DNA of 64,000 bases from Paenibacillus sabinae T27 (lineage in GTDB: Bacteria; Bacillota; Bacilli; Paenibacillales; Paenibacillaceae). The DNA lies in contig NZ_CP004078.1 of NCBI RefSeq assembly GCF_000612505.1, positions 1,228,001-1,292,000 of the forward strand, written 5' to 3'. The translations under genes were made by a program, and so were the position numbers. This document shows positions 1 to 64,000 of the stretch, piece after piece. Within the stretch, counting starts at the first letter, position 1. The number at the start of each line of letters is the position of its first letter. The notes below the pieces were generated by a model. That model did no database searches and was not told the origin of the DNA. It was given only the letters and a program-made list of their open reading frames with translations.

Positions 1-1551
1 CTTCAGCCGTATGAAGGCGTGATCCCGTCCATCCAACGGGAGGCTATGGAAATCCCGCGTTCGTATTTTGCCGCTGATCGGCACCGGCCGCAGTTTCATA
101 TGAACCCGCCGGGACATTGGATGAATGAGCCCCACGCGCCGCTTTATTTCGGCGGCCAATATCATCTGTTCTACCAGCAGAACCCCAATGGCCCGTTCTA
201 TCACCATATTCACTGGGGGCACGCGGTCAGCCCTGACCTTGTTCACTGGCGGGATTTACCGACCGCGCTCAGTCCGGAAGCCGGACTTGACCCGGACGGC
301 ATCTGGTCGGGCAGCGCCGCCTACGACCCGGATGGCATGCCGGTGCTGTTCTACACCATCGGGAACAATGGAGAGACCCCGAATCAGTCCATCGGTATTG
401 CGCAAAGCGCCTATCCTGCCGATGGGGATAACGATTTGAAAACCTGGCTCAAGCATCCTTCCCCGATTGTCAGACAGGAGCGGGGAGCCGGATTGTTCGG
501 GGAATTCCGCGATCCCTTTGTCTGGAGTGAAGAAGGAATCTATTATATGCTTGTCGGAACGGGCGCGGGCGGAGAAGAAGAGGGAGGGACGGCTCTCGTC
601 TACGTCTCCTCCGACATGCTCAACTGGGAGTGCCGCGGGCCTTTATATATCAGCGATTACGCCAAATACCCGTATCTCGGCAAGGCCTGGGAGCTTCCCG
701 TTCTGCTTCCGCTTCCGCTGGAAGGGAAAGAAGCGGCAAGTTCGGGCAAGCATGTCCTGCTCATCAGTCCTTGGGGAGAAGGCGCCAAGGTAGAGGTCAA
801 CTACTGGGTCGGAGTGTGGGACCGCGAAACATGCCGATTTACACCGGATGATGAAGAACCGGGATTGATTGACGTCGGCGATTTTCATTTCACGGGACCA
901 AGCGGGATGGTTGATCCCCGGACCGGACGCTCGCTCGTCTTTACGATTGCCCAAGGCGAACGGACGCCGGAAATCGACTATGATTGCGGCTGGGCGCACG
1001 GTGCGGGCATGCCGGTATCGCTGTTTCTGCGGGCCGACGGGCGGCTTGGCGTAGAGCCGGTGGAAGAAACCGAGCGGCTTCGGGGCAGACGGCTGTTATC
1101 CGCGGCCGGAAGCAGTCTGGAAGAGATTAACCGGCAATTGGCCGATGTCAGCGGAGACCTGCTGGAAATCATACTGAGCTTTCATTCCTGCCGGGCGGAG
1201 CAGTTCGGTATTTCCCTTCGCCGATCGCCGGACGGTGCGGAGGAGACAGTGATCCGGTTCAATCGCCCGGAGCAGCGGCTTGAGGTTGACCGGACCAAGA
1301 CGACGCTCGATGAAAGAGAACGGACACGGGGAATACAGGGAGGACTGCTTCCGATTGGAGAGGAAGACCTGCATCTGCATATTTTTGTGGACCGGTCGCT
1401 GATCGAATGCTATGCAGGCGGGCTGAAGAGTCTGACCACCCGGGCTTATCCGTCGAGGCTGGATGCGCTTGGCCTGCTGCTATGGGCAGACGGACCGGTG
1501 GAGCACGTCGATATGGAAGTCTGGGAGATGACTCCGGCGTATTCCTGGTAA
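1..1551 (+). CDS. Glycoside hydrolase family 32 protein, 5' partial
   Basis: This GH32 enzyme hydrolyses beta-fructosides (sucrose, levan or inulin type). The reading frame is open back to position 1 with no stop, so the gene probably begins before the window; a GTG at 19 is possible but has no clear ribosome site. Numbered from 19, the N-terminal box is WMNEPHAP (W34-P41) instead of the usual WMNDPNG, so Glu37 stands where the family nucleophile Asp is expected. The RDP motif is present (R164-P166) and the acid/base box reads WELP (E225) rather than WECP. The last 150 residues look like the GH32 C-terminal beta-sandwich. It is followed at 20 nt by a second, canonical GH32 gene, so the two are likely one transcript. 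Fructanase family is clear; exact substrate is not. Confidence 0.85.
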   Translation, partial: LQPYEGVIPSIQREAMEIPRSYFAADRHRPQFHMNPPGHWMNEPHAPLYFGGQYHLFYQQNPNGPFYHHIHWGHAVSPDLVHWRDLPTALSPEAGLDPDGIWSGSAAYDPDGMPVLFYTIGNNGETPNQSIGIAQSAYPADGDNDLKTWLKHPSPIVRQERGAGLFGEFRDPFVWSEEGIYYMLVGTGAGGEEEGGTALVYVSSDMLNWECRGPLYISDYAKYPYLGKAWELPVLLPLPLEGKEAASSGKHVLLISPWGEGAKVEVNYWVGVWDRETCRFTPDDEEPGLIDVGDFHFTGPSGMVDPRTGRSLVFTIAQGERTPEIDYDCGWAHGAGMPVSLFLRADGRLGVEPVEETERLRGRRLLSAAGSSLEEINRQLADVSGDLLEIILSFHSCRAEQFGISLRRSPDGAEETVIRFNRPEQRLEVDRTKTTLDERERTRGIQGGLLPIGEEDLHLHIFVDRSLIECYAGGLKSLTTRAYPSRLDALGLLLWADGPVEHVDMEVWEMTPAYSW

Positions 1552-1571
1552 AGAGAAAAGGAGATGAAGAT

Positions 1572-3050
1572 GTGCTTACAAAATCATACTGTGAAACGTT
1601 TCGCCCGCAATTTCATTATTCGCCGGCGGCGAACTGGCTGAACGATCCCAACGGCATGGTTTGGTACGAGGGAGAATATCACCTGTTCTATCAATACCAT
1701 CCTCACAGCTCGGTGTGGGGTCCAATGCACTGGGGGCATGCGGTAAGTAAGGATCTAGTCTTCTGGGAAGAGCTTCCCATCGCGCTGAAGCCAGACCACA
1801 ACGGCGCGATCTTCTCGGGCAGCGCGGTAGTGGACCGGCACGATACGACGGACTTTTTTGGCGGGGGTTCCGGTCTCGTAGCCATATTCACCCATCACGA
1901 TACGAACCCGGTAAGTGGGGGCCCGCGCCAGAGACAGAGCCTTGCATACAGTACCGACAAGGGACGAACCTGGATGATGTATGAGGGCAACCCGGTGCTC
2001 GAGGACGAGCGGCACATCGATTACCGCGATCCCAAGGTGTTCTGGGACAATGAACGGCAGCAATGGGTGATGGTGCTTGCCGCCGGACAACGCGTGTTGT
2101 TCTATCACTCTCCCGACCTCATTCATTGGTCTTTCGGCAGCGAATTTGGCACTTCGGAAGGCTCGCACGACGGCGTGTGGGAATGCCCCGATCTGTTCAA
2201 GCTTCCGGTCATGGGGCGCGGCGGCGAGTCCAAATGGGTGCTTATCGTGAGCATCGGCCCGAATGACGCGCTGGCGGAAGGCTCGCGGACTCAGTATTTT
2301 GTCGGAGAGTTCGACGGTGTGAACTTCATCAGCGACAATCCGCCGGATACGGTGCTGTGGCTCGATCACGGGAGAGACAACTATGCCGGGGTGAGCTGGT
2401 CGGACGTTCCCGCTGAGGATGGGCGGAGGCTGTTCATCGGCTGGATGAACAACTGGAAATACGCCAATCTGCTGCCGACGGAAGGATGGAGAGGTGCGAT
2501 GACACTGCCGAGGGAGCTGGAACTCGTGGTCTGCGAAGACGGCATCCGGCTGCGCCAGCAGCCGGTCAGTGAGCTGGAGACGCTCCGGACCCTGAAGTTT
2601 CAGCTCGAGGATTTGGCGATTCAAGCCGGGGACGGCAATCTTTTGCAGAGTATTCAAGGTAATACGCTGGAAATTGAGGCAGAAATCAAGCTGGCGGACT
2701 CCTCGTCGTTCGGGTTTAGGATTCATGGTTCCCAGGGCCAGGGAACGGTAATCGGCTATGACGCCGGCCGCAGCTATCTGTTCATCGACCGCAGAAATGC
2801 CGGCATCACGGACTTCCATCCCGAATTCTCCTGCGAACACGGGGCGGATCTGAAGCCCTCCGGCGGCATCGTCAAGCTCCATATTTTTGCCGACCGTTCC
2901 TCTGTCGAAGTGTTCGCAAATGACGGGCTTGCCGTCCTGACGGATCAGGTATTTCCGGACCCGGCCCATCAGGAGCTGGAGCTGTTCGTTCAGGAAGGAA
3001 GCATTGAAATCATCGCTTTACGCATATACGGCTTGAAGTCGATTTGGTAA
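1572..3050 (+). CDS. Glycoside hydrolase family 32 (levanase/fructosidase/sucrose hydrolase)
   Basis: A 492-residue GH32 beta-fructosidase with all canonical motifs: WLNDPNG (nucleophile D25), YRDP (D153) and WECP (acid/base E204), then a C-terminal beta-sandwich module with the SVEVFAND stretch near the end. There is no signal peptide, so it should act in the cytoplasm on imported sucrose, sucrose phosphate or short fructans. The GTG at 1572 is chosen because AAAAGGAG lies about 9 nt upstream and the protein then begins just before the catalytic domain; an in-frame ATG at 1407 lies inside the preceding gene. It lies 20 nt behind another GH32 gene and ahead of a strong bidirectional terminator. 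Confidence 0.92.
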   Translation: MLTKSYCETFRPQFHYSPAANWLNDPNGMVWYEGEYHLFYQYHPHSSVWGPMHWGHAVSKDLVFWEELPIALKPDHNGAIFSGSAVVDRHDTTDFFGGGSGLVAIFTHHDTNPVSGGPRQRQSLAYSTDKGRTWMMYEGNPVLEDERHIDYRDPKVFWDNERQQWVMVLAAGQRVLFYHSPDLIHWSFGSEFGTSEGSHDGVWECPDLFKLPVMGRGGESKWVLIVSIGPNDALAEGSRTQYFVGEFDGVNFISDNPPDTVLWLDHGRDNYAGVSWSDVPAEDGRRLFIGWMNNWKYANLLPTEGWRGAMTLPRELELVVCEDGIRLRQQPVSELETLRTLKFQLEDLAIQAGDGNLLQSIQGNTLEIEAEIKLADSSSFGFRIHGSQGQGTVIGYDAGRSYLFIDRRNAGITDFHPEFSCEHGADLKPSGGIVKLHIFADRSSVEVFANDGLAVLTDQVFPDPAHQELELFVQEGSIEIIALRIYGLKSIW

Positions 3051-3097
3051 TTCCTCGGCCTAAAGGGCCTGAGCCATCCGTTAAAGACGGTAAATCA

Positions 3098-3145
3098 AAA
3101 GGAGCCTTTTCCACTGTAAACAATGGAATAAGGCTCCTTTCCAAT
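3098..3145. terminator. Bidirectional intrinsic terminator
   Basis: The arms AAAGGAGCCTT (3098-3108) and AAGGCTCCTTT (3130-3140) pair, with TTCCA/TGGAA extending the stem around a short loop. It sits between the convergent GH32 gene and the glutaredoxin gene and can end both. Confidence 0.8.
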
Positions 3146-3164
3146 TCACTAAGGGCAATCACAC

Positions 3165-3413
3165 TTATTTGTCCAGCCCCGCCGCAGCAAGCAGATCTTT
3201 CAGCTCGCCGCGATTAAATCCCTTGACCGCCCGGCCGCCCGCTACGGTAACCGGGATGCCCATGAAGCCGAGGCTCTCCACTTCCTGCTGGTAAGTCTCG
3301 CTGGTCATGATATCTCTGACCTCGAACAGGACGCCCTCACTCTGAAGCATTTGTTTCACCCGGCTGCAGTCGCCGCAGCCCTCGGTGGAATAGACGATGA
3401 CCTGAGCACTCAT
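3165..3413 (-). CDS. Glutaredoxin family protein
   Basis: A compact 82-residue thioredoxin-fold protein with the redox motif CGDC (C13, C16) after the first beta strand and the cis-proline region GIPVTV near residue 53. This is the NrdH/glutaredoxin-like pattern; in Bacillales such proteins reduce disulfides or bacillithiol mixed disulfides. Its start overlaps the stop of the upstream ytxJ gene in an ATGA, so the two are translationally coupled, and both are thiol-redox proteins. The specific partner cannot be read from the sequence. Confidence 0.85.
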   Translation of the reverse strand: MSAQVIVYSTEGCGDCSRVKQMLQSEGVLFEVRDIMTSETYQQEVESLGFMGIPVTVAGGRAVKGFNRGELKDLLAAAGLDK

Positions 3414-3736
3414 TGGCTTACAGCTTCTTTGATGCTCGACTGCGTGATTTTCCAGTGGGACGTGTTCCAGCGCACTTCGCCGTCCTCAAGCAGGAAGATT
3501 TGCGGAGACTCATGCTTGATGCCGAAATCTTCGGCGATTTTGTTGGAAACCGGACGGTCCTCGATCACGAGCACGACAGCGGCGTCGGTATCATTATCTT
3601 TTACATAGGACTGGAACTCCTCGAATGCTTTTGCGCTGATCGGGCAGGTGGTGCTGTGCTTGAACAACAGCTTCTTTCCGGGCTTGGCAATATACTGCTC
3701 CAAATCCCCGGCAGAGTGCAGATGCTGAATGGACAT
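3410..3736 (-). CDS. ytxJ: Bacillithiol system redox-active protein YtxJ
   Basis: A 108-residue monothiol thioredoxin-fold protein with the signature TTCPIS (C31), typical of YtxJ, a protein associated with the bacillithiol system in Bacillales. Only one cysteine of the usual CxxC pair is present, as expected for the family. The ATG at 3736 is preceded by AAGGAAGGTG at good spacing; an upstream in-frame extension to 3796 has no such site and is rejected. Coupled by ATGA overlap to the downstream glutaredoxin, which could recycle it; that partnership is inference. Confidence 0.88.
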   Translation of the reverse strand: MSIQHLHSAGDLEQYIAKPGKKLLFKHSTTCPISAKAFEEFQSYVKDNDTDAAVVLVIEDRPVSNKIAEDFGIKHESPQIFLLEDGEVRWNTSHWKITQSSIKEAVSQ

Positions 3737-3828
3737 GAGATCACCTTCCTTAATATAGTTGCTAATGAACTGTAATTGTAACTTTGATTGTAACAATGAT
3801 TCAAAATTAAAGCAATCCGTATAACAGC

Positions 3829-4341
3829 CTAGCGGAGCGTCTTATAATAAAATACCGTCTCATGCAGCTCCCCGTTCGCCGAACGCGCATAATCCGGAAT
3901 TCGGCCGGCTTCCGTGAAGCCGAGCGATTGGTACAGCAGGTTGGAAGGGTCGCCTCCCCGGGTATCCAGCACCAGCAGGGTTCTCCCGTCTGACGCCGCA
4001 CTGGCTTCAGCCGTTTCCATTAGCTTGCGGGCGATGCCCTGGCGGCGGTGCTTCGGATCAACCATGAGCTTGGCGATTTCCGCGCGGTGAAGCCCGTTTG
4101 GCTTCATGGCCAGATGGAGCTGAACGCTTCCGGCAATCTCCCCATGGGCCTTGGCGACCCACAGCAGAACGCCCTCGCCGGGAACCCCGCCCCAATAGTC
4201 CGTCGCTTCCTCTACGGAGAGCGGCGGCAAAAAACCGACGGATGCTCCGTCATCCACGACCCGAACGAGCAGATCGCCCAGCTGTCCTTCCAGCTCCTTG
4301 TCAATTCCGTTGAGTTGTTCAATGTGAACTCCAGTTGTCAT
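3829..4341 (-). CDS. GNAT family N-acetyltransferase
   Basis: A 170-residue acetyl-CoA-dependent N-acetyltransferase. The acetyl-CoA-binding motif A is visible as RRQGIA (residues 99-104) after the beta4 strand AEIAKLMVDPKH, and motif B as LLYQSLGFTEAGRIPDYA near the C-terminus. The acceptor is unknown; GNAT proteins of this length modify small amines, antibiotics or proteins. It stands alone between the ytxJ pair and a terminator. Confidence 0.85.
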   Translation of the reverse strand: MTTGVHIEQLNGIDKELEGQLGDLLVRVVDDGASVGFLPPLSVEEATDYWGGVPGEGVLLWVAKAHGEIAGSVQLHLAMKPNGLHRAEIAKLMVDPKHRRQGIARKLMETAEASAASDGRTLLVLDTRGGDPSNLLYQSLGFTEAGRIPDYARSANGELHETVFYYKTLR

Positions 4342-4444
4342 ACGTGCTTGTCTCCTCTCCGTCGGTCCATGCTATTAAAAATATCAGCATTCGCTATCCA
4401 TTATACCGGAGAGAGGGACGGCTTACCTCATCCAAACCCAAAAT

Positions 4445-4484
4445 AGGGACTGCCTTGGCCCTTGCAGCCAAAAGGACAGTCCCT
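4445..4484 (-). terminator. Intrinsic terminator of the Ser/Gln-rich protein gene
   Basis: AGGGACTG (4445-4452) pairs with CAGTCCCT (4477-4484). On the minus strand the stem is followed by a T-rich stretch, placing it just after the gene that ends at 4524. Confidence 0.65.
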
Positions 4485-4523
4485 GCTTTACGTTAACCGG
4501 ACCTTATTCAGGCCGGCACGGTT

Positions 4524-5048
4524 TTATTGTTGGAAGCTGCGGCCGGGCATCGACGAGAACTGAGCCGGAGTGTGCAGGGAGCCGGTGCCAATCGAAGCAG
4601 ATCCGCTAAACGAAGATCCGATCGGCTGAGATCCGATGGAAGAGGAACCGATCGAAGATCCAATCGAGGAACCGATCGAAGATCCGATAGGGGAAGTTCC
4701 CAGCTGCGAACCAAAGGATTGGCCGGATGGAATGGCCGGGTTTTGGAACATTGGCTGGCTGTAGGAAGAGCCGAATGCGCTCGGTTGGAACGATTGCTGC
4801 TCAACCTGACGGAAGATTTGCGAGACTTGCTGCAGCTGTTGAACAGCTGTTTGATGGCCTTGCAGAACCGTCTGAATCGTTTGAACCGCTCTACGCTCAC
4901 GGTTTGCCAGTTCTTCGAGCTGTCTTGCGTTTTGTTCTTCTTGCTGCAGAAGCTGCTGATACACTTGGCTGGATTGTTGTGTTTCGTTGATCAGTTGCTG
5001 AATAAGCCGCTCACCTTGGTTGATTTGGCCTGAAATGTTGGTGTTCAA
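4524..5048 (-). CDS. Hypothetical Gln-rich coiled-coil protein with GSSI repeat
   Basis: Not recognised as a named family. The 174-residue product has two parts. Residues 1-85 are rich in Gln, Glu and Arg with heptad-like spacing, probably a long helical coiled coil (QLINETQQSSQVYQQLLQQE and similar). Residues 105-155 are low complexity, built from repeated GSSIGSS units, also visible in the DNA between about 4600 and 4700 as a near 12-nt repeat. There is no signal peptide or membrane segment. The start has CCTCC-type ribosome site complement upstream (AGGAGG on the minus strand). Small Gln-rich helical proteins of this kind are common in spore formers, so a spore role is possible but unproven. 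Confidence 0.7.
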   Translation of the reverse strand: MNTNISGQINQGERLIQQLINETQQSSQVYQQLLQQEEQNARQLEELANRERRAVQTIQTVLQGHQTAVQQLQQVSQIFRQVEQQSFQPSAFGSSYSQPMFQNPAIPSGQSFGSQLGTSPIGSSIGSSIGSSIGSSSIGSQPIGSSFSGSASIGTGSLHTPAQFSSMPGRSFQQ

Positions 5049-5112
5049 AGTTGTTTCCTCCTAGTGGAATGAATTGAAAATCGAAGTTTATTATGCTTAA
5101 GCTTTAATTGAA

Positions 5113-5832
5113 TTATTCATGCTCAGGCGGATTTGATTTTCGAATTCCATCCGTTTCGGATGCGGCGAAGCGGCGCCGGAAGCTGTTTTTCCAATTGGCT
5201 TCTATATTTTCGGCGGCAGCGGCCCAATTCTCTTCTTTTAGTGCGGTGATGATTGCTTTATGTTCCTCCACCGATTGCTCCGCTCCCGAAAAGCCATTGA
5301 AATATGCAACCTCATAACGCCGGAGCTTGTTCTTCAGCCCGTAAAGCACGCCGATAAGCTCTTCGTTGGCCGACAAATCGATGATGACCTGATGAAACCG
5401 GGCGTCGCATTGCTGGGCGTCCAGCGCATTTTCCTGCTCAAGAGCCCGCTCCAGTTCTTCATTGATTGTCTCGAGCTGCCGGATATGCTCCGGCTTAATA
5501 TGGGCCTCAGCAAAAGAAACGGCAAGCTTCTCAAGTGTCCAAATCACCGGATACAGACGATGCGCCTGATGAACATCAACGGGAGCCACCTGTGTCCAGC
5601 TGTTGGCCTTGGTCTGCACCATTCCTTCTTCTTCCAATCGCAGCAAAGCTTCGCGGATAGGGGTGCGACTTGTTCCCATCGCCTCCGCCAATTGCTGATC
5701 CTTCAGCTTGTCGCCCGGCTTTAATTCTCCACTGATAATCCATTCCTGTATCTGAAGATACACCTGTTCACGTATCGATGTGCGTTTGACTTTGGTTGTA
5801 GATTTTGGCAGCAAAAATGGAGCCTCCTTCAT
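5113..5832 (-). CDS. GntR family transcriptional regulator (FadR-type, FCD domain)
   Basis: A 239-residue regulator. The N-terminal winged helix spans about residues 18-75 (IREQVYLQIQEWIISGELKP, then TSRTPIREALLRLEEEGMV, the GntR recognition region). The helical FCD ligand domain covers about 90-220, with the metal/ligand-type pattern D-x3-H (ARFHQVIIDLSANEEL) and H near ExHKAIITAL. It is divergent from the diaminopropionate operon and the shared 141-bp gap holds two mirrored boxes, so it is likely the local repressor, released by an operon substrate or product. Confidence 0.88.
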   Translation of the reverse strand: MKEAPFLLPKSTTKVKRTSIREQVYLQIQEWIISGELKPGDKLKDQQLAEAMGTSRTPIREALLRLEEEGMVQTKANSWTQVAPVDVHQAHRLYPVIWTLEKLAVSFAEAHIKPEHIRQLETINEELERALEQENALDAQQCDARFHQVIIDLSANEELIGVLYGLKNKLRRYEVAYFNGFSGAEQSVEEHKAIITALKEENWAAAAENIEANWKNSFRRRFAASETDGIRKSNPPEHE

Positions 5833-5840
5833 ACTTGTGT

Positions 5841-5856
5841 ATGTAATATATCATGT
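5841..5856. promoter_or_regulatory. Putative GntR operator, proximal to the regulator gene
   Basis: ATGTAATATATCATGT. Its reverse complement matches the box at 5931-5946 at 13 of 16 positions. It lies just upstream of the gntR start. Confidence 0.55.
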
Positions 5857-5930
5857 GCAATTTATAACGATCAAATCAAGCTTCCTTTAGCAGGAGAAAT
5901 CCAATTGACAGCAAAATAAACGAAATGTAT

Positions 5931-5946
5931 ATGTGATATATTACTT
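5931..5946. promoter_or_regulatory. Putative GntR operator, proximal to dpaL
   Basis: ATGTGATATATTACTT, a mirrored copy of the box at 5841-5856, 28 nt before the dpaL start. The pair would let one dimeric regulator control both divergent transcripts. Confidence 0.55.
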
Positions 5947-5973
5947 GGGTTATGGAAGAAAGGAGCCTTCAGG

Positions 5974-7182
5974 ATGAACACAGCTGATTTTCGGTATACA
6001 GCCAACGATCGGGCCCGTGAGGAAAATGCCGGTAAAACGCCGGTGCGGTTCATTGACCGTGAGCTGGCAGCCAAAGTGAGAAATTTTCACCGAAGTTTTG
6101 CCGAATACGAGCCGACGCCCCTGCACAGCCTGAACGCTTTATCGCGCAAGCTAAATTTGGGCGGCATCTGGATCAAGGACGAATCGTACCGGTTCGGACT
6201 GAATGCTTTTAAAGTGCTGGGCGGCTCCTATGCTGTCGGCAAGTATTTGGCGGAGCGGCTGAAGCTGGATATTTCGGAGCTTGATTTCGGCAAGCTGCAA
6301 TCCGGGGAGATCAAAGAGCGATTGGGAGAGCTTACGTTTGTTACGGCAACCGACGGAAACCACGGCAGAGGGATCGCCTGGGCAGCTAACCGGCTTAGGC
6401 AGAAATCGGTCGTGTTCATGCCCAAGGGCTCTTCGGAGGCAAGACTGCACAACATCAGAAAGGAAGGGGCGGAAGCCTCCATTACCGAGCTGAATTATGA
6501 TGACACGGTAAAAATGGCCGCACGGTTCGCCGCCGATCATCACGGAGTTCTGGTCCAGGACAGCGCGTGGGAGGGCTATGAGGAGATTCCAATCTGGATT
6601 ATGCAGGGCTACTGCACGCTCATTCATGAGGCAATAGAGCAGTTGAGAGGAGAAGGCCAGGGCTGTCCGACTCACGTATTTCTTCAGGCGGGCGTCGGCT
6701 CCTTCGCGGCAAGCGTTCTGGGCTATCTCGTGGCGGAATTCGGGGAGGAACGTCCGGTAACGATCATCGTGGAGCCGAATGAAGCGGCGTGCATCTATAA
6801 ATCCGCGGTGAAAAATGACGGGAATCCCCATGCCGTGACCGGAGACCTTCGGACGATTATGGCGGGACTCGCCTGCGGGGAGCCCAGCACAGTTGCCTGG
6901 GAGATTTTGCGGGATTACGCGGATATGTATATTTCCTGTCCGGATGCGGTGTCGGCCAAAGCTATGCGAATGCTCGGCAATCCTTTGCCCGGCGACCCCC
7001 GGGTCGTATCTGGCGAATCCGGCGCCGTGGGATTGGGCGTTCTGAGCCTGATTCGGGAGGAGCCTTCTTTACGGGAAGTGGCCCAGCGGCTGCAATTAAA
7101 CGAGGAATCGAGAGTGCTCATCATCAGCACAGAAGGCGATACGGACCCGGAGGGGTACAGGGATATCGTATGGGGCGGCTAA
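5974..7182 (+). CDS. dpaL: Diaminopropionate ammonia-lyase
   Basis: A 402-residue PLP enzyme that converts 2,3-diaminopropionate to pyruvate and two ammonia. The PLP lysine is K80 in LNAFKVLGGSY, matching the DpaL/YgeX pattern. Further family marks are TATDGNHGRG (substrate/PLP loop), the DSAWEGYEEIP stretch that is characteristic of the family, and QAGVGSFAASV (phosphate loop). Length is typical. ATG at 5974 has GAAAGGAG upstream. First gene of an operon with two M20 hydrolases, which suggests that the amino acid is released from an acylated or carbamoylated precursor before lysis. Confidence 0.93.
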   Translation: MNTADFRYTANDRAREENAGKTPVRFIDRELAAKVRNFHRSFAEYEPTPLHSLNALSRKLNLGGIWIKDESYRFGLNAFKVLGGSYAVGKYLAERLKLDISELDFGKLQSGEIKERLGELTFVTATDGNHGRGIAWAANRLRQKSVVFMPKGSSEARLHNIRKEGAEASITELNYDDTVKMAARFAADHHGVLVQDSAWEGYEEIPIWIMQGYCTLIHEAIEQLRGEGQGCPTHVFLQAGVGSFAASVLGYLVAEFGEERPVTIIVEPNEAACIYKSAVKNDGNPHAVTGDLRTIMAGLACGEPSTVAWEILRDYADMYISCPDAVSAKAMRMLGNPLPGDPRVVSGESGAVGLGVLSLIREEPSLREVAQRLQLNEESRVLIISTEGDTDPEGYRDIVWGG

Positions 7183-7199
7183 GTGAAAGGAGGAAATGA

Positions 7200-8447
7200 A
7201 TGATGACATTCAGCAGTTTGAACTTATCTATTCATGGAAGCAGGTTGCTTAGACATATTCAGCAGCTTGGGAAAATCGGTCGTGATCCGGGCGGTCAGTT
7301 GACGAGGCTGGCGGCTTCGGACAACGACAAGTGCGGCCGTGACGCGCTGATCGCATGGATTAAGGAGGCCGGCTTGGAGGCGGCGGTTGACCGGATAGGC
7401 AACATTTTCGGCATCTGGCGTGCTCCAAGCCAAGAGCATCAAGCACCGGTCCTGATTGGCTCGCATATTGATACCGTCATCAATGCAGGCGTGTACGATG
7501 GCTGTTATGGCGTGCTTGCCGGCCTTGAGGTCATTCGGACGCTGCGGGAGGCCGGATTCACCCCATCCCGTCCTATAGCAGTCGCGGCATTCACGAACGA
7601 GGAAGGCGTGCGCTATGCCCCCGATATGATGGGTTCGCTTGTATATGCGGGCGGGCTGCAGGCCACGGAGGCATTGGCCTCCGTGGGAACGGACGGAAGC
7701 GTACTTGGTGAGGAACTGGCTCGTATCGGCTATGCAGGTACCGAGGAACCGGGCTTCATGAAGCCCCATGCTTATGTGGAGCTTCACATTGAACAAGGAC
7801 CTGTGCTGGAAAGTATGGACATTCCAATCGGTGCGGTCGAGAATCTCCAGGGGATTTCGTGGCAGCGGGTCACCATTGAGGGTGTCGCCAACCATGCGGG
7901 TACGACTCCGATGCCGATGCGCAAAGATGCGGGACATGCGGCAGCCCGTGTCATTACATTTTTACGCGACCGTGCGATCCATTCGCAGACGCCTGCCGTA
8001 GCGACAGTCGGCTGCATCCGCTTTGAGCCTGATGCGATCAATGTCATCCCTTCAAGGGCCACTTTTACTGTTGACCTGCGCAATCCGGACGAGCAGAGTT
8101 TACAGGCGGAAGAGGCGGCGCTTGACGAATACCTCACTGAACTTGCCAATGCCGAAGGGGTGACCATTACCACAGAGCGTATGGCCCGCTTTGAGCCTGT
8201 CATTTTCGACGCTGCTATTGTTGGGCTGGTGGAAGCCGCCGCCAGGCAGCGCGGTCTGACCTCCAAGCGGATGACGTCCGGTGCAGGTCATGACGCCCAG
8301 ATGATGGCCCGCATATGTCCGGCAGCGATAATCTTTGTTCCAAGCATCGACGGTATCAGTCATAACCCGAACGAGCATACCCCGGAACCTGATCTGGTTG
8401 CAGGAGCCAACGTGCTGCTTGATGTTATAGCCGATCTTGCCCGGTAA
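7200..8447 (+). CDS. M20 family amidohydrolase (allantoate/N-carbamoyl-amino-acid hydrolase type)
   Basis: A 415-residue metal-dependent hydrolase. Metal ligands are recognisable: GSHIDT (H89), D100 in GVYDG, and NEEG (E134/E135), the pattern of allantoate amidohydrolases, beta-ureidopropionases and L-carbamoylases. The dimerisation insert includes EGVANHAGTTPM, a hallmark of this subgroup. Two adjacent ATGs (7200, 7203) follow GAAAGGAGG; either could be used. It lies 17 nt behind dpaL, so it is co-transcribed. The substrate may be a carbamoylated diamino acid or ureide; this is inference. Confidence 0.88.
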   Translation: MMTFSSLNLSIHGSRLLRHIQQLGKIGRDPGGQLTRLAASDNDKCGRDALIAWIKEAGLEAAVDRIGNIFGIWRAPSQEHQAPVLIGSHIDTVINAGVYDGCYGVLAGLEVIRTLREAGFTPSRPIAVAAFTNEEGVRYAPDMMGSLVYAGGLQATEALASVGTDGSVLGEELARIGYAGTEEPGFMKPHAYVELHIEQGPVLESMDIPIGAVENLQGISWQRVTIEGVANHAGTTPMPMRKDAGHAAARVITFLRDRAIHSQTPAVATVGCIRFEPDAINVIPSRATFTVDLRNPDEQSLQAEEAALDEYLTELANAEGVTITTERMARFEPVIFDAAIVGLVEAAARQRGLTSKRMTSGAGHDAQMMARICPAAIIFVPSIDGISHNPNEHTPEPDLVAGANVLLDVIADLAR

Positions 8448-8507
8448 GGCACGAAATTCCGGACAGGGACTGTTCATTTCTACATTTTGCGAAAGAAGGG
8501 GAAGCGT

Positions 8508-9671
8508 TTGGATCATTCAAGCTTCGAACAACAGCTGAGGAAGTGGAGACATGATCTCCACAGGATTCCCGAAACGGCTTTTGAAGAAAAAGAGACTTCC
8601 GAATATATCGTTCGGGCGTTAACTGAGATGGGACTTGAGGTACATACCGGCATTGGCGGTACGGGGGTCGTTGCCAGTCTCAAGTGCGGAACCGGCGCGG
8701 GGATTATCGGAATCCGGGCGGATATGGACGCGCTTAACTTTACAGAGGTGGGGGACCGTCCCTATGCATCCCGAAATAAAGGGAAAATGCATGCCTGCGG
8801 TCATGACGGACATATGGCCGCCCTGCTGGGCGCGGCGAAATTGTTGACTGACAGCAAAAATTTCAACGGAACCGTCCGGTTTGTCTTTCAACCGGCGGAG
8901 GAGCCGGGCAAAGGCGCGCTTGCGATGATCGGTGACGGGCTGCTGGAGCGGTTTCCGATGGATGAAATTTACGGGATGCATAATATGCCCGGCATGCCTG
9001 AAGGGACGATTGCGACCCGCGCAGGCGGTATTATGGCCTGTGAGGATAACTTTGTCATCCGGATCAAAGGGCAAGGTGCCCATGCCGCCCGGCCGCATAT
9101 GAGCATTGATCCCTTGGTGATCGCCGCCGAGATAATACTTGGGCTGCAGACGATTGTGTCCCGTAATTTGGACCCGAGTATTCCGGCGGTAATCTCCTGT
9201 ACGGAGATTCATACCGACGGCATTCGGAATGCGATTCCGACCCATGTGGAGATCAAGGGGGACACCCGCAGCTACGCGCCCGAGGTGCAAAAAATGCTGG
9301 AGGAAAGAATGCGGGCCATAGCTGAGGGGATATGCGGCATGCATGGCGCGGAATGCCAATTTGAATACACCCATGAATTTGCGCCGACGGTGAACTGGGA
9401 AGAGTGCGTGGATATCGCCGTAAAGGCAGCTTTGAATGTGGCGGGGGAAACCAAGGTCAATGCCAATGTGCAGCAGGTGATGGTTTCAGAGGATTTTTCC
9501 GCATTTTTGCAAGATATCCCGGGCTGCTTCGTTTTCATTGGAAATGGTGATGCTTCGGACGGTAAGGGCCATATCCCGCTTCATAACCCGGCTTATGATT
9601 TTAATGACAATATTTTGAAGGTTGGCGCTGAATATTTCGCAGAATTAATAAGAATCCGGCTGCCCTTGTAA
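8508..9671 (+). CDS. M20 family metallopeptidase/amidohydrolase (hippurate hydrolase-like)
   Basis: A 387-residue dinuclear zinc amidohydrolase of the aminoacylase/HipO branch. The metal site is seen in ADMDAL and HACGHDGH (H95-H102), with PAEEPGKGA providing the catalytic Glu. The lid domain contains GQGAHAARPHMSIDPL. The TTG at 8508 is preferred because GAAAGAAGGGG lies about 6 nt upstream; another in-frame TTG at 8487 has no such site. It follows the other M20 gene by 60 nt and probably completes the operon, removing an acyl group from an amino acid fed to the diaminopropionate pathway. Confidence 0.87.
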   Translation: MDHSSFEQQLRKWRHDLHRIPETAFEEKETSEYIVRALTEMGLEVHTGIGGTGVVASLKCGTGAGIIGIRADMDALNFTEVGDRPYASRNKGKMHACGHDGHMAALLGAAKLLTDSKNFNGTVRFVFQPAEEPGKGALAMIGDGLLERFPMDEIYGMHNMPGMPEGTIATRAGGIMACEDNFVIRIKGQGAHAARPHMSIDPLVIAAEIILGLQTIVSRNLDPSIPAVISCTEIHTDGIRNAIPTHVEIKGDTRSYAPEVQKMLEERMRAIAEGICGMHGAECQFEYTHEFAPTVNWEECVDIAVKAALNVAGETKVNANVQQVMVSEDFSAFLQDIPGCFVFIGNGDASDGKGHIPLHNPAYDFNDNILKVGAEYFAELIRIRLPL

Positions 9672-9748
9672 CCTTAATATGGTAAAGTGGAAGAAGCGGT
9701 CACGGCCGCTGTAGACGAGACGAGTGAGATGAGAAAGGAAGAGACGAG

Positions 9749-10447
9749 ATGAGCTTAGAAGAGAACCGATTGGATTTAAGCCGCATTATTTTTATCGGAA
9801 GAACCTATGAGGAGTATATGGCAATGTTCGGCCTGACCGAAGGAGAGCTTCAAGGGCGGACCATTCTGGATTGTCCGGGCGGCGCATGCGCGTTTACGGC
9901 CCGGGCGAATGCGCTCGGAGCACAAGCGGTGTCGGCTGACATTGCCTATGGATATCCGGCCGGAAGCCTTGAAGAGAAAGGGCGGGAGGACATCGGGCAC
10001 GCGATGGACCAAATGGAGAAGGCGCGGGCAGGCTTCAAATGGGATTATTTCTCCTCCGTGAAGGAGCTCCGGGAGCACCGGGAACGCGCGCTGCAGGAAT
10101 GCATCGCCGACATGAAGCATCACTCTGACCGCTATGTTGAGGCGGTATTGCCGGTGCTGCCATTTGAGAATGAGAGGTTCGATCTGACGCTGTCCGCGCA
10201 TTTCCTGTTCATGTACGGCGACCGGCTTGATTACGATTTTCACCTGAAGTCGCTGCGTGAGCTGCTGCGTGTGACCCGGAAGGAGCTACGCATTTATCCG
10301 CTGGTGGATCTCTCGGGCAAACGGTACGGACAAATAGATGAATTGCTGGCAGAGATCGCCGGTGACGGCTGCACGGCCGAGGAAGTACAGGTCCCCTACG
10401 AATTTCAAAAGGGTACAGGCCGCATGCTGAGAATTGTAAAGGGCTGA
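9749..10447 (+). CDS. Class I SAM-dependent methyltransferase-like protein
   Basis: A 232-residue Rossmann-fold protein. Motif I reads TILDCPGGACAFT (residues 38-50), with DCPGG where many enzymes have DxGxG. The acidic residue after strand 2 is in AVSADIAYG, and the motif IV region is RFDLTLSAHFLFMYGDRL followed by LRELLRVTRKELRIYP, as in class I methyltransferases. No substrate can be assigned. It has its own ribosome site (AAAGGAAGAG) and ends before an intrinsic terminator. Confidence 0.75.
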   Translation: MSLEENRLDLSRIIFIGRTYEEYMAMFGLTEGELQGRTILDCPGGACAFTARANALGAQAVSADIAYGYPAGSLEEKGREDIGHAMDQMEKARAGFKWDYFSSVKELREHRERALQECIADMKHHSDRYVEAVLPVLPFENERFDLTLSAHFLFMYGDRLDYDFHLKSLRELLRVTRKELRIYPLVDLSGKRYGQIDELLAEIAGDGCTAEEVQVPYEFQKGTGRMLRIVKG

Positions 10448-10466
10448 AGCGCATAGACAACAGGCA

Positions 10467-10499
10467 ATCCGGTCTCCGGTGAGGAGGCCGGATTTTTTT
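10467..10499 (+). terminator. Intrinsic terminator after the methyltransferase gene
   Basis: ATCCGG (10467-10472) pairs with CCGGAT (10488-10493), followed by a run of seven T. Confidence 0.8.
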
Positions 10500-10599
10500 G
10501 CAGAAAGCAGATGATTTTCTGCAACTATTTTCCTGCAAGAGACGTTTAAATCATAAAGGAGTTACAGAAATTTGCAGTTAACGCTGGAGGGGAGCATTG

Positions 10600-11499
10600 A
10601 TGTATTTTAAAAGGGGAGAGATTTCTAGAGGAACCGTCGTGCGCAGAGCATTCGGCCTAATGCTGGTGTTTGTTCTGCTGCTGACCGGACTGTTCGCGGG
10701 AGAGGCGGGGGCGGCGGGTACCCAATTGATTGTCGTGAACAAAAAAATCAACAAGCTGGCTTTTTTTGACGGCGGTAAGCTGGTTAGGGAATTCCCGGTC
10801 GCGACCGGCAGAGAGAAGAGCCTGACGCCCGAAGGCAGCTTCAAGCTTGTCAGCAAAATCAAAAACCGGCCTTATTACAAAGAGCATATTCCCGGCGGTG
10901 ACCCCGCCAATCCGCTCGGCGACCGCTGGCTTGGGCTGGATGTGAACGGTACGAGAGGAACGACCTACGCGATTCACGGAAACAACAGAGAGTCTTCCAT
11001 TGGCAAGTATGTAAGCGCCGGATGCATTCGGATGCATAATGCCGATATCCACTGGCTGTTTCCGCTGGTCCAGAGAAACACGACGGTGGTCATTACGTCC
11101 ACAACGCTCGGTATGGAAAGCATTGCCCGGAAATACGGCTATATTCTAGGGACGAATACATTTGCCGGGACAATAGCTGTGAACGGTGTAGCGACGAAGC
11201 TGAGCCAGCCCTTCATCCTGGAGAATTCCCGCGTGTACGTGCCGCTCCGGGAGACCGCAACCGTGCTCGGCGCCAAGCTGGGGCTGGACGCCGAAGGAGC
11301 GCTGACGATCACGAAAGGCACCCGTACGGCGTCGCATAAGCCGCTGACCGACTATGCGATCGTAGGCGGGACGAAGGCAGCCATGCTTGCGTCGCGCAAT
11401 GAGAACGGGACGCTGATGATCCCGCTGAGCAGCGTACCGCTGCTGTTCGGCGTTCAGATCCAGTGGACCGGATCGAGCGGCACCGTTACGATTTTATAG
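10600..11499 (+). CDS. L,D-transpeptidase with copper-amine-oxidase-like N domain
   Basis: A secreted 299-residue cell-wall enzyme. A basic N-terminus and hydrophobic stretch (VRRAFGLMLVFVLLLTGLFA) ending near AGEAGAAG form a signal peptide. The YkuD domain follows, with HGN (H126) and the catalytic S-x-GCIRM (C142). The C-terminal 100 residues (KLSQPFILENSRVYVPLRET and a second similar half) form a copper amine oxidase N-terminal-like stalk domain, common in Paenibacillus secreted proteins and probably used for wall binding. ATG 10600 follows GGAGGGGAGC; the TTG directly before it is less likely. It forms or edits peptidoglycan cross-links. Confidence 0.92.
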   Translation: MYFKRGEISRGTVVRRAFGLMLVFVLLLTGLFAGEAGAAGTQLIVVNKKINKLAFFDGGKLVREFPVATGREKSLTPEGSFKLVSKIKNRPYYKEHIPGGDPANPLGDRWLGLDVNGTRGTTYAIHGNNRESSIGKYVSAGCIRMHNADIHWLFPLVQRNTTVVITSTTLGMESIARKYGYILGTNTFAGTIAVNGVATKLSQPFILENSRVYVPLRETATVLGAKLGLDAEGALTITKGTRTASHKPLTDYAIVGGTKAAMLASRNENGTLMIPLSSVPLLFGVQIQWTGSSGTVTIL

Positions 11500-11509
11500 G
11501 TACGCGAAG

Positions 11510-11542
11510 AAGCTAATCCCTTAATGGGGGTTAGCTTTTTTT
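11510..11542 (+). terminator. Intrinsic terminator after the L,D-transpeptidase gene
   Basis: AAGCTAATCCC pairs with GGGGGTTAGCTT and is followed by T7. Confidence 0.85.
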
Positions 11543-11648
11543 GATCTGAAATTTTAGGAAGACGTAACATTGGCAGCAGCTATCGAAGCTTGTCCTGTGT
11601 TACGCTATTTCCGTATATTGTAAATCCTGTTGGCTAAAGGAGCGTTTT

Positions 11649-12071
11649 ATGGACGAAAAGAAAGCGGGTTTTTGGATTAGACTGGGCGCCCAATTGCTGG
11701 ACGGTCTCTGTTTCGGGCTCCCGGCGGCGATTATTTACTATTTTCTCACGGGCGGAAGCACAGGGGACACAGAAGGAAGACTCGCAAGAGATATTCTGAC
11801 CACTCTCTATATGGTGCTGGTACCGGTATTCTGGAACGGCCATACCATCGGCAAAAGAATATGCGGAATCCGTATCCGAAAGCTGGATGGGAGTTCCCCC
11901 GGCATCGGATCGATGCTGCTGCGTAACGGGCTGTGCTGGCTGCTGTACAGCTTTACTTACGGAATAGCTGTTTTAATCAGCATTGTGATGGTGATTGTGA
12001 GGAAGGACCGGAGGGCGATTCACGATTTCGCTTCCGGAACGGAAGTCGTCCACGACGATACTTGGGCCTGA
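11649..12071 (+). CDS. RDD family membrane protein
   Basis: A 140-residue integral membrane protein with three hydrophobic segments at about residues 15-32, 48-62 and 92-117. The family signature is visible in FWIRLGAQLLDGL (R and D of the first helix) and in GHTIGKRICGIRI before the last segments, and RRAIHDFASGTEVV at the C-terminus. RDD proteins are of uncertain function, some linked to ion transport. It converges with the ATP-grasp-like gene; their stop codons share a 17-bp palindrome (12065-12081). Confidence 0.88.
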   Translation: MDEKKAGFWIRLGAQLLDGLCFGLPAAIIYYFLTGGSTGDTEGRLARDILTTLYMVLVPVFWNGHTIGKRICGIRIRKLDGSSPGIGSMLLRNGLCWLLYSFTYGIAVLISIVMVIVRKDRRAIHDFASGTEVVHDDTWA

Positions 12072-12074
12072 TGA

Positions 12075-12902
12075 TCAGGCCTGAATCGTCTTTTGCAGCG
12101 AATGCTTCAAGCGTTCCACGAACCGCTCCCGGATGTCCGGCGTAAGCTCCAGCAGGGAGAGATAGGGATTCAAGTCTTCCAGTTCGACCAGCAGAAGCTC
12201 TCCTTGTTTCGTCCGGCATGCGTCCACCCGCTGAATTCCAAAGTCCAGACGATTCCACTCGATGAACCGATTGGCAAACTGCAAATCCTCCAGGTTCGGA
12301 ACATACTCCGACAAGATCCATCGTTTGGTTTTGTCCGGCGCATACAGCGCGTACTGAAACTCATGATCGATAAAATAAAACGAAACCTCATATTCGAAAT
12401 CGATGAACGGTTGAACCAGCATGCTCCGCTCTTCCCAGACATTTAGCCTGGAGGGCAGATCGTTCGAGGAGACCCTCTCCAGACCGATTGAATCGGCTCC
12501 ATCCTTCGGCTTGCACATATAGCTTGGGACCTTTGGCAATGCGTCTATCCGCTCCATGTGATCTACGGTCGGTATGACGGGGTAGCCCGCTTTGGTTAGC
12601 TCGAGCAGATATTCCTTTCCGTTCATATCCGCCTTGCCGTTAAACGAATTATACGTCCGGTAGCCATTCTTGGCCGCTCTTTGGCGAAACGACCAATACT
12701 CATCCTTAAAATTGGCGACAGGTCCCGCGTTTCGGAGAACGATGAGATCATATTTTTTCTCAAAAGCTTGAATGTCCTTCGGATGGCAAATCGTTAGCGC
12801 AAACGATTCCCGGAGCCGGGATGTGAGAAACAAATCCTCCGCATAGTACGTGCGCCCTTTGGCTTCGTAATACAAATCCGTGACAAATAACAGGGTGTTC
12901 AT
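12075..12902 (-). CDS. ATP-grasp-like protein
   Basis: A 275-residue protein that reads as an ATP-grasp ligase. The central part (YMCKPKDGADSIGLERV, about 146-162) carries the nucleotide-binding lysine region, MLVQPFIDFEYEVSFYFID (180-199) the middle strand, and VDACRTKQGELLLVELEDLNPY (227-248) the C-terminal metal-binding Asp/Glu/Asn set. This E-x-N pattern supports a functional site. The substrate is unknown; relatives ligate carboxylates to amines. It is monocistronic and converges on the RDD gene. Length is at the short end for the fold. Confidence 0.7.
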   Translation of the reverse strand: MNTLLFVTDLYYEAKGRTYYAEDLFLTSRLRESFALTICHPKDIQAFEKKYDLIVLRNAGPVANFKDEYWSFRQRAAKNGYRTYNSFNGKADMNGKEYLLELTKAGYPVIPTVDHMERIDALPKVPSYMCKPKDGADSIGLERVSSNDLPSRLNVWEERSMLVQPFIDFEYEVSFYFIDHEFQYALYAPDKTKRWILSEYVPNLEDLQFANRFIEWNRLDFGIQRVDACRTKQGELLLVELEDLNPYLSLLELTPDIRERFVERLKHSLQKTIQA

Positions 12903-13099
12903 CTCTAGTTCAATCCTTCCAAGGGATAGTCGGGTCTTCCGCCATTTTCACCCAAGTATAATGGTTGTTCCAAGCAGAGGCAGCTATTTTTTGTGGGATG
13001 GTACAATTCCGGTACGGATGGGAACGGTGTAAAATGAAATGGAGCAAACAATCCACAATCGAAAGTTCCAGTACCACACGCGGAAAGGAAAGGATACAG

Positions 13100-14161
13100 A
13101 TGGAGCAGAAAACGTATAGTCTTGTCATCGTCGGGTTCGGGGGAATGGGCAGCTATCATGTGCAGTTAATTGAGCCGTGCGAGCATCTTTCGGTAACCGG
13201 CGTTTATGATTTGGTCGATTACCGGATGGAGCTGGCTGCGGCCAAGGGCTTTAAGGCTTATGACAGTCTGGAAGCGGTCTTATCTGATGAAACCGTTAAT
13301 GTCGTGCTGATTGCGACCCCTAACGATGTTCATAAGTCTATCGCCATTCAGGCGCTGAAATCAGGAAAGCATGTAATCTGTGAAAAACCGGTGACTATAA
13401 CCAGCGCCGATCTGCTTGATATACTCGCTGTGGCCGAGGAAGAGAATCGTATCTTCATGGTGCACCAGAACCGCCGTTGGGATGAAGATTTTCTCATTAT
13501 TCAAGATATCATTCAGAAGAAAAAAATCGGCGAGACGTTCCATCTCGAATCCCGCGTTCAGGGGGCCAACGGCATTCCCGGCGACTGGCGCCAGCTCCAG
13601 GCTTACGGCGGCGGCATGCTGCTGGATTGGGGCGTCCATCTGCTGGACCAGCTCCTGCTGCTCACCGGCAGCAAAATCGACAGCGTGAGCGCGGAATTAA
13701 GCACCATTCTCGGCACCGAGGTGGATGACGGATTCACAAGCAATATCCGCTTCAAAGACGGCCTGACCGCTGTGATCGAGGTTGGAACGACCAACTTCAT
13801 CAAGCTGCCGCGCTGGTATGTCAAGGGCACGGAAGGAACCGCCATTATCCGCGACTGGGATCTCAGCGGGGAGATTGTGGTCAATAATCCGGACGTTGTC
13901 AAGGTCGAGCCGAAGCCGATTCAGGCCGGTCAAGGGCTCACGAAGACAATGGCGCCGCCTTCGGAGGAATCGACTTTGCGCCTGCCGATCGGGAAGCCCG
14001 AGAGCACGAAGCAGAGCTTCTACGATAACTTTGTCTCGGTGATCGAAGGCAAGAGCGAGCCGCTGGTCAAGAACGACGAGGTCCACCGAGTGCTGCGGTT
14101 GATCGAGACGATTTTTGAAGCGGCGGAGAAGCAGGTCATTCTTAAAGGGCTGGAGCTGTAA
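13100..14161 (+). CDS. Gfo/Idh/MocA family oxidoreductase
   Basis: A 353-residue NAD(P)-dependent dehydrogenase, probably acting on a sugar or cyclitol. The Rossmann motif is VGFGGMGSYH (residues 11-20) and the conserved EKP is E95-P97. The C-terminal alpha/beta domain includes GGMLLDWGVHLLDQLLLLTG, with the catalytic-type D/H pair (DWGVHLLD). ATG 13100 is chosen since GGAAAGGAAAGG precedes it and the dinucleotide fold begins at once; an in-frame ATG at 13034 and an earlier TTG would only add an unrelated Lys/Ser-rich leader. No pathway partner is adjacent. Confidence 0.88.
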   Translation: MEQKTYSLVIVGFGGMGSYHVQLIEPCEHLSVTGVYDLVDYRMELAAAKGFKAYDSLEAVLSDETVNVVLIATPNDVHKSIAIQALKSGKHVICEKPVTITSADLLDILAVAEEENRIFMVHQNRRWDEDFLIIQDIIQKKKIGETFHLESRVQGANGIPGDWRQLQAYGGGMLLDWGVHLLDQLLLLTGSKIDSVSAELSTILGTEVDDGFTSNIRFKDGLTAVIEVGTTNFIKLPRWYVKGTEGTAIIRDWDLSGEIVVNNPDVVKVEPKPIQAGQGLTKTMAPPSEESTLRLPIGKPESTKQSFYDNFVSVIEGKSEPLVKNDEVHRVLRLIETIFEAAEKQVILKGLEL

Positions 14162-14186
14162 GTTAGAGTGTCTAAGCTCGTCGCCC

Positions 14187-14216
14187 TTGCCAGCCGGGAG
14201 CGAGCCGGTTTATAAT
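14187..14216 (+). promoter_or_regulatory. Sigma-A-type promoter of the ABC-F leader
   Basis: TTGCCA (14187-14192) and a perfect TATAAT (14211-14216) are separated by 18 nt. Transcription should begin near 14222, about 370 nt before the ABC-F start codon. Confidence 0.75.
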
Positions 14217-14261
14217 AGGAATCATTCAAATTCGGACAATTGACGGAGGATCTCCCCTGAG

Positions 14262-14273
14262 ATGAAGAACTAA
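14262..14273 (+). CDS. Possible three-codon leader peptide (MKN)
   Basis: ATG AAG AAC TAA lies inside the ABC-F leader, 12 nt downstream of a perfect GGAGG (14245-14249). The spacing is longer than ideal, and the intervening bases form one strand of the outer helix of domain 1, so ribosome occupancy would disrupt that helix. Short upstream reading frames of this kind act as drug sensors in other ABC-F and erm leaders; here it is inferred only. Confidence 0.35.
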   Translation: MKN

Positions 14274-14541
14274 TACGTTTCCCAAGCAGACCAGCCAACT
14301 TGTGAATAGCTCTATGCACAAGCCGCGGTGCGCCCAATAAGGGCGGATGGTCAGGGATACGTATGTCTTCGGGGAGATTTAAGGATCGCTAATCGTTTCG
14401 TTCATAGAGGCCAAGGAACCGGTGGGGCTTATCTGAGGGGTAATGCCCCTGTTCCCGGCTGCTTACGTTAGCAGCATGGAGGCTTGCCGTCCCTGCAACG
14501 AAACGAGCTATCCGTCTCATCCTTTCATACGATATTTCTGA

Positions 14542-14566
14542 CCGCAGCGGCAGCTGCGGTTTTTTA
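14542..14566 (+). terminator. Attenuator terminator in the ABC-F leader
   Basis: CCGCAGC (14542-14548) pairs with GCTGCGG (14553-14559), followed by T6. It lies 25 nt before the ABC-F start and after the leader promoter, so it should cut most transcripts unless read through. Confidence 0.85.
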
Positions 14567-14590
14567 TTTGGAATTCGGAGGGATGATTTG

Positions 14591-16426
14591 ATGCCGGTAC
14601 TCAGTGTGAAAGAGGTAAGCAAAGAATGGAACGGAAACGTCCTGTTTCAGAATCTATCGTTTGAACTGGCGGAAGGAGAGCGCATGGCGCTCTTCGGACG
14701 CAACGGCGCGGGCAAGACCACGTTGCTGAAGGGACTGATGGGCGGGGTACCGTTCGATTCGGGCACGGTGTACCGCGGCCTGCCCGTTCAGGAATGGGGG
14801 CTGCTGGATCAGCAGCTGGAGCCCCGGGAAGGAATGACCGCCCGACGGGTCGTTCTGGAAGGGAACGCCGAAGCGGCGCGCCTGAGAGCCCGGCTGGAGC
14901 TGCTGGTGGGCAGGCTCCATAGCGGCGGAGGAACGGAAGAGGCCGAGCTGGCCGAATACGGCGAAGCCTATGAGGATTATTTGCGGGTGGACGGCTATGG
15001 CTGGGAAGCAAAGGCGGAAAAAGCGCTGCGGCAGCTGAGTCTGCCGCAGGAGGTCTGGGACCTGCCCTACCGGTCTTTGAGCGGCGGGCAGAAGACGCGG
15101 GTGCAGCTCGCCTCGCTGCTGGCCCGCCAGCCGCGGCTGCTGCTTCTGGATGAGCCGACGAACCATCTTGACGCGGAAACGATGGAATGGCTGGAAGAGT
15201 GGGTATCCGGCTATTCGGGAACCGTGCTGTACGTCTCGCATGACCGCCGCTTTATCGACCGCACGGCAACATCCTTGCTGGAGCTGAGGCAAGGTGGCGG
15301 CAGGCGTTATGCGGGAGGGTATACGCAGTACCGCGAGCAGAAGGCCGTGGAGGCCAGAGAACAGGAAGCCCGGTACAAGAAACAGGAGCTGGAAAAGAAA
15401 AAGCTCGAGGAAGCCATCCGGCGGTATGCGCAGTGGTTTCAGCAGGCGCACAACTCCGCCGGGCAGAACGATTTCCTGCGGGCGAAGTCGAAGAAGAACG
15501 TGTCCCGGCTGCATGCGAAGGAAGCGGCGCTGGAGCGGCTGAACCGGGACCGCACGGCGGAGCCGCGGGACAGCGCCAAGCTGAACCTGCGGCTCACGGG
15601 CGGGGAGTTCGCCGCCGGCACGCTGCTCAGGGCGGAGCACGCGGAATTCGCATATCCCGGCGGGAGTCCGCTGCTGAAGGACTTCAGCTTCACGGTCCGC
15701 CGGGGCGACAGGATCGGCGTGATCGGGCCGAACGGGGCCGGCAAATCAACTCTGTTGAAGCTGCTGGCGGGTATCTATGCGCCGACCGGCGGGACGGTCG
15801 GTCTGCATCCGCAGACAAGGATCGGTTATTTTGCCCAGGAGCTGGAGCAGCTTGACCCCTCCTCTACCCTTCTGGACAGTCTGCTTCAGCTTCCTGAAAT
15901 GACGGTGACGGAGGCAAGGACGATTCTCGGCTGCTTCCTGTTCTCACGGGAAGACGCCTTCAAACATATAGGCAGCTTAAGTCTGGGGGAGAAATGCCGC
16001 GTGGCCTTCCTGCGGCTCTACTTCGGGCGGGCAAATCTCCTGGTGCTGGACGAACCGACCAACTACCTCGATATTGAGACGAGAGAGGTCATTGAGGAGG
16101 TTTTGCAGGCATACCCCGGTGCGCTGCTGCTCGTCACGCATGACCGGTATTTGCTCTCAAATGTCGCCAATCGGCTGGTGGCACTCGAACGCGGGCACTT
16201 TCCGAAACAGTTTCCCGGAACCTATGAAGAGTACCTGTCCAAAGACCGGGAGCGTTTGGTGACGGAACGGGAACGGGCCGAGGAGGATGAGCTTGGCGTG
16301 CTGCAGCTTAGGCTTGCTCAACTCATACAGGCCGAAGTACCCGAGAGCGACGAGGAGAATACGGCGCTGCTTCTGGAGATTAAGCGGCTGCGCCAGCGGA
16401 TCGGGGAGCTGAGGAAAGAGGGATAG
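14591..16426 (+). CDS. ABC-F family ATPase (ribosome protection type)
   Basis: A 611-residue soluble tandem ABC protein. First half: Walker A GRNGAGKTT (36-44), signature SGGQ (164-167), Walker B with DEPTNHLD (187-194). Second half: GPNGAGKST (379-387), signature SLGEK (464-468), DEPTNYLD (487-494). The linker between them (about 230-330) is long, charged and helical, as needed to reach the ribosome E/P site, and there is no membrane segment. ABC-F proteins of this kind free ribosomes from macrolide, lincosamide, streptogramin or pleuromutilin drugs, or act in translation quality control. ATG 14591 follows CGGAGGG. The attenuator leader argues for an inducible resistance role. Confidence 0.9.
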   Translation: MPVLSVKEVSKEWNGNVLFQNLSFELAEGERMALFGRNGAGKTTLLKGLMGGVPFDSGTVYRGLPVQEWGLLDQQLEPREGMTARRVVLEGNAEAARLRARLELLVGRLHSGGGTEEAELAEYGEAYEDYLRVDGYGWEAKAEKALRQLSLPQEVWDLPYRSLSGGQKTRVQLASLLARQPRLLLLDEPTNHLDAETMEWLEEWVSGYSGTVLYVSHDRRFIDRTATSLLELRQGGGRRYAGGYTQYREQKAVEAREQEARYKKQELEKKKLEEAIRRYAQWFQQAHNSAGQNDFLRAKSKKNVSRLHAKEAALERLNRDRTAEPRDSAKLNLRLTGGEFAAGTLLRAEHAEFAYPGGSPLLKDFSFTVRRGDRIGVIGPNGAGKSTLLKLLAGIYAPTGGTVGLHPQTRIGYFAQELEQLDPSSTLLDSLLQLPEMTVTEARTILGCFLFSREDAFKHIGSLSLGEKCRVAFLRLYFGRANLLVLDEPTNYLDIETREVIEEVLQAYPGALLLVTHDRYLLSNVANRLVALERGHFPKQFPGTYEEYLSKDRERLVTERERAEEDELGVLQLRLAQLIQAEVPESDEENTALLLEIKRLRQRIGELRKEG

Positions 16427-16441
16427 ACGGTTCTGCTGTTA

Positions 16442-16495
16442 ACGACAGAGGCTGCCCCGGCATGAATCCATGCCGGAAGGCAGCCTCTTGTCGTT
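16442..16495. terminator. Bidirectional intrinsic terminator
   Basis: A long hairpin (ACGACAGAGGCTGCC to GGCAGCCTCTTGTCGT with an inner CCGGCATG/CATGCCGG) between the convergent ABC-F and FMN-binding genes. Confidence 0.8.
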
Positions 16496-16496
16496 T

Positions 16497-16892
16497 CTAT
16501 TTCATGCCTAGAACCAGCGCGTTCTCGACCGCCTTTTTCAAGACCTTGCTGGAATTGCTCGCGCCGCTTACGGCATCCACCTCCAGCGACTGCTTGGTGA
16601 CGATTTCCTTTAGAATGACTTCGGCCGGAGCGCCATGCCCGTTCTTGTGCTTCAGCAGGTCAATTCGGGTCACTTTGCCGTTCTTCACGCTAACCTGAAC
16701 TTTGGCGTCGATAAACCGGACATCGCATTCTCCCACATAAGTGCCGTCTGCCAAACGGGAAAAAGGAATGTCGGAGACAGTGAGATTCGCAACCTTGTTC
16801 TGGTAGCTCTTAACTTGATACAGATAAGTGAGGCCCCAGCCTGCTCCCGCGAGCACTATAAGGGCGGCCAATATCAGCAGTTTCTTTTTCAC
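16497..16892 (-). CDS. FMN-binding domain protein, membrane anchored
   Basis: A 131-residue protein with one N-terminal transmembrane anchor (residues 5-25, LLILAALIVLAGAGWGLTYL) and an extracytoplasmic FMN-binding domain. The C-terminal segment DAVSGASNSSKVLKKAVENA corresponds to the SGAT-type motif in which FMN is attached covalently to Thr/Ser in NqrC/RnfG-like domains; here the position is Ser/Asn rather than the usual Thr. It is the last gene of a TetR-flavodoxin-FMN protein operon and may pass electrons across the membrane surface. Confidence 0.85.
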   Translation of the reverse strand: MKKKLLILAALIVLAGAGWGLTYLYQVKSYQNKVANLTVSDIPFSRLADGTYVGECDVRFIDAKVQVSVKNGKVTRIDLLKHKNGHGAPAEVILKEIVTKQSLEVDAVSGASNSSKVLKKAVENALVLGMK

Positions 16893-16928
16893 AACTTTAA
16901 CCTCCTAAAGCGAATGGGCTGTATCGTA

Positions 16929-17504
16929 CTAGAAAAAGCTTTCGATTCTCGAAGCCAGCCGGGCCGGAATCTCCGTCAGCTTCTTCGCACCGGCGCAGAC
17001 GACCTGGCCTTTGCGCGTCATCCCCGAGATGCGGAAAAACTCGTTCATGGCCGCAAGACAGGCCGAGCTTTGGCGCAGCATCCGGTTCAGCGGGAACGGC
17101 GTGTTGCATGCCGTCATCAGCAGGTACTGCTGACGGCTGGACAGCGTTGGCTTCGGAGCAAGCCCGGCGCCGCTGCGGTCCATCGCCTTGCCCGCCAGCC
17201 TGTCGAACATTAGCTTGACCTGTCCCGGCACATTGGCGTAATAGGTTGGGGCGGACAGAATAACGAGGTCGCTGGAGGCCAGCCGTTCCCACAGCTCGGC
17301 TAACTCACTGCCGGGAGGGCATACTCCGGTTGTCCTACACTCCGGGCAGCCCTTGCAGGCGGTAATGTCCACCTCGTACAAGTCGCAAAAGTCGGTCTCC
17401 CAGCCCGCAGATTTCGCCGCCTGAACGGCTATTTGCAGCATCTTCGCCGTGATTCCATCCGGTCTGGGGCCGCCCTTAATGGCCAGCAGGCGTTTCGTCG
17501 CCAT
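16929..17504 (-). CDS. Flavodoxin-like NAD(P)H-dependent reductase with cysteine cluster
   Basis: A 191-residue flavodoxin-fold protein. The phosphate loop is GGPRPDGITAKML (residues 11-23) and the isoalloxazine-binding stretch LSAPTYYANVPGQVKLMFDR. A cysteine-rich insert, CKGCPECRTTGVCP (about 50-63), matches iron-sulfur flavoproteins or multimeric flavodoxins, so a 4Fe-4S cluster is possible. Its start lies within the 3' end of the tetR gene (29-nt overlap), and a flavin-binding membrane protein follows, so the trio is a redox cassette. Confidence 0.85.
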   Translation of the reverse strand: MATKRLLAIKGGPRPDGITAKMLQIAVQAAKSAGWETDFCDLYEVDITACKGCPECRTTGVCPPGSELAELWERLASSDLVILSAPTYYANVPGQVKLMFDRLAGKAMDRSGAGLAPKPTLSSRQQYLLMTACNTPFPLNRMLRQSSACLAAMNEFFRISGMTRKGQVVCAGAKKLTEIPARLASRIESFF

Positions 17505-18147
17505 GCTCCCCCTCCTTCACGAGCATTCTCAGCAGCAGATTGCAGCCGTACTCCAGCAGCTCGGCGGGCGTTCTGCCCATCGTCTCGGAGATGTAGCTGC
17601 TCTTGCGGTTAGCCAGAATAATCAGCGAGGACAAGCTGCTCCAATAGATCAGAATTGCTTCCTTGATTCGCGTACACGGCAACACCGTGCCTTCCGCGAT
17701 TCCCAGCCAGACCATCTCCCCCAGCGCGGCGTTAATCTCCTCTCCGACATTGAAAATATCCCGCTTCACCTGCGGCAAATCCGGTCTGTCCAGCGGTTGG
17801 GTCTGAAAATCGACAATCCGGCCGAACAGAAAGGGAGATGCCTCATAGAACGCCATCAGACTGGAGCAAAGGGCGCGATATTTCTGGAAAAAGCCCTCAT
17901 TACCCCTAAGGCTCTGCACAATGTGCTCCTTGAGCTCCAAGAATCCTTTCAGCACGATCCGATCGTGAATCTCCTCCTTGCTCGGAAACTGAAGGTACAC
18001 TGTGCGCTTGCTGTACTGGGCGCTTCGGGCAATGTCGTCCATCGTTGTCGCGTCAATGCCTTTTTCCGTGAACAATTGCTCCGCCGCACTTAGAATATTC
18101 TCCTGATGAAGTGCCGAGATCGTCTCTTTACGTGTGGCCCGATCCAT
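17476..18147 (-). CDS. TetR/AcrR family transcriptional regulator
   Basis: A 223-residue repressor. The N-terminal helix-turn-helix is QENILSAAEQLFTEKGIDATTMDDIARSAQYSKRTVYLQF (split here by family convention: helix 1, then the TTMDDIA helix and SKRTVY recognition helix, residues 15-55). The rest is the helical ligand domain. ATG 18147 follows GGAGGT at ideal spacing; a TTG further upstream would start within the ribosome site. It overlaps the flavodoxin gene and is preceded by a perfect 17-bp palindrome, so it very likely autoregulates the operon. Confidence 0.88.
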   Translation of the reverse strand: MDRATRKETISALHQENILSAAEQLFTEKGIDATTMDDIARSAQYSKRTVYLQFPSKEEIHDRIVLKGFLELKEHIVQSLRGNEGFFQKYRALCSSLMAFYEASPFLFGRIVDFQTQPLDRPDLPQVKRDIFNVGEEINAALGEMVWLGIAEGTVLPCTRIKEAILIYWSSLSSLIILANRKSSYISETMGRTPAELLEYGCNLLLRMLVKEGEHGDETPAGH

Positions 18148-18170
18148 ATTGAATACCTCCGGTTGCAAAA

Positions 18171-18187
18171 GTAAACTGTTAGTTTAC
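18171..18187. promoter_or_regulatory. TetR operator, perfect 7-3-7 palindrome
   Basis: GTAAACTGTTAGTTTAC: GTAAACT and AGTTTAC are exact reverse complements around GTT, 24 nt before the tetR start. Confidence 0.75.
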
Positions 18188-18246
18188 CTGAAGAGTAGCA
18201 TCTTTTTTGCGAGGTGTAAATCCACTTTTTCACATTTAATCTCTGC

Positions 18247-18290
18247 TTTACATTTCTCATCCGTTTCATTTTACATTTCACATCCGTTTT
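18247..18290. repeat. Two-copy 21-22 nt tandem duplication
   Basis: TTTACATTTCTCATCCGTTT (from 18247) is followed by TTTACATTTCACATCCGTTT (from about 18271); one base differs. It is noncoding, upstream of the TetR operon. Confidence 0.6.
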
Positions 18291-18328
18291 GGCAGGAGCG
18301 GGGAAGGGGCAATACCCTTTCGATGGGG

Positions 18329-18412
18329 CTCTCAAGATCGAGCTCTCAAGATCGAGTTATCAAGACCGGCACTTAAGATCGGACTGCCAAGATCGGGCAC
18401 CCTAGATCGGGT
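18329..18412. repeat. Degenerate 14-nt tandem repeat, six units
   Basis: Units at 18329, 18343, 18357, 18371, 18385 and 18399. The first two are identical (CTCTCAAGATCGAG); the others keep the core AAGATCGG with drift. It lies in the 620-bp gene-free stretch between tetR and the histidine phosphatase. Confidence 0.7.
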
Positions 18413-18428
18413 TAACTTGACGATGAAC

Positions 18429-18560
18429 GGGAATTGTTCCGCCTTATTTCTTGGTTTACAGCTGTTTTGAGAGATTTGCTGGAATTTCTCCGTCTTATTT
18501 GCTCAACTTTCACTTCTGTGGGCCAAAACGGCAAAATAAGCTGGAGAAATTCCGTTTTAC
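18429..18560. repeat. Dispersed palindromic repeat, locus 1
   Basis: Two direct copies, GGAATTGTTCCGCCTTATTT (18430-18449) and GGAATTTCTCCGTCTTATTT (18481-18500), are followed by an inverted copy AAATAAGCTGGAGAAATTCC (18534-18553). Related motifs recur at 44.1-44.3 kb. The arrangement can fold into a long hairpin. No coding potential is seen here. Confidence 0.65.
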
Positions 18561-18767
18561 CGGGCTGGAAGGTGCTGGAACGGGAGGATGAGCGGGAGAT
18601 TTTCCGGTTCATGGCGTGAGTGTGCGTGCCTGAACAGTAAAAGGAACAATCCGAAAGCGAAGGAAGGAAGAAGCAGGCAATCCGCAGGAAATCCGATCGA
18701 ACCGCCGAATGTAGTAAACGGAATTACCTTGGAAGAAATATCCGGATTACAAAAGGAGTTGTCAGGA

Positions 18768-19355
18768 ATGCCTACATGGATCTATATGATCAGACATGCC
18801 GTTTCACCGTATCAGCCCGGGCAGGAGCGACAACGCGGCCTTTCGCTGCAAGGGACATTAGATGCGTTAAGAGTGAAGGAGATTTTGAAGAACGAGAATA
18901 TTGCACATTTTGTATCCAGTCCCTATGAGAGATCGGTCGCAACCCTGCAGCCTGTGGCGGAAGAGGCGGGGAAGGAGATTGTTTTATACGAAGAACTGAG
19001 AGAAAGAGAGTTTGGAACGATAAGCAGGGAGTATGGGGATGATGAGCTGCTTGCTGTGATCCGGCGTTCTTTTGAAGACAGAGATTATAAACTTGAAGAG
19101 GGAGAAAGCACCAAGGAAGCCGAAGAACGAGCCGTACCGATTATGGAGCGTCTGCTGCGGGAACATGAGGGGGGCAAAATAGCAATCGGTACCCACGGCA
19201 ATATTATGGCGATCATTATGAACTATTACGATAAGTCATACGCATTCGATTTCCTGATGTCGACGACCAAGCCGGATATTTATAAGCTGGAGTTTGCGGG
19301 GGAGAGGCTTGTTAAGTTGGAGCGGTTATGGGGGGAGCAGCCCGGTATCGATTAA
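18768..19355 (+). CDS. Histidine phosphatase family protein
   Basis: A 195-residue member of the phosphoglycerate-mutase-like branch. The catalytic box is MIRHAVS (RH at residues 8-9, with Ala where RHG is usual), the second conserved Arg is in SSPYERSVAT, the Glu in LREREFGTI, and the second catalytic His in IGTHGNIMA. ATG 18768 follows AAAAGGAG and starts directly before the first strand; longer in-frame readings back to 18588 are low-complexity repeat DNA. The substrate is unknown. It is monocistronic. Confidence 0.9.
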   Translation: MPTWIYMIRHAVSPYQPGQERQRGLSLQGTLDALRVKEILKNENIAHFVSSPYERSVATLQPVAEEAGKEIVLYEELREREFGTISREYGDDELLAVIRRSFEDRDYKLEEGESTKEAEERAVPIMERLLREHEGGKIAIGTHGNIMAIIMNYYDKSYAFDFLMSTTKPDIYKLEFAGERLVKLERLWGEQPGID

Positions 19356-19357
19356 AA

Positions 19358-19378
19358 AGCCGCCCCGGCGGGACGGCT
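19358..19378. terminator. Intrinsic terminator, mainly for the PH-domain gene
   Basis: AGCCGCCCCGGCGGGACGGCT folds on itself; on the minus strand it is followed by five T, right after the PH-domain stop. Confidence 0.7.
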
Positions 19379-19382
19379 AAAA

Positions 19383-19811
19383 CTAACTGTTCAAACGTTT
19401 ATGGTTCTGATGCGCCAGCGTGATTAAAGCGACGTAGATCGGCTGGACGTTGAATTTTTTGCCGAACTCGAATTTGTATGAACCGATTTGCGGATTGTTG
19501 GTCTTGAAATAAGGCGATTGAATGTAGTGGATCGTGATCTCGCTGTCGTCAAACCCGGTGCCGCCGGTCTCCATCGTTACTTCATAAATCGATTCAAGGG
19601 AGATGGAGGCGACCCGTGTCTTTTTGCCGGTCACGCCTTGGTGGTCGATAAAAATCAGCCGTTCGTCCGTAATGATAAATGTATCCCGTACTAGCCGAAA
19701 CCCCATCTGGATCTTCTCGTCCGGCATCAGATAAGCGCCGTATTGTCCGGTCAGCTCCGAAACGGAAACCTCGGAATAATTGCCCAGCAGCCCGCTAAAC
19801 AGATTGGCCAT
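19383..19811 (-). CDS. Bacterial PH-domain protein
   Basis: A 142-residue protein that matches the bacterial pleckstrin-homology-like family (YvbH type). Seven beta strands can be read, including FRLVRDTFIITDERLIFIDHQG and KTRVASISLESIYEVTMETG, followed by the amphipathic C-terminal helix PIYVALITLAHQNHKRL. There is no signal peptide. Function of the family is uncertain. It is monocistronic, with AGGAGGAATT upstream of the start. Confidence 0.82.
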   Translation of the reverse strand: MANLFSGLLGNYSEVSVSELTGQYGAYLMPDEKIQMGFRLVRDTFIITDERLIFIDHQGVTGKKTRVASISLESIYEVTMETGGTGFDDSEITIHYIQSPYFKTNNPQIGSYKFEFGKKFNVQPIYVALITLAHQNHKRLNS

Positions 19812-20167
19812 TTCAAATTCCTCCTGAAGTGTAGAAAATAATTGGATATGCCTGATTAGTTATTCGGCGTTCAAGGTGCCGGTTCCTTCTGGCTGCACCC
19901 AAATACCGGTTGACAGATCGTTCAAAATACGGAGCGGCTGAGCCGCTTGAATCGACGCAGGAGCGCGCTCGCTTGCGTTGTCCGATTTTTGCGTCACGTT
20001 GGGGTTGTGGTTGCGAACTACCTTATAACCGAGAGCAGTTTCGACAGTCGTTTAAGCAGAGAGAGAATGGGACAAGGCTAATCGTACTGCAACCTTTTCC
20101 TATGTGAGCCGTCTGTTAAGAACAGGCATCATGATCAAGGTTCCTAATCAACAGGGAGATGACACAT
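19812..20167. other. Gap with a possible decayed small gene on the minus strand
   Basis: This 356-bp stretch has no clear gene. On the minus strand a frame is open from 20051 to a TAA at 19860-19862, with a GTG at 19997 (45 codons, ending TGIWVQPEGTGTLNAE). There is no convincing ribosome site, so it may be the tail of a lost gene or chance. The rest shows nothing recognisable. Confidence 0.3.
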
Positions 20168-20860
20168 ATGAACAAGTATATAAAAATATCGGCGGCTAGC
20201 ATCATGCTTACGGGAATGCTGAGCCTTGCCGCATGCAGCTCCGAAGGTGGCGGAGAAGCTTCTCCGCCGCCATCCGCCGCCGTGCCGTCACCCGCAGCGG
20301 CGACCGCTCCGGCAACGGCTGCAGCCTCTCCGGCAGCCAGTGACGCCGCCCCTACGGGCAGCCCGGCCGCTTCAGCCGCGCCGTCGGCCGCTGCATCGCC
20401 CGCCCCCGGCGGCGGCATGGGGCAGAATACAGCCGCGCTGCTCCAGGAGCTGCTGGAGCTTGCCAAGCAGGGCAAGGCGCCCGGCATTCCGTTCGCCGCG
20501 CATACGGATCTCATCGACGATGTGAAGAAAGCCTGGGGCGAGCCGGAAAAGGAAGAAAGCGCGGGCAAGGGCATCTACGCCACTTACAATGCCAAGCATG
20601 TGGTGATCGGTTTCAACAAGGGCAGTCTGATCTTTGATGTCCGGTCCAGCGCCGCCGATTTGCAGCAGCTGACGCTGAAGCAGATTGAGGAAGCGCTCGG
20701 TAAACCGAATGACGTAAAGACCAGCGGGAACGACAGCATCTACATTTACAATGCGGGCGCGCAGTATCAGTTGAAATTCGTGATTCTGAAATCTACCGGT
20801 CAAGTCGATCACATTTCAGTCTTCTCCGAGCAGGATTCCATCAACAACATGGCCGGGTAG
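20168..20860 (+). CDS. YjgB family lipoprotein (DUF4309)
   Basis: A 230-residue secreted lipoprotein. The N-terminus has a signal peptide with lipobox LAAC (Cys about residue 22). A long Ala/Pro/Ser linker (about 28-85) follows, then the folded domain with IPFAAHTDLIDDVKKAWGEP, the characteristic YjgB/DUF4309 stretch, and IEEALGKPNDVKT, a second repeat of the same fold. ATG 20168 is preferred to the ATG at 20159, which abuts the GGGAG ribosome site. Function of the family is unknown. It is monocistronic with a strong terminator. Confidence 0.87.
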   Translation: MNKYIKISAASIMLTGMLSLAACSSEGGGEASPPPSAAVPSPAAATAPATAAASPAASDAAPTGSPAASAAPSAAASPAPGGGMGQNTAALLQELLELAKQGKAPGIPFAAHTDLIDDVKKAWGEPEKEESAGKGIYATYNAKHVVIGFNKGSLIFDVRSSAADLQQLTLKQIEEALGKPNDVKTSGNDSIYIYNAGAQYQLKFVILKSTGQVDHISVFSEQDSINNMAG

Positions 20861-20897
20861 CAAGCAGGACGGCGTACGCAGGTTCGGGCGCTTAAGA

Positions 20898-20934
20898 ACA
20901 GTCAGGAGGGACTTCCCGCCTGGCTGTTTTTTTT
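20898..20934 (+). terminator. Intrinsic terminator after the YjgB-family gene
   Basis: ACAGTCAGGAGGG pairs with CCCGCCTGGCTGT across ACTT, followed by T8. Confidence 0.85.
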
Positions 20935-21021
20935 GCGAGTGCATGGACAAGTATTTGGAGTAAGTTTCGAAGCTAAGTTAGCCGGGTTGAAGCGCAGACA
21001 CGCGTTATGATTTTTTTGTTG

Positions 21022-21050
21022 TTGACAATAACGAATTTACGCTGTATATT
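21022..21050 (+). promoter_or_regulatory. Sigma-A promoter of the marR cluster
   Basis: Perfect -35 TTGACA (21022-21027), 17-nt spacer and -10 TATATT (21045-21050). The operator begins at the next base. Confidence 0.8.
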
Positions 21051-21068
21051 TATCTTAAATCAAAGACA
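21051..21068. promoter_or_regulatory. MarR (MhqR-like) operator 1
   Basis: TATCT-N8-AGACA, directly after the -10 box and over the likely transcription start. It resembles the TATCT-N8-AGATA operator recalled for Bacillus MhqR, and the second site at 22431. Confidence 0.55.
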
Positions 21069-21131
21069 TTTGGATTAAAGAAATTATAAACAAAGATGTT
21101 TGGGTCAAAGATATATGCAGGAGGTGATTCA

Positions 21132-21584
21132 ATGCCCAATCAATTGGACGACGCTCAAGCGACTTCCCTTAAGCTGTTTGTTGTTCTATCCAAGGCTTAC
21201 AGAGCGATTTCGGATCAAGCTATAAAGGATGTCAGGCAGTACGGATTGTCACCTTCCGAATTTGCGATTCTCGAAGTGCTGTATGCCAAGGGGAAAATTC
21301 CCATGCAGCAGATTGGAGAAAAGATTTTAATCACAAGCGGAAGTATTACCTACAATATCGACAAGCTGGAGAAGAAAAATCTGTTAAGACGCGTGCCATC
21401 CCATGAAGACCGGAGAGTGATCTATGCTGAAATCACGGACGCCGGAAATGATTTGTTTAATCGGATCTTTCCCGAACATGCCGATAAAATCCATTCACTA
21501 ATGGAGGGGATTTCCCAGGATGAACAGCAGGAAGCGATTGTACTGCTTAAGAAATTGGGGAAACAGGCGAAAGGTTTAGGCTAA
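21132..21584 (+). CDS. MarR-family regulator, MhqR-like
   Basis: A 150-residue winged-helix repressor. It carries the MarR pattern LSPSEFAILEVLYAKGKIPMQ, then IGEKILITSGSITYNIDKLEKK (recognition helix SGSITYNIDKL) and the wing VPSHEDRRVIYAEIT. The IGEKIL-SGSITY stretch is typical of the MhqR branch, which senses quinones and other electrophiles in Bacillus; this is from memory of the family. ATG 21132 follows GCAGGAGGTG; an earlier in-frame ATG lacks a site. It heads a cluster of redox enzymes and has an operator at its own promoter, so autorepression is likely. Confidence 0.88.
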   Translation: MPNQLDDAQATSLKLFVVLSKAYRAISDQAIKDVRQYGLSPSEFAILEVLYAKGKIPMQQIGEKILITSGSITYNIDKLEKKNLLRRVPSHEDRRVIYAEITDAGNDLFNRIFPEHADKIHSLMEGISQDEQQEAIVLLKKLGKQAKGLG

Positions 21585-21626
21585 CCGCTTCTATAGTTTA
21601 AAAATCCAATTAGGAGGCTGTGCATT

Positions 21627-22409
21627 ATGCAAACGATGGTGTATACCCCTGCTTTGCAGGGAAAGGGCGAATTTGACGGCGGGAAAATCAAAGAACAAAA
21701 GCCGATTGGCTTTTCGGGCGAAGGATCGGTGATCAATCGGGTGGGCCCCTTATTTTATTGGGCATGGGCCACTTCAAGCACCGAAGCCAAGATCGGTCTG
21801 CACCCCCATCAAGGTTTTGAGATTTTGACATATGTAGTGGAGGGCAATGCCTTTCACGGGGATACCTTAGGTACGGACAGCACAGTGGGCGCAGGCGGGG
21901 CCCAGGTCATGCAAACAGGCTCGGGCGTAAGTCATCAAGAAAGGCTTAGTGCAGATTCGGAGCTTTTTCAAATATGGTTCGAGCCGGATTTGACGGAAGC
22001 GTTTCGGAGAACGCCAACTTACCGGCAGTATGCGCATGAAGATTTTCCGCAGGAAACGAGCGAAGCTGGATTTACCGTAAAGACGGTTATTGGTCCCGGC
22101 GCTCCCGTTCAATTGGTCACAGACAGCGAAATGTGGGATGTTGAAATAGGCGGTGGTGCCCGGTATGTACAAAAAGTACCTGCTGGCTATACTTTAACGG
22201 CTTTAGCCATTCGCGGGCAAGGAACATGGGGAGAGTCAGGAGCATCGAAGGAGCCTGTGCCTTTTCGGCATAAAGATTTCATCATTAAAGCCGTGGAAGC
22301 CGATACGGAGGTAGAAATAATGAACTCGTCTGATCAAGACGCGCTACGTCTGATTTTCATCAAGGTTCCTTCCAAGGTGAGTTATCCTCTTTACCCTAAA
22401 AGAAAGTGA
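21627..22409 (+). CDS. Pirin family protein
   Basis: A 260-residue bicupin. The N-terminal cupin holds the metal-binding set LHPHQGFEIL (two His), EGNAFHGDTLG, and the later GSGVSHQERL, as in pirins. The C-terminal half is the weaker second cupin. Pirins include quercetin dioxygenases and redox-linked proteins. RBS TTAGGAGGC precedes the ATG. It is the second gene of the marR cluster, about 40 nt after marR, so it should share its control. Confidence 0.9.
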   Translation: MQTMVYTPALQGKGEFDGGKIKEQKPIGFSGEGSVINRVGPLFYWAWATSSTEAKIGLHPHQGFEILTYVVEGNAFHGDTLGTDSTVGAGGAQVMQTGSGVSHQERLSADSELFQIWFEPDLTEAFRRTPTYRQYAHEDFPQETSEAGFTVKTVIGPGAPVQLVTDSEMWDVEIGGGARYVQKVPAGYTLTALAIRGQGTWGESGASKEPVPFRHKDFIIKAVEADTEVEIMNSSDQDALRLIFIKVPSKVSYPLYPKRK

Positions 22410-22430
22410 TTTCTATCGATTTTTGTCAAA

Positions 22431-22448
22431 TATCTTTAAATAAAGATT
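22431..22448. promoter_or_regulatory. MarR (MhqR-like) operator 2, before doxX
   Basis: TATCTTTAAATAAAGATT: ATCTTTA and TAAAGAT are exact reverse complements around AA. It shares the TATCT-N8-AGA layout with the site at the marR promoter. Confidence 0.6.
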
Positions 22449-22480
22449 TTTTAAACCAAAACAATTAGGAGATGATTTAA

Positions 22481-22882
22481 ATGGTAGCATTGGGATTACT
22501 GTTGGTTCGTTTGGTAGTGGGACTGTTGTTCATCGGGCATGGCGCTCAAAAGCTGTTTGGCTGGTTCGGTGGTTATGGCCCGAAAGGAACGGGGGGCTGG
22601 ATGGATTCAATCGGGATTAAACCGGGCGTATTCATGGCAGTGCTGGCGGGACTGCTCGAGCTGCTCGGAGGTGTTCTTTTTGCTCTCGGACTATTCACTC
22701 CGCTTGCCGCCTTGTTTATTACGCTGACCATGCTCGGCGCCATCGTTAAGGTGCATGGCAAGAACGGATTGTGGGTAACCGCCAATGGCTATGAATATAA
22801 CGCTGTCTTGATCGCGGTAGCCATCGGAATTGCTTTGATCGGTGCAGGGGCATATTCGCTGGATGCGGTATTGAATATTTAA
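22481..22882 (+). CDS. DoxX family membrane protein
   Basis: A 133-residue four-helix membrane protein. The family signature is [27 protein letters not shown] at the N-terminus, followed by [30 protein letters not shown]. DoxX-like proteins are tied to thiosulfate or quinone metabolism and detoxification; MhqP-type members belong to quinone-responsive regulons in Bacillus. It has its own palindrome upstream and a good ribosome site (TTAGGAGATG). Confidence 0.9.
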
Positions 22883-22939
22883 TTGAGAATGATCTCGAAT
22901 CGGTGAGTACAAATCCACTATAAGAAAGAGGTTGTTATT

Positions 22940-23905
22940 ATGACGACAAATCCATTCATGAAAGCAGCGAGATTTCACCAATATGGAGGAGCGGATGTTA
23001 TCCGGTATGAGGATGCACCCGTTCCGGAAGTAACCGAGGATGAAGTGCTGATTAAAGTTGCCGCCACCTCATTTAATCCGTTCGATGCAAAATTGCGTTC
23101 GGGGGCATTTCAGGCGTTTCTACCGATCGAGCTACCTTTTACGCCCTCTGTAAATGTCTCAGGCACTGTTGTGAAAGTAGGCGACTCCGTTACAACGTTT
23201 CGGGAAGGAGACAATGTTTTCGCTTATCTTGATGTGACAAGGAATGGTGCCGCCGCAGAGTACGTCGTCAGCAAAGCTGTTCATATCGCTCATGCACCCA
23301 AGACATTTGACTTGCACGAATCGGCCGCAGTACCAAGCGTAGCGTTAACTGCCTGGCAAGCCTTATTCGACTACGGTAATCTGCAGTCCGGTCAGCGTGT
23401 GCTTATTACGGCCGCTGCAGGTGGTGTCGGAACGTTAGCCGTGCAATTGGCGAAATGGAAGGGGGCTTACGTAATTGGTACGGCGTCTGGAAAAAGCTTT
23501 TCCATGCTTGAACAGCTGGGCATCGATGAAATCATTGATTACAAAAAACAATCCGTTGCTGAAGCATTGAAAAGCAAGGTAGACGTGATCTTCAATCTCT
23601 CGCCTGCCGGTAAAGAGGAATTAAACAGCCTTTTGCAGCTGCTAAATGAAGGTGGAACGTTCATATCCGCCGTTTCTCCAGCTGATGAGAACATGGCGAA
23701 AGAACTGGGAGTAAAAGCCGTTCGATTAAACTCTCACCCTGATGCGGAGAAATTAACCCAAATCGCTGAATTACTCGATGCAGGGCTACTGAAGCCGATT
23801 ATTACGGAAAGAACAGGTCTTAGCGAACTAGCGGAAGTCCATCAGAAATTTGATGACGGAAAAGTTAGCGGAAGAGTATTGATCATCGTTGACGGAGTAA
23901 AATAA
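22940..23905 (+). CDS. NADP-dependent quinone oxidoreductase-like (MDR family)
   Basis: A 321-residue zinc-free medium-chain dehydrogenase. The nucleotide-binding part reads AAAGGVGTLAVQLAKWKGAYVIGTAS (about 153-178), and the N-terminal GroES-like domain includes YGGADVIRYEDAPVPE. No zinc-ligand cysteines are present. Quinone oxidoreductases and enoyl reductases of this type reduce electrophilic carbonyls with NADPH, which suits the cluster. RBS AAGAGG lies before the ATG. Confidence 0.9.
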   Translation: MTTNPFMKAARFHQYGGADVIRYEDAPVPEVTEDEVLIKVAATSFNPFDAKLRSGAFQAFLPIELPFTPSVNVSGTVVKVGDSVTTFREGDNVFAYLDVTRNGAAAEYVVSKAVHIAHAPKTFDLHESAAVPSVALTAWQALFDYGNLQSGQRVLITAAAGGVGTLAVQLAKWKGAYVIGTASGKSFSMLEQLGIDEIIDYKKQSVAEALKSKVDVIFNLSPAGKEELNSLLQLLNEGGTFISAVSPADENMAKELGVKAVRLNSHPDAEKLTQIAELLDAGLLKPIITERTGLSELAEVHQKFDDGKVSGRVLIIVDGVK

Positions 23906-23928
23906 TTTTTTTCAAGGAGGATTCAGGG

Positions 23929-24690
23929 ATGACAACTTTACGGGATTTTGAGAACAAAGTGGTGCTCATTACAGGAGCCGCAACCGGAATCGGACGCGCC
24001 GCGGCGCTTGCATTTGCGAAACGCGGGGCAGCGATAGCCATCGGTGATGTAGATAAAAGAAGCAATGAAACGGTCAGGCTGATTGAAGAAGCGGGAGGAG
24101 AGGCTGTTTTTTACAAAACAGATGTGTCGAATAAGGAGCAAGCCGCAGCTTTGGTTGAACAAACGGTCAATCGGTTCGGCCGCCTGGATCACGCATTTAA
24201 TAACGCCGGAGTCCTGCCGCCTTCCAAACCGTTTATTGAGATGGATGAAAATGATTTTGACAGAACGATTGCAGTCGATCTTAAGGGTGTATTCCTGATG
24301 ATGAAATATGAGATCGAAATGATGCTGAAGTCCGGCGGCGGTACGATTGTAAATACGGCGTCTATCGCGGGACTCATCGCAGATCCGTTCATGGCTCCTT
24401 ACGTGGCGGCGAAACATGGCGTGGTAGGCCTGACCAAAGCGGCGGGCATCGAGTATGCTTCGCAAGGGATTCGGGTAAATGGGGTAGCGCCAGGACTCAC
24501 TGAAACCCCTATGATTAAGGAGTGGCTGGATGATCCGGAAACCCGAAAAGTTGTATTGGCAAATGTTCCTGCTGCGCGAATGGCCCAACCTGAAGAGATT
24601 GCGGAAATGGTCGTTTTCTTATCCTCTTCCGGAGCAAGCTTTGCGGCGGGGCAAACCTTCCCGGTGGATGGCGGTCAAACCGCCCGCTGA
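23929..24690 (+). CDS. SDR family oxidoreductase
   Basis: A 253-residue classical short-chain dehydrogenase. NAD(P) motif TGAATGIGRA (16-25), NNAG (residues about 90-93), catalytic Ser in NTASIAGL, YxxxK as YVAAKHG, and the C-terminal PVDGGQTA. The acidic residue after strand 2 (GDVDKR) favours NAD. It follows the quinone-oxidoreductase gene at 23 nt in the same operon. Substrate is not determinable. Confidence 0.92.
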   Translation: MTTLRDFENKVVLITGAATGIGRAAALAFAKRGAAIAIGDVDKRSNETVRLIEEAGGEAVFYKTDVSNKEQAAALVEQTVNRFGRLDHAFNNAGVLPPSKPFIEMDENDFDRTIAVDLKGVFLMMKYEIEMMLKSGGGTIVNTASIAGLIADPFMAPYVAAKHGVVGLTKAAGIEYASQGIRVNGVAPGLTETPMIKEWLDDPETRKVVLANVPAARMAQPEEIAEMVVFLSSSGASFAAGQTFPVDGGQTAR

Positions 24691-24721
24691 TTGATATGTT
24701 ACTGCAGAGGAGGTGAAACAT

Positions 24722-25882
24722 ATGAGCAAACACGCAGGCGAGGATTGGATTGCAAGCTGGTATGCAAGTCCGGAGCCCACATGGGGCGACGAATTTCCAT
24801 TCTTAACGAATCTTCCTGAAAAGCTGAACAACCAGACGATTCGTCAGGTTGCGCGAATCAGTCTTGGTGGCCAGCGGGTAAGGGTTGAACTGTCCAACGA
24901 ATATGGCAAGCGGCCGCTGGTCATCGGCGAGGCTGCTATCGCTCTGACAGGAACGGGTTCGAAAATTGTCCAAGGATCGAACCGAAAACTCGCATTTAGC
25001 AGAAAAAGATCCATTGCGATACCTATTGGAGCAACGATTTTAAGCGATCCGGTCGAGCTGGACATCGATCCGCTCAGCAGTGTGAGTATCAGTGTATTTT
25101 TGTCCGAAGAAACAGAGCCAACAACCTTCCATTGGGATGCCCGCCAGACGACTTATATAGCAAATGGGAACCATATATCAGACATAGACATTGATGCAGA
25201 TACCACTACTGTCGCAAGTATGTACTTAAAAAGAATATTCGTTGATGCGCCGATGAATGCGGGCACCGTTGTGGCGATAGGGGACTCTCTTACCGATGGG
25301 GCTTCAGCCACCGTCGATGCCAATACGCGTTGGCCGAACTTCTTGGCCAATCGCCTTGTACCACAAAACGTATCTGTCCTCAATGCGGGAATATCGGGGG
25401 GGCGCTTGCTCAGCAACGTAAAGGGAATCAATGTGTTGGCCCGTTTCGACCGCGATGTACTGAATCAGCCGAATGTGAAGACCGTGATTGTGATTATAGG
25501 GAGCAACGATATCGGCATGCCAGGCATGGCCTTCGCCCCGACTGAATCTTTACCTGCGGCTGATGCGCTTATTGCGGGCTACCGTCAACTCATTGCACGC
25601 GCTCATGCCCGCAATGTCCGAATCATTGGCGGAACGCTGCCGCCGTTCCAAATGTATTATACGGAGGTCAAGGAAAAGCTGCGCCAGCAGGTAAACGAAT
25701 GGATTCGGAGCGGAGAGTTCGATGCCGTATTCGATCTCGATGCCTTATCGAGAGATCCGGATCACCCTTCACGTTTTTTGCCGGTGTTTGATTCAGGTGA
25801 TCACCTTCATCCGGGTGACGCCGGGAATAAGAGGATCGCTGAAGCGATGGACCTCGATATGCTCTTGGCTGACAGAAAATAA
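24722..25882 (+). CDS. SGNH/GDSL hydrolase family protein
   Basis: A 386-residue esterase-like enzyme. The C-terminal half holds block I AIGDSLTDG (Ser nucleophile), block III IIGSNDIG (Asn) and block V SGDHLHPGDAG (D-x-x-H). The N-terminal 170 residues form a beta-rich domain common to secreted or intracellular two-domain SGNH proteins. There is no signal peptide. ATG 24722 is selected because GAGGAGGTG precedes it; the GTG at 24713 is inside that site. Its presence within a redox-stress cluster is unexpected. Confidence 0.87.
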   Translation: MSKHAGEDWIASWYASPEPTWGDEFPFLTNLPEKLNNQTIRQVARISLGGQRVRVELSNEYGKRPLVIGEAAIALTGTGSKIVQGSNRKLAFSRKRSIAIPIGATILSDPVELDIDPLSSVSISVFLSEETEPTTFHWDARQTTYIANGNHISDIDIDADTTTVASMYLKRIFVDAPMNAGTVVAIGDSLTDGASATVDANTRWPNFLANRLVPQNVSVLNAGISGGRLLSNVKGINVLARFDRDVLNQPNVKTVIVIIGSNDIGMPGMAFAPTESLPAADALIAGYRQLIARAHARNVRIIGGTLPPFQMYYTEVKEKLRQQVNEWIRSGEFDAVFDLDALSRDPDHPSRFLPVFDSGDHLHPGDAGNKRIAEAMDLDMLLADRK

Positions 25883-25930
25883 ATTGATTATGTTTTAAAA
25901 AATACATTCATTTCTTGAGGAGGAATTCAT

Positions 25931-26470
25931 ATGTCTAAATTAAACATTGGAATTATTCTGGGAAGTACGCGTCAAGGCCGTTTGAGTCCGCAAGTAGGCG
26001 AATGGGTAAAGCGTATCGCGGACCAGCGCGGCGACGCCAATTATGAAATTGTGGATATCGCCGATTACAAGCTTCCATTGCTTGGAGAAGCCGATGCTGC
26101 AGCGCAGGCGGCTGCCTGGAATGAAAAGCTGGATTCCTTGGACGGCTTCGTCTTTATCGTTCAGGAGTACAATCACAGCATTACGGGTGCGCTCAAAAAT
26201 GCCCTCGATTATGCACGCGAAGCATGGAACAATAAAGCGGCGGGAATAGTAAGCTATGGCGCTGTAGGCGGCGCCCGTGCAGCTGAGCATCTGCGCGGCA
26301 TTCTGGGTGAACTGTCCGTAGCGGACGTTCGTATTCATCCGGCTTTATCCCTCTTCACTGATTTCGAGAACGGGCAGACATTCAAGCCGGCCGATCTTCA
26401 CCTCACGAACGTAAATGGCATGCTGGATCAAGTGCTCGCCTGGAGCGGCGCGTTGAAGACGCTGCGCTAA
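25931..26470 (+). CDS. NADPH-dependent FMN reductase
   Basis: A 179-residue flavodoxin-fold reductase. FMN phosphate loop GSTRQGRLSPQVGEW (residues 11-25), the VQEYNHSITGALKNALDYA stretch over the flavin, and YGAVGGARAAEHLR. This is the AzoR/chromate-reductase-like branch that reduces quinones, azo compounds or chromate. It is the last gene of the marR cluster, with GAGGAGG upstream and a terminator 70 nt downstream. Confidence 0.92.
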   Translation: MSKLNIGIILGSTRQGRLSPQVGEWVKRIADQRGDANYEIVDIADYKLPLLGEADAAAQAAAWNEKLDSLDGFVFIVQEYNHSITGALKNALDYAREAWNNKAAGIVSYGAVGGARAAEHLRGILGELSVADVRIHPALSLFTDFENGQTFKPADLHLTNVNGMLDQVLAWSGALKTLR

Positions 26471-26543
26471 TATGAATCCCTCTCACTGCCAGATTTGAAC
26501 TGTGCTTCAATGTGGACAGCCGAAATAAATAACGTCATGCAGT

Positions 26544-26583
26544 AAAAAGATGGCTCCTGAACTTCATCGGGAGTCATCTTTTT
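26544..26583 (+). terminator. Intrinsic terminator ending the marR cluster
   Basis: AAAAAGATGGCTCCTGA pairs with TCGGGAGTCATCTTTTT across a short loop. Confidence 0.85.
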
Positions 26584-26694
26584 ACTTGCCCCTCTTTAGG
26601 GAATGCCGTCAGGTGTTTCTTCTTAGCTGGAGTCCCCTGGTAAGGGCCTGTTATAATAGCGGGAAGAGTTCCGGCAGGGAGTGGGAGGATCGGC

Positions 26695-27228
26695 ATGGTT
26701 CTGGAATTTAATGAAAATGGGCATACAGTATCCGCCGAGGAAATAACGGTTGAATTGTTCGCCAAAGAGTTCGCCCTATTGCGGTTCCTGTACCGCAACC
26801 GGGGGCGGGCGTTCAGCCGGGAGCAGCTTCTGAACAGCGTATGGCCGCTCGAATATCCGGTAGAACGCACGGTGGACGATCATATCTACCGGCTGCGCAA
26901 AAAGCTCGGCCCGTTCGAAGGTCTGACGATCCGCACGGTCCGGGGATTCGGATACTGCCTGACCGTGAGGGAGCAGGCGCCGGGCATTGACGCCAGCCCG
27001 TCCGCGCAGGACGGGGAACTGCGGGAGAAGATGCGGGAGGTATTCGTCAAATACCACCAATACGGACAGGGGAAATCGATGCTGGCGCTTGCCCGGCAGC
27101 AGGATATTTTGGGCTACGAGTTGGACCCGTTCTACTCTGCTTACGTGCGTTTTGTGCAGGGCGATTTGGAGTGGCTGCTCACGCTGGCTCGACTTCCGTC
27201 GGGTTCATTTATAGTAGCCGCTTCGTGA
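26695..27228 (+). CDS. Orphan winged-helix DNA-binding protein (OmpR/PhoB-type)
   Basis: A 177-residue protein with an OmpR/PhoB DNA-binding domain at about residues 15-85: LTVELFAKEFALLRFLYRNRGR-like start (here TVELFAKEFALLRFLYRN), SREQLLNSVWP, VDDHIYRLRKKLGP and TIRTVRGFGYCL. The usual receiver domain is absent. The C-terminal 80 residues are alpha-helical (KMREVFVKYHQYGQGKSML) and not recognised. It stands alone, with GTGGGAGGA before the ATG. It may be a one-component regulator with an unknown sensor. Confidence 0.78.
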   Translation: MVLEFNENGHTVSAEEITVELFAKEFALLRFLYRNRGRAFSREQLLNSVWPLEYPVERTVDDHIYRLRKKLGPFEGLTIRTVRGFGYCLTVREQAPGIDASPSAQDGELREKMREVFVKYHQYGQGKSMLALARQQDILGYELDPFYSAYVRFVQGDLEWLLTLARLPSGSFIVAAS

Positions 27229-27296
27229 TACTTGAAAAGCACCGCACATCTTCAAGACCTGCATTCAGCAAGGGTGCCCTTTAAAATTCGTGGAAT

Positions 27297-28463
27297 TTAT
27301 AATGCTCTTTCCAGAATCTCTTGGCTGATGTCCAATGTAAGATCATGAGTTTCCGAAAGTGCTGTCATCCCATGAGTCTTTAACTGTTCAATGATTTCCG
27401 GTATTTTATCCGCACCAATGTTGTAGTCGGACAGTCGTGTCTTTACCCCCAGACTTTCAAAGAATCCCCTCGTTTTTTGTATGGCTGAATTAATCCGATC
27501 ATCTTCGCTTCCTTCAGTTATGCGCCAGACTCGATCGGCATACTGCAAAAGTTTCGCGCGCTTTTGCTCGCGGCGAACCTCCAGTAACGAAGGTAGTATA
27601 ACAGCCAAGGTTTGCCCATGGTCAATACCGTATAAGGCGGTAAGCTCATGTCCGATCATATGCGCCGCCCAGTCCTGAGGGACTCCGGCACAGATTAATC
27701 CGTTTAGCGCCAATGTAGCACTCCAGACCAGATTTGCGCGCGCATCGTAATTTTCCGGTTCAGCGATTGTCGTTTCTCCTATTTCAATCAACGTTTGCAG
27801 AATGCCCTCTGATATGCGATCCTGAATTCTTCCTTCTACGGGATACGTCAGATATTGCTCGGTTGTGTGTACGAAAGCGTCAACCACTCCGTTGGCTACT
27901 TGAATTTTAGGCAGCGTATAAGTCAGGGTCGGGTCTAATATCGAAAATTTCGGAAATGCTAATTCACTGAACACGGGGTATTTCCCTTGTCCATAGCTGA
28001 TTACACCGCCGCTGTTCATTTCTGAACCGGTAGCAGGTAAAGTCAGCACGGCACCGAAAGGAACCGTGTGTCCTATAACGTCCAAGCCAATGGGCGAAAA
28101 ACCGTATTTCAGAAGATCGAGCGCATCCCCATCATAGGAGGCAGCAAGCGTAATGAATTTAGTTCCGTCAATTACAGAACCGCCGCCGATGGCAAGTAAA
28201 AAATCAATTTGTTCACGGCGAACAATTTCTGCAGCTCTTACCAAGGTCTCATAATGAGGATTCGGCTCTATTCCGCCAAATTCATGAACTATTCTGTCAC
28301 CCAGTGCGTTTCTCACCTTATCGACAGTACCGTATTTTTTGGCACTTCCCCCTCCATAGGTGATTAGAACTTTTGCATCGGCTGGAACAAGCTGATCAAT
28401 GCTGCCAAGTCTGTCCTCACCAAATAAAATACGTGTTGGATTGTAAAAATCAAAATTAAACAT
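27297..28463 (-). CDS. Iron-containing alcohol dehydrogenase (YqhD/BDH-like)
   Basis: A 388-residue group III dehydrogenase that reduces aldehydes with NADPH. The coenzyme motif is GGGSVIDGTKF (about 95-105). Metal ligands are in the region NGVVDAFVHTTEQYL (D and H) and MIGHELTALYGIDHGQTLA (two His). The C-terminal half is helical as in butanol dehydrogenase. It is the last gene of a minus-strand operon with a flavin reductase and an Atu4866-like protein, divergent from an AraC regulator, an arrangement like yqhC-yqhD. Confidence 0.92.
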   Translation of the reverse strand: MFNFDFYNPTRILFGEDRLGSIDQLVPADAKVLITYGGGSAKKYGTVDKVRNALGDRIVHEFGGIEPNPHYETLVRAAEIVRREQIDFLLAIGGGSVIDGTKFITLAASYDGDALDLLKYGFSPIGLDVIGHTVPFGAVLTLPATGSEMNSGGVISYGQGKYPVFSELAFPKFSILDPTLTYTLPKIQVANGVVDAFVHTTEQYLTYPVEGRIQDRISEGILQTLIEIGETTIAEPENYDARANLVWSATLALNGLICAGVPQDWAAHMIGHELTALYGIDHGQTLAVILPSLLEVRREQKRAKLLQYADRVWRITEGSEDDRINSAIQKTRGFFESLGVKTRLSDYNIGADKIPEIIEQLKTHGMTALSETHDLTLDISQEILERAL

Positions 28464-28524
28464 GGTAACCTCTCCTTATCAGATTTATGCTTTCCATAAC
28501 CCCAATTATCTTCATAGCCCCTTA

Positions 28525-29082
28525 TCAACGCTGGACATAGGATGACCATTTCACCATTCTATCCCTGAGATCCAAAGTCTCGCCGTCCACCGTAAATGTT
28601 CCGTTCCCCTTGTGATGGATTAGCCGGCATTCCTCTCTATCCGGATCAATCCAGGCTTTCACCACTTCCAGAATGATGAGATTGTATTTGTCAATCAAAC
28701 CATCGTCAGCGATCCGGCATTCCAGGTTCACCAGGCACTCAGCGACAAGAGGAGCTTTTACTTTCTCAGCAGTTACCGATGTCAAACCGAAGATTTTAAA
28801 CTTGTCTGTGTCTATACCGGAACAGTTTCCGATTCCAACAACCTTAGGGGCAAGATCAACCGTTGGAACGGCAAGCACACATTCCCCTGTAATGCGCAGA
28901 GTTTCGAAGCTTTGATCCCATGAACCGAGCATGCAGCCGATAAGTGGCCTGTCGCCATCTGCTATCATCATGTGATAGCTCATTGCCATCAGGTTGGGCT
29001 GACCGTGAAGGGAGGTTACTACCAATACAACCGGGCCCGGTTCTATAAATTGGTATGCTTTAGATAATGGGAGTTCTTTCAT
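28525..29082 (-). CDS. Flavin reductase family protein
   Basis: A 185-residue split-barrel FMN-binding protein. The flavin site is visible in GPVVLVVTSLHGQPNLMAMSYHMMIADGDRPLIG and SFETLRITGECVLAVP. Such proteins reduce FMN for oxygenases or reduce aldehydes and nitro compounds. It lies 61 nt upstream of the iron alcohol dehydrogenase in transcription order, so both are likely induced together. Confidence 0.88.
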   Translation of the reverse strand: MKELPLSKAYQFIEPGPVVLVVTSLHGQPNLMAMSYHMMIADGDRPLIGCMLGSWDQSFETLRITGECVLAVPTVDLAPKVVGIGNCSGIDTDKFKIFGLTSVTAEKVKAPLVAECLVNLECRIADDGLIDKYNLIILEVVKAWIDPDREECRLIHHKGNGTFTVDGETLDLRDRMVKWSSYVQR

Positions 29083-29158
29083 TTACAATCAGCTCTCTTT
29101 TTTCGAATTTATACTCAGACGGCCGAGAACGGCATCCTTTTTCTATCCCAAGGACGTA

Positions 29159-29416
29159 TCATTCTTCCCGATAAAGAATCATCCCGGCATGGTAGAGAAT
29201 CCCGTCCCGAAAATCGCCGTCAGCTGCAAATCCGGTATCATCCACATACTCGATGTGGTCTCCTGCAATGGTGTACCGTCCTTGATATGCGCTCTTGCGA
29301 TTGCCGCGGGCTTCGTCGTAACGACCATTGGGCAATAACTCATGACGAATGTACCCGTCTTTGGTTACCCACATGCCAAGATATGGGTGATCGTTCGTGT
29401 TCTTGATTTGTGTCAT
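29159..29416 (-). CDS. Atu4866-type small protein
   Basis: An 85-residue protein resembling the Atu4866 domain family: HPYLGMWVTKDGYIRHELLPNGRYDEARG, then YQGRYTIAGDHIEYVDDTGF and DGILYHAGMILYR, a small beta barrel. Function is unknown, but such proteins are often next to oxidoreductases. ATG 29416 is preferred (AAGGGAGA upstream); an upstream extension to 29578 lacks a ribosome site and has unlike composition. First gene of the operon, divergent from araC. Confidence 0.78.
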   Translation of the reverse strand: MTQIKNTNDHPYLGMWVTKDGYIRHELLPNGRYDEARGNRKSAYQGRYTIAGDHIEYVDDTGFAADGDFRDGILYHAGMILYREE

Positions 29417-29617
29417 TTTACGTTCTCCCTTCGTGTTATTAGTTGTGGATCTTTTCTTGCAGTGCATCCTGTCCTCCTTGACGCTCTTGCGATTGGGGTC
29501 TTCTTCATTATGAAGTAGATGAAAGAATAGCCGGTAGCCGGAATCAGGCGCATTCTTGCCTAATTCTCCATGTTTCAATAAAATTATAGAAACACAAGAT
29601 TTGTGGAGGTTGGAGAT

Positions 29618-30535
29618 ATGAGCTTGGATAAGAAGGAAGAAATGCTGCAGCAGGAATTAGCGGCGCAAATTGAACAATATACTGGGACAGACGGTATATG
29701 GGCCACGAGTATTCCTTCGCTGCATTTTATTAAGGCATCCCAAGAAACCGATCCGATCCATTCCCTCTATGAACCCGCGTTATGCATCGTCGCTCAAGGA
29801 ACAAAGCTCGTTTTGCTAGGTAAGGAAAGCTATGTGTACGATCCATCCTGTTATCTGGTCGCTTCGGTGCAGTTACCCGTTTCCGGACAGGTGATTCAAG
29901 CTACGCCAGAGAACCCTTACCTGTGTATGCAACTGGATTTTCAGGGGAGTCAAATTATCGAGTTGATTCAGGAAGTGGATATATCGCGGAGCGTTCCATC
30001 AAGTAAACGGGCTCTTTATGTCAGCAAAACAAACACATCCCTTCTCGAAGCAGCCGTCAGACTCGTTAAACTGTTAGACACGCCACAAGACATTCCCGTA
30101 ATTGCCCCATTGATCATCCGGGAAATTCTTTACCGGGTTCTCCTGGGAGAACAAGGTCATTCGATTAAACAATTCGCCGTAACGGGAAGTCATGCGGATT
30201 GCATTGCACAAGCCATTGAAATGATTAAACGGGATTTTGCCAAACCGCTCCGAGTGGAAACGCTGGCGGCGGCTGTGAACATGAGCACCTCCTCGTTGCA
30301 TTATCATTTCAAAGAGGTAACGGCAATGAGTCCATTACAATATCAGAAAAAGCTTCGTTTGCAAGAGGCTCGCAGGATACTGTTCTCCGGCGGGACGGAG
30401 GCCGCAAATGCGGGATTTCTGGTCGGATATGAAAGTCCCTCTCAGTTTAGCCGGGAATATTCCAGAATGTTCGGGCTCCCTCCAATTAGTGATATCAAAC
30501 AATTTCGCGATACGTTACGCGTCGGTTCGAACTGA
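29618..30535 (+). CDS. AraC family transcriptional regulator (YqhC-like N domain)
   Basis: A 305-residue regulator. The N-terminal cupin-type AraC_N domain covers about 30-180 (ALCIVAQGTKLVLLGKE is its hallmark). Two helix-turn-helix motifs follow: LRVETLAAAVNMSTSSLHYHFKEVT and ANAGFLVGYESPSQFSREYSRMFGLPP. ATG 29618 follows GGAGGTTGGAG; the GTG at 29603 lies before that site. Divergent from the dehydrogenase operon, so it is the likely aldehyde-responsive activator, as YqhC is for yqhD; that role is by analogy. Confidence 0.9.
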   Translation: MSLDKKEEMLQQELAAQIEQYTGTDGIWATSIPSLHFIKASQETDPIHSLYEPALCIVAQGTKLVLLGKESYVYDPSCYLVASVQLPVSGQVIQATPENPYLCMQLDFQGSQIIELIQEVDISRSVPSSKRALYVSKTNTSLLEAAVRLVKLLDTPQDIPVIAPLIIREILYRVLLGEQGHSIKQFAVTGSHADCIAQAIEMIKRDFAKPLRVETLAAAVNMSTSSLHYHFKEVTAMSPLQYQKKLRLQEARRILFSGGTEAANAGFLVGYESPSQFSREYSRMFGLPPISDIKQFRDTLRVGSN

Positions 30536-30541
30536 AGCAGA

Positions 30542-30576
30542 ATAACCCCTTCCGGTCCATGGCCGGAAGGGGTTAT
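30542..30576. terminator. Bidirectional terminator
   Basis: ATAACCCCTTCCGG and CCGGAAGGGGTTAT form a perfect 14-bp stem between the convergent araC and MFS genes. Confidence 0.8.
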
Positions 30577-30623
30577 CACAATACTGTTCGAACGCAAAGG
30601 ATTCTAATGATTATCTCCGGTTC

Positions 30624-31814
30624 TTACGCTTCCATAATAGATTCTCTACCCGTCGTTTGGCCGGAAGGGGAACTGACATATCTAAGAGATGAGATCACTG
30701 CTCCCACCGCCAAAATGATTCCCACAGCTGCGGCCCAAGTAATGGAAGACAGCGATATTTGCTCTACGGCGGTGCCCCCAATTCCAGCGCCAACCGCCAT
30801 GGCAAGCTGAATGGTAGAATTGTTCAAGCTAAGCATGATTCCCGAAGATTCAGGTGCAAGTGTTATTAAGTGCAATTGTTGTGGAGGACCTGGACTCCAG
30901 GTTGCGAATGACCACAGGATTAACAGTGGAATAATAATTGACGGAGATGGGGCAAAGAGCATGATCAGAATGAGTGCCGTGACATTAAGCGATAGCCCTC
31001 CGATCAAGGTACGGTGAATCCCCCATTTGTCTGTACTGAAGCCTCCAACCCTAGACCCTACCAAGCTTGCGATGCCAACCGCGAATAACGTGATACTCAG
31101 GGTTTGATCGCTCATTCCGGTTACTGTAAGCAGGAACGGTGAAATGTAGGAATAGAAAATGGAGTATCCGGCAATCCAGAAGAAGGATACAGACAAGGCA
31201 ATGACCATTTTGGGCTGCTTCAGCAATGCAAGCTGATTCCGTAAGGGAACAGGCTCCTCCCCATCCATTCGAGGAATTGTTAGCGCAATAATGAATATTG
31301 CCAATAGCCCAATTAAACTAATTCCCCCGAAGATGGCCTTCCATTCGTAAGCCGAGGAAATCAATCTCCCAATAGGTACACCGAGAATTAAGGAGGCCGT
31401 GAAGCCCATAAGGACGGCTGCAATGGCGCTTCCCTGCTTGCCTGGTAAAGTGACCTTGGTCGCTATTGTAAGAGAGGCGACAATCGTGACCCCTGCGCTT
31501 ATCCCCATGAAGATCCGAGTTGCGACAAGAGGTTCATATCCTGGTAACACATAGGCAAGTAGATTGCTGATTACAAATAAGCTTAGAGCGTAAAGCAGCA
31601 GCTTCCGTCGTTCCATACGTGCTGTCAAAGCCATAATAACCGGAGTGCCAAAAGCGTAAGAGAGTGAAAAAATAGTAATTAGCTGACCTGCCGTCACCAA
31701 TGTGACCCCTGTTGACTCTGCAATTTTATCAAGTATGCCTGCTATGATATACTCCGATGTTCCGACTAGAAAACTAAGAACCGCTAACGTGTAGACTCTT
31801 AATGCACTCGACAT
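30624..31814 (-). CDS. MFS transporter (DHA1 family)
   Basis: A 396-residue transporter with twelve predicted membrane segments. The loop 2-3 signature is GTPVIMALTARMERRKLLL and motif C-like stretches are GFTASLILGVPIGRLIS. This fits the drug:H+ antiporter-1 or sugar/arabinose efflux group. It is monocistronic; its stop lies about 50 nt from a terminator shared with araC. The exported compound cannot be predicted. Confidence 0.9.
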   Translation of the reverse strand: MSSALRVYTLAVLSFLVGTSEYIIAGILDKIAESTGVTLVTAGQLITIFSLSYAFGTPVIMALTARMERRKLLLYALSLFVISNLLAYVLPGYEPLVATRIFMGISAGVTIVASLTIATKVTLPGKQGSAIAAVLMGFTASLILGVPIGRLISSAYEWKAIFGGISLIGLLAIFIIALTIPRMDGEEPVPLRNQLALLKQPKMVIALSVSFFWIAGYSIFYSYISPFLLTVTGMSDQTLSITLFAVGIASLVGSRVGGFSTDKWGIHRTLIGGLSLNVTALILIMLFAPSPSIIIPLLILWSFATWSPGPPQQLHLITLAPESSGIMLSLNNSTIQLAMAVGAGIGGTAVEQISLSSITWAAAVGIILAVGAVISSLRYVSSPSGQTTGRESIMEA

Positions 31815-31924
31815 GTCTCTTCAATTCCTTTCCATTCATTCGTTCTTCCCGCTAACTTGTTTCTTTTCACCATTTTACTTTTCTCCTTTTTCGTTGATTG
31901 CGAAGGCCTCGTCATGAACCAAGT

Positions 31925-32076
31925 ATGGAGCAAATAGGGGCTGATACGGTATCTGATTCGTATAGAGTTATTGCTCAATCCTCCAAACAGTCTAAAAAGA
32001 ACTTAAGAGCTTTTGGAGCGGAGAAAGGATCCGATCTATTTGGTTTTTAAAGACCATCCTGCGCTGAGGATGGTCT
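31925..32076 (+). pseudogene. 41-codon gene tail followed by a perfect hairpin
   Basis: A frame from ATG 31925 to TAA 32048 encodes 41 residues (MEQIGADTVSDSYRVIAQSS, then a Lys/Phe-rich end) with no ribosome site. Directly after it AAAGACCATCCT (32050-32061) and AGGATGGTCTTT (about 32068-32079) form a perfect hairpin. It looks like the 3' end of a lost gene with its terminator; the family is not recognised. Confidence 0.35.
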
Positions 32077-32125
32077 TTCAATTGAGGATCAGCGTATTGG
32101 GGTATATAAAGATGGAGAATTAAAG

Positions 32126-32458
32126 GTGACAACCCCTGTCGTGACAGGCACAAAAATCTACAACGAAGATACGCCTACAGGTGTCTGGTATATTGAGTAT
32201 AAACAAGCTCCAGCCACTCTTAAGGGGAGTGAAACCGGTAATTTAAATTACTCAGTGGATGTTAAATATTGGGCACCTTTTACGGTAAGCGGGTGCGGGT
32301 TCCACGATGCAAGCTGGCGGGGGAACTGGTCAAGTAATGCCTATATTAAAGAAGGATCAGGTGGGTGTGTAAATATACCGCCCAATATCATGAAAATCGT
32401 ATATGATAATTTGATTCAGTATGAGCCAGTAATTATATATGGAGTGAGGGTTATCTAG
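32126..32458 (+). pseudogene. C-terminal remnant of an L,D-transpeptidase
   Basis: The 110 residues from GTG 32126 contain only the YkuD catalytic part: TTPVVTGT, TPTGVWYIEYKQAP, the substrate loop, HDASWRGNW and GSGGCVNIPP with the catalytic Cys. The frame extends upstream to a TAA at 32048 and still reads like the family (IEDQRIGVYKDGELK), but the N-terminal domains and a start with a ribosome site are missing. The key His and Cys are intact, yet the gene is 5' truncated and most likely inactive. Confidence 0.65.
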
Positions 32459-32546
32459 CCATAGGGTAAAGGGGGATAATGAATTCGCAGTTTAGGTGGT
32501 TAAGGAGAACCATACCATAAGTAACGGCAAGTTTTATGGAGAGAAA

Positions 32547-32640
32547 CTCGCAGCAGTCTATACTTCCTTCATGTCGACCATGGATTGGGGTGGGCATGCT
32601 TCACGGAAGGTGTAACTAGGCTCCTGCGAGTTTTTTCGCA
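32547..32640 (+). terminator. Large hairpin with T-run
   Basis: AACTCGCAG (32546-32554) pairs with CTGCGAGTT (about 32624-32632), followed by T6. CTTCC/GGAAG pairs inside. It lies between the transpeptidase remnant and the convergent tetR gene, and resembles a structured terminator. Confidence 0.5.
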
Positions 32641-32705
32641 TACATGATGTGGATTTATGACGAACTGCAAAAAAGTTTATTACGCTGTTTGGCTGAAGGG
32701 GCAGT

Positions 32706-33302
32706 TCAACTCCCCCTCTGAAATTGAGATATAGGCTGAATATCATTACGTTCGAACAGCTTCCAGACCTGTTCTGCCATAATTTGTGGCGGATGCGGCA
32801 TGCGGTTGGCTATCCACCATTCCACTAACCCTACGAAGGCAGAGGCAGTGAAATGAGTAATCATTTCTTTATCCATATCCTGGTTAATGCCCTGCATATC
32901 GACCTTTTCTTGGATCAGTTCAGTAATCACCTGCAGCATGCGCTCCCGGAACATCACAGTTCTCTGATTAACAAGCATGGCAGAGAAGAAAATAATATGC
33001 TCTTCCATATAAGCAAATATGGCCCTGAGTGCGCCTACTAGTTCTGCTTTTTCCCGCTTTACCGGGGCCAGTATGCATGAACTGCTCATCTGGTTCAACT
33101 GATCATCTATGCATTTATCGAGCAGGTCGTATTTATCGAGAAAATGAAGATACACTGTTCCCCGGTTGATGTTGGCTCGTTCCGATATATCATTAATCGT
33201 GATTCGTTCGAATTCTTTCTCAAGGAACAGGTTCAGAAAAGCTGTTTTAATCGCTTCTTTGGTCCGAAGGATTCGTCTATCGGTCTTGACTGCAGTCTCC
33301 AT
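32706..33302 (-). CDS. TetR/AcrR family transcriptional regulator
   Basis: A 198-residue repressor. The helix-turn-helix is TKEAIKTAFLNLFLEKEF, ITINDISERANINRGTVY and LHFLDKYDLLD (residues 14-60). The C-terminal domain resembles the TetR_C_33-type helical domain. Divergent from an SDR gene with a nested palindrome between them, so it likely represses that gene and itself. Confidence 0.88.
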   Translation of the reverse strand: METAVKTDRRILRTKEAIKTAFLNLFLEKEFERITINDISERANINRGTVYLHFLDKYDLLDKCIDDQLNQMSSSCILAPVKREKAELVGALRAIFAYMEEHIIFFSAMLVNQRTVMFRERMLQVITELIQEKVDMQGINQDMDKEMITHFTASAFVGLVEWWIANRMPHPPQIMAEQVWKLFERNDIQPISQFQRGS

Positions 33303-33431
33303 TCTTCACTTACCTCCATTCCGTTAATGAACAGTTCCATATCATATGTTGAATATCATACAAAGACACCTGTATTATCGATTGAACTAGATTTTCATCG
33401 CTCTATAATTATAGTCAACGGCAGTGATTTA

Positions 33432-33465
33432 ATCAACTCTAGTTAAATAATTAACTAATGTTGAT
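33432..33465. promoter_or_regulatory. Nested palindromic operator between tetR and the SDR gene
   Basis: Outer arms ATCAAC (33432-33437) and GTTGAT (33460-33465) and inner arms AGTTAA (33441-33446) and TTAACT (33451-33456) are exactly symmetric, with equal 3-nt gaps. Two TetR dimers could bind it. Confidence 0.65.
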
Positions 33466-33510
33466 CTGTCTGTTGGGTATACTAAATTCCTTGTTAAGGG
33501 GCGAAGAAAA

Positions 33511-34221
33511 GTGGAAAACTTAAAGTCTAAGGTGATCATTGTTACAGGCGCATCCAGCGGAATTGGAGAGTCAACGGTAAGACTATTAGCCCAAAAGGGG
33601 GCTAAGGTAGTATTGGCGGCAAGAAGAACGAATCTTATGCAGGAGATCGTAAACGATATTAAGCAAGAGGGCGGTGAAGCGGCCTTTATTGAGGCAGAGG
33701 TAAGCTCGCCGGAAGACATGAAAAGGCTGGCACAGTTTGCTATCGAGCAGTATGGCCGGATTGATGTTCTTGTGAATAATGCCGGATACCAGCAGCTATC
33801 CTTATTAAATGAGCTCAAGATTGAAGAGTGGAATAAGGCGATTGATGTAAATATCAAAGGTGTTTTGTATGCCATTGCCGCAGTCCTGCCGACAATGCGT
33901 GAACAGAAATCGGGACATATTATAAACATTTCTTCGGTTATGGGCCATAAGGTGATTCCAACCACCACAGTATACAGTGCCACTAAGTCGGCAGTTCGCG
34001 CGATTTCGGAAGGGTTGCGGCAGGAGGAATCACCGGAATCAAATATCCGATCAACCATTATCTCTCCAGGAATGACAGCGACGGGTGTTCTTGCTGATTA
34101 TGCAGAGTATCCAAGCCTTTCACCAGCTGCTGTGGCTAGAGCGATTGCCTATGCAATTAATGAACCTGAGGATACAGGAGTTAATGAGATTTTGCTTAGA
34201 CCGACATTACAATCCTTATAA
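33511..34221 (+). CDS. SDR family oxidoreductase
   Basis: A 236-residue classical short-chain dehydrogenase. [10 protein letters not shown] (13-22), NNAG (about 90-93), catalytic Ser in NISSVMGH, YxxxK in YSATKSA. The Arg pair after strand 2 (AARRTNL) favours NADP. GTG 33511 follows AAGGGG. It is probably the target of the divergent TetR regulator. It ends before a CCCCT/AGGGG hairpin. Confidence 0.9.
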
Positions 34222-34249
34222 TCCCCTGACGAGTAGGGGAGTCAATGGA

Positions 34250-34335
34250 AAAATAATTATAAATAAAACTTGCCGTTATAGACAGCGCGGAGAACCGTAC
34301 CACAAGTGATGGTAAACAGGGCTAGGCAAGAATTA
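34250..34335. repeat. Repeat related to 32503-32540, partly inverted
   Basis: GGAGAACCGTACCACAAGT here matches GGAGAACCATACCATAAGT at about 32503 with transitions only. ATAAAACTTGCCGTTA (34263-34278) is the exact reverse complement of the segment following the other copy. They may be fragments of one small mobile element. Nothing else is seen in the gap up to 34500. Confidence 0.45.
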
Positions 34336-34507
34336 ATATTGGATAATCTCTTCATAAGCAGATTAATGCAAAGGTAGATTTTTGTTAACGGTATAACTTT
34401 AAATACAGTGAGACTAAAGATGTTATTTACCTAGGTATCACGATAAGAAACAGGAACGGTAACACGAAAATCGACAGCTATCTTATTCGATTCATGATCA
34501 GCTCTCC

Positions 34508-34752
34508 TTTTAGTCAGCGGTTCTATACTGAGCATGGTCCAGAGCGCCGTCATGATCGGGGCTCCGGTGCTCGGCGGCGCCATGATCGATTGGGCCGGTC
34601 CCCGGCAGATATTCGCTAGTCTCGGGCTCGTCATTACGCTTGTCGGCGGATTGGGGATGCTCCTTGGACGTCTGCTCTGGCCCGGGGAGAAAGAGGAAGA
34701 ACGCCGAGCGGCCGCAAGCTTCAGTGCCGGTTCACAGAATGATTATAAATAA
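34508..34752 (+). pseudogene. C-terminal fragment of an MFS transporter
   Basis: The frame is open from about 34499 and ends at 34752. It reads as the last membrane segments of an MFS protein: MVQSAVMIGAPVLGGAMIDW, then GPRQIFASLGLVITLVGGLG and a short charged cytosolic tail. There is no start signal and about 85% of a transporter is missing, so it is a remnant. Confidence 0.6.
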
Positions 34753-34870
34753 ATCGGGCAGCTATTGGGGAATAGTCCAAACCAGTTCCTGGGTTTAACA
34801 TACACTTAAAGGGTCAAATGCATCATGTGACTATGCAAAAGCATACTTTAAGGGCAGGTGAATCCGGAAA

Positions 34871-36088
34871 ATGATTGAGCTGGTTTTGACTATCAACGAT
34901 AGGGACGGAAGATACGCAGAGCATGCGGGTGTTGTTCTTGCATCCATTTTTTCCAATACCCAGCAGACGATCAATGTCCACATTGTTCATGATGATTCAC
35001 TAAGCGATGAGAACAAGCTAAGGCTCACTCAGCTCGTCGATGCGTTTCATCACAACATCTTTTTTTATCATGTCACAATTCCCGGAGATTTTCTTGAAGT
35101 TGCGGCCGGCGTGAATAAAATCGACTATTGGACAATAGCCAGTATGTACCGTCTGCTGCTCCCGCAGATTATTCAGGCCGACAGGGTTATTTATCTGGAC
35201 TGCGATATTCTGGTCAATATGGATATTAACGAATTGTGGAGTGTTGATCTGGGAGGGCAGTACTTAGGCGCAGTTCGGGATCAAGGCGTAAATTTGATGG
35301 AGTACTTTGTTTCGCTTGGGCTTAACGCGGAGCTGTATTTTAACTCGGGAGTCATTCTGTTTCATTTGAACAATATCCGCAGCAGAGAGACCTGGTATCA
35401 AGAAATGCTCGGCTTCATGCGCACTTTTCCGTCGATAACGATGCCTGACCAGGATATTCTGAATGCCCTGTACAGCTTAAACTATGTGCAACTAGATCTG
35501 CGGTTTAATACGTTCGCTCACCCCGAGCTCGATTTGGAGAATAAAATAGTACATTTCGCCGGGGACGGAAAATGGTGGAATGAAGATTCGCCCGCTGCGC
35601 CGTTGTACCAAAAATTTCTTGCTATGACCCCTTGGGCACCGGGATTTATACCAGCACCTGCTTCTGTCCCGGAATCAATCATCCCGTTAGACCCGCCGCC
35701 CCCGCCGCAGGAAGAACAGGCGGTTGCGCCGCCTGAGCCACCCGCTCCGGAAATTCCGATTCCCGATCCGCCGGTTCTTGAAATCCCCGCCCCGCAAGTG
35801 GAAGTACCGGAGGTGGCTCCCGTAAAGCCGCACGGACGGAAACGCCGCAGATTGATTCGGTTGCGGAGAAGATTGAGACTGAGAAGGAAGCTGCGGCTGC
35901 GGCGGAGATTAAGACTGAGAAAGCTCAGATTAATCCGCGCGAAATATCGTTCCCGTAAGCGGGTAAAACTGCTCAAGCGCCAGCGCGCAGCGAAGAACAA
36001 AGTCCTGAAACCGGCCAAAAAGAAGCTGCAGCGGGTCAGAACCATTCACACATCCCGTTCGAAGCGTCCATTGAAACGCACCTCATAA
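34871..36088 (+). CDS. GT8 glycosyltransferase with Pro-rich linker and Arg/Lys-rich tail
   Basis: A 405-residue protein in three parts. Residues 1-260 are a family 8 glycosyltransferase: DxD metal motif YLDCDILVNMD (D110, D112), NSGVILFHL, DQDILNALY and HFAGDGKWW near the end, all GT8 hallmarks. Residues about 265-318 are Pro/Glu-rich and probably disordered. Residues 320-405 are extremely basic, with repeated RRLRLRR-like units. No signal peptide or membrane segment is visible. GT8 enzymes add glucose or galactose to glycans, lipopolysaccharide-like polymers or glycoproteins. The tail is unlike normal GT8 enzymes and may bind polyanions such as DNA, teichoic acid or spore-coat components. 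Confidence 0.88.
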   Translation: MIELVLTINDRDGRYAEHAGVVLASIFSNTQQTINVHIVHDDSLSDENKLRLTQLVDAFHHNIFFYHVTIPGDFLEVAAGVNKIDYWTIASMYRLLLPQIIQADRVIYLDCDILVNMDINELWSVDLGGQYLGAVRDQGVNLMEYFVSLGLNAELYFNSGVILFHLNNIRSRETWYQEMLGFMRTFPSITMPDQDILNALYSLNYVQLDLRFNTFAHPELDLENKIVHFAGDGKWWNEDSPAAPLYQKFLAMTPWAPGFIPAPASVPESIIPLDPPPPPQEEQAVAPPEPPAPEIPIPDPPVLEIPAPQVEVPEVAPVKPHGRKRRRLIRLRRRLRLRRKLRLRRRLRLRKLRLIRAKYRSRKRVKLLKRQRAAKNKVLKPAKKKLQRVRTIHTSRSKRPLKRTS

Positions 36089-36210
36089 TCGGTTTATTGT
36101 ACATTCGCCCAGCTCTCGGCCTGACGCCAGGATGAAGAAATATGTAAGCGGAAGGTTTCCGCCGATAAGGCCCGACTGCTCCCTTTAGCTTAGAGGAGCA
36201 GTCGGTGCAT

Positions 36211-36507
36211 TCAGGACTGAATATTCAGAGCGGTCTGAATGTTTCGCAGATCCAGTTGAACTTGATCTTTAAGATTGTATGGGTGATACAAGCCTCGCCG
36301 CACCGTATAATCGGCAATCAATTCATACAGGTCTATGGCTTCTTCAAGCTGCTTGATCAGAACGGATTTGAATTCAGGCGTGGCGCATTCGGTGACGGCC
36401 ATGGCGTAGTTTCGGACTCCGCTTTTGGCAGTGATCAGAAAATCCATGGCAATAACTTCATCGGTCAGGGTATTCATCCCTGTCATGCGTTCCAGGATCG
36501 GGTTCAT
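36211..36507 (-). CDS. CotF-type spore coat protein, large half (copy 2)
   Basis: A 98-residue helical protein matching the CotF C-terminal region: DFLITAKSGVRNYAMAVTECATP, LEEAIDLYELIADYTVRRGLYHPYNL. It is a clear paralog of the 128-residue protein at 37884-38270 (shared AKxGVRN, ALxET and HPYxL blocks). It lies 4 nt after the small CotF-like gene, so the pair is co-translated and together resembles one CotF. It is the last gene of a five-gene operon; expressed probably in the mother cell. Confidence 0.85.
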   Translation of the reverse strand: MNPILERMTGMNTLTDEVIAMDFLITAKSGVRNYAMAVTECATPEFKSVLIKQLEEAIDLYELIADYTVRRGLYHPYNLKDQVQLDLRNIQTALNIQS

Positions 36508-36511
36508 CGTA

Positions 36512-36718
36512 TCATCTCCCCTGCTGCGATTTGGATAAAAGTGTGCTTAGATCCTGAAGGTGCTGCGTGGATACTTGAACGTCATGTTTCAGGATTTGCT
36601 GCAGTTCCGGGTCGGACACCAGAACCTGCATCGTTTTGGATTTCGTCAGGCAGACGGTCTTGAACGCCGCTATTTCATGGACCTCGAGCGTTTCGTGTAA
36701 AGCGTATGATGGATTCAT
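36512..36718 (-). CDS. CotF-like spore coat protein, small half (copy 2)
   Basis: A 68-residue helical protein with HETLEVHEIAAFKTVCLTKS and DPELQQILKHDVQVS. The HExxEzHE..FKTzCLxKSKxMQ pattern is shared with the 81-residue protein at 38284-38529. It sits between the zinc alcohol dehydrogenase and its larger partner. CotF is a known coat protein in Bacillus; here the protein is split in two open reading frames. Confidence 0.82.
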   Translation of the reverse strand: MNPSYALHETLEVHEIAAFKTVCLTKSKTMQVLVSDPELQQILKHDVQVSTQHLQDLSTLLSKSQQGR

Positions 36719-36750
36719 TTTTGATTACTCACCCCTTGTCGGATCAGTCA

Positions 36751-37887
36751 TTACGGTTTTAGAATCACTTTAATGCAATCGTCAGTCTTCGTGTCGAAGA
36801 CCTCATAGCCGCGCTTCGCATCGCTAAGCGGAATGACGTGCGTAATAATGTCTCCCGGGTCCACTTTACCAGAGGTTACCAGCTCGTACATATAGGGCAT
36901 ATAATGAATAACAGGAGCCTGTCCGGAGCGGATGTTGATGTTGCGCTGCATGATATCGCCAAGCGGAAACCCGTTATAGCGCCCGCCATATACTCCTGTT
37001 ATTTGGATCGTTCCGCCTTTGCGTACCGCTTGAGACGCGATGACCAGAGGACTCAATGTTCCGCCTTGCAGCTTGAGGCCGCTTGCGAGGAATTCCAGAT
37101 CGCTCATTTTTCCGTCCATTCCGACGGCGTCAATCACGACATCGGCTCCGCCTTTGGTAAGCTCCTTGAGGTGGTTGCCGATATTTTGCTGCTCCTCGAA
37201 ATTGACAATTTCCACTTTATTCGTAAGCTTTGCATGCCGCAGGCGGTAATCGACGTAGTCGACGGCTATGACCCTTTTTGCGCCTTTCAGCCAGGCAAAC
37301 TTCTGGGCAAGAAGTCCCACCGGGCCGCAGCCCAGTACGATCACGGTATCTCCATCCTTCACACCGGCGTTGTCGATGCTCCAGAACGCGGTCGTCATCG
37401 CATCGGCTATCAGGCAGAGCTTTTCATCCGATTCTTCGCAGCTTTCGGGGATTTTGAAGTGGGTAAAGTTCGCGAAAGGAACGCGCAAATACTCGGCTTG
37501 TCCGCCAGGATACCCGCCAGTTGTTCCGGAGTAGCCGAAATACGCGCCGATTTCCCCGTTTTCGTTGGAATGGTCGCATTGGCTTTCCAGATGGTTTTTG
37601 CAGTAAAAGCACTCTCCGCAGGCGATGTTGAACGGGATAATCACCCGGTCGCCTTTCTTCAGCCTGGTAACACCTGAGCCAACCTCTTCCACAATCCCCA
37701 TCGGCTCATGCCCGATGACATAATCCTCCTGAAGATTGGGAATCATCCCGTGGATCAGGTGGAGGTCGGAGCCGCAGATGGCCGTGCTGGTCAATCTGAC
37801 AATCATGTCGTCAGGCTTTTCGATTTTGGGGTCCGGGACCTCTTTTACGGCAATATTTTTAATGCCTTGATACGTTACGGCCTTCAT
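36751..37887 (-). CDS. Zinc-dependent alcohol dehydrogenase
   Basis: A 378-residue medium-chain dehydrogenase, of the glutathione-independent formaldehyde dehydrogenase-like group. The catalytic zinc site is seen in CGSDLH and [12 protein letters not shown]; the structural zinc lobe in [15 protein letters not shown] (four Cys). The coenzyme motif is [14 protein letters not shown] and the residue after strand 2 is D in AVDYVDYR, favouring NAD. Its start overlaps the stop of the upstream CotF gene in an ATGA, so it is translationally tied to spore coat genes on both sides. Confidence 0.92.
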
Positions 37888-38270
37888 GCCTGAGTTCCCC
37901 TAAGGTGTTCATCCGGCGTCCTGTCGAACAAGCCTTTGCGCCGCGTATCCTCCGGGAACAAATTCATTTGCCCGATCATGACCGTGTTGTTTGCCGAAAG
38001 CTGGTCCAGCTGGTATTGCTCATTAAGTTCATAAGGATGGAACCATTTCTTGCGCATCATGAGGTCGGAAATCTCCTGGTGCATTGCGATTCCTTGTCTC
38101 AGCTGATTGCGCAGCAGCGCTCTGGCATCCGGAGAAGCCGTTTCAGTGAGGGCAATCGCCGTATTTCTTACTCCTTCTTTGGCACGAATAAGGAAGTCCG
38201 TGGCAAAGGTAGTGTCCGCCATTTCCGGCATATTTAACGCGTTTATCGGGTCTAAATAATCCGGGTTCAT
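37884..38270 (-). CDS. CotF-type spore coat protein, large half (copy 1)
   Basis: A 128-residue helical CotF-like protein: [49 protein letters not shown]. It has an acidic or polar C-terminal extension absent in the paralog at 36211. AGGAGG stands 6 nt before the ATG. It follows the small CotF gene and overlaps the alcohol dehydrogenase start by 4 nt. Confidence 0.87.
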
Positions 38271-38283
38271 TGGGTTTCCTCCT

Positions 38284-38529
38284 CTAGTTTAGAATGGGCG
38301 TGGGACGATTGGTGGGGACGGGCGCCTGGAAAGGAGCTCTGGCATAGACGGCCTGCAGCTCCGCAATTGCCTGGATGGACTGCTCGACATCTTTTTGCAT
38401 CAAGTCTTTGAGCTCCTGATCAAACACGATTCCCTGCATAAGCTTGGATTTGGCCAAGCAGAGCGTTTTAAAATTAAGCGCTTCGTGAAGCTCCATCGAT
38501 TCATGCGGCGCCAGAATTTGTGTAGTCAT
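38284..38529 (-). CDS. CotF-like spore coat protein, small half (copy 1)
   Basis: An 81-residue helical protein, first of the operon. Key stretch [20 protein letters not shown], then [19 protein letters not shown]; the Pro-rich end ([15 protein letters not shown]) is absent in the paralog at 36512. AAGGAGGGG precedes the ATG. No sporulation promoter could be assigned with confidence upstream. Confidence 0.83.
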
Positions 38530-38790
38530 ATGTGAAATAATCCCCTCCTTATTGGTTTTCTAGGATAGCATTTCCCGGCCCTACGGAATTATGCTGAAAA
38601 ATAAGAAACCGGCGTGGGGGGCTTCGGTCGTAGCCCCGTAGCTTCGAATCTTCCACTCCTTGTGTGAACGAGGAGATCAATATAGGAGCTAAACAGTCGT
38701 CTATCATGTACAGAGCGATTCCCCGAGTATGACCAAGGAACAATTGATTGAAGCGGCTAAAAGCCTGTTATAAGCAAAGCAATACAAATA

Positions 38791-38830
38791 AGAACGGTTG
38801 ATTCCATTGAACAATGGCGTCAGCCGTTCT
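38791..38830 (-). terminator. Likely terminator of the SDR gene
   Basis: AGAACGG (38791-38797) pairs with CCGTTCT (38824-38830), with CCATT/AATGG inside. Confidence 0.55.
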
Positions 38831-38853
38831 CTTTTGGTTTTTCAGATTCCAAA

Positions 38854-39594
38854 TTACAACGTCTGTCCGCTGTCCACCGTGAGAATCTGCCCGGTCATCG
38901 CTTCCTGTTCCAGGACTGTGCAGATCATGGAGGCGATATCCTCGGGGGTTGAAATCCGCTGCAATAAAAGATGGGGAGCGAGCCTGCGCATTTGTTCTTC
39001 CCTGCCGGCCCACCATCTTGTCGCGACGGCGCCCGGCACGACACAGTTGACCCGAATATCGGGAGCGAGCGCCCGGGCCAACGATTTCGTAAGACCGTGA
39101 ACGGCCGCTTTCGATACGGCATAGGGAAGCGAGGAGCCGAGTCCGGTTTGTCCGGCGATGCTGCCGAGATTGACGATCGCTCCCTGTTTATTTTTCTTCA
39201 TATGGGGGGCAACAGCCCGCGCGCAGTAGAACATGCCCTTCACATTCACATCGAACAATTCATCCCAAGTTCCCCCGGTTACTGCTTCCAGATCGTCGAT
39301 GGGAATATGCTTGGTAATGCTGGCGTTGTTGACGAGTACATCCACGGTGCCGAATTGCTGAACGATGGTTTCGATCATGGCCCGGACTTCGTTGTCCCGG
39401 GATACGTCGGCTTGTACAGCTATCGCCCATCCGCCCTGATCGTTAATCCGGCGGATGGTTTCCTCCGCCTCCGGTCTGGAGCGTGAATAATTGACGACAA
39501 CAGCTGCTCCCCGCTCGGCCAGCATAAGGCTTGCCGCTCTGCCAATCCCCGTGCCGCCGCCCGTAACAAGGGCTATTTTCTGCTTCAAATCCAT
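38854..39594 (-). CDS. SDR family oxidoreductase
   Basis: A 246-residue short-chain dehydrogenase of the FabG type. TGGGTGIGRA (11-20), NNAS in the place of NNAG, Ser in NLGSIAGQ, YxxxK as YAVSKAA, and the C-terminal TVDSGQTL. It uses NADP by the NYSRSR stretch after strand 2. Divergent from a LysR gene 132 bp away, so the LysR protein is the likely regulator. Confidence 0.9.
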   Translation of the reverse strand: MDLKQKIALVTGGGTGIGRAASLMLAERGAAVVVNYSRSRPEAEETIRRINDQGGWAIAVQADVSRDNEVRAMIETIVQQFGTVDVLVNNASITKHIPIDDLEAVTGGTWDELFDVNVKGMFYCARAVAPHMKKNKQGAIVNLGSIAGQTGLGSSLPYAVSKAAVHGLTKSLARALAPDIRVNCVVPGAVATRWWAGREEQMRRLAPHLLLQRISTPEDIASMICTVLEQEAMTGQILTVDSGQTL

Positions 39595-39726
39595 ATCCGT
39601 TCACTCCCTGCGCTATGTTTAATCCTTATCAAGTAAATATTGTAAATCGCCCCATTCGATTTGTATAATTGAACTAATTGAAGCTTAAATTCAAAAATTT
39701 TGAACTAGCAGAGAGGAGGGAGCAGA

Positions 39727-40614
39727 GTGGATCTTAAAACCCTTAAAACTTTTCAATTGATCGTGAAATACGGGAGCTTCGTCCGTGCGGCTGAGGAAAT
39801 GAACTATGTGCAATCGACCGTGACGATGCAAATCCAGAAGCTTGAAGCCGAGCTGGGCGTTCAACTGATCGAACGGGGAAACGGAAAAGAACTTCGGCTG
39901 ACCGAAGCCGGAAGATTATTTCACGGCCAAAGCCTGCAAATCGTAAAAAACATGGAGCAAATCCAAACGGATCTGGCCAATTTGCAGCTCGGAGAATCGG
40001 GGCATCTTCGGATAGGAGTGACGGAGCCGACAGCGAGTTACCGTTTGCCCGGCATTCTGAAGGGGTTTATGTCCACGTATCCGAATATCCGCATTTCCGT
40101 GGAGTTCGGGAACACTCCCCTGCTGAGCGAGCGAACCCTCAAAGGAGAGCTTGATTTTTCGCTCTGCTCGGCGCCGGATCTTGGAACCGACCTTTATTTT
40201 GAGCCCTTGTTCAAGGAAGAGTTCGTGGCGTTAATGCCTGAAGATCATCCGCTGGCGTTGAAAGAGGTTCTCTCGCCGGAAGATATTCGGGATTATCGCC
40301 TGCTGATCACCTCGGCCACCTGTCCGTACCGCAGGAAGCTGGAGATGGTGATGCAGGAAACGGGGAACCTGACGCTTGATACGATGGAGATCGGAAGCAT
40401 GACGGCGTTGAAATTTTTCGCCCAGAGCGGCCTCGGCATCGCCCTTGTCCCCAAAATTATAGCGGAGCCCGTTTCAGCGGGAACCACCACCCGCATCATC
40501 GAAGGAAGCCTGATCCATATGACTTTCGGGCTCCTGTCCAAAGCTTCGGCATATCCGCCGCAGTTGGCCGGGCACAAGCTTTATCAGTATCTGAAGCAGC
40601 ATCTAGCTACATAA
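39727..40614 (+). CDS. LysR family transcriptional regulator
   Basis: A 295-residue regulator. The N-terminal winged helix covers 1-60 (MDLKTLKTFQLIVKYGSFVR, AAEEMNYVQSTVTMQIQKLE), followed by the helical linker and the periplasmic-binding-like effector domain with ESGHLRIGVTEPTASY. The GTG at 39727 has GAGAGGAGGG just upstream. It is divergent from the SDR gene. The inducer is unknown. Confidence 0.92.
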   Translation: MDLKTLKTFQLIVKYGSFVRAAEEMNYVQSTVTMQIQKLEAELGVQLIERGNGKELRLTEAGRLFHGQSLQIVKNMEQIQTDLANLQLGESGHLRIGVTEPTASYRLPGILKGFMSTYPNIRISVEFGNTPLLSERTLKGELDFSLCSAPDLGTDLYFEPLFKEEFVALMPEDHPLALKEVLSPEDIRDYRLLITSATCPYRRKLEMVMQETGNLTLDTMEIGSMTALKFFAQSGLGIALVPKIIAEPVSAGTTTRIIEGSLIHMTFGLLSKASAYPPQLAGHKLYQYLKQHLAT

Positions 40615-41527
40615 AATCGAAAAAATAACGGATCACATGGAAAAAGACCGGCGAAGTGTAGGTCAGGCTGTCGACCCGGCTTAAGTAGCTTTTTTTCAAC
40701 GCATCGAACTTATCGTCATCGCCGATTAACAAATCCCGCTTCAGTACGGAAACCGTCAAGCTGCCGAAGAAACCGCTCAGACTGATCAGCATACCGGAGA
40801 AGATACCGAAAGTCGGGTCAAGCGGCGTCAGGTAAGGGTAGATCAGATACGAGGCCCCCGTCGTTACGAGAAAAGCGCATGCGAAGCCTTCCCACGTCAA
40901 ATTCGGATTGGCGGTCGGGACGACTTTCCGCTTGCCGAAATAGATGGATGCGAGATAGTTTACAGCATCGCCAAGCTGCGTCAATACCACCAGAAAAAGC
41001 ACAAGACCCGCTCCGTACTGCGGCGTGGCAATCTGGAAATAGGCCAGGTGGCTAAGTCCGAACACCATTAGCATGAGTCCCCACTGAGCCCGGCTGACGC
41101 TGCGCAGAAATCCGACCGTTCCTTTGTTAATCAATCTCGGGAGCGGCAGGAACAAGAATACATAGATGGGAATAAAGACGATAAACATCCCGTACCACCC
41201 GATATAAATCCAATAGAACTGCACGGGAATCGACAAATACGCCCACAGAAACAGTCTGCGGTCGGCTTTTTTTGACTTAATCATGGAGAAATATTCCTTC
41301 AGCGCGAAGAAGGCGAGCACCATGAGGGAAAGGAGCGAAACGACCGGGTTGAATAGGGTGGCCAAGCAAAAAATGAGCAGCATCCCCCACCACGTCTTAA
41401 TGCGAAATCCAAGGCCTGTATAGTCTTTGTCCGGCTGAATTCTGCCCATCACATAATACAGCAGATGAATGACGGATAGGACTGCAAAAATAAGAACGAG
41501 CGTTAATAGCGAACGGTTCACTGACAA
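40607..41527 (-). CDS. Phosphatidate cytidylyltransferase (CdsA-like)
   Basis: A 306-residue integral membrane enzyme with about eight hydrophobic segments that makes CDP-diacylglycerol from phosphatidate and CTP. The C-terminal signature is SVLKRDLLIGDDDKFDALKK followed by SRVDSLTYTSPVFF, a divergent form of the family pattern (the usual K-D..P-G-H-G-G is altered). It is not in the usual position beside uppS/dxr, so it is probably a paralog of the housekeeping copy. It overlaps the end of lysR by 8 nt, tail to tail. Confidence 0.8.
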   Translation of the reverse strand: MSVNRSLLTLVLIFAVLSVIHLLYYVMGRIQPDKDYTGLGFRIKTWWGMLLIFCLATLFNPVVSLLSLMVLAFFALKEYFSMIKSKKADRRLFLWAYLSIPVQFYWIYIGWYGMFIVFIPIYVFLFLPLPRLINKGTVGFLRSVSRAQWGLMLMVFGLSHLAYFQIATPQYGAGLVLFLVVLTQLGDAVNYLASIYFGKRKVVPTANPNLTWEGFACAFLVTTGASYLIYPYLTPLDPTFGIFSGMLISLSGFFGSLTVSVLKRDLLIGDDDKFDALKKSYLSRVDSLTYTSPVFFHVIRYFFDFM

Positions 41528-41619
41528 TCACCAACTTGCCTGCAGAGTAGGAATCCAATAAAGGAATCTTATGATATTATGAAGGAAACGTTCACACTTG
41601 ATAAGGGGAAAATTTGTAA

Positions 41620-42162
41620 ATGGAAGCAGATCAATCGGTTTATATCCTGCTTACGAATACTGGAACACTTTTTACGAAAATCATTCAAGGCTATACGAAA
41701 GCGCCTTACAATCACGCTTCGATTTCCTTCAACCGGGAACTTTCGGAGCTGTACAGCTTCGGGAGAAAGCATCCGAGCAATCCTCTGAATGGCGGATTCG
41801 TGAAGGAGGATCTCAAGACAGGCACATTCAGCAAGTATCCGAATACGACGTGCGTCATCTATGAGCTTCAGGTAACAAGACGGGAAGTTGAGAAAATGAG
41901 AAGGGTTCTGCAAATCTTTATCCGCAGCCGCCAAAAGTATCTCTATAACATTCTGGGCGTGATCGGCGTCGCGCTAAAAGAACCGGTTGAATTCAGCAAC
42001 TCCTACTTTTGCTCGCAATTCGTCGCGGAAATTCTGGAGCGGTCCGGTGTAAAGCTGTGGAATAAGCTGCCTGCGCTCGTTACACCGGATGATTTTCGGC
42101 AAAATGACCGGCTGCATTTGATCTACGAAGGGAAATTAAGTGAGTACGAGCCGGAGCGCTGA
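41620..42162 (+). CDS. YiiX-like permuted papain-fold amidase
   Basis: A 180-residue protein resembling the permuted NlpC/P60 or YiiX/YebB group of cysteine hydrolases. The likely catalytic His is in YNHASISFN (about residue 31) and the Cys in SYFCSQFVAEIL (about residue 130), in the reversed order of permuted papain enzymes. There is no signal peptide. ATG 41620 follows AAGGGG. It could act on peptides or lipids; function is unproven. Confidence 0.72.
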   Translation: MEADQSVYILLTNTGTLFTKIIQGYTKAPYNHASISFNRELSELYSFGRKHPSNPLNGGFVKEDLKTGTFSKYPNTTCVIYELQVTRREVEKMRRVLQIFIRSRQKYLYNILGVIGVALKEPVEFSNSYFCSQFVAEILERSGVKLWNKLPALVTPDDFRQNDRLHLIYEGKLSEYEPER

Positions 42163-42208
42163 ATAGCGGGTGCAGAGAGATTCTCAACATGTTGAAAGGG
42201 GAGAGAAA

Positions 42209-42688
42209 ATGGTTCATGCAAAGAATGTCCTTAGCAATCAATTATTATCCAATGCGAATGATCCAAGCTGGCATATCCCGTTCATGCAGGCGGTCCGAGA
42301 CATCACGGAGGAAGAAGCCTTTTGGAAGCCTTGTCAAGACAGCAGCAGTATCGCTGAGCTTACACAGCATTTGCTGTATTGGAATGATACGTGGCAGACC
42401 AGATACCGCCAGCGCCGGATGGATGCTGTGCCCCCTGTAGGAGATAACAACAACAGCTTTGTCATACCGGAGAACACCACATTTCGTGAGTTAAGTGCAG
42501 AGCTTCTAAAGGTGCTTTTAGGGTGGCAAGAGCTGCTGTCCGAAGAAAGCCTGGAAGCCGAGGTGGCAGGATTTCCGGAGCCGGCTAAATGGTGGGAGAT
42601 CATCAGCAACGCGGCAACCCACAATGCCTATCATATCGGCCAAATGGTTTATATCCGCAAGCTTTGGATGGGGAATATGAGGGAATAA
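42209..42688 (+). CDS. DinB family protein
   Basis: A 159-residue four-helix bundle. The metal-binding histidines of the DinB/YfiT fold are recognisable at LTQHLLYWND and ATHNAYHIGQMVYIRKL. These proteins are putative metal-dependent thiol transferases (bacillithiol-linked in Bacillales). ATG 42209 has AAAGGGGAGA upstream; an earlier in-frame start would add a Gln/Arg leader without a site. Confidence 0.85.
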   Translation: MVHAKNVLSNQLLSNANDPSWHIPFMQAVRDITEEEAFWKPCQDSSSIAELTQHLLYWNDTWQTRYRQRRMDAVPPVGDNNNSFVIPENTTFRELSAELLKVLLGWQELLSEESLEAEVAGFPEPAKWWEIISNAATHNAYHIGQMVYIRKLWMGNMRE

Positions 42689-42741
42689 GATGGCGAGCCA
42701 GTGATACCAAACACTGATTGGATTTATAGGGAAGGTGAACC

Positions 42742-44019
42742 ATGAAGAAAAAGATTCTGCTGATTCAGCCCGAGAACGAGAAGATCAACCGGTTCAGAAG
42801 GAAGCAGTTCAATAACTTCGTCCAGATCACGATGCCGTATTTGGCGGGGTTCATCGATGAGAGCAAATATGAGATCATACTGGTGGATGAGTACCGGCAG
42901 CGAATCCCTTTCCGCCGCACGTTTGATCTGGTCGCCATCACCGTGAATACGCCGAACGCCTACCACTGCTACGAGGTCGCGGAGAAGTTCCGGGCACATG
43001 GGGCCAAGGTGGTCATGGGCGGACCGCATGTTACGCTGCTGCCGGAGGAGGCTTCGCAGCACTGCGACAGTATCCTGATCGGTGAAGCGGAAGCGACCTG
43101 GCCGGCGTTTCTGGAGGATTTTTATACAGGACAAGAACGGGCCGTCTACCGGTCAGAGGGCATACCCGTTCTGAAGAATCTTCCTTTGCCGAGATGGGAT
43201 CTCCTAAAGAGAAACCCGCTGATGAAGGGCGCGGTGTTTGCGACACGGGGCTGCCCTTACCGCTGCGCGTACTGCAATCTGAAGCAAATTTACCACGACC
43301 GCTTCCGCGTCCGGCCGATTCCTGAGGTTATCCGCGAAATCTCACTGATGAAATCGAAGTTTTTCGTGTTCTGGGACGATAATTTTTTTGCGGATAAAGC
43401 CCACGCCATCGAACTGATGGAGAGCCTGAAGCCCTTGGGCAAAAAATGGGCGGCACAGGTGACCCTCGCCGATTGCAATGACGACGAGCTGCTGGAGCGG
43501 GCAAGGGAAGCGGGCTGTTTGTATCTGTTCGTTGGGCTGGAGTCCTTCTCGCCATCCGCATTGCGGGGCGTCAACAAAGGGATCAACCGGGTCCATTCGT
43601 ACCGTGATATCATAGGGAAGCTGCACAAGCACAAGATCATGATCCAGGCCGGCATTGTATTCGGCTTTGACGAGGATACGCCGGCTACCTTCCGGCATAC
43701 GCTGGAGGCCTGCGAGGAGCTGGGAATCGACGGAGTGACCGTCAGCCTGCTCACACCGCTTCCCCGAACGCCCGTCTATGCCGGGATGAAAGAGGAGCGG
43801 AGGCTGCTGAATGAAGACTGGAGCCTGTACAACGGGAAGACGGATGTCGTGTTCCGTCCCCGGAATATGACCTCGGAGGAGCTGCTTGAGGGCTACCTCG
43901 ATTTTCGCCGCAGGTTCTATTCGCTGCCCTCATTTATCAGGAGGATGAAGGTTTCAAGGACGCATCTCTTTTACAATTTCATTATCAATCTGGGATACCG
44001 ATTGGCCCTCAAGCGTTAA
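42742..44019 (+). CDS. B12-binding domain radical SAM protein
   Basis: A 425-residue class B radical SAM enzyme. The N-terminal 140 residues form a cobalamin-binding-like Rossmann domain (VDEYRQRIPFRRTFDLVAIT, VVMGGPHVTLLPEEA). The radical SAM core has the CxxxCxxC cluster in TRGCPYRCAYCN, WDDNFF and GLESFSP, then GIVFGFDEDTP. The remainder is a C-terminal helical domain. Such proteins methylate or rearrange unactivated carbons in natural products, hopanoids or lipids. No partner genes identify a pathway here. It has a good ribosome site (GGAAGGTG). Confidence 0.9.
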   Translation: MKKKILLIQPENEKINRFRRKQFNNFVQITMPYLAGFIDESKYEIILVDEYRQRIPFRRTFDLVAITVNTPNAYHCYEVAEKFRAHGAKVVMGGPHVTLLPEEASQHCDSILIGEAEATWPAFLEDFYTGQERAVYRSEGIPVLKNLPLPRWDLLKRNPLMKGAVFATRGCPYRCAYCNLKQIYHDRFRVRPIPEVIREISLMKSKFFVFWDDNFFADKAHAIELMESLKPLGKKWAAQVTLADCNDDELLERAREAGCLYLFVGLESFSPSALRGVNKGINRVHSYRDIIGKLHKHKIMIQAGIVFGFDEDTPATFRHTLEACEELGIDGVTVSLLTPLPRTPVYAGMKEERRLLNEDWSLYNGKTDVVFRPRNMTSEELLEGYLDFRRRFYSLPSFIRRMKVSRTHLFYNFIINLGYRLALKR

Positions 44020-44024
44020 GCGGG

Positions 44025-44051
44025 AAGTCCGCAAGCTGAGGGCTTTTTTTT
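44025..44051 (+). terminator. Intrinsic terminator after the radical SAM gene
   Basis: AAGTCC (44025-44030) pairs with GGGCTT (44040-44045), followed by T8 in total. Confidence 0.7.
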
Positions 44052-44114
44052 GCGTTGATTTTAATGCATTGTTACTTCTGTAAGGAGCGGTGCTTGAATT
44101 ATGGGCTAACTGGA

Positions 44115-44320
44115 GAGCTGAGCGGGAAAAATTGGAGCTTATTGGACCCGAATCCGAGTACCCACTCGAATAAAAGGGATTTCCTCCCTCTTAATGGGGG
44201 GATTTCCCCGGAATAGGCCCTTTTCTCAGAAATAAGCTGGAGCTTTTCCCGTTTATTTCACTAAATACGTCCCCAGGGGGAGGATAAGCGGGAGCTTTTC
44301 CAGTCTAATTTCTAAAAAAA
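44115..44320. repeat. Dispersed palindromic repeat, locus 2
   Basis: AGCGGGAAAAATTGGAGCTTAT (44119), AATAAGCTGGAGCTTTTCCC (44230-44249) and ATAAGCGGGAGCTTTTCCAG (44284-44303) are related copies in both orientations. They share the core AATAAGCTGGAG with the repeat at 18.5 kb. The segment also holds a CCCTCTTAATGGGGGG hairpin. No gene is seen in this 360-bp gap. Confidence 0.6.
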
Positions 44321-44379
44321 GCGAACGAAATATCCGGTACTCTCCAATATAGAGTGTAAGACCGAAGGGGGAATGGCGG

Positions 44380-44964
44380 ATGAATCATCCAAACCAAGAT
44401 TCGCAGCTCGCAGCGCTTGTGCTTGCCGGCAGCCGTGAAGCGTACAGCCAGCTGTATGAAAGAACGATAACCGAGGTGTACCGAACCGTCCGTTTCCTCA
44501 TTGGCGGGTCATCCGATACGGATGATGTCGTCCAGGAGATTTATATCCAGATGTACCGGTCTCTTGGGCAGTATGATGCAGCGCGGCCTTTTCGTCCGTG
44601 GCTGATGGGGGTGGCTATGCGGCAAATCCGGGCTTACCGGAGAAAGAGGTGGAATCAAATCCGTCTGATTAAAAAAGCGCAGCAGAGCGGGATCATCGCG
44701 GATTACGATTTTTCGGGGGAAGTGGTAGACAAAGTATCGTACCGTCCCCTAATCGCAAGCGTGGAACGCCTTCCGTACAAGCTGAAGCAGGTCGTGATTC
44801 TGCACTATTTAAATGAGTACTCCCAGGAGGAAATTGCGGATGCGCTGGGCATCCCTCTTGGAACGGTAAAGTCCCGTATCCACTCCGCCTTGAAGAAGCT
44901 GCGCAGCAAGCGGAGCAGCGAGATTTTGCTTATGGGAAAGGTGGAGGATTTGCATGAAGCTTGA
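44380..44964 (+). CDS. ECF-type RNA polymerase sigma factor
   Basis: A 194-residue sigma-70 family factor with only regions 2 and 4. Region 2: DTDDVVQEIYIQMYRSLGQY and FRPWLMGVAMRQIRAYRRKR. Region 4: LPYKLKQVVILHYLNEYSQEE, then ADALGIPLGTVKSRIHSALK. It overlaps the next gene, a membrane anti-sigma-like protein, by 11 nt, the usual coupling of ECF pairs. The stimulus is unknown; autoregulation is likely but no promoter could be assigned. Confidence 0.92.
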   Translation: MNHPNQDSQLAALVLAGSREAYSQLYERTITEVYRTVRFLIGGSSDTDDVVQEIYIQMYRSLGQYDAARPFRPWLMGVAMRQIRAYRRKRWNQIRLIKKAQQSGIIADYDFSGEVVDKVSYRPLIASVERLPYKLKQVVILHYLNEYSQEEIADALGIPLGTVKSRIHSALKKLRSKRSSEILLMGKVEDLHEA

Positions 44965-45709
44965 GCAAGAGCTGCGAGAGGCATTACGGGAAGAAAGCAG
45001 GGCCTGGACGGCTCCTGCGGAACTAAAGGTCAGAATATTAAATCACAAATCAGTGAAACCGGAGGGAAGAAGAATGAAAAAATGGATTGCGGCAGGCATC
45101 CTGGCCGCCGTGCTGCTCGTTCCTACAGGAGCATATGCCGGGTACCATTATATCGCGGACTCGATATACGGCTCGCAGAAGCAGATTGAGCAAAAGGGTG
45201 GCACCCTGGAGCAGTATGACCATTTGGAGGAGAAGCTGCAAGCGGCGAAACAGAGCTTTGAACCGCAGGAGTTCGCGAAGCTGACGGTCCTGCTTAAAAA
45301 GTTGGGCGATTATAACCTCAAGATAGCCGATGACAAGGGAGCGCTGCATCCCGAGCGGCTGAGCCCTGAAGAGCAGGAAGCCTATAAGAAGCTTAACGCG
45401 GAGCTTGAACCTTATTTTGAGAAATTGAACGCGGAGGGAGCCGGGAATGGGGGCGTGAAGGAAACCGGGCAGCAGGCGGACAGCGCTGCGTTCTGGAAAG
45501 AGGCGCTGGCCTGTGGGGAGAAGAACCTCAGCAGTCAGGAACTTGCCAAAGTGAAAGGGATCATCGGCGAAATTCAAAAGATAGAGGTAAAGCCGGACGG
45601 CAGCGCCCGGGCGTTTACGGCTGAAGAGGCCGAGCATCTTAAAGAACTGATCCGGCAGCTGGAACCCTACCAAGATCAATTGGGGATTATGCTGAAGCCG
45701 GCTTCCTGA
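44954..45709 (+). CDS. Membrane anti-sigma-like protein (DUF3600-type)
   Basis: A 251-residue protein. The N-terminal 40 residues are cytosolic and helical (EQELREALREESRAWTAPAE), one transmembrane segment follows at about 42-60 (WIAAGILAAVLLVPTGAYAG), and the extracytoplasmic part is rich in charged helices (EQYDHLEEKLQAAKQ). Its C-terminal repeat-like segments resemble DUF3600 proteins found downstream of ECF sigma factors. Overlap with the sigma gene supports the role. The mechanism of release cannot be read. Confidence 0.8.
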   Translation: MKLEQELREALREESRAWTAPAELKVRILNHKSVKPEGRRMKKWIAAGILAAVLLVPTGAYAGYHYIADSIYGSQKQIEQKGGTLEQYDHLEEKLQAAKQSFEPQEFAKLTVLLKKLGDYNLKIADDKGALHPERLSPEEQEAYKKLNAELEPYFEKLNAEGAGNGGVKETGQQADSAAFWKEALACGEKNLSSQELAKVKGIIGEIQKIEVKPDGSARAFTAEEAEHLKELIRQLEPYQDQLGIMLKPAS

Positions 45710-45748
45710 CTCCTGACTCCACCGGTAAATATGGTGTTGACCATGAAC

Positions 45749-45791
45749 AAAAGCCCATGCGGTCTGCAATCAGCAGGCACATGGGCTTTTT
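45749..45791. terminator. Bidirectional intrinsic terminator
   Basis: AAAAGCCCATG pairs with CATGGGCTTTT between the convergent anti-sigma and tetR genes, with a T-run on both strands. Confidence 0.8.
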
Positions 45792-45801
45792 ACTATTCCG
45801 T

Positions 45802-46380
45802 TTAGCGTGATTTGATCCCCTCGAATCCATAGGTTATTAAATTTTTTATAACCGTTTCCTCCAGATTTTCGCCGGTAATTAACAGTCTATAAAAAATGGG
45901 TCCGTACAAGAGATCAATACATAATGAGATATCCAAGCCTTCTCTCAGTTCACCACGCTGGGCTCCCCGCTCAAGAAGCTGCCGCGCCTCAAGCCGCCGA
46001 GGATGGAAAAATTCCGCCCGGTAGGCTTCAGCCAACCCCGGATCAAATTGTCCCTCACCGATCAGCTCGGTAATGACTTTCCCTTCCCGGGTTGACAGAA
46101 ATCTGGCCAAATTCGAGGCATGAATGATGATATCGTCATACACCGACCCGGTATCGGGTATCGGCAGTCTTTCGGAAGCCGCGCACAGGTAGCCGGCCAT
46201 GACGACGGCAGCTTTATTGGGCCACCATTTATAAATGGTCGCTTTGCTGACCTTGGCCCGTTCCGCAATTTTTTCAACCGTTACGGCACCAAATCCGGTT
46301 TCGAGCAGCAGGTCATAGGAGGCGCTCAGAATAGCCTTTTCGGCTTCGACATTGCGTGGACGTCCTCTTTTGGTATCCAT
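45802..46380 (-). CDS. TetR/AcrR family transcriptional regulator
   Basis: A 192-residue repressor. The helix-turn-helix is EKAILSASYDLLLETGFGAV, TVEKIAERAKVSKATIY and KWWPNKAAVV (residues 14-58). The rest is a TetR C-terminal helical domain. Divergent from an MFS pump gene whose promoter contains a perfect palindrome, so it most likely represses the pump and senses an exported drug. Confidence 0.9.
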   Translation of the reverse strand: MDTKRGRPRNVEAEKAILSASYDLLLETGFGAVTVEKIAERAKVSKATIYKWWPNKAAVVMAGYLCAASERLPIPDTGSVYDDIIIHASNLARFLSTREGKVITELIGEGQFDPGLAEAYRAEFFHPRRLEARQLLERGAQRGELREGLDISLCIDLLYGPIFYRLLITGENLEETVIKNLITYGFEGIKSR

Positions 46381-46423
46381 GGGGAATTCTCCTCCTTAAA
46401 AGTTCCATCAAGCTTTGCCTGAC

Positions 46424-46440
46424 ATATACTGTACGTATAT
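46424..46440. promoter_or_regulatory. TetR operator-like palindrome near tetR
   Basis: ATATACTGTACGTATAT: arms ATATAC and GTATAT are exact complements around TGTAC. It shares ACTGxACGT with the site at 46480. Confidence 0.5.
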
Positions 46441-46471
46441 TATACAAAATATTTATGGGTTGGAAAAACTA

Positions 46472-46500
46472 TTTACAAAACTGAACGTTCAGTATATTAT
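46472..46500 (+). promoter_or_regulatory. MFS promoter with TetR operator in the spacer
   Basis: -35 TTTACA (46472-46477), 17-nt spacer, -10 TATTAT (46495-46500). The perfect 14-bp palindrome ACTGAACGTTCAGT (46480-46493) fills the spacer, so repressor binding would block RNA polymerase. Confidence 0.7.
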
Positions 46501-46533
46501 ATAGATGTGGATTAAAACTAAGGAGGAATTAGA

Positions 46534-47769
46534 ATGAATCACTCGCAGTCTGAAGTTAAACGTGTGCCGAACTGGATCATGCTGCTGCTGGCCATATCGT
46601 GCGGCCTTATCGTTGCCAATCTTTATTATGCTCAACCTTTGGTGGGACCCATCAGCGAGGCTACGGGTTTGTCGCCCGGCGCGGCGGGATTAATTGTAAC
46701 GTTGACGCAAATCGGTTATGTACTCGGATTGTTGTTCATCGTTCCGCTTAGTGATCTTATCGAAAATCGGCGTCTGGCAGTTTCCGCGTTGATCGTCGTC
46801 GTGTGTGCTCTGATTGCAGCGGCGCTGGCGACGAATGCAACGATTTTTCTGGCGGCGTCTTTATTTATCGGACTTGGATCTGTAACAGCGCAAATTCTTG
46901 TTCCTTATGCCGCTTATCTGGCATCGGAAGAGCAGCGCGGCCGCGTCGTAGGCAATGTAATGAGCGGACTGCTGCTGGGGATTATGTTTGCCCGTCCGGC
47001 GGCAAGCTTTCTGGCCGACCTCTTTGGATGGAAAGTTATATTTTGGCTGTCGGCTGGAATCATTGCCTTGCTGACCCTTCTTCTGTCTCGCGCACTTCCT
47101 GAGCGCAAGCCCGCGCCAACCCTGAAATATGCCCAATTGATAGGATCGTTGGGAGCTCTATGGAGAGGAACGCCTGTTTTGCGCCGCAGAGCCTTTTATC
47201 AAGCTTTTCTATTTGGCTCCTTCAGTCTTTTTTGGACCGTTGTCCCGATGCGGTTATCCGGATATTTTCATTTGTCACAGCAAGGAATCGCCTTATTTGC
47301 CCTGGCCGGTGTGGCTGGAGCTGTAGCTGCGCCTATCGCCGGGAGACTGGCTGACCGGGGCTGGACCCGAATGCTGACAGGTCTGGCTATAACGATTGCC
47401 GCTGCATCTTTTTTACTCTCGTATCTGGTCCGTGGCAATTCTGCCGTATCTCTGGCCTTGCTGCTTCTTGCCGCAATCGTACTGGACATGGGAGTTTCCG
47501 GTAATCTTGTGCTGGGGCAGCGTGCTATCTATTCCTTGGGGAGTGAGTCCAGAGGGCGTCTGAACGGCCTGTTTATGGCTATATTCTTTGTCGGCGGGGC
47601 ATTAGGCTCTTTCCTGGGGGGCTGGTCATATGCTTACGGCGGCTGGTCCTCGGCAGCCTTGTTAGGCTTGCTGATGCCGGTTTTGGCCCTGCTGTACTTT
47701 TTTACAGAACACAAGCAGTCGGCGGCTGCGCTGGTTAACCATGGCGGCGGAACCGTCGCCGAGAAATAA
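46534..47769 (+). CDS. MFS transporter
   Basis: A 411-residue transporter with twelve membrane segments. The loop 2-3 motif is [16 protein letters not shown] and helix 5 reads [20 protein letters not shown] (motif C-like). The long N-terminal stretch [20 protein letters not shown] matches the YnfM/CynX-like group of drug or metabolite exporters. It has AAGGAGG upstream, is divergent from its TetR repressor, and ends at a strong terminator. Confidence 0.9.
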
Positions 47770-47799
47770 ACATCTTTTCCCGGCCGCAGCGCCGGTTGT

Positions 47800-47845
47800 A
47801 ACGGCAAGAACCTGAGACTTGTGCAGGTTCTTGCCGTTTATTTTT
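47800..47845 (+). terminator. Intrinsic terminator after the MFS gene
   Basis: AACGGCAAGAACCTG (47800-47814) and CAGGTTCTTGCCGTT (47824-47838) form a perfect 15-bp stem, followed by a T-rich run. Confidence 0.9.
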
Positions 47846-47958
47846 GCCCGGGTGTATCCGAGGTCCCACGCTTGTCACGCCTGTCTGCATATTGCGGTGT
47901 TGTCCCTCATAGACATGTACTAATCAATGCATTCAAAACAGGTTAAGGGGATGATGTC

Positions 47959-49050
47959 ATGCGCCGGATAGTATGGGTACTCGCGGTCATTATGAGCGTG
48001 GCCCTTCTGATGACGGGGTGCGGAAAGAAGGATGCCTCGTCCGTGGTCAAGGATTTGAACGACGTGGCCGACAAGCTGGAGAGCAAGACGGGAGCTTATC
48101 AGGGGGCGGGCACGATGACCCTGTATACCGGAGAGCAGCCGCAGGAGTACAAGGTTGAGGTATGGTACAAAAATCCGTCGTATTACCGGATCAGCCTGGC
48201 CAACGTGCAGAAGAACCTGACGCAGATCGTGCTGCGCAACGATGAAGGCGTGTTCGTGCTGACTCCGAGTCTCGGCAAGAGCTTCCGGTTCCAGAGCGAC
48301 TGGCCGGACAATCAGGGGCAGGTCTACCTGTACCAGACGCTGGTGAAAGGCATCGTCACCGACAACAACCGCCAGTTCGTGGCCGACAAGGACAGCTACA
48401 TATTCGACGTTGCGGCCAATTACCAGAGCAGCGCCCTGGTGCGGCAGAAGATTTGGCTGGACAAAAAGACTTACGGGCCCAAAGAGGTGCAGGTATCGGA
48501 TGCGGAAGCCAAGGTCGTGGTCGATGTGAAGTTCGATAAATTCACCTTTACCCCCGAGTTTACGGCCGATTCGTTTGACATGCAGAAGAATATGGCTTCG
48601 CAAGGCGCTTCGGAAAATACGGTAGCCGAGGTTGATGAGAACGGCAACCCTCTGCCTGCCGCGGATACTCAGGATGGAACGCAGGCACAGGCAAGCGCGC
48701 AGCTTGGCGACTTCGGCATCATCGAGCCGGGGTACACCCCGGATGGCGTGAAGTTCAAGGATTCCAATAAAGTCGAGAATAGCGACGACCATGCCGTGCT
48801 TCTGCGGTATGAAGGAATTTACCAGTACACGATTATGGAATCGCGTCCGCTCGATCAGGCCGTGTCGCTTGCGCCGGGAGAAGGCGTTGACCTTGGCTTC
48901 ACCCTTGGTCTTCTGACCGGGGCCGAGGATGAGCAGCAGACCTTGACCTGGATGGGCGACGGGCTCCAGTACCGGATCACAAGCGCGAACCTTCCGCTTA
49001 GTGAAATGATGGAAATCGCCGTGTCTATGCAGGATCAAGCGGGTAAATAA
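47959..49050 (+). CDS. ydcC: LolA-like sporulation lipoprotein YdcC
   Basis: A 363-residue lipoprotein with signal peptide and lipobox MTGC (Cys about residue 21). The body has the LolA/LolB-like half-barrel (YKVEVWYKNPSYYRISLANV, NEGVFVLTPSLGKSFRF-like DEGVFVLTPSLGKSFRFQSD) and two C-terminal repeats. B. subtilis YdcC lies directly before alr with the same organisation. It may carry lipids or assist the envelope during sporulation; function is not settled. AAGGGGATGATG upstream supports the ATG. Confidence 0.88.
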   Translation: MRRIVWVLAVIMSVALLMTGCGKKDASSVVKDLNDVADKLESKTGAYQGAGTMTLYTGEQPQEYKVEVWYKNPSYYRISLANVQKNLTQIVLRNDEGVFVLTPSLGKSFRFQSDWPDNQGQVYLYQTLVKGIVTDNNRQFVADKDSYIFDVAANYQSSALVRQKIWLDKKTYGPKEVQVSDAEAKVVVDVKFDKFTFTPEFTADSFDMQKNMASQGASENTVAEVDENGNPLPAADTQDGTQAQASAQLGDFGIIEPGYTPDGVKFKDSNKVENSDDHAVLLRYEGIYQYTIMESRPLDQAVSLAPGEGVDLGFTLGLLTGAEDEQQTLTWMGDGLQYRITSANLPLSEMMEIAVSMQDQAGK

Positions 49051-49243
49051 TAGGTTGTAGGCGGATACTGCTTATTGTGGGATGATTTCCTTCTACAATG
49101 TAGTATCCGCTTTGCTTTCCTCCGGTAACGTCAAATCCCTGCTTACATTGACAGTCCCTTCCGTTAGCATTACCATTACGAATAAGAAAGAGATCAATGC
49201 AATCCATGGCAGATGCTTATTTCACACGAGAAGGTGACTGGAA

Positions 49244-50446
49244 GTGCAAGAAAGCTATCGACCGACCGTAGCCGAGATTGATTTGGATGCTTTGCGCGCA
49301 AATTACGAAAGCTTCCGCCAGCATTTGTCGGCGGGTATGAAGTTTATGGTTTGCGTCAAAGGAAATGCCTACGGTCATGGGGCAGTGGAAGTGACGCGGG
49401 AACTTGAACGCCTGAGTGCGGATTATGTCAGTGTGGCTTTTCTGGACGAGGCGATCGAGCTGCGTCAGGCGGGAATCGGCCTGCCGATTCTGGTGCTTGG
49501 CTATACGCCCCCGGAAGCCATTGAGGCCGCCTGGGAGAACGACGTAACCGTGACGCTTTTTACTCCTGAAGTGCTGGAGGCGGCATCGAAGCTTCCTGTG
49601 AATGACAGCCGGAAGCTGAAGGTGCACATCAAGATCGACAGCGGCATGGGCCGACTCGGACTTCTTCCGGCCGATGCGCGGCCGTTCATTGAAGAGGCGC
49701 AGCGCGTTCGGCAGTTGGAATTGGAGGGGATGTTCACCCATTTTGCCAAAGCGGATGAAGCAGACAAAAGCTATACACTGGAGCAGTACCGACGGTTCAT
49801 GAGCGTGACGGAAGCGCTTCGGGAAAGACAGATCCACATCCCGATCATACATACGGGCAATAGCGCTACGGCCATTGATACCCCGCATTTATCTCCGAAC
49901 ATGGTTCGCGTGGGCGTCAGCATATACGGATTCTATCCGTCGACCGAGGTGAACCGGCAGCAGGTGAAGCTGCACCCGGTCATGACGCTGAAGACTAAGG
50001 CTGTATATGTCAAAAGCCTGCCGGAGAGCTGGGGCATCAGCTACGGCACCCGCTACCGCGCAGATAGCGGCGAATATATCGCCACGCTGCCCATAGGGTA
50101 CGCAGACGGATATTCCCGCATGCTGAGCGGCAAGGCAGAGGTGTTAATACGCGGCCGCCGCGTTCCTGTCGTCGGAACCATCTGCATGGACCAGTGTATG
50201 GTATCGCTCAAATCTTTCGCCAAAGAGGCGGAACAAATCAAAGCCGGCGAAGAGGTTGTACTCATCGGCAGTCAGGCTGGCGGCTCCATTACGGCAGACG
50301 AGCTGGCTCTCCATCTTGGAACGATACACTATGAGGTGACCTGCATGCTGGCCCACCGGGTGCCGCGCGTTTATATCCGCGAAGGCTCGGCTCCCCGCCT
50401 GGTAAATGCCTTACTGCAATCCGGAAGCCCCAATCCTGTAGGATAA
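49244..50446 (+). CDS. alr: Alanine racemase
   Basis: A 400-residue PLP enzyme that makes D-alanine for peptidoglycan and spore-germination control. The PLP lysine is K39 in VCVKGNAYGHG (typical form is VVKADAYGHG, so the flanks differ). The second catalytic Tyr lies in SWGISYGTRYRA, and the C-terminal strand domain is present with LATLPIGYADGYSR-like IATLPIGYADGYSR. GTG 49244 has GAGAAGGTG upstream. It stands between ydcC and the ndoAI-ndoA pair, the conserved Bacillales order. Confidence 0.95.
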   Translation: MQESYRPTVAEIDLDALRANYESFRQHLSAGMKFMVCVKGNAYGHGAVEVTRELERLSADYVSVAFLDEAIELRQAGIGLPILVLGYTPPEAIEAAWENDVTVTLFTPEVLEAASKLPVNDSRKLKVHIKIDSGMGRLGLLPADARPFIEEAQRVRQLELEGMFTHFAKADEADKSYTLEQYRRFMSVTEALRERQIHIPIIHTGNSATAIDTPHLSPNMVRVGVSIYGFYPSTEVNRQQVKLHPVMTLKTKAVYVKSLPESWGISYGTRYRADSGEYIATLPIGYADGYSRMLSGKAEVLIRGRRVPVVGTICMDQCMVSLKSFAKEAEQIKAGEEVVLIGSQAGGSITADELALHLGTIHYEVTCMLAHRVPRVYIREGSAPRLVNALLQSGSPNPVG

Positions 50447-50637
50447 GCGGGAATCATCAAGGAATATGAATTCGTGGACAATGATGTGACTTATGGTCTA
50501 TACGAACCGCCGTTTCTAGTTTATAATTGAATGCAGCATACTTGATATACTGACGGCATATATTCCTTGTATAAAATTCCTTGCATAATGCTACACTGGA
50601 ATACAAGGGCAGTAGGTTTGTGGGGGTGGAAGAGAAG

Positions 50638-50919
50638 TTGGCCAATTTGCAAAACACCAAAAGAATCATGATCAGCTTGCCCGATCATCTCTTGCAGGAG
50701 GTGGACGGAATTGTCCAGATGGAAAATTCCAACCGCAGTGAATTGATCCGGCAGGCCATGAAGCTGTATCTCAGCGAACGGAGGAAGCGTTCCATCAGGG
50801 AGTCCATGCAGCGTGGATACATGGAAATGGCCAAGATTAACTTGACCATGGCATGTGAAGCGTTCCTAGCCGAGGAAGATGCAGACAGCACTCTTGGCCG
50901 CTTAGTAAGCGGGGTGTAG
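50638..50919 (+). CDS. ndoAI: Antitoxin EndoAI (ribbon-helix-helix)
   Basis: A 93-residue antitoxin of the CopG/MetJ-like group. The N-terminal ribbon-helix-helix is TKRIMISLPDHLLQEVDGIV, followed by ENSNRSELIRQAMKLYLSER. The MQRGYMEMAKINLTMACEAF stretch is the known toxin-binding C-terminal part. The TTG at 50638 gives the usual family length; a longer reading to 50581 adds an atypical leader. It lies 3 nt before the toxin gene and neutralises it. Confidence 0.9.
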   Translation: MANLQNTKRIMISLPDHLLQEVDGIVQMENSNRSELIRQAMKLYLSERRKRSIRESMQRGYMEMAKINLTMACEAFLAEEDADSTLGRLVSGV

Positions 50920-50922
50920 ATA

Positions 50923-51273
50923 TTGATCGTAAAACGCGGCGACGTTTTTTTTGCCGACCTTTCGCCAGTAGTGGGCTCGGAGCAAGGCGGGGTAAGGCCC
51001 GTGCTGGTTATTCAGAACGATATTGGCAATCGCTTCAGTCCTACGGTAATTGTTGCGGCAATTACCGCACAAATTCAGAAGGCCAAGCTGCCCACCCATG
51101 TAGAGATTGAAGCGGCGTCCCACGGGTTTGACCGGGATTCCGTCATTCTGCTGGAGCAGGTCCGGACGATCGACAAGCAGCGCTTGACGGATAAGATCAC
51201 CCACCTGGATGACGAAACGATGAAAAAGGTGGATGACTCGCTGCAAATCAGCTTGGGGCTGATTGATTTTTAA
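50923..51273 (+). CDS. ndoA: mRNA interferase toxin EndoA (MazF family)
   Basis: A 116-residue MazF/PemK-like endoribonuclease. The sequence [57 protein letters not shown] and [13 protein letters not shown] contains the conserved RNA-binding arginines and the Thr of the active site. It cleaves single-stranded mRNA at UACAU-type sites in Bacillus; specificity here is assumed. TTG 50923 is the likely start. Cotranscribed with the antitoxin and followed by a terminator. Confidence 0.95.
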
Positions 51274-51307
51274 GCTGAATCGCTATCTCATAGAGAAGGT
51301 TAGGAAG

Positions 51308-51338
51308 GGCTCGCCGCGGTTGCGCGGTGAGCCTTTTT
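51308..51338 (+). terminator. Intrinsic terminator after ndoA
   Basis: GGCTCGCCGCG pairs with CGCGGTGAGCC, followed by T5. Confidence 0.85.
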
Positions 51339-51359
51339 GTCGTCGGCACGGCCGTCAGT

Positions 51360-51567
51360 AGCGGTTAAAGGTATTGAAGCTCCAATCTTGCTGATTGTGA
51401 AAGCCATGAGGCTAAAGATACAGGGTGACGGCAGAGAGCCATAGGCCGCAATTCCCTCGTAGTACTCGCGGGAACAACGAATGGTTTTGTATGGAAGAGC
51501 ATTGCTGTTATTTTATCCGCTGAAGTTTCGAAGAAGCGCGTGTCTGGGCCTTCCCGCGAGCTTTTTT
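51360..51567 (+). ncRNA. Folded intergenic RNA-like segment with terminator, before tex
   Basis: This 387-bp gap holds no gene but a strong fold. CTCGCGGGAA (51465-51474) is the exact complement of TTCCCGCGAG (51551-51560), followed by T6 (51562-51567), a long-range terminator. Upstream, AGGG (51422)/CCCT (51454) and CGGC (51429)/GCCG (51445) nest, and AAGCCATGAGGCTAAAG carries a GCC/GGC hairpin. The part around 51400-51450 faintly recalls a cyclic dinucleotide aptamer but the key conserved strings are missing. It may be a small RNA or a riboswitch-like attenuator for tex. Confidence 0.5.
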
Positions 51568-51660
51568 ACCCCGGAGATTGTCCAGGGCGGCTGGAACGTC
51601 TTTGGCCAAGTATGATACTATTTGACATAGCGGATTTAAGAGGTTGGAGGAGGAAGCTCA

Positions 51661-53865
51661 TTGATCGAACAGGATAAGAATACCGTTTCGGAGGAAGCGG
51701 CGCGCCGGGAGCGGCAGACGATGATCAGCCAGATCGCCAGGGAGCTTGGCCTGTCGGAGAAGCAGGTAGGGACGACCGCGGGGCTGCTGGACGAGGGCAA
51801 TACGATCCCGTTCATCGCCCGGTACCGCAAGGAGATGACCGGAGAGCTGGACGAGAACGCGCTGCGGGATATCGAGGAGCGGCTCGGCTATTTGCGTTCG
51901 CTCGGTGAACGTAAACGTGAAGTCATCCGGATCATCGAGGAGCAGGGCAAGCTGACGGAGGAGCTGCGGGAGCAAATAACGAAAGCAGTCAAGCTCCAGG
52001 AAGTGGAAGACCTGTACCGGCCGTACCGTCAGAAGCGGAAGACCCGGGCGAGCGTCGCCAAGGAGAAGGGGCTGGAACCGCTGGCCGACTGGATCTTGGA
52101 GCAGCGGCGGGGTGCGGACCCGGCAGCGGAGGCCGCAAAATATATTGACTTAGACAAAGGCGTGGAGTCGGCCGAGCAGGCCCTGCAGGGCGCGCAGGAT
52201 ATTATCGCTGAAGCAATCGCCGATGACGCGGCGGTCCGGGCTTGGGTGCGCCAGTTCACGGCGTCGCAGGGAATTCTCGTCTCCGAAGCGAAGGATAAAG
52301 AGCAGGAATCCGTATACGAGAACTATTACAACTACCGCGAGCCGGTTCACAAAATGCCGCCGCACCGCATCCTTGCCATCAACCGCGGGGAGCGGGAGAA
52401 CGTACTGAAGGTGGGCATCGAGGTCGATACGGCCCGAGTTCATGCGTATATCACCCGCAAGCTGGTTAAGGGGCCGTCTCCGGTCAAGGACCTTCTGGAG
52501 GCCGTGACCGAGGATGCCTACAAGCGGCTGGTTGCTCCTTCGGTGGAGCGCGAGGTGCGCGGAGAAATGACCGAGAAGGGCGAGAAGCAGGCCATCTCGA
52601 TCTTCTCCGGCAACCTGCGAAGCCTGCTGCTGCAGCCGCCGGTCAAGGGACGCCGTGTCCTCGGCGTCGACCCCGCGTACCGCACCGGCTGCAAGCTGGC
52701 GGTCGTCGACGAGACCGGCAAGCTGCTGGAGGTGGCGGTAACCTATCCGACGCCGCCGAACAACAAGAAGCGCGAGGCGGCGGAGAAGTTCAAGGAGCTG
52801 ATCGCGAAGTACGGCATTCAGCTCATCGTGATCGGCAACGGCACCGGCTCGCGGGAGACGGAGCAGTTCACCGCCGAGGTCATTTCCGACATCGGCAACC
52901 CGGAGCTGGCCTACCTCATCGTCAATGAGGCCGGGGCCAGCGTGTACTCCGCCTCCAAGCTCGCGCAGGAGGAGTTCCCGGATCTGGATGTGGCCGAGCG
53001 CAGCGCCGCATCCATCGCCCGCCGCGTGCAGGACCCGCTGGCGGAGCTGGTCAAGATCGAGCCGAAGGCGATCGGCGTCGGGCAGTACCAGCATGATGTA
53101 TCGCAGAAGTATCTGGACGAGAGCCTGAAGGCGGTGGTGGAATCGGCGGTTAACCATGTCGGCGTGGACGTGAACACGGCATCGCCGTCGCTGCTCTCCT
53201 ACGTAGCCGGCATCAATTCGACCATCGCCAAGAATATCGTGAAGTACCGCGAAGAGAACGGCAGCTTCAGGAACCGCAAGCAGCTGCAGAAGGTGCCGCG
53301 CCTCGGCGCCAAATCGTTCGAGCAGTGCATCGGGTTCCTGCGTATTCCGGAGGGCGAGAATACGCTCGACCGCACGCCGATTCATCCCGAATCGTATGAC
53401 GTGGTCAGCCGGTTGTTCAAGGTGCTCGGGCTTGAGCTCTCGCGGATCGGTAGCAAAGAGCTGGCGCCTGTGCTTGCTGTGCAGAACCCCGAGGAGCTGG
53501 CCGCGAAGCTTGACGTCGGCGTGCCGACGCTGCGTGACATTCTGGAGAGCCTTCAGCGCCCTGGCCGCGACCCGCGTGAGGAGCTGCCACCGCCGATCTT
53601 CCGCACCGATGTGCTGAAGATCGAGGATTTGGCGCCCGGCATGGAGCTGCAGGGCACGGTGCGCAACGTCATCGACTTCGGCGCCTTCGTCGATATCGGC
53701 ATCAAGAACGACGGGCTGGTGCATATTTCCCAGCTCAGCTCAAGCTTCGTCAAGCACCCGATGGACGTTGTGTCCGTTGGCGACAATGTAACCGTATGGG
53801 TGCTCGGCGTCGACCTGAAGAAAGGCCGGGTCAGCCTGACGATGCGCCCGCCGCGCGCTGAATAA
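51661..53865 (+). CDS. tex: Tex family transcription accessory/RNA-binding protein
   Basis: A 734-residue nucleic-acid-binding protein. Order of domains: N-terminal helical Tex core (GNTIPFIARYRKEMTGELDE, 40-60), YqgF/RNase H-like fold (GVDPAYRTGCKLAVVDETGK, about 333-440), helix-hairpin-helix (VDVNTASPSLLSYVAGI, about 502-560) and C-terminal S1 domain (GMELQGTVRNVIDFGAFVDI, about 659-725). Tex aids transcription fidelity and stress survival. TTG 51661 follows GGAGGAGGAAG. It sits where the conserved alr-ndo block ends. Confidence 0.95.
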   Translation: MIEQDKNTVSEEAARRERQTMISQIARELGLSEKQVGTTAGLLDEGNTIPFIARYRKEMTGELDENALRDIEERLGYLRSLGERKREVIRIIEEQGKLTEELREQITKAVKLQEVEDLYRPYRQKRKTRASVAKEKGLEPLADWILEQRRGADPAAEAAKYIDLDKGVESAEQALQGAQDIIAEAIADDAAVRAWVRQFTASQGILVSEAKDKEQESVYENYYNYREPVHKMPPHRILAINRGERENVLKVGIEVDTARVHAYITRKLVKGPSPVKDLLEAVTEDAYKRLVAPSVEREVRGEMTEKGEKQAISIFSGNLRSLLLQPPVKGRRVLGVDPAYRTGCKLAVVDETGKLLEVAVTYPTPPNNKKREAAEKFKELIAKYGIQLIVIGNGTGSRETEQFTAEVISDIGNPELAYLIVNEAGASVYSASKLAQEEFPDLDVAERSAASIARRVQDPLAELVKIEPKAIGVGQYQHDVSQKYLDESLKAVVESAVNHVGVDVNTASPSLLSYVAGINSTIAKNIVKYREENGSFRNRKQLQKVPRLGAKSFEQCIGFLRIPEGENTLDRTPIHPESYDVVSRLFKVLGLELSRIGSKELAPVLAVQNPEELAAKLDVGVPTLRDILESLQRPGRDPREELPPPIFRTDVLKIEDLAPGMELQGTVRNVIDFGAFVDIGIKNDGLVHISQLSSSFVKHPMDVVSVGDNVTVWVLGVDLKKGRVSLTMRPPRAE

Positions 53866-53903
53866 AAAGGCCAACCAGAGGACTCTGGTTGACCAGTAAT
53901 ACG

Positions 53904-53970
53904 AAACCTCCAAGCCACCCCGGTCCAACCTGTTAGACAGGTTCGGCCGGAGTTGGTCTGGAGGTTTTTA
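53904..53970. terminator. Long bidirectional terminator
   Basis: AAACCTCCA (53904-53912) pairs with TGGAGGTTT (53959-53967), with AACCTGT/ACAGGTT inside and a T-run after. It is preceded by AACCAGAG/CTCTGGTT (53873-53890). Confidence 0.75.
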
Positions 53971-54040
53971 TTTGAGGTATCCGGCCCGATAAAAGAAGGT
54001 GCCGCCGCTGCATCCCGCAACGCAAGCTTTGCGCGGCGTC

Positions 54041-55021
54041 TTAGAGTTGCGGGTTATCGGGCTCCGGCGGCGTATACGAACCGGGGAGCGGCTTCGCGCT
54101 TGCCGTGTAGCCTTCCGGCAGGTAAGCAACGGCTGTCGCCTTGGAGATGACCTGCGGATATATGCCCGATCCCGGATTGGTGATTTCATAGTAAATAACG
54201 GCCTTTTGTCCGTCGCCAAACTCGATTCTCGCAATCGTCAGGCCGTAGCCCGGATTGGGCAGATTGCCGACCGTCACCGAGACTTTATTCACGCCGTCCG
54301 CTATCTTTTCCACTTTTAGGTCTGCGGCCGAGTTTGCCCCGGAGGAATCCTCTCCGCCGCCAATCGACCCCGTCATGCGCTCCACGAAGGCTCTTGCATC
54401 ATGCACCCAGGCGGCTGCCTCCGAGCGGGTAACGGCGTCATCCGGACGGAATTTGCCTCCCGGCTCCAGCGAAATAATGCGCATATTGAGCAGCGTCTGG
54501 AGGCTGGCATCCGTCTCCGCGCTCAGTTTGCCGCCATCGGCGATATTGAAATACATCTTCGTCACCGGAAAATCGCCTTTGGCTCTCAAGGCCGCATCCA
54601 GCAGCTGCGCAAAATGGGCGCGGGAAACCGCCGCATTCGGATGGAGCGTCTTGTCAAGCGGCAGGCCGTTCTGGACGGCGATCAGGAGAGAAGGGGCATA
54701 CCAGGATTTGTCGTCGACCTTGGCAAAATAATCGCTGGCCTTGGACGGACTGCCCGGCACCGGATTGGGTTTAAGGGCAAGCCCGCTAACGATCAGCTGG
54801 ACAGCTTGGCCGTATGTCATCTTGGACTTGGGAGCAAAAAGCTGGCTGGTCACTCCGTTAATCACCCCGGCTTCATGCAGTGCATTGATTTTGGCCTCCG
54901 CCGGATCACCTTTAAGGTCGGAGAAAGCGAATGCTGACGCTCCGAAAGATACCGAGGCGGCCAAAATCCCGCATGCTATGGTCATTTTTTTGGCGCTGTG
55001 CCTGAATGTCTGTATATTCAT
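54041..55021 (-). CDS. S-layer homology (SLH) domain protein with PrcB-like C-terminus
   Basis: A 326-residue secreted wall-associated protein. Signal peptide KKMTIACGILAASVSFGASA at about 11-30. Three SLH-like units follow: FSDLKGDPAEAKINALHEAG, then DYFAKVDDKSWYAPSLLIAV, then DASLQTLLNMRIISLEPGGK with FRPDDAVTRSEAAAWVHDA. The last 90 residues (NPGYGLTIARIEFGDGQKAV, ITNPGSGIYPQVISKATAVA) look like the PrcB protease-complex C-terminal fold. ATG 55021 has AGAGGTGATAA upstream. SLH units bind pyruvylated wall polymers. It is monocistronic. Confidence 0.85.
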   Translation of the reverse strand: MNIQTFRHSAKKMTIACGILAASVSFGASAFAFSDLKGDPAEAKINALHEAGVINGVTSQLFAPKSKMTYGQAVQLIVSGLALKPNPVPGSPSKASDYFAKVDDKSWYAPSLLIAVQNGLPLDKTLHPNAAVSRAHFAQLLDAALRAKGDFPVTKMYFNIADGGKLSAETDASLQTLLNMRIISLEPGGKFRPDDAVTRSEAAAWVHDARAFVERMTGSIGGGEDSSGANSAADLKVEKIADGVNKVSVTVGNLPNPGYGLTIARIEFGDGQKAVIYYEITNPGSGIYPQVISKATAVAYLPEGYTASAKPLPGSYTPPEPDNPQL

Positions 55022-55120
55022 GATATTATCACCTCTTATCCTTCTAGATGCCCCATTACGCCAAAAAGTTGCAGGCAGATTCAGGTTTGTCCAAAAAACC
55101 AGCCCCGGCCGTCCCATTTT

Positions 55121-55243
55121 CTATTTAATTTTTATTTTCTTATCTCCTACCAGTGTGTGGAAAATGATCTCCTTCTCACTAAGCCATTCAGGATCATCCA
55201 TTCCCAAAACTTGCTCGGCCGTTTGGTAATCTTCAAAATTCAT
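55121..55243 (-). CDS. Possible 40-residue small protein overlapping a membrane gene
   Basis: A frame from ATG 55243 to TAG 55121 encodes 40 residues (MNFEDYQTAEQVLGMDDPEW, then a charged end KKIKIK). It overlaps the 3' end of the hypothetical membrane gene by about 11 nt in another frame, as coupled genes do, but a ribosome site is not evident. Not recognised. Confidence 0.35.
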   Translation of the reverse strand: MNFEDYQTAEQVLGMDDPEWLSEKEIIFHTLVGDKKIKIK

Positions 55244-55604
55244 AAGTATATGAAGATTCTCCCATAGAAACCATACTGTACTTGACAATAAGGGTTTGTG
55301 TTTCTTTAGGAGATTGAAAATATTCGTATTTATATTCGGAAAGTGAATAAAAAATAAGGGCGAACAACAGGAAAATAGCTAGAAAGAATCCTGAAATGAG
55401 TAAGGTATATACTTTTTTAAGCAAAATCAAAATGATAACTAAGAAAACAACATTGTATAGCAGCAAGAAGAACTCCGGTGGCTTTAACAGCGGCCTTAGA
55501 TAATAGTTATTTAGGTGTAACAGAAACAATGCGATATCCGTTAATAGGAGAAGGCTTAGACACATTAATGCCCTGTTTTTATTGGTGGCTGGCTTTTCTT
55601 CCAT
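55233..55604 (-). CDS. Hypothetical small membrane protein
   Basis: Not recognised. The 123-residue product has three strong hydrophobic segments (about 14-31, 44-63, 66-87) and a polar C-terminus (YSLSEYKYEYFQSPKETQTL). The start follows AGGAGGG. It lies next to the SLH gene on the same strand but 200 bp apart. The AT-rich composition differs from the neighbours and suggests an acquired gene. Confidence 0.6.
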   Translation of the reverse strand: MEEKPATNKNRALMCLSLLLLTDIALFLLHLNNYYLRPLLKPPEFFLLLYNVVFLVIILILLKKVYTLLISGFFLAIFLLFALIFYSLSEYKYEYFQSPKETQTLIVKYSMVSMGESSYTYEF

Positions 55605-55790
55605 CCCTGTAGCAGCCCTCCTTTTTTATCTTCCCCATGTAGTATAGACGATTTTTCGATTGAAATGATCACAATAATTTAACTGAATAATCTTGAAGCC
55701 CGCTGCTGGAAATCTCTGCAACGAAGCGATAAGATAGAGAAGTTCACAAGTAGTATCGTTGAGAATAAATGAAATGGGGGCGTTTCACAA

Positions 55791-56261
55791 ATGAAGATTG
55801 CGGTAGCCAATGATCATGCGGGGTATTCCTTGAAAGAGGAAGTAAAGGCTTATCTGATCAGTCAAGGGCACGAGGTTCTGGATTTCGGAACGGACAATGA
55901 GGAAGCTTGCGACCTGCCCGATTATGTATATCCTGCGGCTTTGGCCGTAGCGGAAGGAAAGGCGGACCGCGGCATATTTGTCGACGGTGTAGGCTATGGA
56001 AGCGCGATGATCGCCAATAAAATTCACGGGCTATACGCGGCGGTGTGCCAGGACCCGTTCTGCGCGGAGCTGGCGCGTTCTCACTCCGACACCAATGTGC
56101 TGTGTATCGGCGCCAAAATTATCGGCTCGGCGATCGCTCTGGAAACCGTCCGCGTGTGGATGACGACCGATCATTTGGGAGATGTTGAGAAATACAAGCG
56201 GCGCGTGGACAAGGTCGTTGAAATCTCGGAGAAGCATTTGAAGAAATTGACCGAAATCTAA
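55791..56261 (+). CDS. RpiB/LacA/LacB family sugar-phosphate isomerase
   Basis: A 156-residue sugar-phosphate isomerase. The N-terminal ANDHAGYSLKEEV (D8, H9) and SDTNVLCIGAKIIG are family hallmarks. The active-site loop reads GIFVDGVGYGSAMIANKIHG: Asp65 stands where RpiB has the base Cys, a pattern closer to LacA (IDAYG). It may isomerise ribose-5-P, allose-6-P or galactose-6-P. GGGGGCG precedes the ATG. Monocistronic, ending at a strong hairpin. Confidence 0.85.
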   Translation: MKIAVANDHAGYSLKEEVKAYLISQGHEVLDFGTDNEEACDLPDYVYPAALAVAEGKADRGIFVDGVGYGSAMIANKIHGLYAAVCQDPFCAELARSHSDTNVLCIGAKIIGSAIALETVRVWMTTDHLGDVEKYKRRVDKVVEISEKHLKKLTEI

Positions 56262-56275
56262 GTAGCTCGGACTTC

Positions 56276-56320
56276 GGCCGCTTTCGGAGACCTTTATAGC
56301 CCATTGCTTCCCGAAAGCGG
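56276..56320 (+). terminator. Hairpin after the isomerase gene
   Basis: CGGCCGCTTTCGG pairs with CCGAAAGCGGCCG across a 20-nt loop. No clear T-run follows. Confidence 0.55.
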
Positions 56321-56404
56321 CCGGCATTCTTCACCTGAGCCAGCTCCTGTTTTTTCCCCTCTATAATCCCCTGATTGTTTCTGCTTATAGATTATTCCTT
56401 ATAC

Positions 56405-56455
56405 AAAAAATATCGTATTTCTCCTAAATTATTCAGGTGAGTACGATATTTTTTA
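56405..56455. terminator. AT-rich bidirectional terminator
   Basis: AAAAAATATCGTA (56405-56417) and TACGATATTTTTT (56442-56454) are exact complements, next to the stop of the minus-strand gene at 56497. Confidence 0.75.
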
Positions 56456-56496
56456 TACAATTTAGTATTTTCGCGGAATCTCTCTCTGACTATACA

Positions 56497-56799
56497 TTAT
56501 ACAAGATTGATATTCGAAAAATTCGGAATGATAATTAACCGGCCTCTTGCCGGCTGAGTCCCCGGAACGAAGATCCCTACCGTTTGAATATTACCTACTT
56601 CCACTGCAAATTCCGTATGCGGACCAACATCAAATGTGAGGGTAGACGCATTATATCGAGTAATAACAAGCTGAACGGCCGCATCTTTGCTTTCGTTCTT
56701 CAACTCCACCAATGCATCAATTCCTGGGGGGATTTCTTCTATAAAATAACCCTGCCCAACGCCAGCGCCCTGATCGAAATGCAAATCTACATGTTTCAT
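56497..56799 (-). CDS. Hypothetical beta-rich protein, possibly endospore-appendage-like
   Basis: A 100-residue protein, not certainly recognised. It is rich in beta-strand pattern (VQLVITRYNASTLTFDVGPH, EFAVEVGNIQTVGIFVPGTQ, RLIIIPNF) with Val/Thr alternation. This faintly recalls DUF3992-type endospore appendage subunits, but the Cys residues of those proteins are absent. There is no signal peptide. It is divergent from a DUF2642-like gene, also a family met in spore formers, so a spore-surface role is a guess. Confidence 0.5.
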   Translation of the reverse strand: MKHVDLHFDQGAGVGQGYFIEEIPPGIDALVELKNESKDAAVQLVITRYNASTLTFDVGPHTEFAVEVGNIQTVGIFVPGTQPARGRLIIIPNFSNINLV

Positions 56800-56964
56800 T
56801 CTTTTGACTCCCTTCCAATGTGATACTGTATAGTATTCCTTCCTATGAAGTTGCGACTAGTTTACATGACTATTATTTAAATAAATGGTTAAAACAACCA
56901 AAACTTTTACCTATTAAGTACATATATTTACATTAACTCATCTATAATTAAGGAGAGATGCTGC

Positions 56965-57636
56965 ATGAACTTGCTGAAGGATCTGTTAGGCAAACAAGTT
57001 ATTGCAATGGTTTCAGGATTGCTCCAGCCTTTGGAAGGGACCTTGATAGATTATGGACCGGATGTTGTGATCATTAACAATGGAGTCAAATACCTGTACA
57101 TTCCGGCTGCCCACATTAGATTTTTAATGCAAAATACAGAAGCTGCCGCCAGTCCGGATCATGTTGACCAATCCCTGCCTTCAAGTCAAGATACGATCTC
57201 CCTTCGGCCGCTTGTGGAGAATAGCAAGGGTATTTTCACAGAAATATATATTACCGGAGTTCATGTGCTTCACGGGTACATTCAGAATATACTGGACGAT
57301 TATCTTCTCTTCTATTCCCCGGTTTTTGATACCATACTCGTTCGTATGAAGCATCTTAAATATATGATCCCTTATCCTGCCAAAGTTGTCCCGTATGCTC
57401 TGAAGGAAGATGAGCTCTTGTCCAATCTTTCTGCTGTATCCGTAGAACCTGACTTCAACCGGCAGCTTGAAAATATGGTGGGGAATTTCATCGCGATGGA
57501 TATGGTTAACGATCCTCAGAAGGTCGGATTACTAAAAAAAGTTCAGGCCCCCATGTTTGAGCTTGTCACTCCGAACGGTGAAAGTATATTTGGACTGATA
57601 GACCATATTCAGACCGTAAACTTTCCAAGAAAATAA
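56965..57636 (+). CDS. DUF2642-like repeat protein
   Basis: A 223-residue cytosolic protein with three Sm-like repeats. The first reads GLLQPLEGTLIDYGPDVVII then GVKYLYIPAAHIRFL, and the second HVLHGYIQNILDDYLLFYSP with ILVRMKHLKYMIPY. The third (VQAPMFELVTPNGESIFGLI) is degenerate. This is the pattern of DUF2642 proteins such as spore coat-associated YuzF-type members, from memory. AAGGAGAG precedes the ATG. Confidence 0.6.
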   Translation: MNLLKDLLGKQVIAMVSGLLQPLEGTLIDYGPDVVIINNGVKYLYIPAAHIRFLMQNTEAAASPDHVDQSLPSSQDTISLRPLVENSKGIFTEIYITGVHVLHGYIQNILDDYLLFYSPVFDTILVRMKHLKYMIPYPAKVVPYALKEDELLSNLSAVSVEPDFNRQLENMVGNFIAMDMVNDPQKVGLLKKVQAPMFELVTPNGESIFGLIDHIQTVNFPRK

Positions 57637-57748
57637 AGAGTTTTCGTGACTCATTTGAGTTACGGCCAACCTGTGCCAAGAAACAAGCTTCAACCGTTGA
57701 TATTACTGGATTAACGGTTGAAGCCCCACATCTTCTTCATATTGGCAT

Positions 57749-59104
57749 TCAGCTAAAAATCAGTTGAACCCAATAGTACAGCAGAAACAAGGTGACTATG
57801 GTTGTAAGCGGAATAACAATCAGCGTGACGTGTAAATAATCTTTCCATTTAATTTTAATCTTCTTTTGTCTAAGGATATGCATCCAGATAAGAGAGGCGA
57901 GTGTTCCAATAGGAAACAGCAAGGAACCGACATCGCTGCCTATAATATTTGCAAGATAGATCGTTTTTAGCGTTACCGGATCAAGATTCATTTTTGTTAG
58001 AGTAATAGTTCCGATCATCAAGGCAGGATGATTATTAAAGACGTTTGATAGAACGGAAACCAATCCGCCCATAATCAAGCTTGCGTGCAGTAATCCTTGA
58101 GAAACAATGGGAGTACATACTTTTATCAGGAGGGTTATCAGTCCGGCATTCATAAGCCCGTAAATAATAACGTACATAGAGAAGGCGAAGACCAGAATAT
58201 GCCACGGAATTTTCTTCAGTATATCGACGGGATTCGTACCCAGTTGGTACCATCTCCATACTAGTAAGCAGATCGAACCCGATACCGCCACCCATTCAAT
58301 GGGTATGGAGAAGAAGGAGGCAACAAAGAGGAGGCAGCGAAGTGTAAAGACAAACAGTAATATTTTCAACATGAACAGGCTTCGTTTTCTCTTAGTTTCT
58401 ACTGAGGTTTTTCCCTTTAGCGGATGGAAGTTTGTAGTGAAGAATTGCTCCTCCAAATCATAAGCTGCGGTTGGCAATGTCTTTGGCAATCTCTTGTTTA
58501 ATACAAGAAACATTAGCAGCGACATGAACAATAATCCGATAATGGCGGGTATAAACATCATGGCTGTATACATAAACAGACTCATATTAACAATTTTCAA
58601 TGCAATTAAATTAACAATATTACTTACCCCGATAGGAGCACTGGAGGCTGTTGCGATCAAAGCTCCGCTTAATAGATAAGGAATCATTTGATGCGGTTTT
58701 AGCCGCAGATTTTTTAACAATAATATTAATATAGGAGTCGTTATCAGGATGCTTCCGTCATTGTTAAATAAAAGGGTCATTAAAAAGCATAATATCTGAA
58801 TGTACCAATATAAGCGATAACCGGAGCCTTGACTCATAGTGGCTAGTCTTACCGCGGCCCAGTTGAAAAATCCGAAGCTTTCCAATATGACCGCCATGAT
58901 AATCGTTGCCATAATGGTAATGGATGCCCCGCCGATTTTATGGATAATGTCTGCAACATCACTGCCAGATACAATTCCTGTAAGTAATATTAGTCCAGCC
59001 CCAATGGATGCCGGCCATGCTTCATTTATACCTCCAGGCCTCCAGAAAATAGCGAACATAGTCATAATGAAAACAAAACCCGTAAATCCGATGTCGAATG
59101 TCAT
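57749..59104 (-). CDS. ArsB/NhaD-family ion transporter
   Basis: A 451-residue membrane protein of the ion transporter superfamily with 11-12 segments. Two inverted-repeat signatures resemble ArsB: NNDGSILITTPILILL in the first half and FNNHPALMIGTITL plus GSDVGSLLFPIGTLASLIW in the second. ArsB extrudes arsenite or antimonite; NhaD-like members exchange sodium. No arsR or arsC is adjacent, so the substrate is open. Confidence 0.82.
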   Translation of the reverse strand: MTFDIGFTGFVFIMTMFAIFWRPGGINEAWPASIGAGLILLTGIVSGSDVADIIHKIGGASITIMATIIMAVILESFGFFNWAAVRLATMSQGSGYRLYWYIQILCFLMTLLFNNDGSILITTPILILLLKNLRLKPHQMIPYLLSGALIATASSAPIGVSNIVNLIALKIVNMSLFMYTAMMFIPAIIGLLFMSLLMFLVLNKRLPKTLPTAAYDLEEQFFTTNFHPLKGKTSVETKRKRSLFMLKILLFVFTLRCLLFVASFFSIPIEWVAVSGSICLLVWRWYQLGTNPVDILKKIPWHILVFAFSMYVIIYGLMNAGLITLLIKVCTPIVSQGLLHASLIMGGLVSVLSNVFNNHPALMIGTITLTKMNLDPVTLKTIYLANIIGSDVGSLLFPIGTLASLIWMHILRQKKIKIKWKDYLHVTLIVIPLTTIVTLFLLYYWVQLIFS

Positions 59105-59287
59105 AACTGCCCTCCTTCATGCCTTGTAAAAATAAGGCAACGCTGCATTTCTTCTAATTAATATATTTATATTCAATCCATTTTGGTAGGAACTGGTTGT
59201 TGAACCAAACTTTAAAATATATACTTTCAAATTGCGATTTCGAGAGAATCCGCATTTCCGAAGTTTGTTAGATTTACCTTTAATAAA

Positions 59288-59301
59288 AGTAAGCGTTCAC
59301 A
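59288..59301. promoter_or_regulatory. Catabolite response element (cre) upstream of fruRKA
   Basis: AGTAAGCGTTCACA matches the CcpA consensus TGWAANCGNTNWCA at all but the first position. It lies about 120 nt before the fruR start in an otherwise AT-rich gap (59105-59410) with no gene. Confidence 0.6.
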
Positions 59302-59410
59302 ATATTGCAATATTTACCTAAAAATATTGGAGGTTTTTGAGGGAATATGAATAATAATGATTGTTTTTTGCTGGGGATATGATACTATATGGTCAGGTGG
59401 AGGAATGAAA

Positions 59411-60157
59411 ATGCTTACAGAGGAACGCTGCAGGTTAATAATACAGCGCTTACAAGAAAAGGGCGTCGTTAAAATCCAAGAGCTTACGGAAATGCTCGAA
59501 GCCTCGGAATCGACGGTGCGGCGGGATTTAATCGATCTGGAGAGCCGCAATTTGCTGAGGAGGGTGCATGGCGGAGCATCTTTGGTAGCCAACCGAAGCC
59601 AGGAACCCGGCATGGAGGAAAAAACCTTCAAAAACATTCAGCCCAAAAACGTTATTGCCCGTTTGGCCGCGAGCCAAGTGCTTGATGGTGAATGTATTTA
59701 TCTGGATGCGGGAACAACTACGTTAGCCATGATTCCCCTCATTAACGCGAAGGGCATAACCGTCGTTACCAACGGCTTGTCCCATGTCGAAGCGCTTGTA
59801 AACAAGCGTATTACGAGTTATCTTCTCGGCGGCATGATGAAGAGCCACACCAAAGCCGTTATCGGAAGCATCGCATTTCAAAACATGGACAATTTTCGTT
59901 TCGATAAATGCTTTTTGGGTACAAATGGCGTAGATGCGGAGTGGGGGTTTACGACACCTGATCCCGAGGAAGCGCTGATCAAGAGACGGGCCCATCAGTT
60001 ATCCGCCGCAACCTACGTGCTAGCAGACTCCAGTAAATTCGGCGAGGTTGCTTTTGCCAAACTGTTCGATCTGCATGAAGCTACCGTGATAACGGAGGCT
60101 GTACCGGAGAGGCTTCGCCAATCCATTGCAAGTAAAACCAAAATAATTGAGGGATGA
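59411..60157 (+). CDS. fruR: DeoR/GlpR family regulator of the fructose operon
   Basis: A 248-residue regulator. The winged helix reads ERCRLIIQRLQEKGVVKIQE, LEASESTVRRDLIDLESRNL and LRRVHGGA. The sugar-phosphate-binding domain has LDAGTTTLAMIPL and the IGS-type loop in AVIGSIAFQN. ATG 59411 lies at good distance from GGAGGA; ATG 59405 touches that site. It is the first gene of fruR-fruK-fruA, so fructose-1-phosphate is the probable effector. Confidence 0.9.
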   Translation: MLTEERCRLIIQRLQEKGVVKIQELTEMLEASESTVRRDLIDLESRNLLRRVHGGASLVANRSQEPGMEEKTFKNIQPKNVIARLAASQVLDGECIYLDAGTTTLAMIPLINAKGITVVTNGLSHVEALVNKRITSYLLGGMMKSHTKAVIGSIAFQNMDNFRFDKCFLGTNGVDAEWGFTTPDPEEALIKRRAHQLSAATYVLADSSKFGEVAFAKLFDLHEATVITEAVPERLRQSIASKTKIIEG

Positions 60158-60160
60158 TCA

Positions 60161-61075
60161 ATGATTTACACTGTGACGCTTAACCCTTCCATCGATTACA
60201 TCGTGGAGGTTGAAGACCTGAAGCTTGGCGACTTGAACCGGATGAAGCGGGATTTGAAGCTTCCCGGCGGCAAAGGGATCAACGTATCCCGCGTTCTGGA
60301 CCAGCTTGGGGTGGAGAATACGGCTCTGGGCTTCCTTGGGGGATTTACCGGCCGGTATATCGCCGACAAATTGCGTGAAGACTCTATCCAAAGCGATTTC
60401 GTATTCGTGGCGGATGACACCCGGATCAACATCAAGCTCAAACATGGGGACGAAACGGAGATTAACGGACTTGGGCCGGTCATTCGTGACGAGGAGGCAC
60501 AGCAGCTTCTGGATAAACTGTCCCATCTGCAGGAGAACGATATTGTTATTTTGTCGGGTAGCGCGCCTCCATCGCTCGGAGGAGATTTCTATCAAAAGCT
60601 TATCGAGGCCTGCGGACAGTCCGGTGCGGAGTTCGTCATTGATACTACCGGGAAGGCTTTGATGAACGCTCTGGTTCATAAACCGCTGGTGGTAAAGCCG
60701 AATCATCACGAGCTGGCAGAGCTGTACGGGGTTACAATTAACTCTATCGAAGAGATTGTCACTTACGGCCGCAAGCTTCTGGAAGAGGGCGCCAAGCATG
60801 TGCTGATTTCCATGGCGGGCGAGGGAGCTTTGCTTATTACTCAAAATGACGTATACCGCGCTACTGTACCGTCCGGGACGGTGAAGAATTCCGTAGGCGC
60901 GGGGGATTCGATGATAGCCGGATTTGTCGGCACGCTGTTTCTTACCGGAGACCCGATTGAGGCTTTCCGCGCGGGAGTCGCTTCGGGAAGCGCCACTGCA
61001 TTTTCCGATGACCTGGCAACAAAGGAGGAGATCGAGCGGCTGCGTCCGCAAGTTGAGATCGTCCCCCTTTCATAA
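60161..61075 (+). CDS. fruK: 1-phosphofructokinase
   Basis: A 304-residue PfkB-family kinase that converts fructose-1-phosphate to fructose-1,6-bisphosphate. PfkB signatures: PGGKGINVSRVLDQLG (about 36-51), LSGSAPP, KPNHHELAELYG and the anion-hole box NSVGAGDSMIAGF with the catalytic Asp. Starts 3 nt after fruR. Followed by fruA. Confidence 0.95.
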   Translation: MIYTVTLNPSIDYIVEVEDLKLGDLNRMKRDLKLPGGKGINVSRVLDQLGVENTALGFLGGFTGRYIADKLREDSIQSDFVFVADDTRINIKLKHGDETEINGLGPVIRDEEAQQLLDKLSHLQENDIVILSGSAPPSLGGDFYQKLIEACGQSGAEFVIDTTGKALMNALVHKPLVVKPNHHELAELYGVTINSIEEIVTYGRKLLEEGAKHVLISMAGEGALLITQNDVYRATVPSGTVKNSVGAGDSMIAGFVGTLFLTGDPIEAFRAGVASGSATAFSDDLATKEEIERLRPQVEIVPLS

Positions 61076-61143
61076 GCCGGATCGTCATAGGACAGGGCGT
61101 GTGACAAGCACATTTTAAAGAATTTACAGGGAGTTGAACTGAT

Positions 61144-63117
61144 ATGAGAATTACGGATCTGATGATTAAGCAAACTATGATCATGGACCTGAAAGCTACA
61201 ACCAAGGAAGCTGCAATCGATGAATTGATTGCCAGCCTTTCCGCAAACGGCCGGATTAACGATCCGGTCCTGTTTAAACAAATGATTCTGAAGCGTGAAG
61301 AAGAATCCAGCACGGGCATCGGCGGCGGGATTGCCATGCCTCACGCCAAGACCAAAGCCGTCAATGAAGCGACGGTTGTATTTGCAAAAAGCGCCGGCGG
61401 CGTGGAGTTTGAATCTTTGGACGAAGAACCGGCGTACCTGTTCTTCATGATCGCCGCTCCGGAAGGCGCTGCCAATACGCACCTGCGTACACTTGCCGCC
61501 CTTTCCCGGCTGCTGATCGATGCTGAATTCATCGACAAATTGAAGAATACCAAGACACCTGATGAAGTAACGGCGCTCTTCGACGCCAAACAGGAGGAAC
61601 AAGAAGCGGCCAAAAAGGCGGAAGAGGAAAAAGCCAAACGGGAAGAAGAAGCAAAAGCCGCGGAGCCAGCTGGAATGATCGTTGGCAATCCGAGCAACTT
61701 GGAAGCGTTTGTAGTCGCAGTTACCGCGTGTCCCACTGGTATTGCGCATACCTTCATGGCCGAAGACGCTCTTAAGAAGAAGGCAAAAGAACTGGGCATC
61801 AATATCCGGGTAGAAACCAACGGTTCCGAAGGCGCGAAGAATGTGCTCACTTCCGACGAAATCCGGCGGGCAAACGGCGTTATCGTCGCCGCCGACAAAC
61901 AGGTTGAAATGGCGCGCTTTGACGGCAAGCCGCTGCTGCAAAGACCGGTAAGCGACGGCATCCGCAAGCCGGAAGAGCTGATCCGCAAAGCGGCTGCAGG
62001 CGACGCCCCGATCTACCATAATCAAGGCAAGGCCGCTTCGGATGCGCCGTCCGCTGGCAAGACCAGCGTCGGCAGCAAAATTTATAAAGATTTGATGAAC
62101 GGTATCTCCCACATGCTGCCGTTTGTTGTCGGCGGCGGTATTCTGCTCGCCATCTCCTTCTTGTTCGAGCAAGTGGCAAGCGTGGATAATCCGATCGTCA
62201 AGCTTCTGCAAACCATCGGCGGCGGCGACGGAGCGTTCCACTTCCTTATTCCGATCCTGGCCGGCTTCATCGCAATGAGCATCGGCGACCGTCCGGCTCT
62301 GATGCCAGGTATGGTCGGCGGCTTTATGGCTGCTAGCTCCAATGCCGGTTTCCTTGGCGGTCTTGCCGCCGGTTTCCTGGCCGGTTATATCGTGATTGGC
62401 CTGCGCAAAGTGTTCTCTGGCCTGCCCAAGACGCTTGACGGCCTCAAGCCGATTCTGCTGTACCCGGTATTCGGTCTTCTTGTAACCGGCGCGATTATGT
62501 TCTATCTGTTCGATCCGGTGTTTAGCTGGATCAATGAAGGTCTCATCAGCGGTCTGAACAACCTTGGAACCGGCAACGCCGTTCTGCTTGGATTGATCCT
62601 CGGCGGAATGATGGCGATTGATATGGGCGGTCCTTTCAATAAAGCGGCTTATACATTTGCCATTGGCGTCTTCACTTCCAGCGGCAACACGAACGGTTTG
62701 ATGATGGCGGCTGTTATGGCCGGCGGTATGGTTCCTCCGCTTGCCATCGCACTGGCAACCACGCTGTTTAAGAATAAATTCACGGAAGACGAGCGTAAAT
62801 CCGGCTTAACGAACTATGTACTTGGCCTGTCCTTTATCACCGAAGGCGCGATCCCGTTCGCGGCCGCTGATCCAATGCGCGTTCTGACTTCCTGTATTCT
62901 GGGTTCGGCTATTGCCGGAGGATTGACTCAGTTCTGGCACATCAACATCCCGGCTCCGCACGGCGGTATCTTTGTAGCTGCGCTCGCGAACCACGCGCTG
63001 CTGTTCCTGTTGTCAGTTGCCATCGGCGCGGTTGTCTCTGCTCTCGTGTTCGGATTGTGGAAGAAGCCGATCGAAGCGAAGCAAGTGGAAGTAAGAGCAG
63101 AGCGCTCTATCGTATAA
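61144..63117 (+). CDS. fruA: PTS fructose transporter subunit IIABC
   Basis: A 657-residue permease that imports fructose as fructose-1-phosphate. EIIA: residues 1-150 with phospho-His H67 in GIAMPHAKT. A charged Glu/Lys/Ala linker follows (about 155-180). EIIB: VTACPTGIAHTFMAEDALKK with phospho-Cys C196. EIIC: about 315-650, ten hydrophobic segments, with PALMPGMVGGFMAASSNAGF and the FNKAAYTFAIGVFTSSGNTN loop. GGGAGTTGA precedes the ATG. It completes the fructose operon. Confidence 0.96.
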   Translation: MRITDLMIKQTMIMDLKATTKEAAIDELIASLSANGRINDPVLFKQMILKREEESSTGIGGGIAMPHAKTKAVNEATVVFAKSAGGVEFESLDEEPAYLFFMIAAPEGAANTHLRTLAALSRLLIDAEFIDKLKNTKTPDEVTALFDAKQEEQEAAKKAEEEKAKREEEAKAAEPAGMIVGNPSNLEAFVVAVTACPTGIAHTFMAEDALKKKAKELGINIRVETNGSEGAKNVLTSDEIRRANGVIVAADKQVEMARFDGKPLLQRPVSDGIRKPEELIRKAAAGDAPIYHNQGKAASDAPSAGKTSVGSKIYKDLMNGISHMLPFVVGGGILLAISFLFEQVASVDNPIVKLLQTIGGGDGAFHFLIPILAGFIAMSIGDRPALMPGMVGGFMAASSNAGFLGGLAAGFLAGYIVIGLRKVFSGLPKTLDGLKPILLYPVFGLLVTGAIMFYLFDPVFSWINEGLISGLNNLGTGNAVLLGLILGGMMAIDMGGPFNKAAYTFAIGVFTSSGNTNGLMMAAVMAGGMVPPLAIALATTLFKNKFTEDERKSGLTNYVLGLSFITEGAIPFAAADPMRVLTSCILGSAIAGGLTQFWHINIPAPHGGIFVAALANHALLFLLSVAIGAVVSALVFGLWKKPIEAKQVEVRAERSIV

Positions 63118-63155
63118 TTGAACATCAATATGAGGGCAGTCCCTCAAACTTAAGC

Positions 63156-63187
63156 AACGGCCTGGGAGATCCAGGCCGTTGTTTTTT
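63156..63187 (+). terminator. Intrinsic terminator of the fruRKA operon
   Basis: AACGGCCTGG (63156-63165) and CCAGGCCGTT (63171-63180) form a perfect stem, followed by GT6. Confidence 0.9.
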
Positions 63188-63364
63188 GGAAATATCAGAG
63201 AGTATAAGCTTCGCGCTTATCCTTAACCTGATATTTTTACGAGAAACGGATGCCTTCCTCTTCCAGAGGACGGCGTAGCCGTTTCTTCTTACGTATATAT
63301 TCGGGCTGCCTAAATTAACGCTTCCGACAGAGTCATTCGCGGGATTTGGAGCATACCCATTTCA

Positions 63365-63916
63365 CTATTGCTCTGCTTTCTTCCTGGCCCGGAATCTTCG
63401 GACCTTCATCAGATTACCGCAGGCTTTATCATCGCAGTAGCGCTTGGAACGGTTGCGCGTATCGTCATAGTAAACCCAGAGACAGTCGGGATTGTCGCAA
63501 ATGCGGAATCTCGACTCTTCCTTTTCCGCCAGCGCCGAGGCAAAAGAGGCGGCGATTTCCGCCATCACTTGCTCCCAGTCAGCCCGCATCGGCAGGAGCG
63601 TCATCGTCATTCGTCCCTCTTCGTCCAGTGCCGCTTGCCGCATTACGGGACCGGCCGCCATGTAGGGGTTCAAGCGCTCCGGCAGACCGTCAGGCGTACC
63701 GCCGTCCACAATTTCCCGGACCGTGTCAAAAAGACAGCCGCGAAGCTTCTTGAGCTCCTGCAATTGCGCGGAATCCGCCGGGATGGCAGGCAGTCCATGA
63801 GCGGTTAGCCAGGACTTAAGCCACTCCGGATCTTCCAGCCGGTCCAGTTCCTTGGATTTGTCCCCGGTTCTCCAATCCCGCCAGTAGCTGTTAATAAAAT
63901 CATCCCACAGCATCAT
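63365..63916 (-). CDS. CGNR zinc-finger (ABATE) regulator
   Basis: A 183-residue stress regulator. The N-terminal ABATE helical domain covers about 1-130. The C-terminal zinc finger is RFRICDNPDCLWVYYDDTRN, then RYCDDKACGNLMKVRRFRAR, with four Cys and the CGN hallmark. Such proteins are putative DNA-binding stress regulators. AAGGAAGG precedes the ATG. A CTAGTT-N5-AACTAG palindrome lies about 50 nt upstream, near the window edge. Confidence 0.88.
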   Translation of the reverse strand: MMLWDDFINSYWRDWRTGDKSKELDRLEDPEWLKSWLTAHGLPAIPADSAQLQELKKLRGCLFDTVREIVDGGTPDGLPERLNPYMAAGPVMRQAALDEEGRMTMTLLPMRADWEQVMAEIAASFASALAEKEESRFRICDNPDCLWVYYDDTRNRSKRYCDDKACGNLMKVRRFRARKKAEQ

Positions 63917-63966
63917 TGATCCTTCCTTTCCTACAGAAATATTGTAACAGTTAAAACTTAGTTTTG

Positions 63967-63983
63967 CTAGTTACTTGAACTAG
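63967..63983. promoter_or_regulatory. Palindrome upstream of the CGNR gene
   Basis: CTAGTT (63967-63972) and AACTAG (63978-63983) are exact complements around ACTTG. It may be an operator for the CGNR gene or its divergent neighbour outside the window. Confidence 0.45.
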
Positions 63984-64000
63984 GGTCCGGTATATGCTAC

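Follow-up and report, generated by a model that had tools for sequence, protein, structure and literature searches.

The RNA that leads into an ABC-F gene of Paenibacillus sabinae T27 is very probably a ribosome-mediated transcription attenuator of the vmlR kind: A mini-ORF encoding MKN lies in a conserved RNA domain, where it would report stalled ribosomes and turn on the ABC-F gene. The leader reads as a sensor of stalled ribosomes because the mini-ORF and its Shine-Dalgarno (SD) sequence are found in all 71 leaders collected, and because the predicted folds comprise an anti-antiterminator and an antiterminator. The RNA family has no description in the open-licence literature searched, and its mechanism is most likely of a known kind.

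Architecture of the leader and its ABC-F gene

The window, i.e. the whole stretch of 64 kb that was analysed, belongs to a genome of 5.27 Mb. In this window, about 368 nt separate the predicted transcription start from the ABC-F gene. The features of the locus are:

14187..14216, forward strand: leader promoter TTGCCA-18-TATAAT (consensus scan, 11 of 12 matches; start site predicted)
14245..14249, forward strand: SD sequence of the upstream ORF, GGAGG (located 10-13 nt 5' of an AUG in 71 of 71 leaders)
14248..14380, forward strand: domain 1, the predicted anti-antiterminator, with a closing helix that encloses the ORF start codon and two main inner hairpins (minimum free energy (MFE) fold, covariation)
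14262..14273, forward strand: putative three-codon upstream ORF ATG-AAG-AAC-TAA, MKN (AUG and in-frame stop in 71 of 71 leaders)
14349..14365, forward strand: strand common to domain 1 and the antiterminator, GGTCAGGGATACGTATG (alternative pairing, z -6.0; ribosome-masked fold)
14388..14508, forward strand: domain 2, a variable hairpin domain and predicted antiterminator apex (MFE folds with and without ribosome mask)
14526..14543, forward strand: antiterminator 3' strand CATACGATATTTCTGACC, overlapping the terminator 5' arm (complementarity test; masked fold)
14540..14565, forward strand: intrinsic terminator with a 9-bp stem (hairpin 14540-14561) followed by a T run (consensus scan)
14577..14582, forward strand: SD sequence of the ABC-F gene, GGAGGG (sequence)
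14591..16426, forward strand: ABC-F ribosome-protection-like protein of 611 aa (NCBIfam NF000355, 480.2 bits, cut-off 380)

The leader structure is real. The 348-nt leader has an MFE of -130.9 kcal/mol compared to -107.25 +/- 5.81 kcal/mol for shuffled sequences (z -4.07), and none of 100 shuffles was as stable. In the MFE fold, domain 1 is closed by a helix between ATCTCCCC (14250-14257) and GGGGAGAT (14371-14378) and domain 2 by a helix between TCGTTTCGTT (14393-14402) and AACGAAACGA (14497-14506). Each domain contains at least two inner hairpins. The preliminary description of this DNA had proposed a strong promoter, a terminator and two domains with perfect closing helices of 8-10 bp and at least two inner hairpins each, and all of these were found where it had placed them. 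It had also considered the fold larger than a simple antiterminator. This size can now be explained by an anti-antiterminator (domain 1) and a hairpin at the antiterminator apex (domain 2). What it had missed are the SD sequence and the three-codon ORF (14245-14273), which sits within the closing helix of domain 1, and the alternative pairing between 14349-14365 and 14526-14543.

That the leader matches no named class, as supposed earlier, holds for the window copy: Rfam searches at gathering scores detected no family in the entire 64-kb window. At E<=10, the interval 14150-14650 yielded only two matches, both on the opposite strand and far below the gathering score.

Among the 25 families listed, the protein encoded downstream scores well under the cut-offs of the specific resistance families, with Sal (367.5 of 725 bits) and Vga (339.9 of 725 bits) as examples, and far under that of the CplR model (274.7 of 780 bits). 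By sequence, the solved structure nearest to this protein is 7p48, titled only ABC-F type ribosomal protection protein and belonging to a Sal protein. Eight NF000355 proteins of the genome exceed the cut-off; in four cases, this required the addition of same-frame pieces. Among the named genomes seen, those of Paenibacillus sp. URB8-2 (91%) and P. rhizophilus (90%) are nearest by the ABC-F protein. TaeA, which confers tiamulin resistance in Paenibacillus sp. LC231 (PMC5155152), was considered as the same protein and set aside by its description, since a review places TaeA among the Uup proteins (PMC6723617).

Distribution and conservation of the leader

When the leader was used as a BLAST query, 39 of 100 genomes in the genus gave a match, and an ABC-F gene lies behind all 30 leader loci returned from this search. 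For the family, a covariance model of domain 1 was built from 30 sequences (model R1, threshold E<=0.01). It detected one copy each in 71 of 394 genomes and in 6 of 19 genera; 40 of these genomes belong to the genus. Among the other 41 leaders, 40 precede an ABC-F gene, and the exception (L068) is located at a contig end. The preliminary assignment to the leader of an ABC-F gene can thus be extended to a conserved element, 70 of 71 copies of which precede the same ABC-F gene. Conversely, all 37 genomes of the genus with a 62-100% identical ABC-F protein at E<=1e-150 carry the leader. The remaining three leader genomes (G022, G044 and G052) miss the 1e-150 threshold; behind their leaders, the gene could be aligned in part. 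As a side observation, three otherwise full-length relatives of the ABC-F gene (in G054, G067 and G021) contain a single in-frame stop, and behind L069, L075, L082 and L106 the best alignment spans only part of the protein. Decay, interruption or an assembly error may account for these cases.

An order-wide search matched 52 of 392 genomes at E<=0.05, two of them in another family; this sample overlaps the family sample. In a class-wide search with model R2, 20 of 398 genomes were matched. Eleven matches were accepted. Ten of them belong to the family; the eleventh, L148, comes from a different one, and there too the leader precedes an ABC-F gene and has an MK ORF. The nine weak matches (E 0.016-0.415) were rejected; tblastn found no ABC-F gene at these nine loci. 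An exact 19-base pattern of domain 1 occurred in 35 stretches of named genomes, 32 of which were also matched by the model. ABC-F similarity was found at 31 of these 32 loci, the exception being L131. The three other stretches, all outside Paenibacillus, had neither a model match nor ABC-F similarity and were rejected as chance hits.

A sister group within the same genus comprises 33 genomes with a 47-55% identical ABC-F protein and no R1 match at E 0.01. In 32 of them, the leaders were examined. With the filters switched off, R2 recognised five of these 32 leaders at E<=0.01 and 20 at E<=1, and the group was therefore taken as a diverged relative. Two of its leaders, L165 (twice) and L169 (once), display by eye an additional repeated sequence of about 60-70 bases between the terminator and the ABC-F start, which has the look of a small palindromic or mobile element acquired downstream of the attenuator.

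A mini-ORF can be read from the sequence of each of the 71 leaders: GGAGG is followed at a distance of 10-13 nt by an AUG, and the frame closes with a stop codon after one or two further sense codons. The leaders are mutually related, so that these and the following counts are not independent events. The spacing between SD and AUG is long (12 nt in the window). The peptides are MNN (25 leaders), MK (17), MKN (13), ME (7), MN (4), MYN (2), MKK (2) and MNK (1); hence, 28 of 71 leaders have an ORF of only two codons. UAA serves as stop codon in 70 leaders and UAG in one. Between lineages, the ORF length shifts by a whole codon, from two to three, and the stop remains in frame. All 32 sister-group leaders contain a short ORF at the matching place: 19 encode MK, one ME, and 12 are longer (eleven of eight codons, one of five).

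These longer ORFs (L158, L161, L162, L164-L169, L173, L176 and L185) are located upstream of ABC-F genes with 47-55% identity, and seven of the 12 read MD[TK]HDCSL, unlike the two- and three-codon forms elsewhere. In two other families of the class, five-codon ORFs are apparent by eye, MRFDR in L216 and MKNDR in L219, both ending in D-R-stop. The ABC-F proteins encoded behind them are 49% and 48% identical, respectively.

Covariation was observed in domain 1. In a MAFFT alignment of 30 leaders of the genus, 97.3% of cells were paired (94.0% after shuffling), and 34 two-sided changes compare with 8.5 in shuffled alignments. Counts of base pairs in the same alignment speak against this: 43 of 500 shuffles had at least as many pairs with a two-sided change as the real alignment (four), and 376 of 500 had at least as many further pair types. 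The 71-leader alignment, which leans towards the model because it was fitted to it, exhibits two-sided changes in 19 of 31 pairs compared to 11.2 in shuffled alignments (0 of 500 shuffles), 180 cells with a two-sided change versus 40.0, and 93.3% paired cells versus 84.6%. When the partners were slid by 1-3 columns, only 23-60% of cells were paired. Consequently, the compensatory changes that the preliminary description had named as support for its helices exist in domain 1, and a helix containing the upstream ORF, as expected for an anti-antiterminator, is present by covariation and fold. Domain 2, in contrast, lacks conservation at the sequence level. The core motifs TTCGTT and AACGAA of its closing helix occur together in five of the eight nearest leaders, and the domain is variable in sequence and length. 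Its interval spans 47-221 nt and folds with a mean z of -2.65 (z < -1.65 in 53 of 71 leaders). By analogy, domain 2 may act as a spacer hairpin that joins both antiterminator strands, at the place where vmlR has the pause hairpin SL-2.

The two antiterminator strands are complementary. In the window, the duplex of 14349-14365 with 14526-14543 has -23.6 kcal/mol (z -6.0; 0 of 200 shuffles), and the last bases of CATACGATATTTCTGACC form the terminator 5' arm. Across the 71 leaders, the mean z is -2.07, with z < -1.65 in 36. In 31 leaders, at most 10 of 200 shuffles matched the duplex. It was superior to every slid control window in 59 leaders and failed in 12. The antiterminator is thus weak in several leaders. 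In each of the 71 leaders, a pattern search located a terminator-like sequence (63 leaders by one rule, the other eight by its completed form). In a loose pattern test, the 31 leaders outside the genus all retain the GGTC-type strand and all retain GACC or AACC in the terminator, and only three have a GACC or AACC partner before the domain 1 hairpins. Therefore, outside the genus, the conservation of the strand fits pairing with the terminator better than this pairing within domain 1. By the same test, the domain 1 partner was found in all 40 leaders of the genus, the GGTC-type strand in 39, and the terminator-arm GACC or AACC in 22. The NusG pause motif TTNTTT, a detail of vmlR that does not define its mechanism, is missing between 14222 and the terminator T run in the window; a loose test found it before the terminator in 49 of 71 leaders.

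Predicted switch and alternative explanations

All switch folding consisted of equilibrium predictions. A ribosome on the mini-ORF was simulated by keeping 14245-14277 single-stranded in the window fold. Under this mask, the antiterminator of the window leader is predicted to gain 17 pairs and the terminator stem to shrink from nine to five pairs, while domain 2 stays at the apex. Among the 71 full-length leaders, scored by expected pairs, domain 1 prevails over the antiterminator in 70 without the mask, and the antiterminator wins in 65 with it. In transcripts ending within the terminator 5' arm, domain 1 wins in 55 of 71 unmasked leaders and the antiterminator in 70 of 71 masked ones; the other 16 unmasked leaders favour the antiterminator without a ribosome. 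By these predictions, the antiterminator is incompatible with the anti-antiterminator as well as with the terminator.

Controls were performed as well. In the truncated transcripts, the antiterminator won in only three of 71 leaders when a mask as long as the ribosome mask covered the stretch between the domains. With the mask moved to 30 nt past the AUG, the strand was likewise released in 34 of 71. When the antiterminator 3' strand was shuffled and the ribosome mask retained, residual pairing was still favoured in 133 of 213 cases, with a median of 6.4 compared to 13.8 pairs. This control shows that masking domain 1 is in itself enough to make the strand available for a certain amount of pairing.

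Taken together, the following course of events can be envisaged. When no drug is present, ribosomes would translate the mini-ORF and leave at once. Domain 1 (14248-14380) would fold and lock away the strand 14349-14365, so that the terminator 14540-14565 could form and transcription would stop near 14566. A peptidyl-transferase drug, for example a lincosamide, a pleuromutilin or streptogramin A, would hold the ribosome at the start codon and thus cover the 5' side of domain 1. The strand 14349-14365, once released, could form a helix with 14526-14543 that encloses domain 2. The terminator would then be deprived of its lower stem, and transcription would continue into the ABC-F gene. We infer these three drug groups as candidate inducers since a very short ORF fits drugs that halt initiating ribosomes, and because of the protein family. 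Drug-dependent stalling, termination at this site and the choice of active drugs are proposed by analogy with vmlR.

Other explanations were weighed against this attenuator. It is quite unlikely that domain 1 is the aptamer of a riboswitch, binding a drug or metabolite itself and using the terminator as its expression platform, and that the AUG and stop are incidental. Such an aptamer would suit the compact, multi-helical fold predicted for domain 1 and its strong conservation, which includes unpaired positions (78% mean column identity in 30 leaders of the genus) and exceeds what a plain anti-antiterminator needs. However, SD, AUG and in-frame stop are retained in 71 of 71 leaders despite the change between two and three codons, all 32 sister leaders, in which the RNA has diverged, still possess a short ORF, and the inner loops and hairpins of domain 1 vary in length in the alignment. 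The earlier suggestion of a new drug- or metabolite-sensing RNA therefore survives in one half: The leader is probably responsive to drugs, whereas direct binding of a drug or metabolite agrees less well with the conserved mini-ORF and the predicted switch folds. It is unlikely, too, that domain 1 is more than a lock and that its conserved multi-helix core directly senses the drug or the stalled ribosome. Sensing would then be shared between two elements: A minimal ORF, reduced in many relatives to AUG and one codon, would detect blocked initiation, and the RNA fold would determine to which drugs the leader responds.

Control mainly at the level of translation, with a stalled ribosome freeing the SD sequence of the ABC-F gene and the terminator playing a minor part, is considered very unlikely. 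In the window sequence, the predicted probability that this SD is unpaired rises from 0.02 in the free fold to 0.48 under the ribosome mask, hinting at an added translational control as in vmlR; cplR and vmlR are described as combining both modes (PMC10201436, PMC9226507). Against a mainly translational mechanism, however, stand the terminator-like sequence of all 71 leaders and the overlap of the antiterminator region with the terminator 5' arm, and the calculation for the SD covers a single sequence. Hardly credible is the assignment to a T-box, a cis-acting protein site or another named leader class. The ACCGC in the terminator arm resembles part of a T-box sequence and would speak for a T-box. 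This candidate was rejected, as no Rfam match on the right strand of the window copy was obtained, neither at gathering scores nor at E<=10.

Comparison with known attenuators of ABC-F genes

In the vmlR leader of Bacillus subtilis, an upstream ORF encoding Met-Ile-Asn is located in the anti-antiterminator SL-1, SL-2 lies at the antiterminator apex, and SL-3 is the terminator. Antibiotic stalling on the upstream ORF blocks the anti-antiterminator (PMC9226507). The window leader shares this architecture, i.e. a three-codon upstream ORF with its own SD at an anti-antiterminator, an antiterminator with an apex hairpin, an intrinsic terminator and an ABC-F gene behind them, and by prediction it works like vmlR. 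The peptides MKN and MNN found here are similar to the vmlR-type variants MDN, MDK and MRK, which come from other Bacilli. Induction with MDN or MDK equals that with MIN, and MRK gives less (PMC9226507). The two leaders differ in length, 219 nt for vmlR (PMC9226507) compared to about 368 nt in the window. Furthermore, domain 1 of the window leader is multi-helical and conserved as an RNA family, and many relatives have only two-codon ORFs.

Short upstream ORFs ahead of resistance ABC-F genes have also been reported for cplR of Clostridioides difficile (MR[I/M]), VmlR2 (MK[L/Q]) and LsaA (MAGN) (PMC10201436). The cplR leader is similar in that it has a terminator and is induced through stalled ribosomes; it differs in its upstream ORF and in a length of 212 nt with two predicted stem-loops (PMC10201436). 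The two-codon ORFs found here are shorter than the three- and four-codon ORFs which these sources give for vmlR, cplR, VmlR2 and LsaA (PMC9226507, PMC10201436). The two-codon leaders thus provide natural variants for testing the minimum of translation that a drug-sensing attenuator needs. The leader peptide of msrD is longer than the mini-ORF. The msrD leader of streptococci resembles the Paenibacillus leader in that an ABC-F gene is regulated by drug-bound, in this case macrolide-bound, ribosomes, and differs in being macrolide-specific (PMC10314930).

In summary, the leaders define an RNA family, the window copy of which has no Rfam match, ahead of a ribosome-protection-like gene in six of the 19 sampled genera of the family. 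If the proposed mechanism is true, an inducible intrinsic resistance can be predicted in a common soil genus. Two points are unusual about this attenuator: the two-codon ORFs in the relatives of the window leader and the conserved multi-helix lock.
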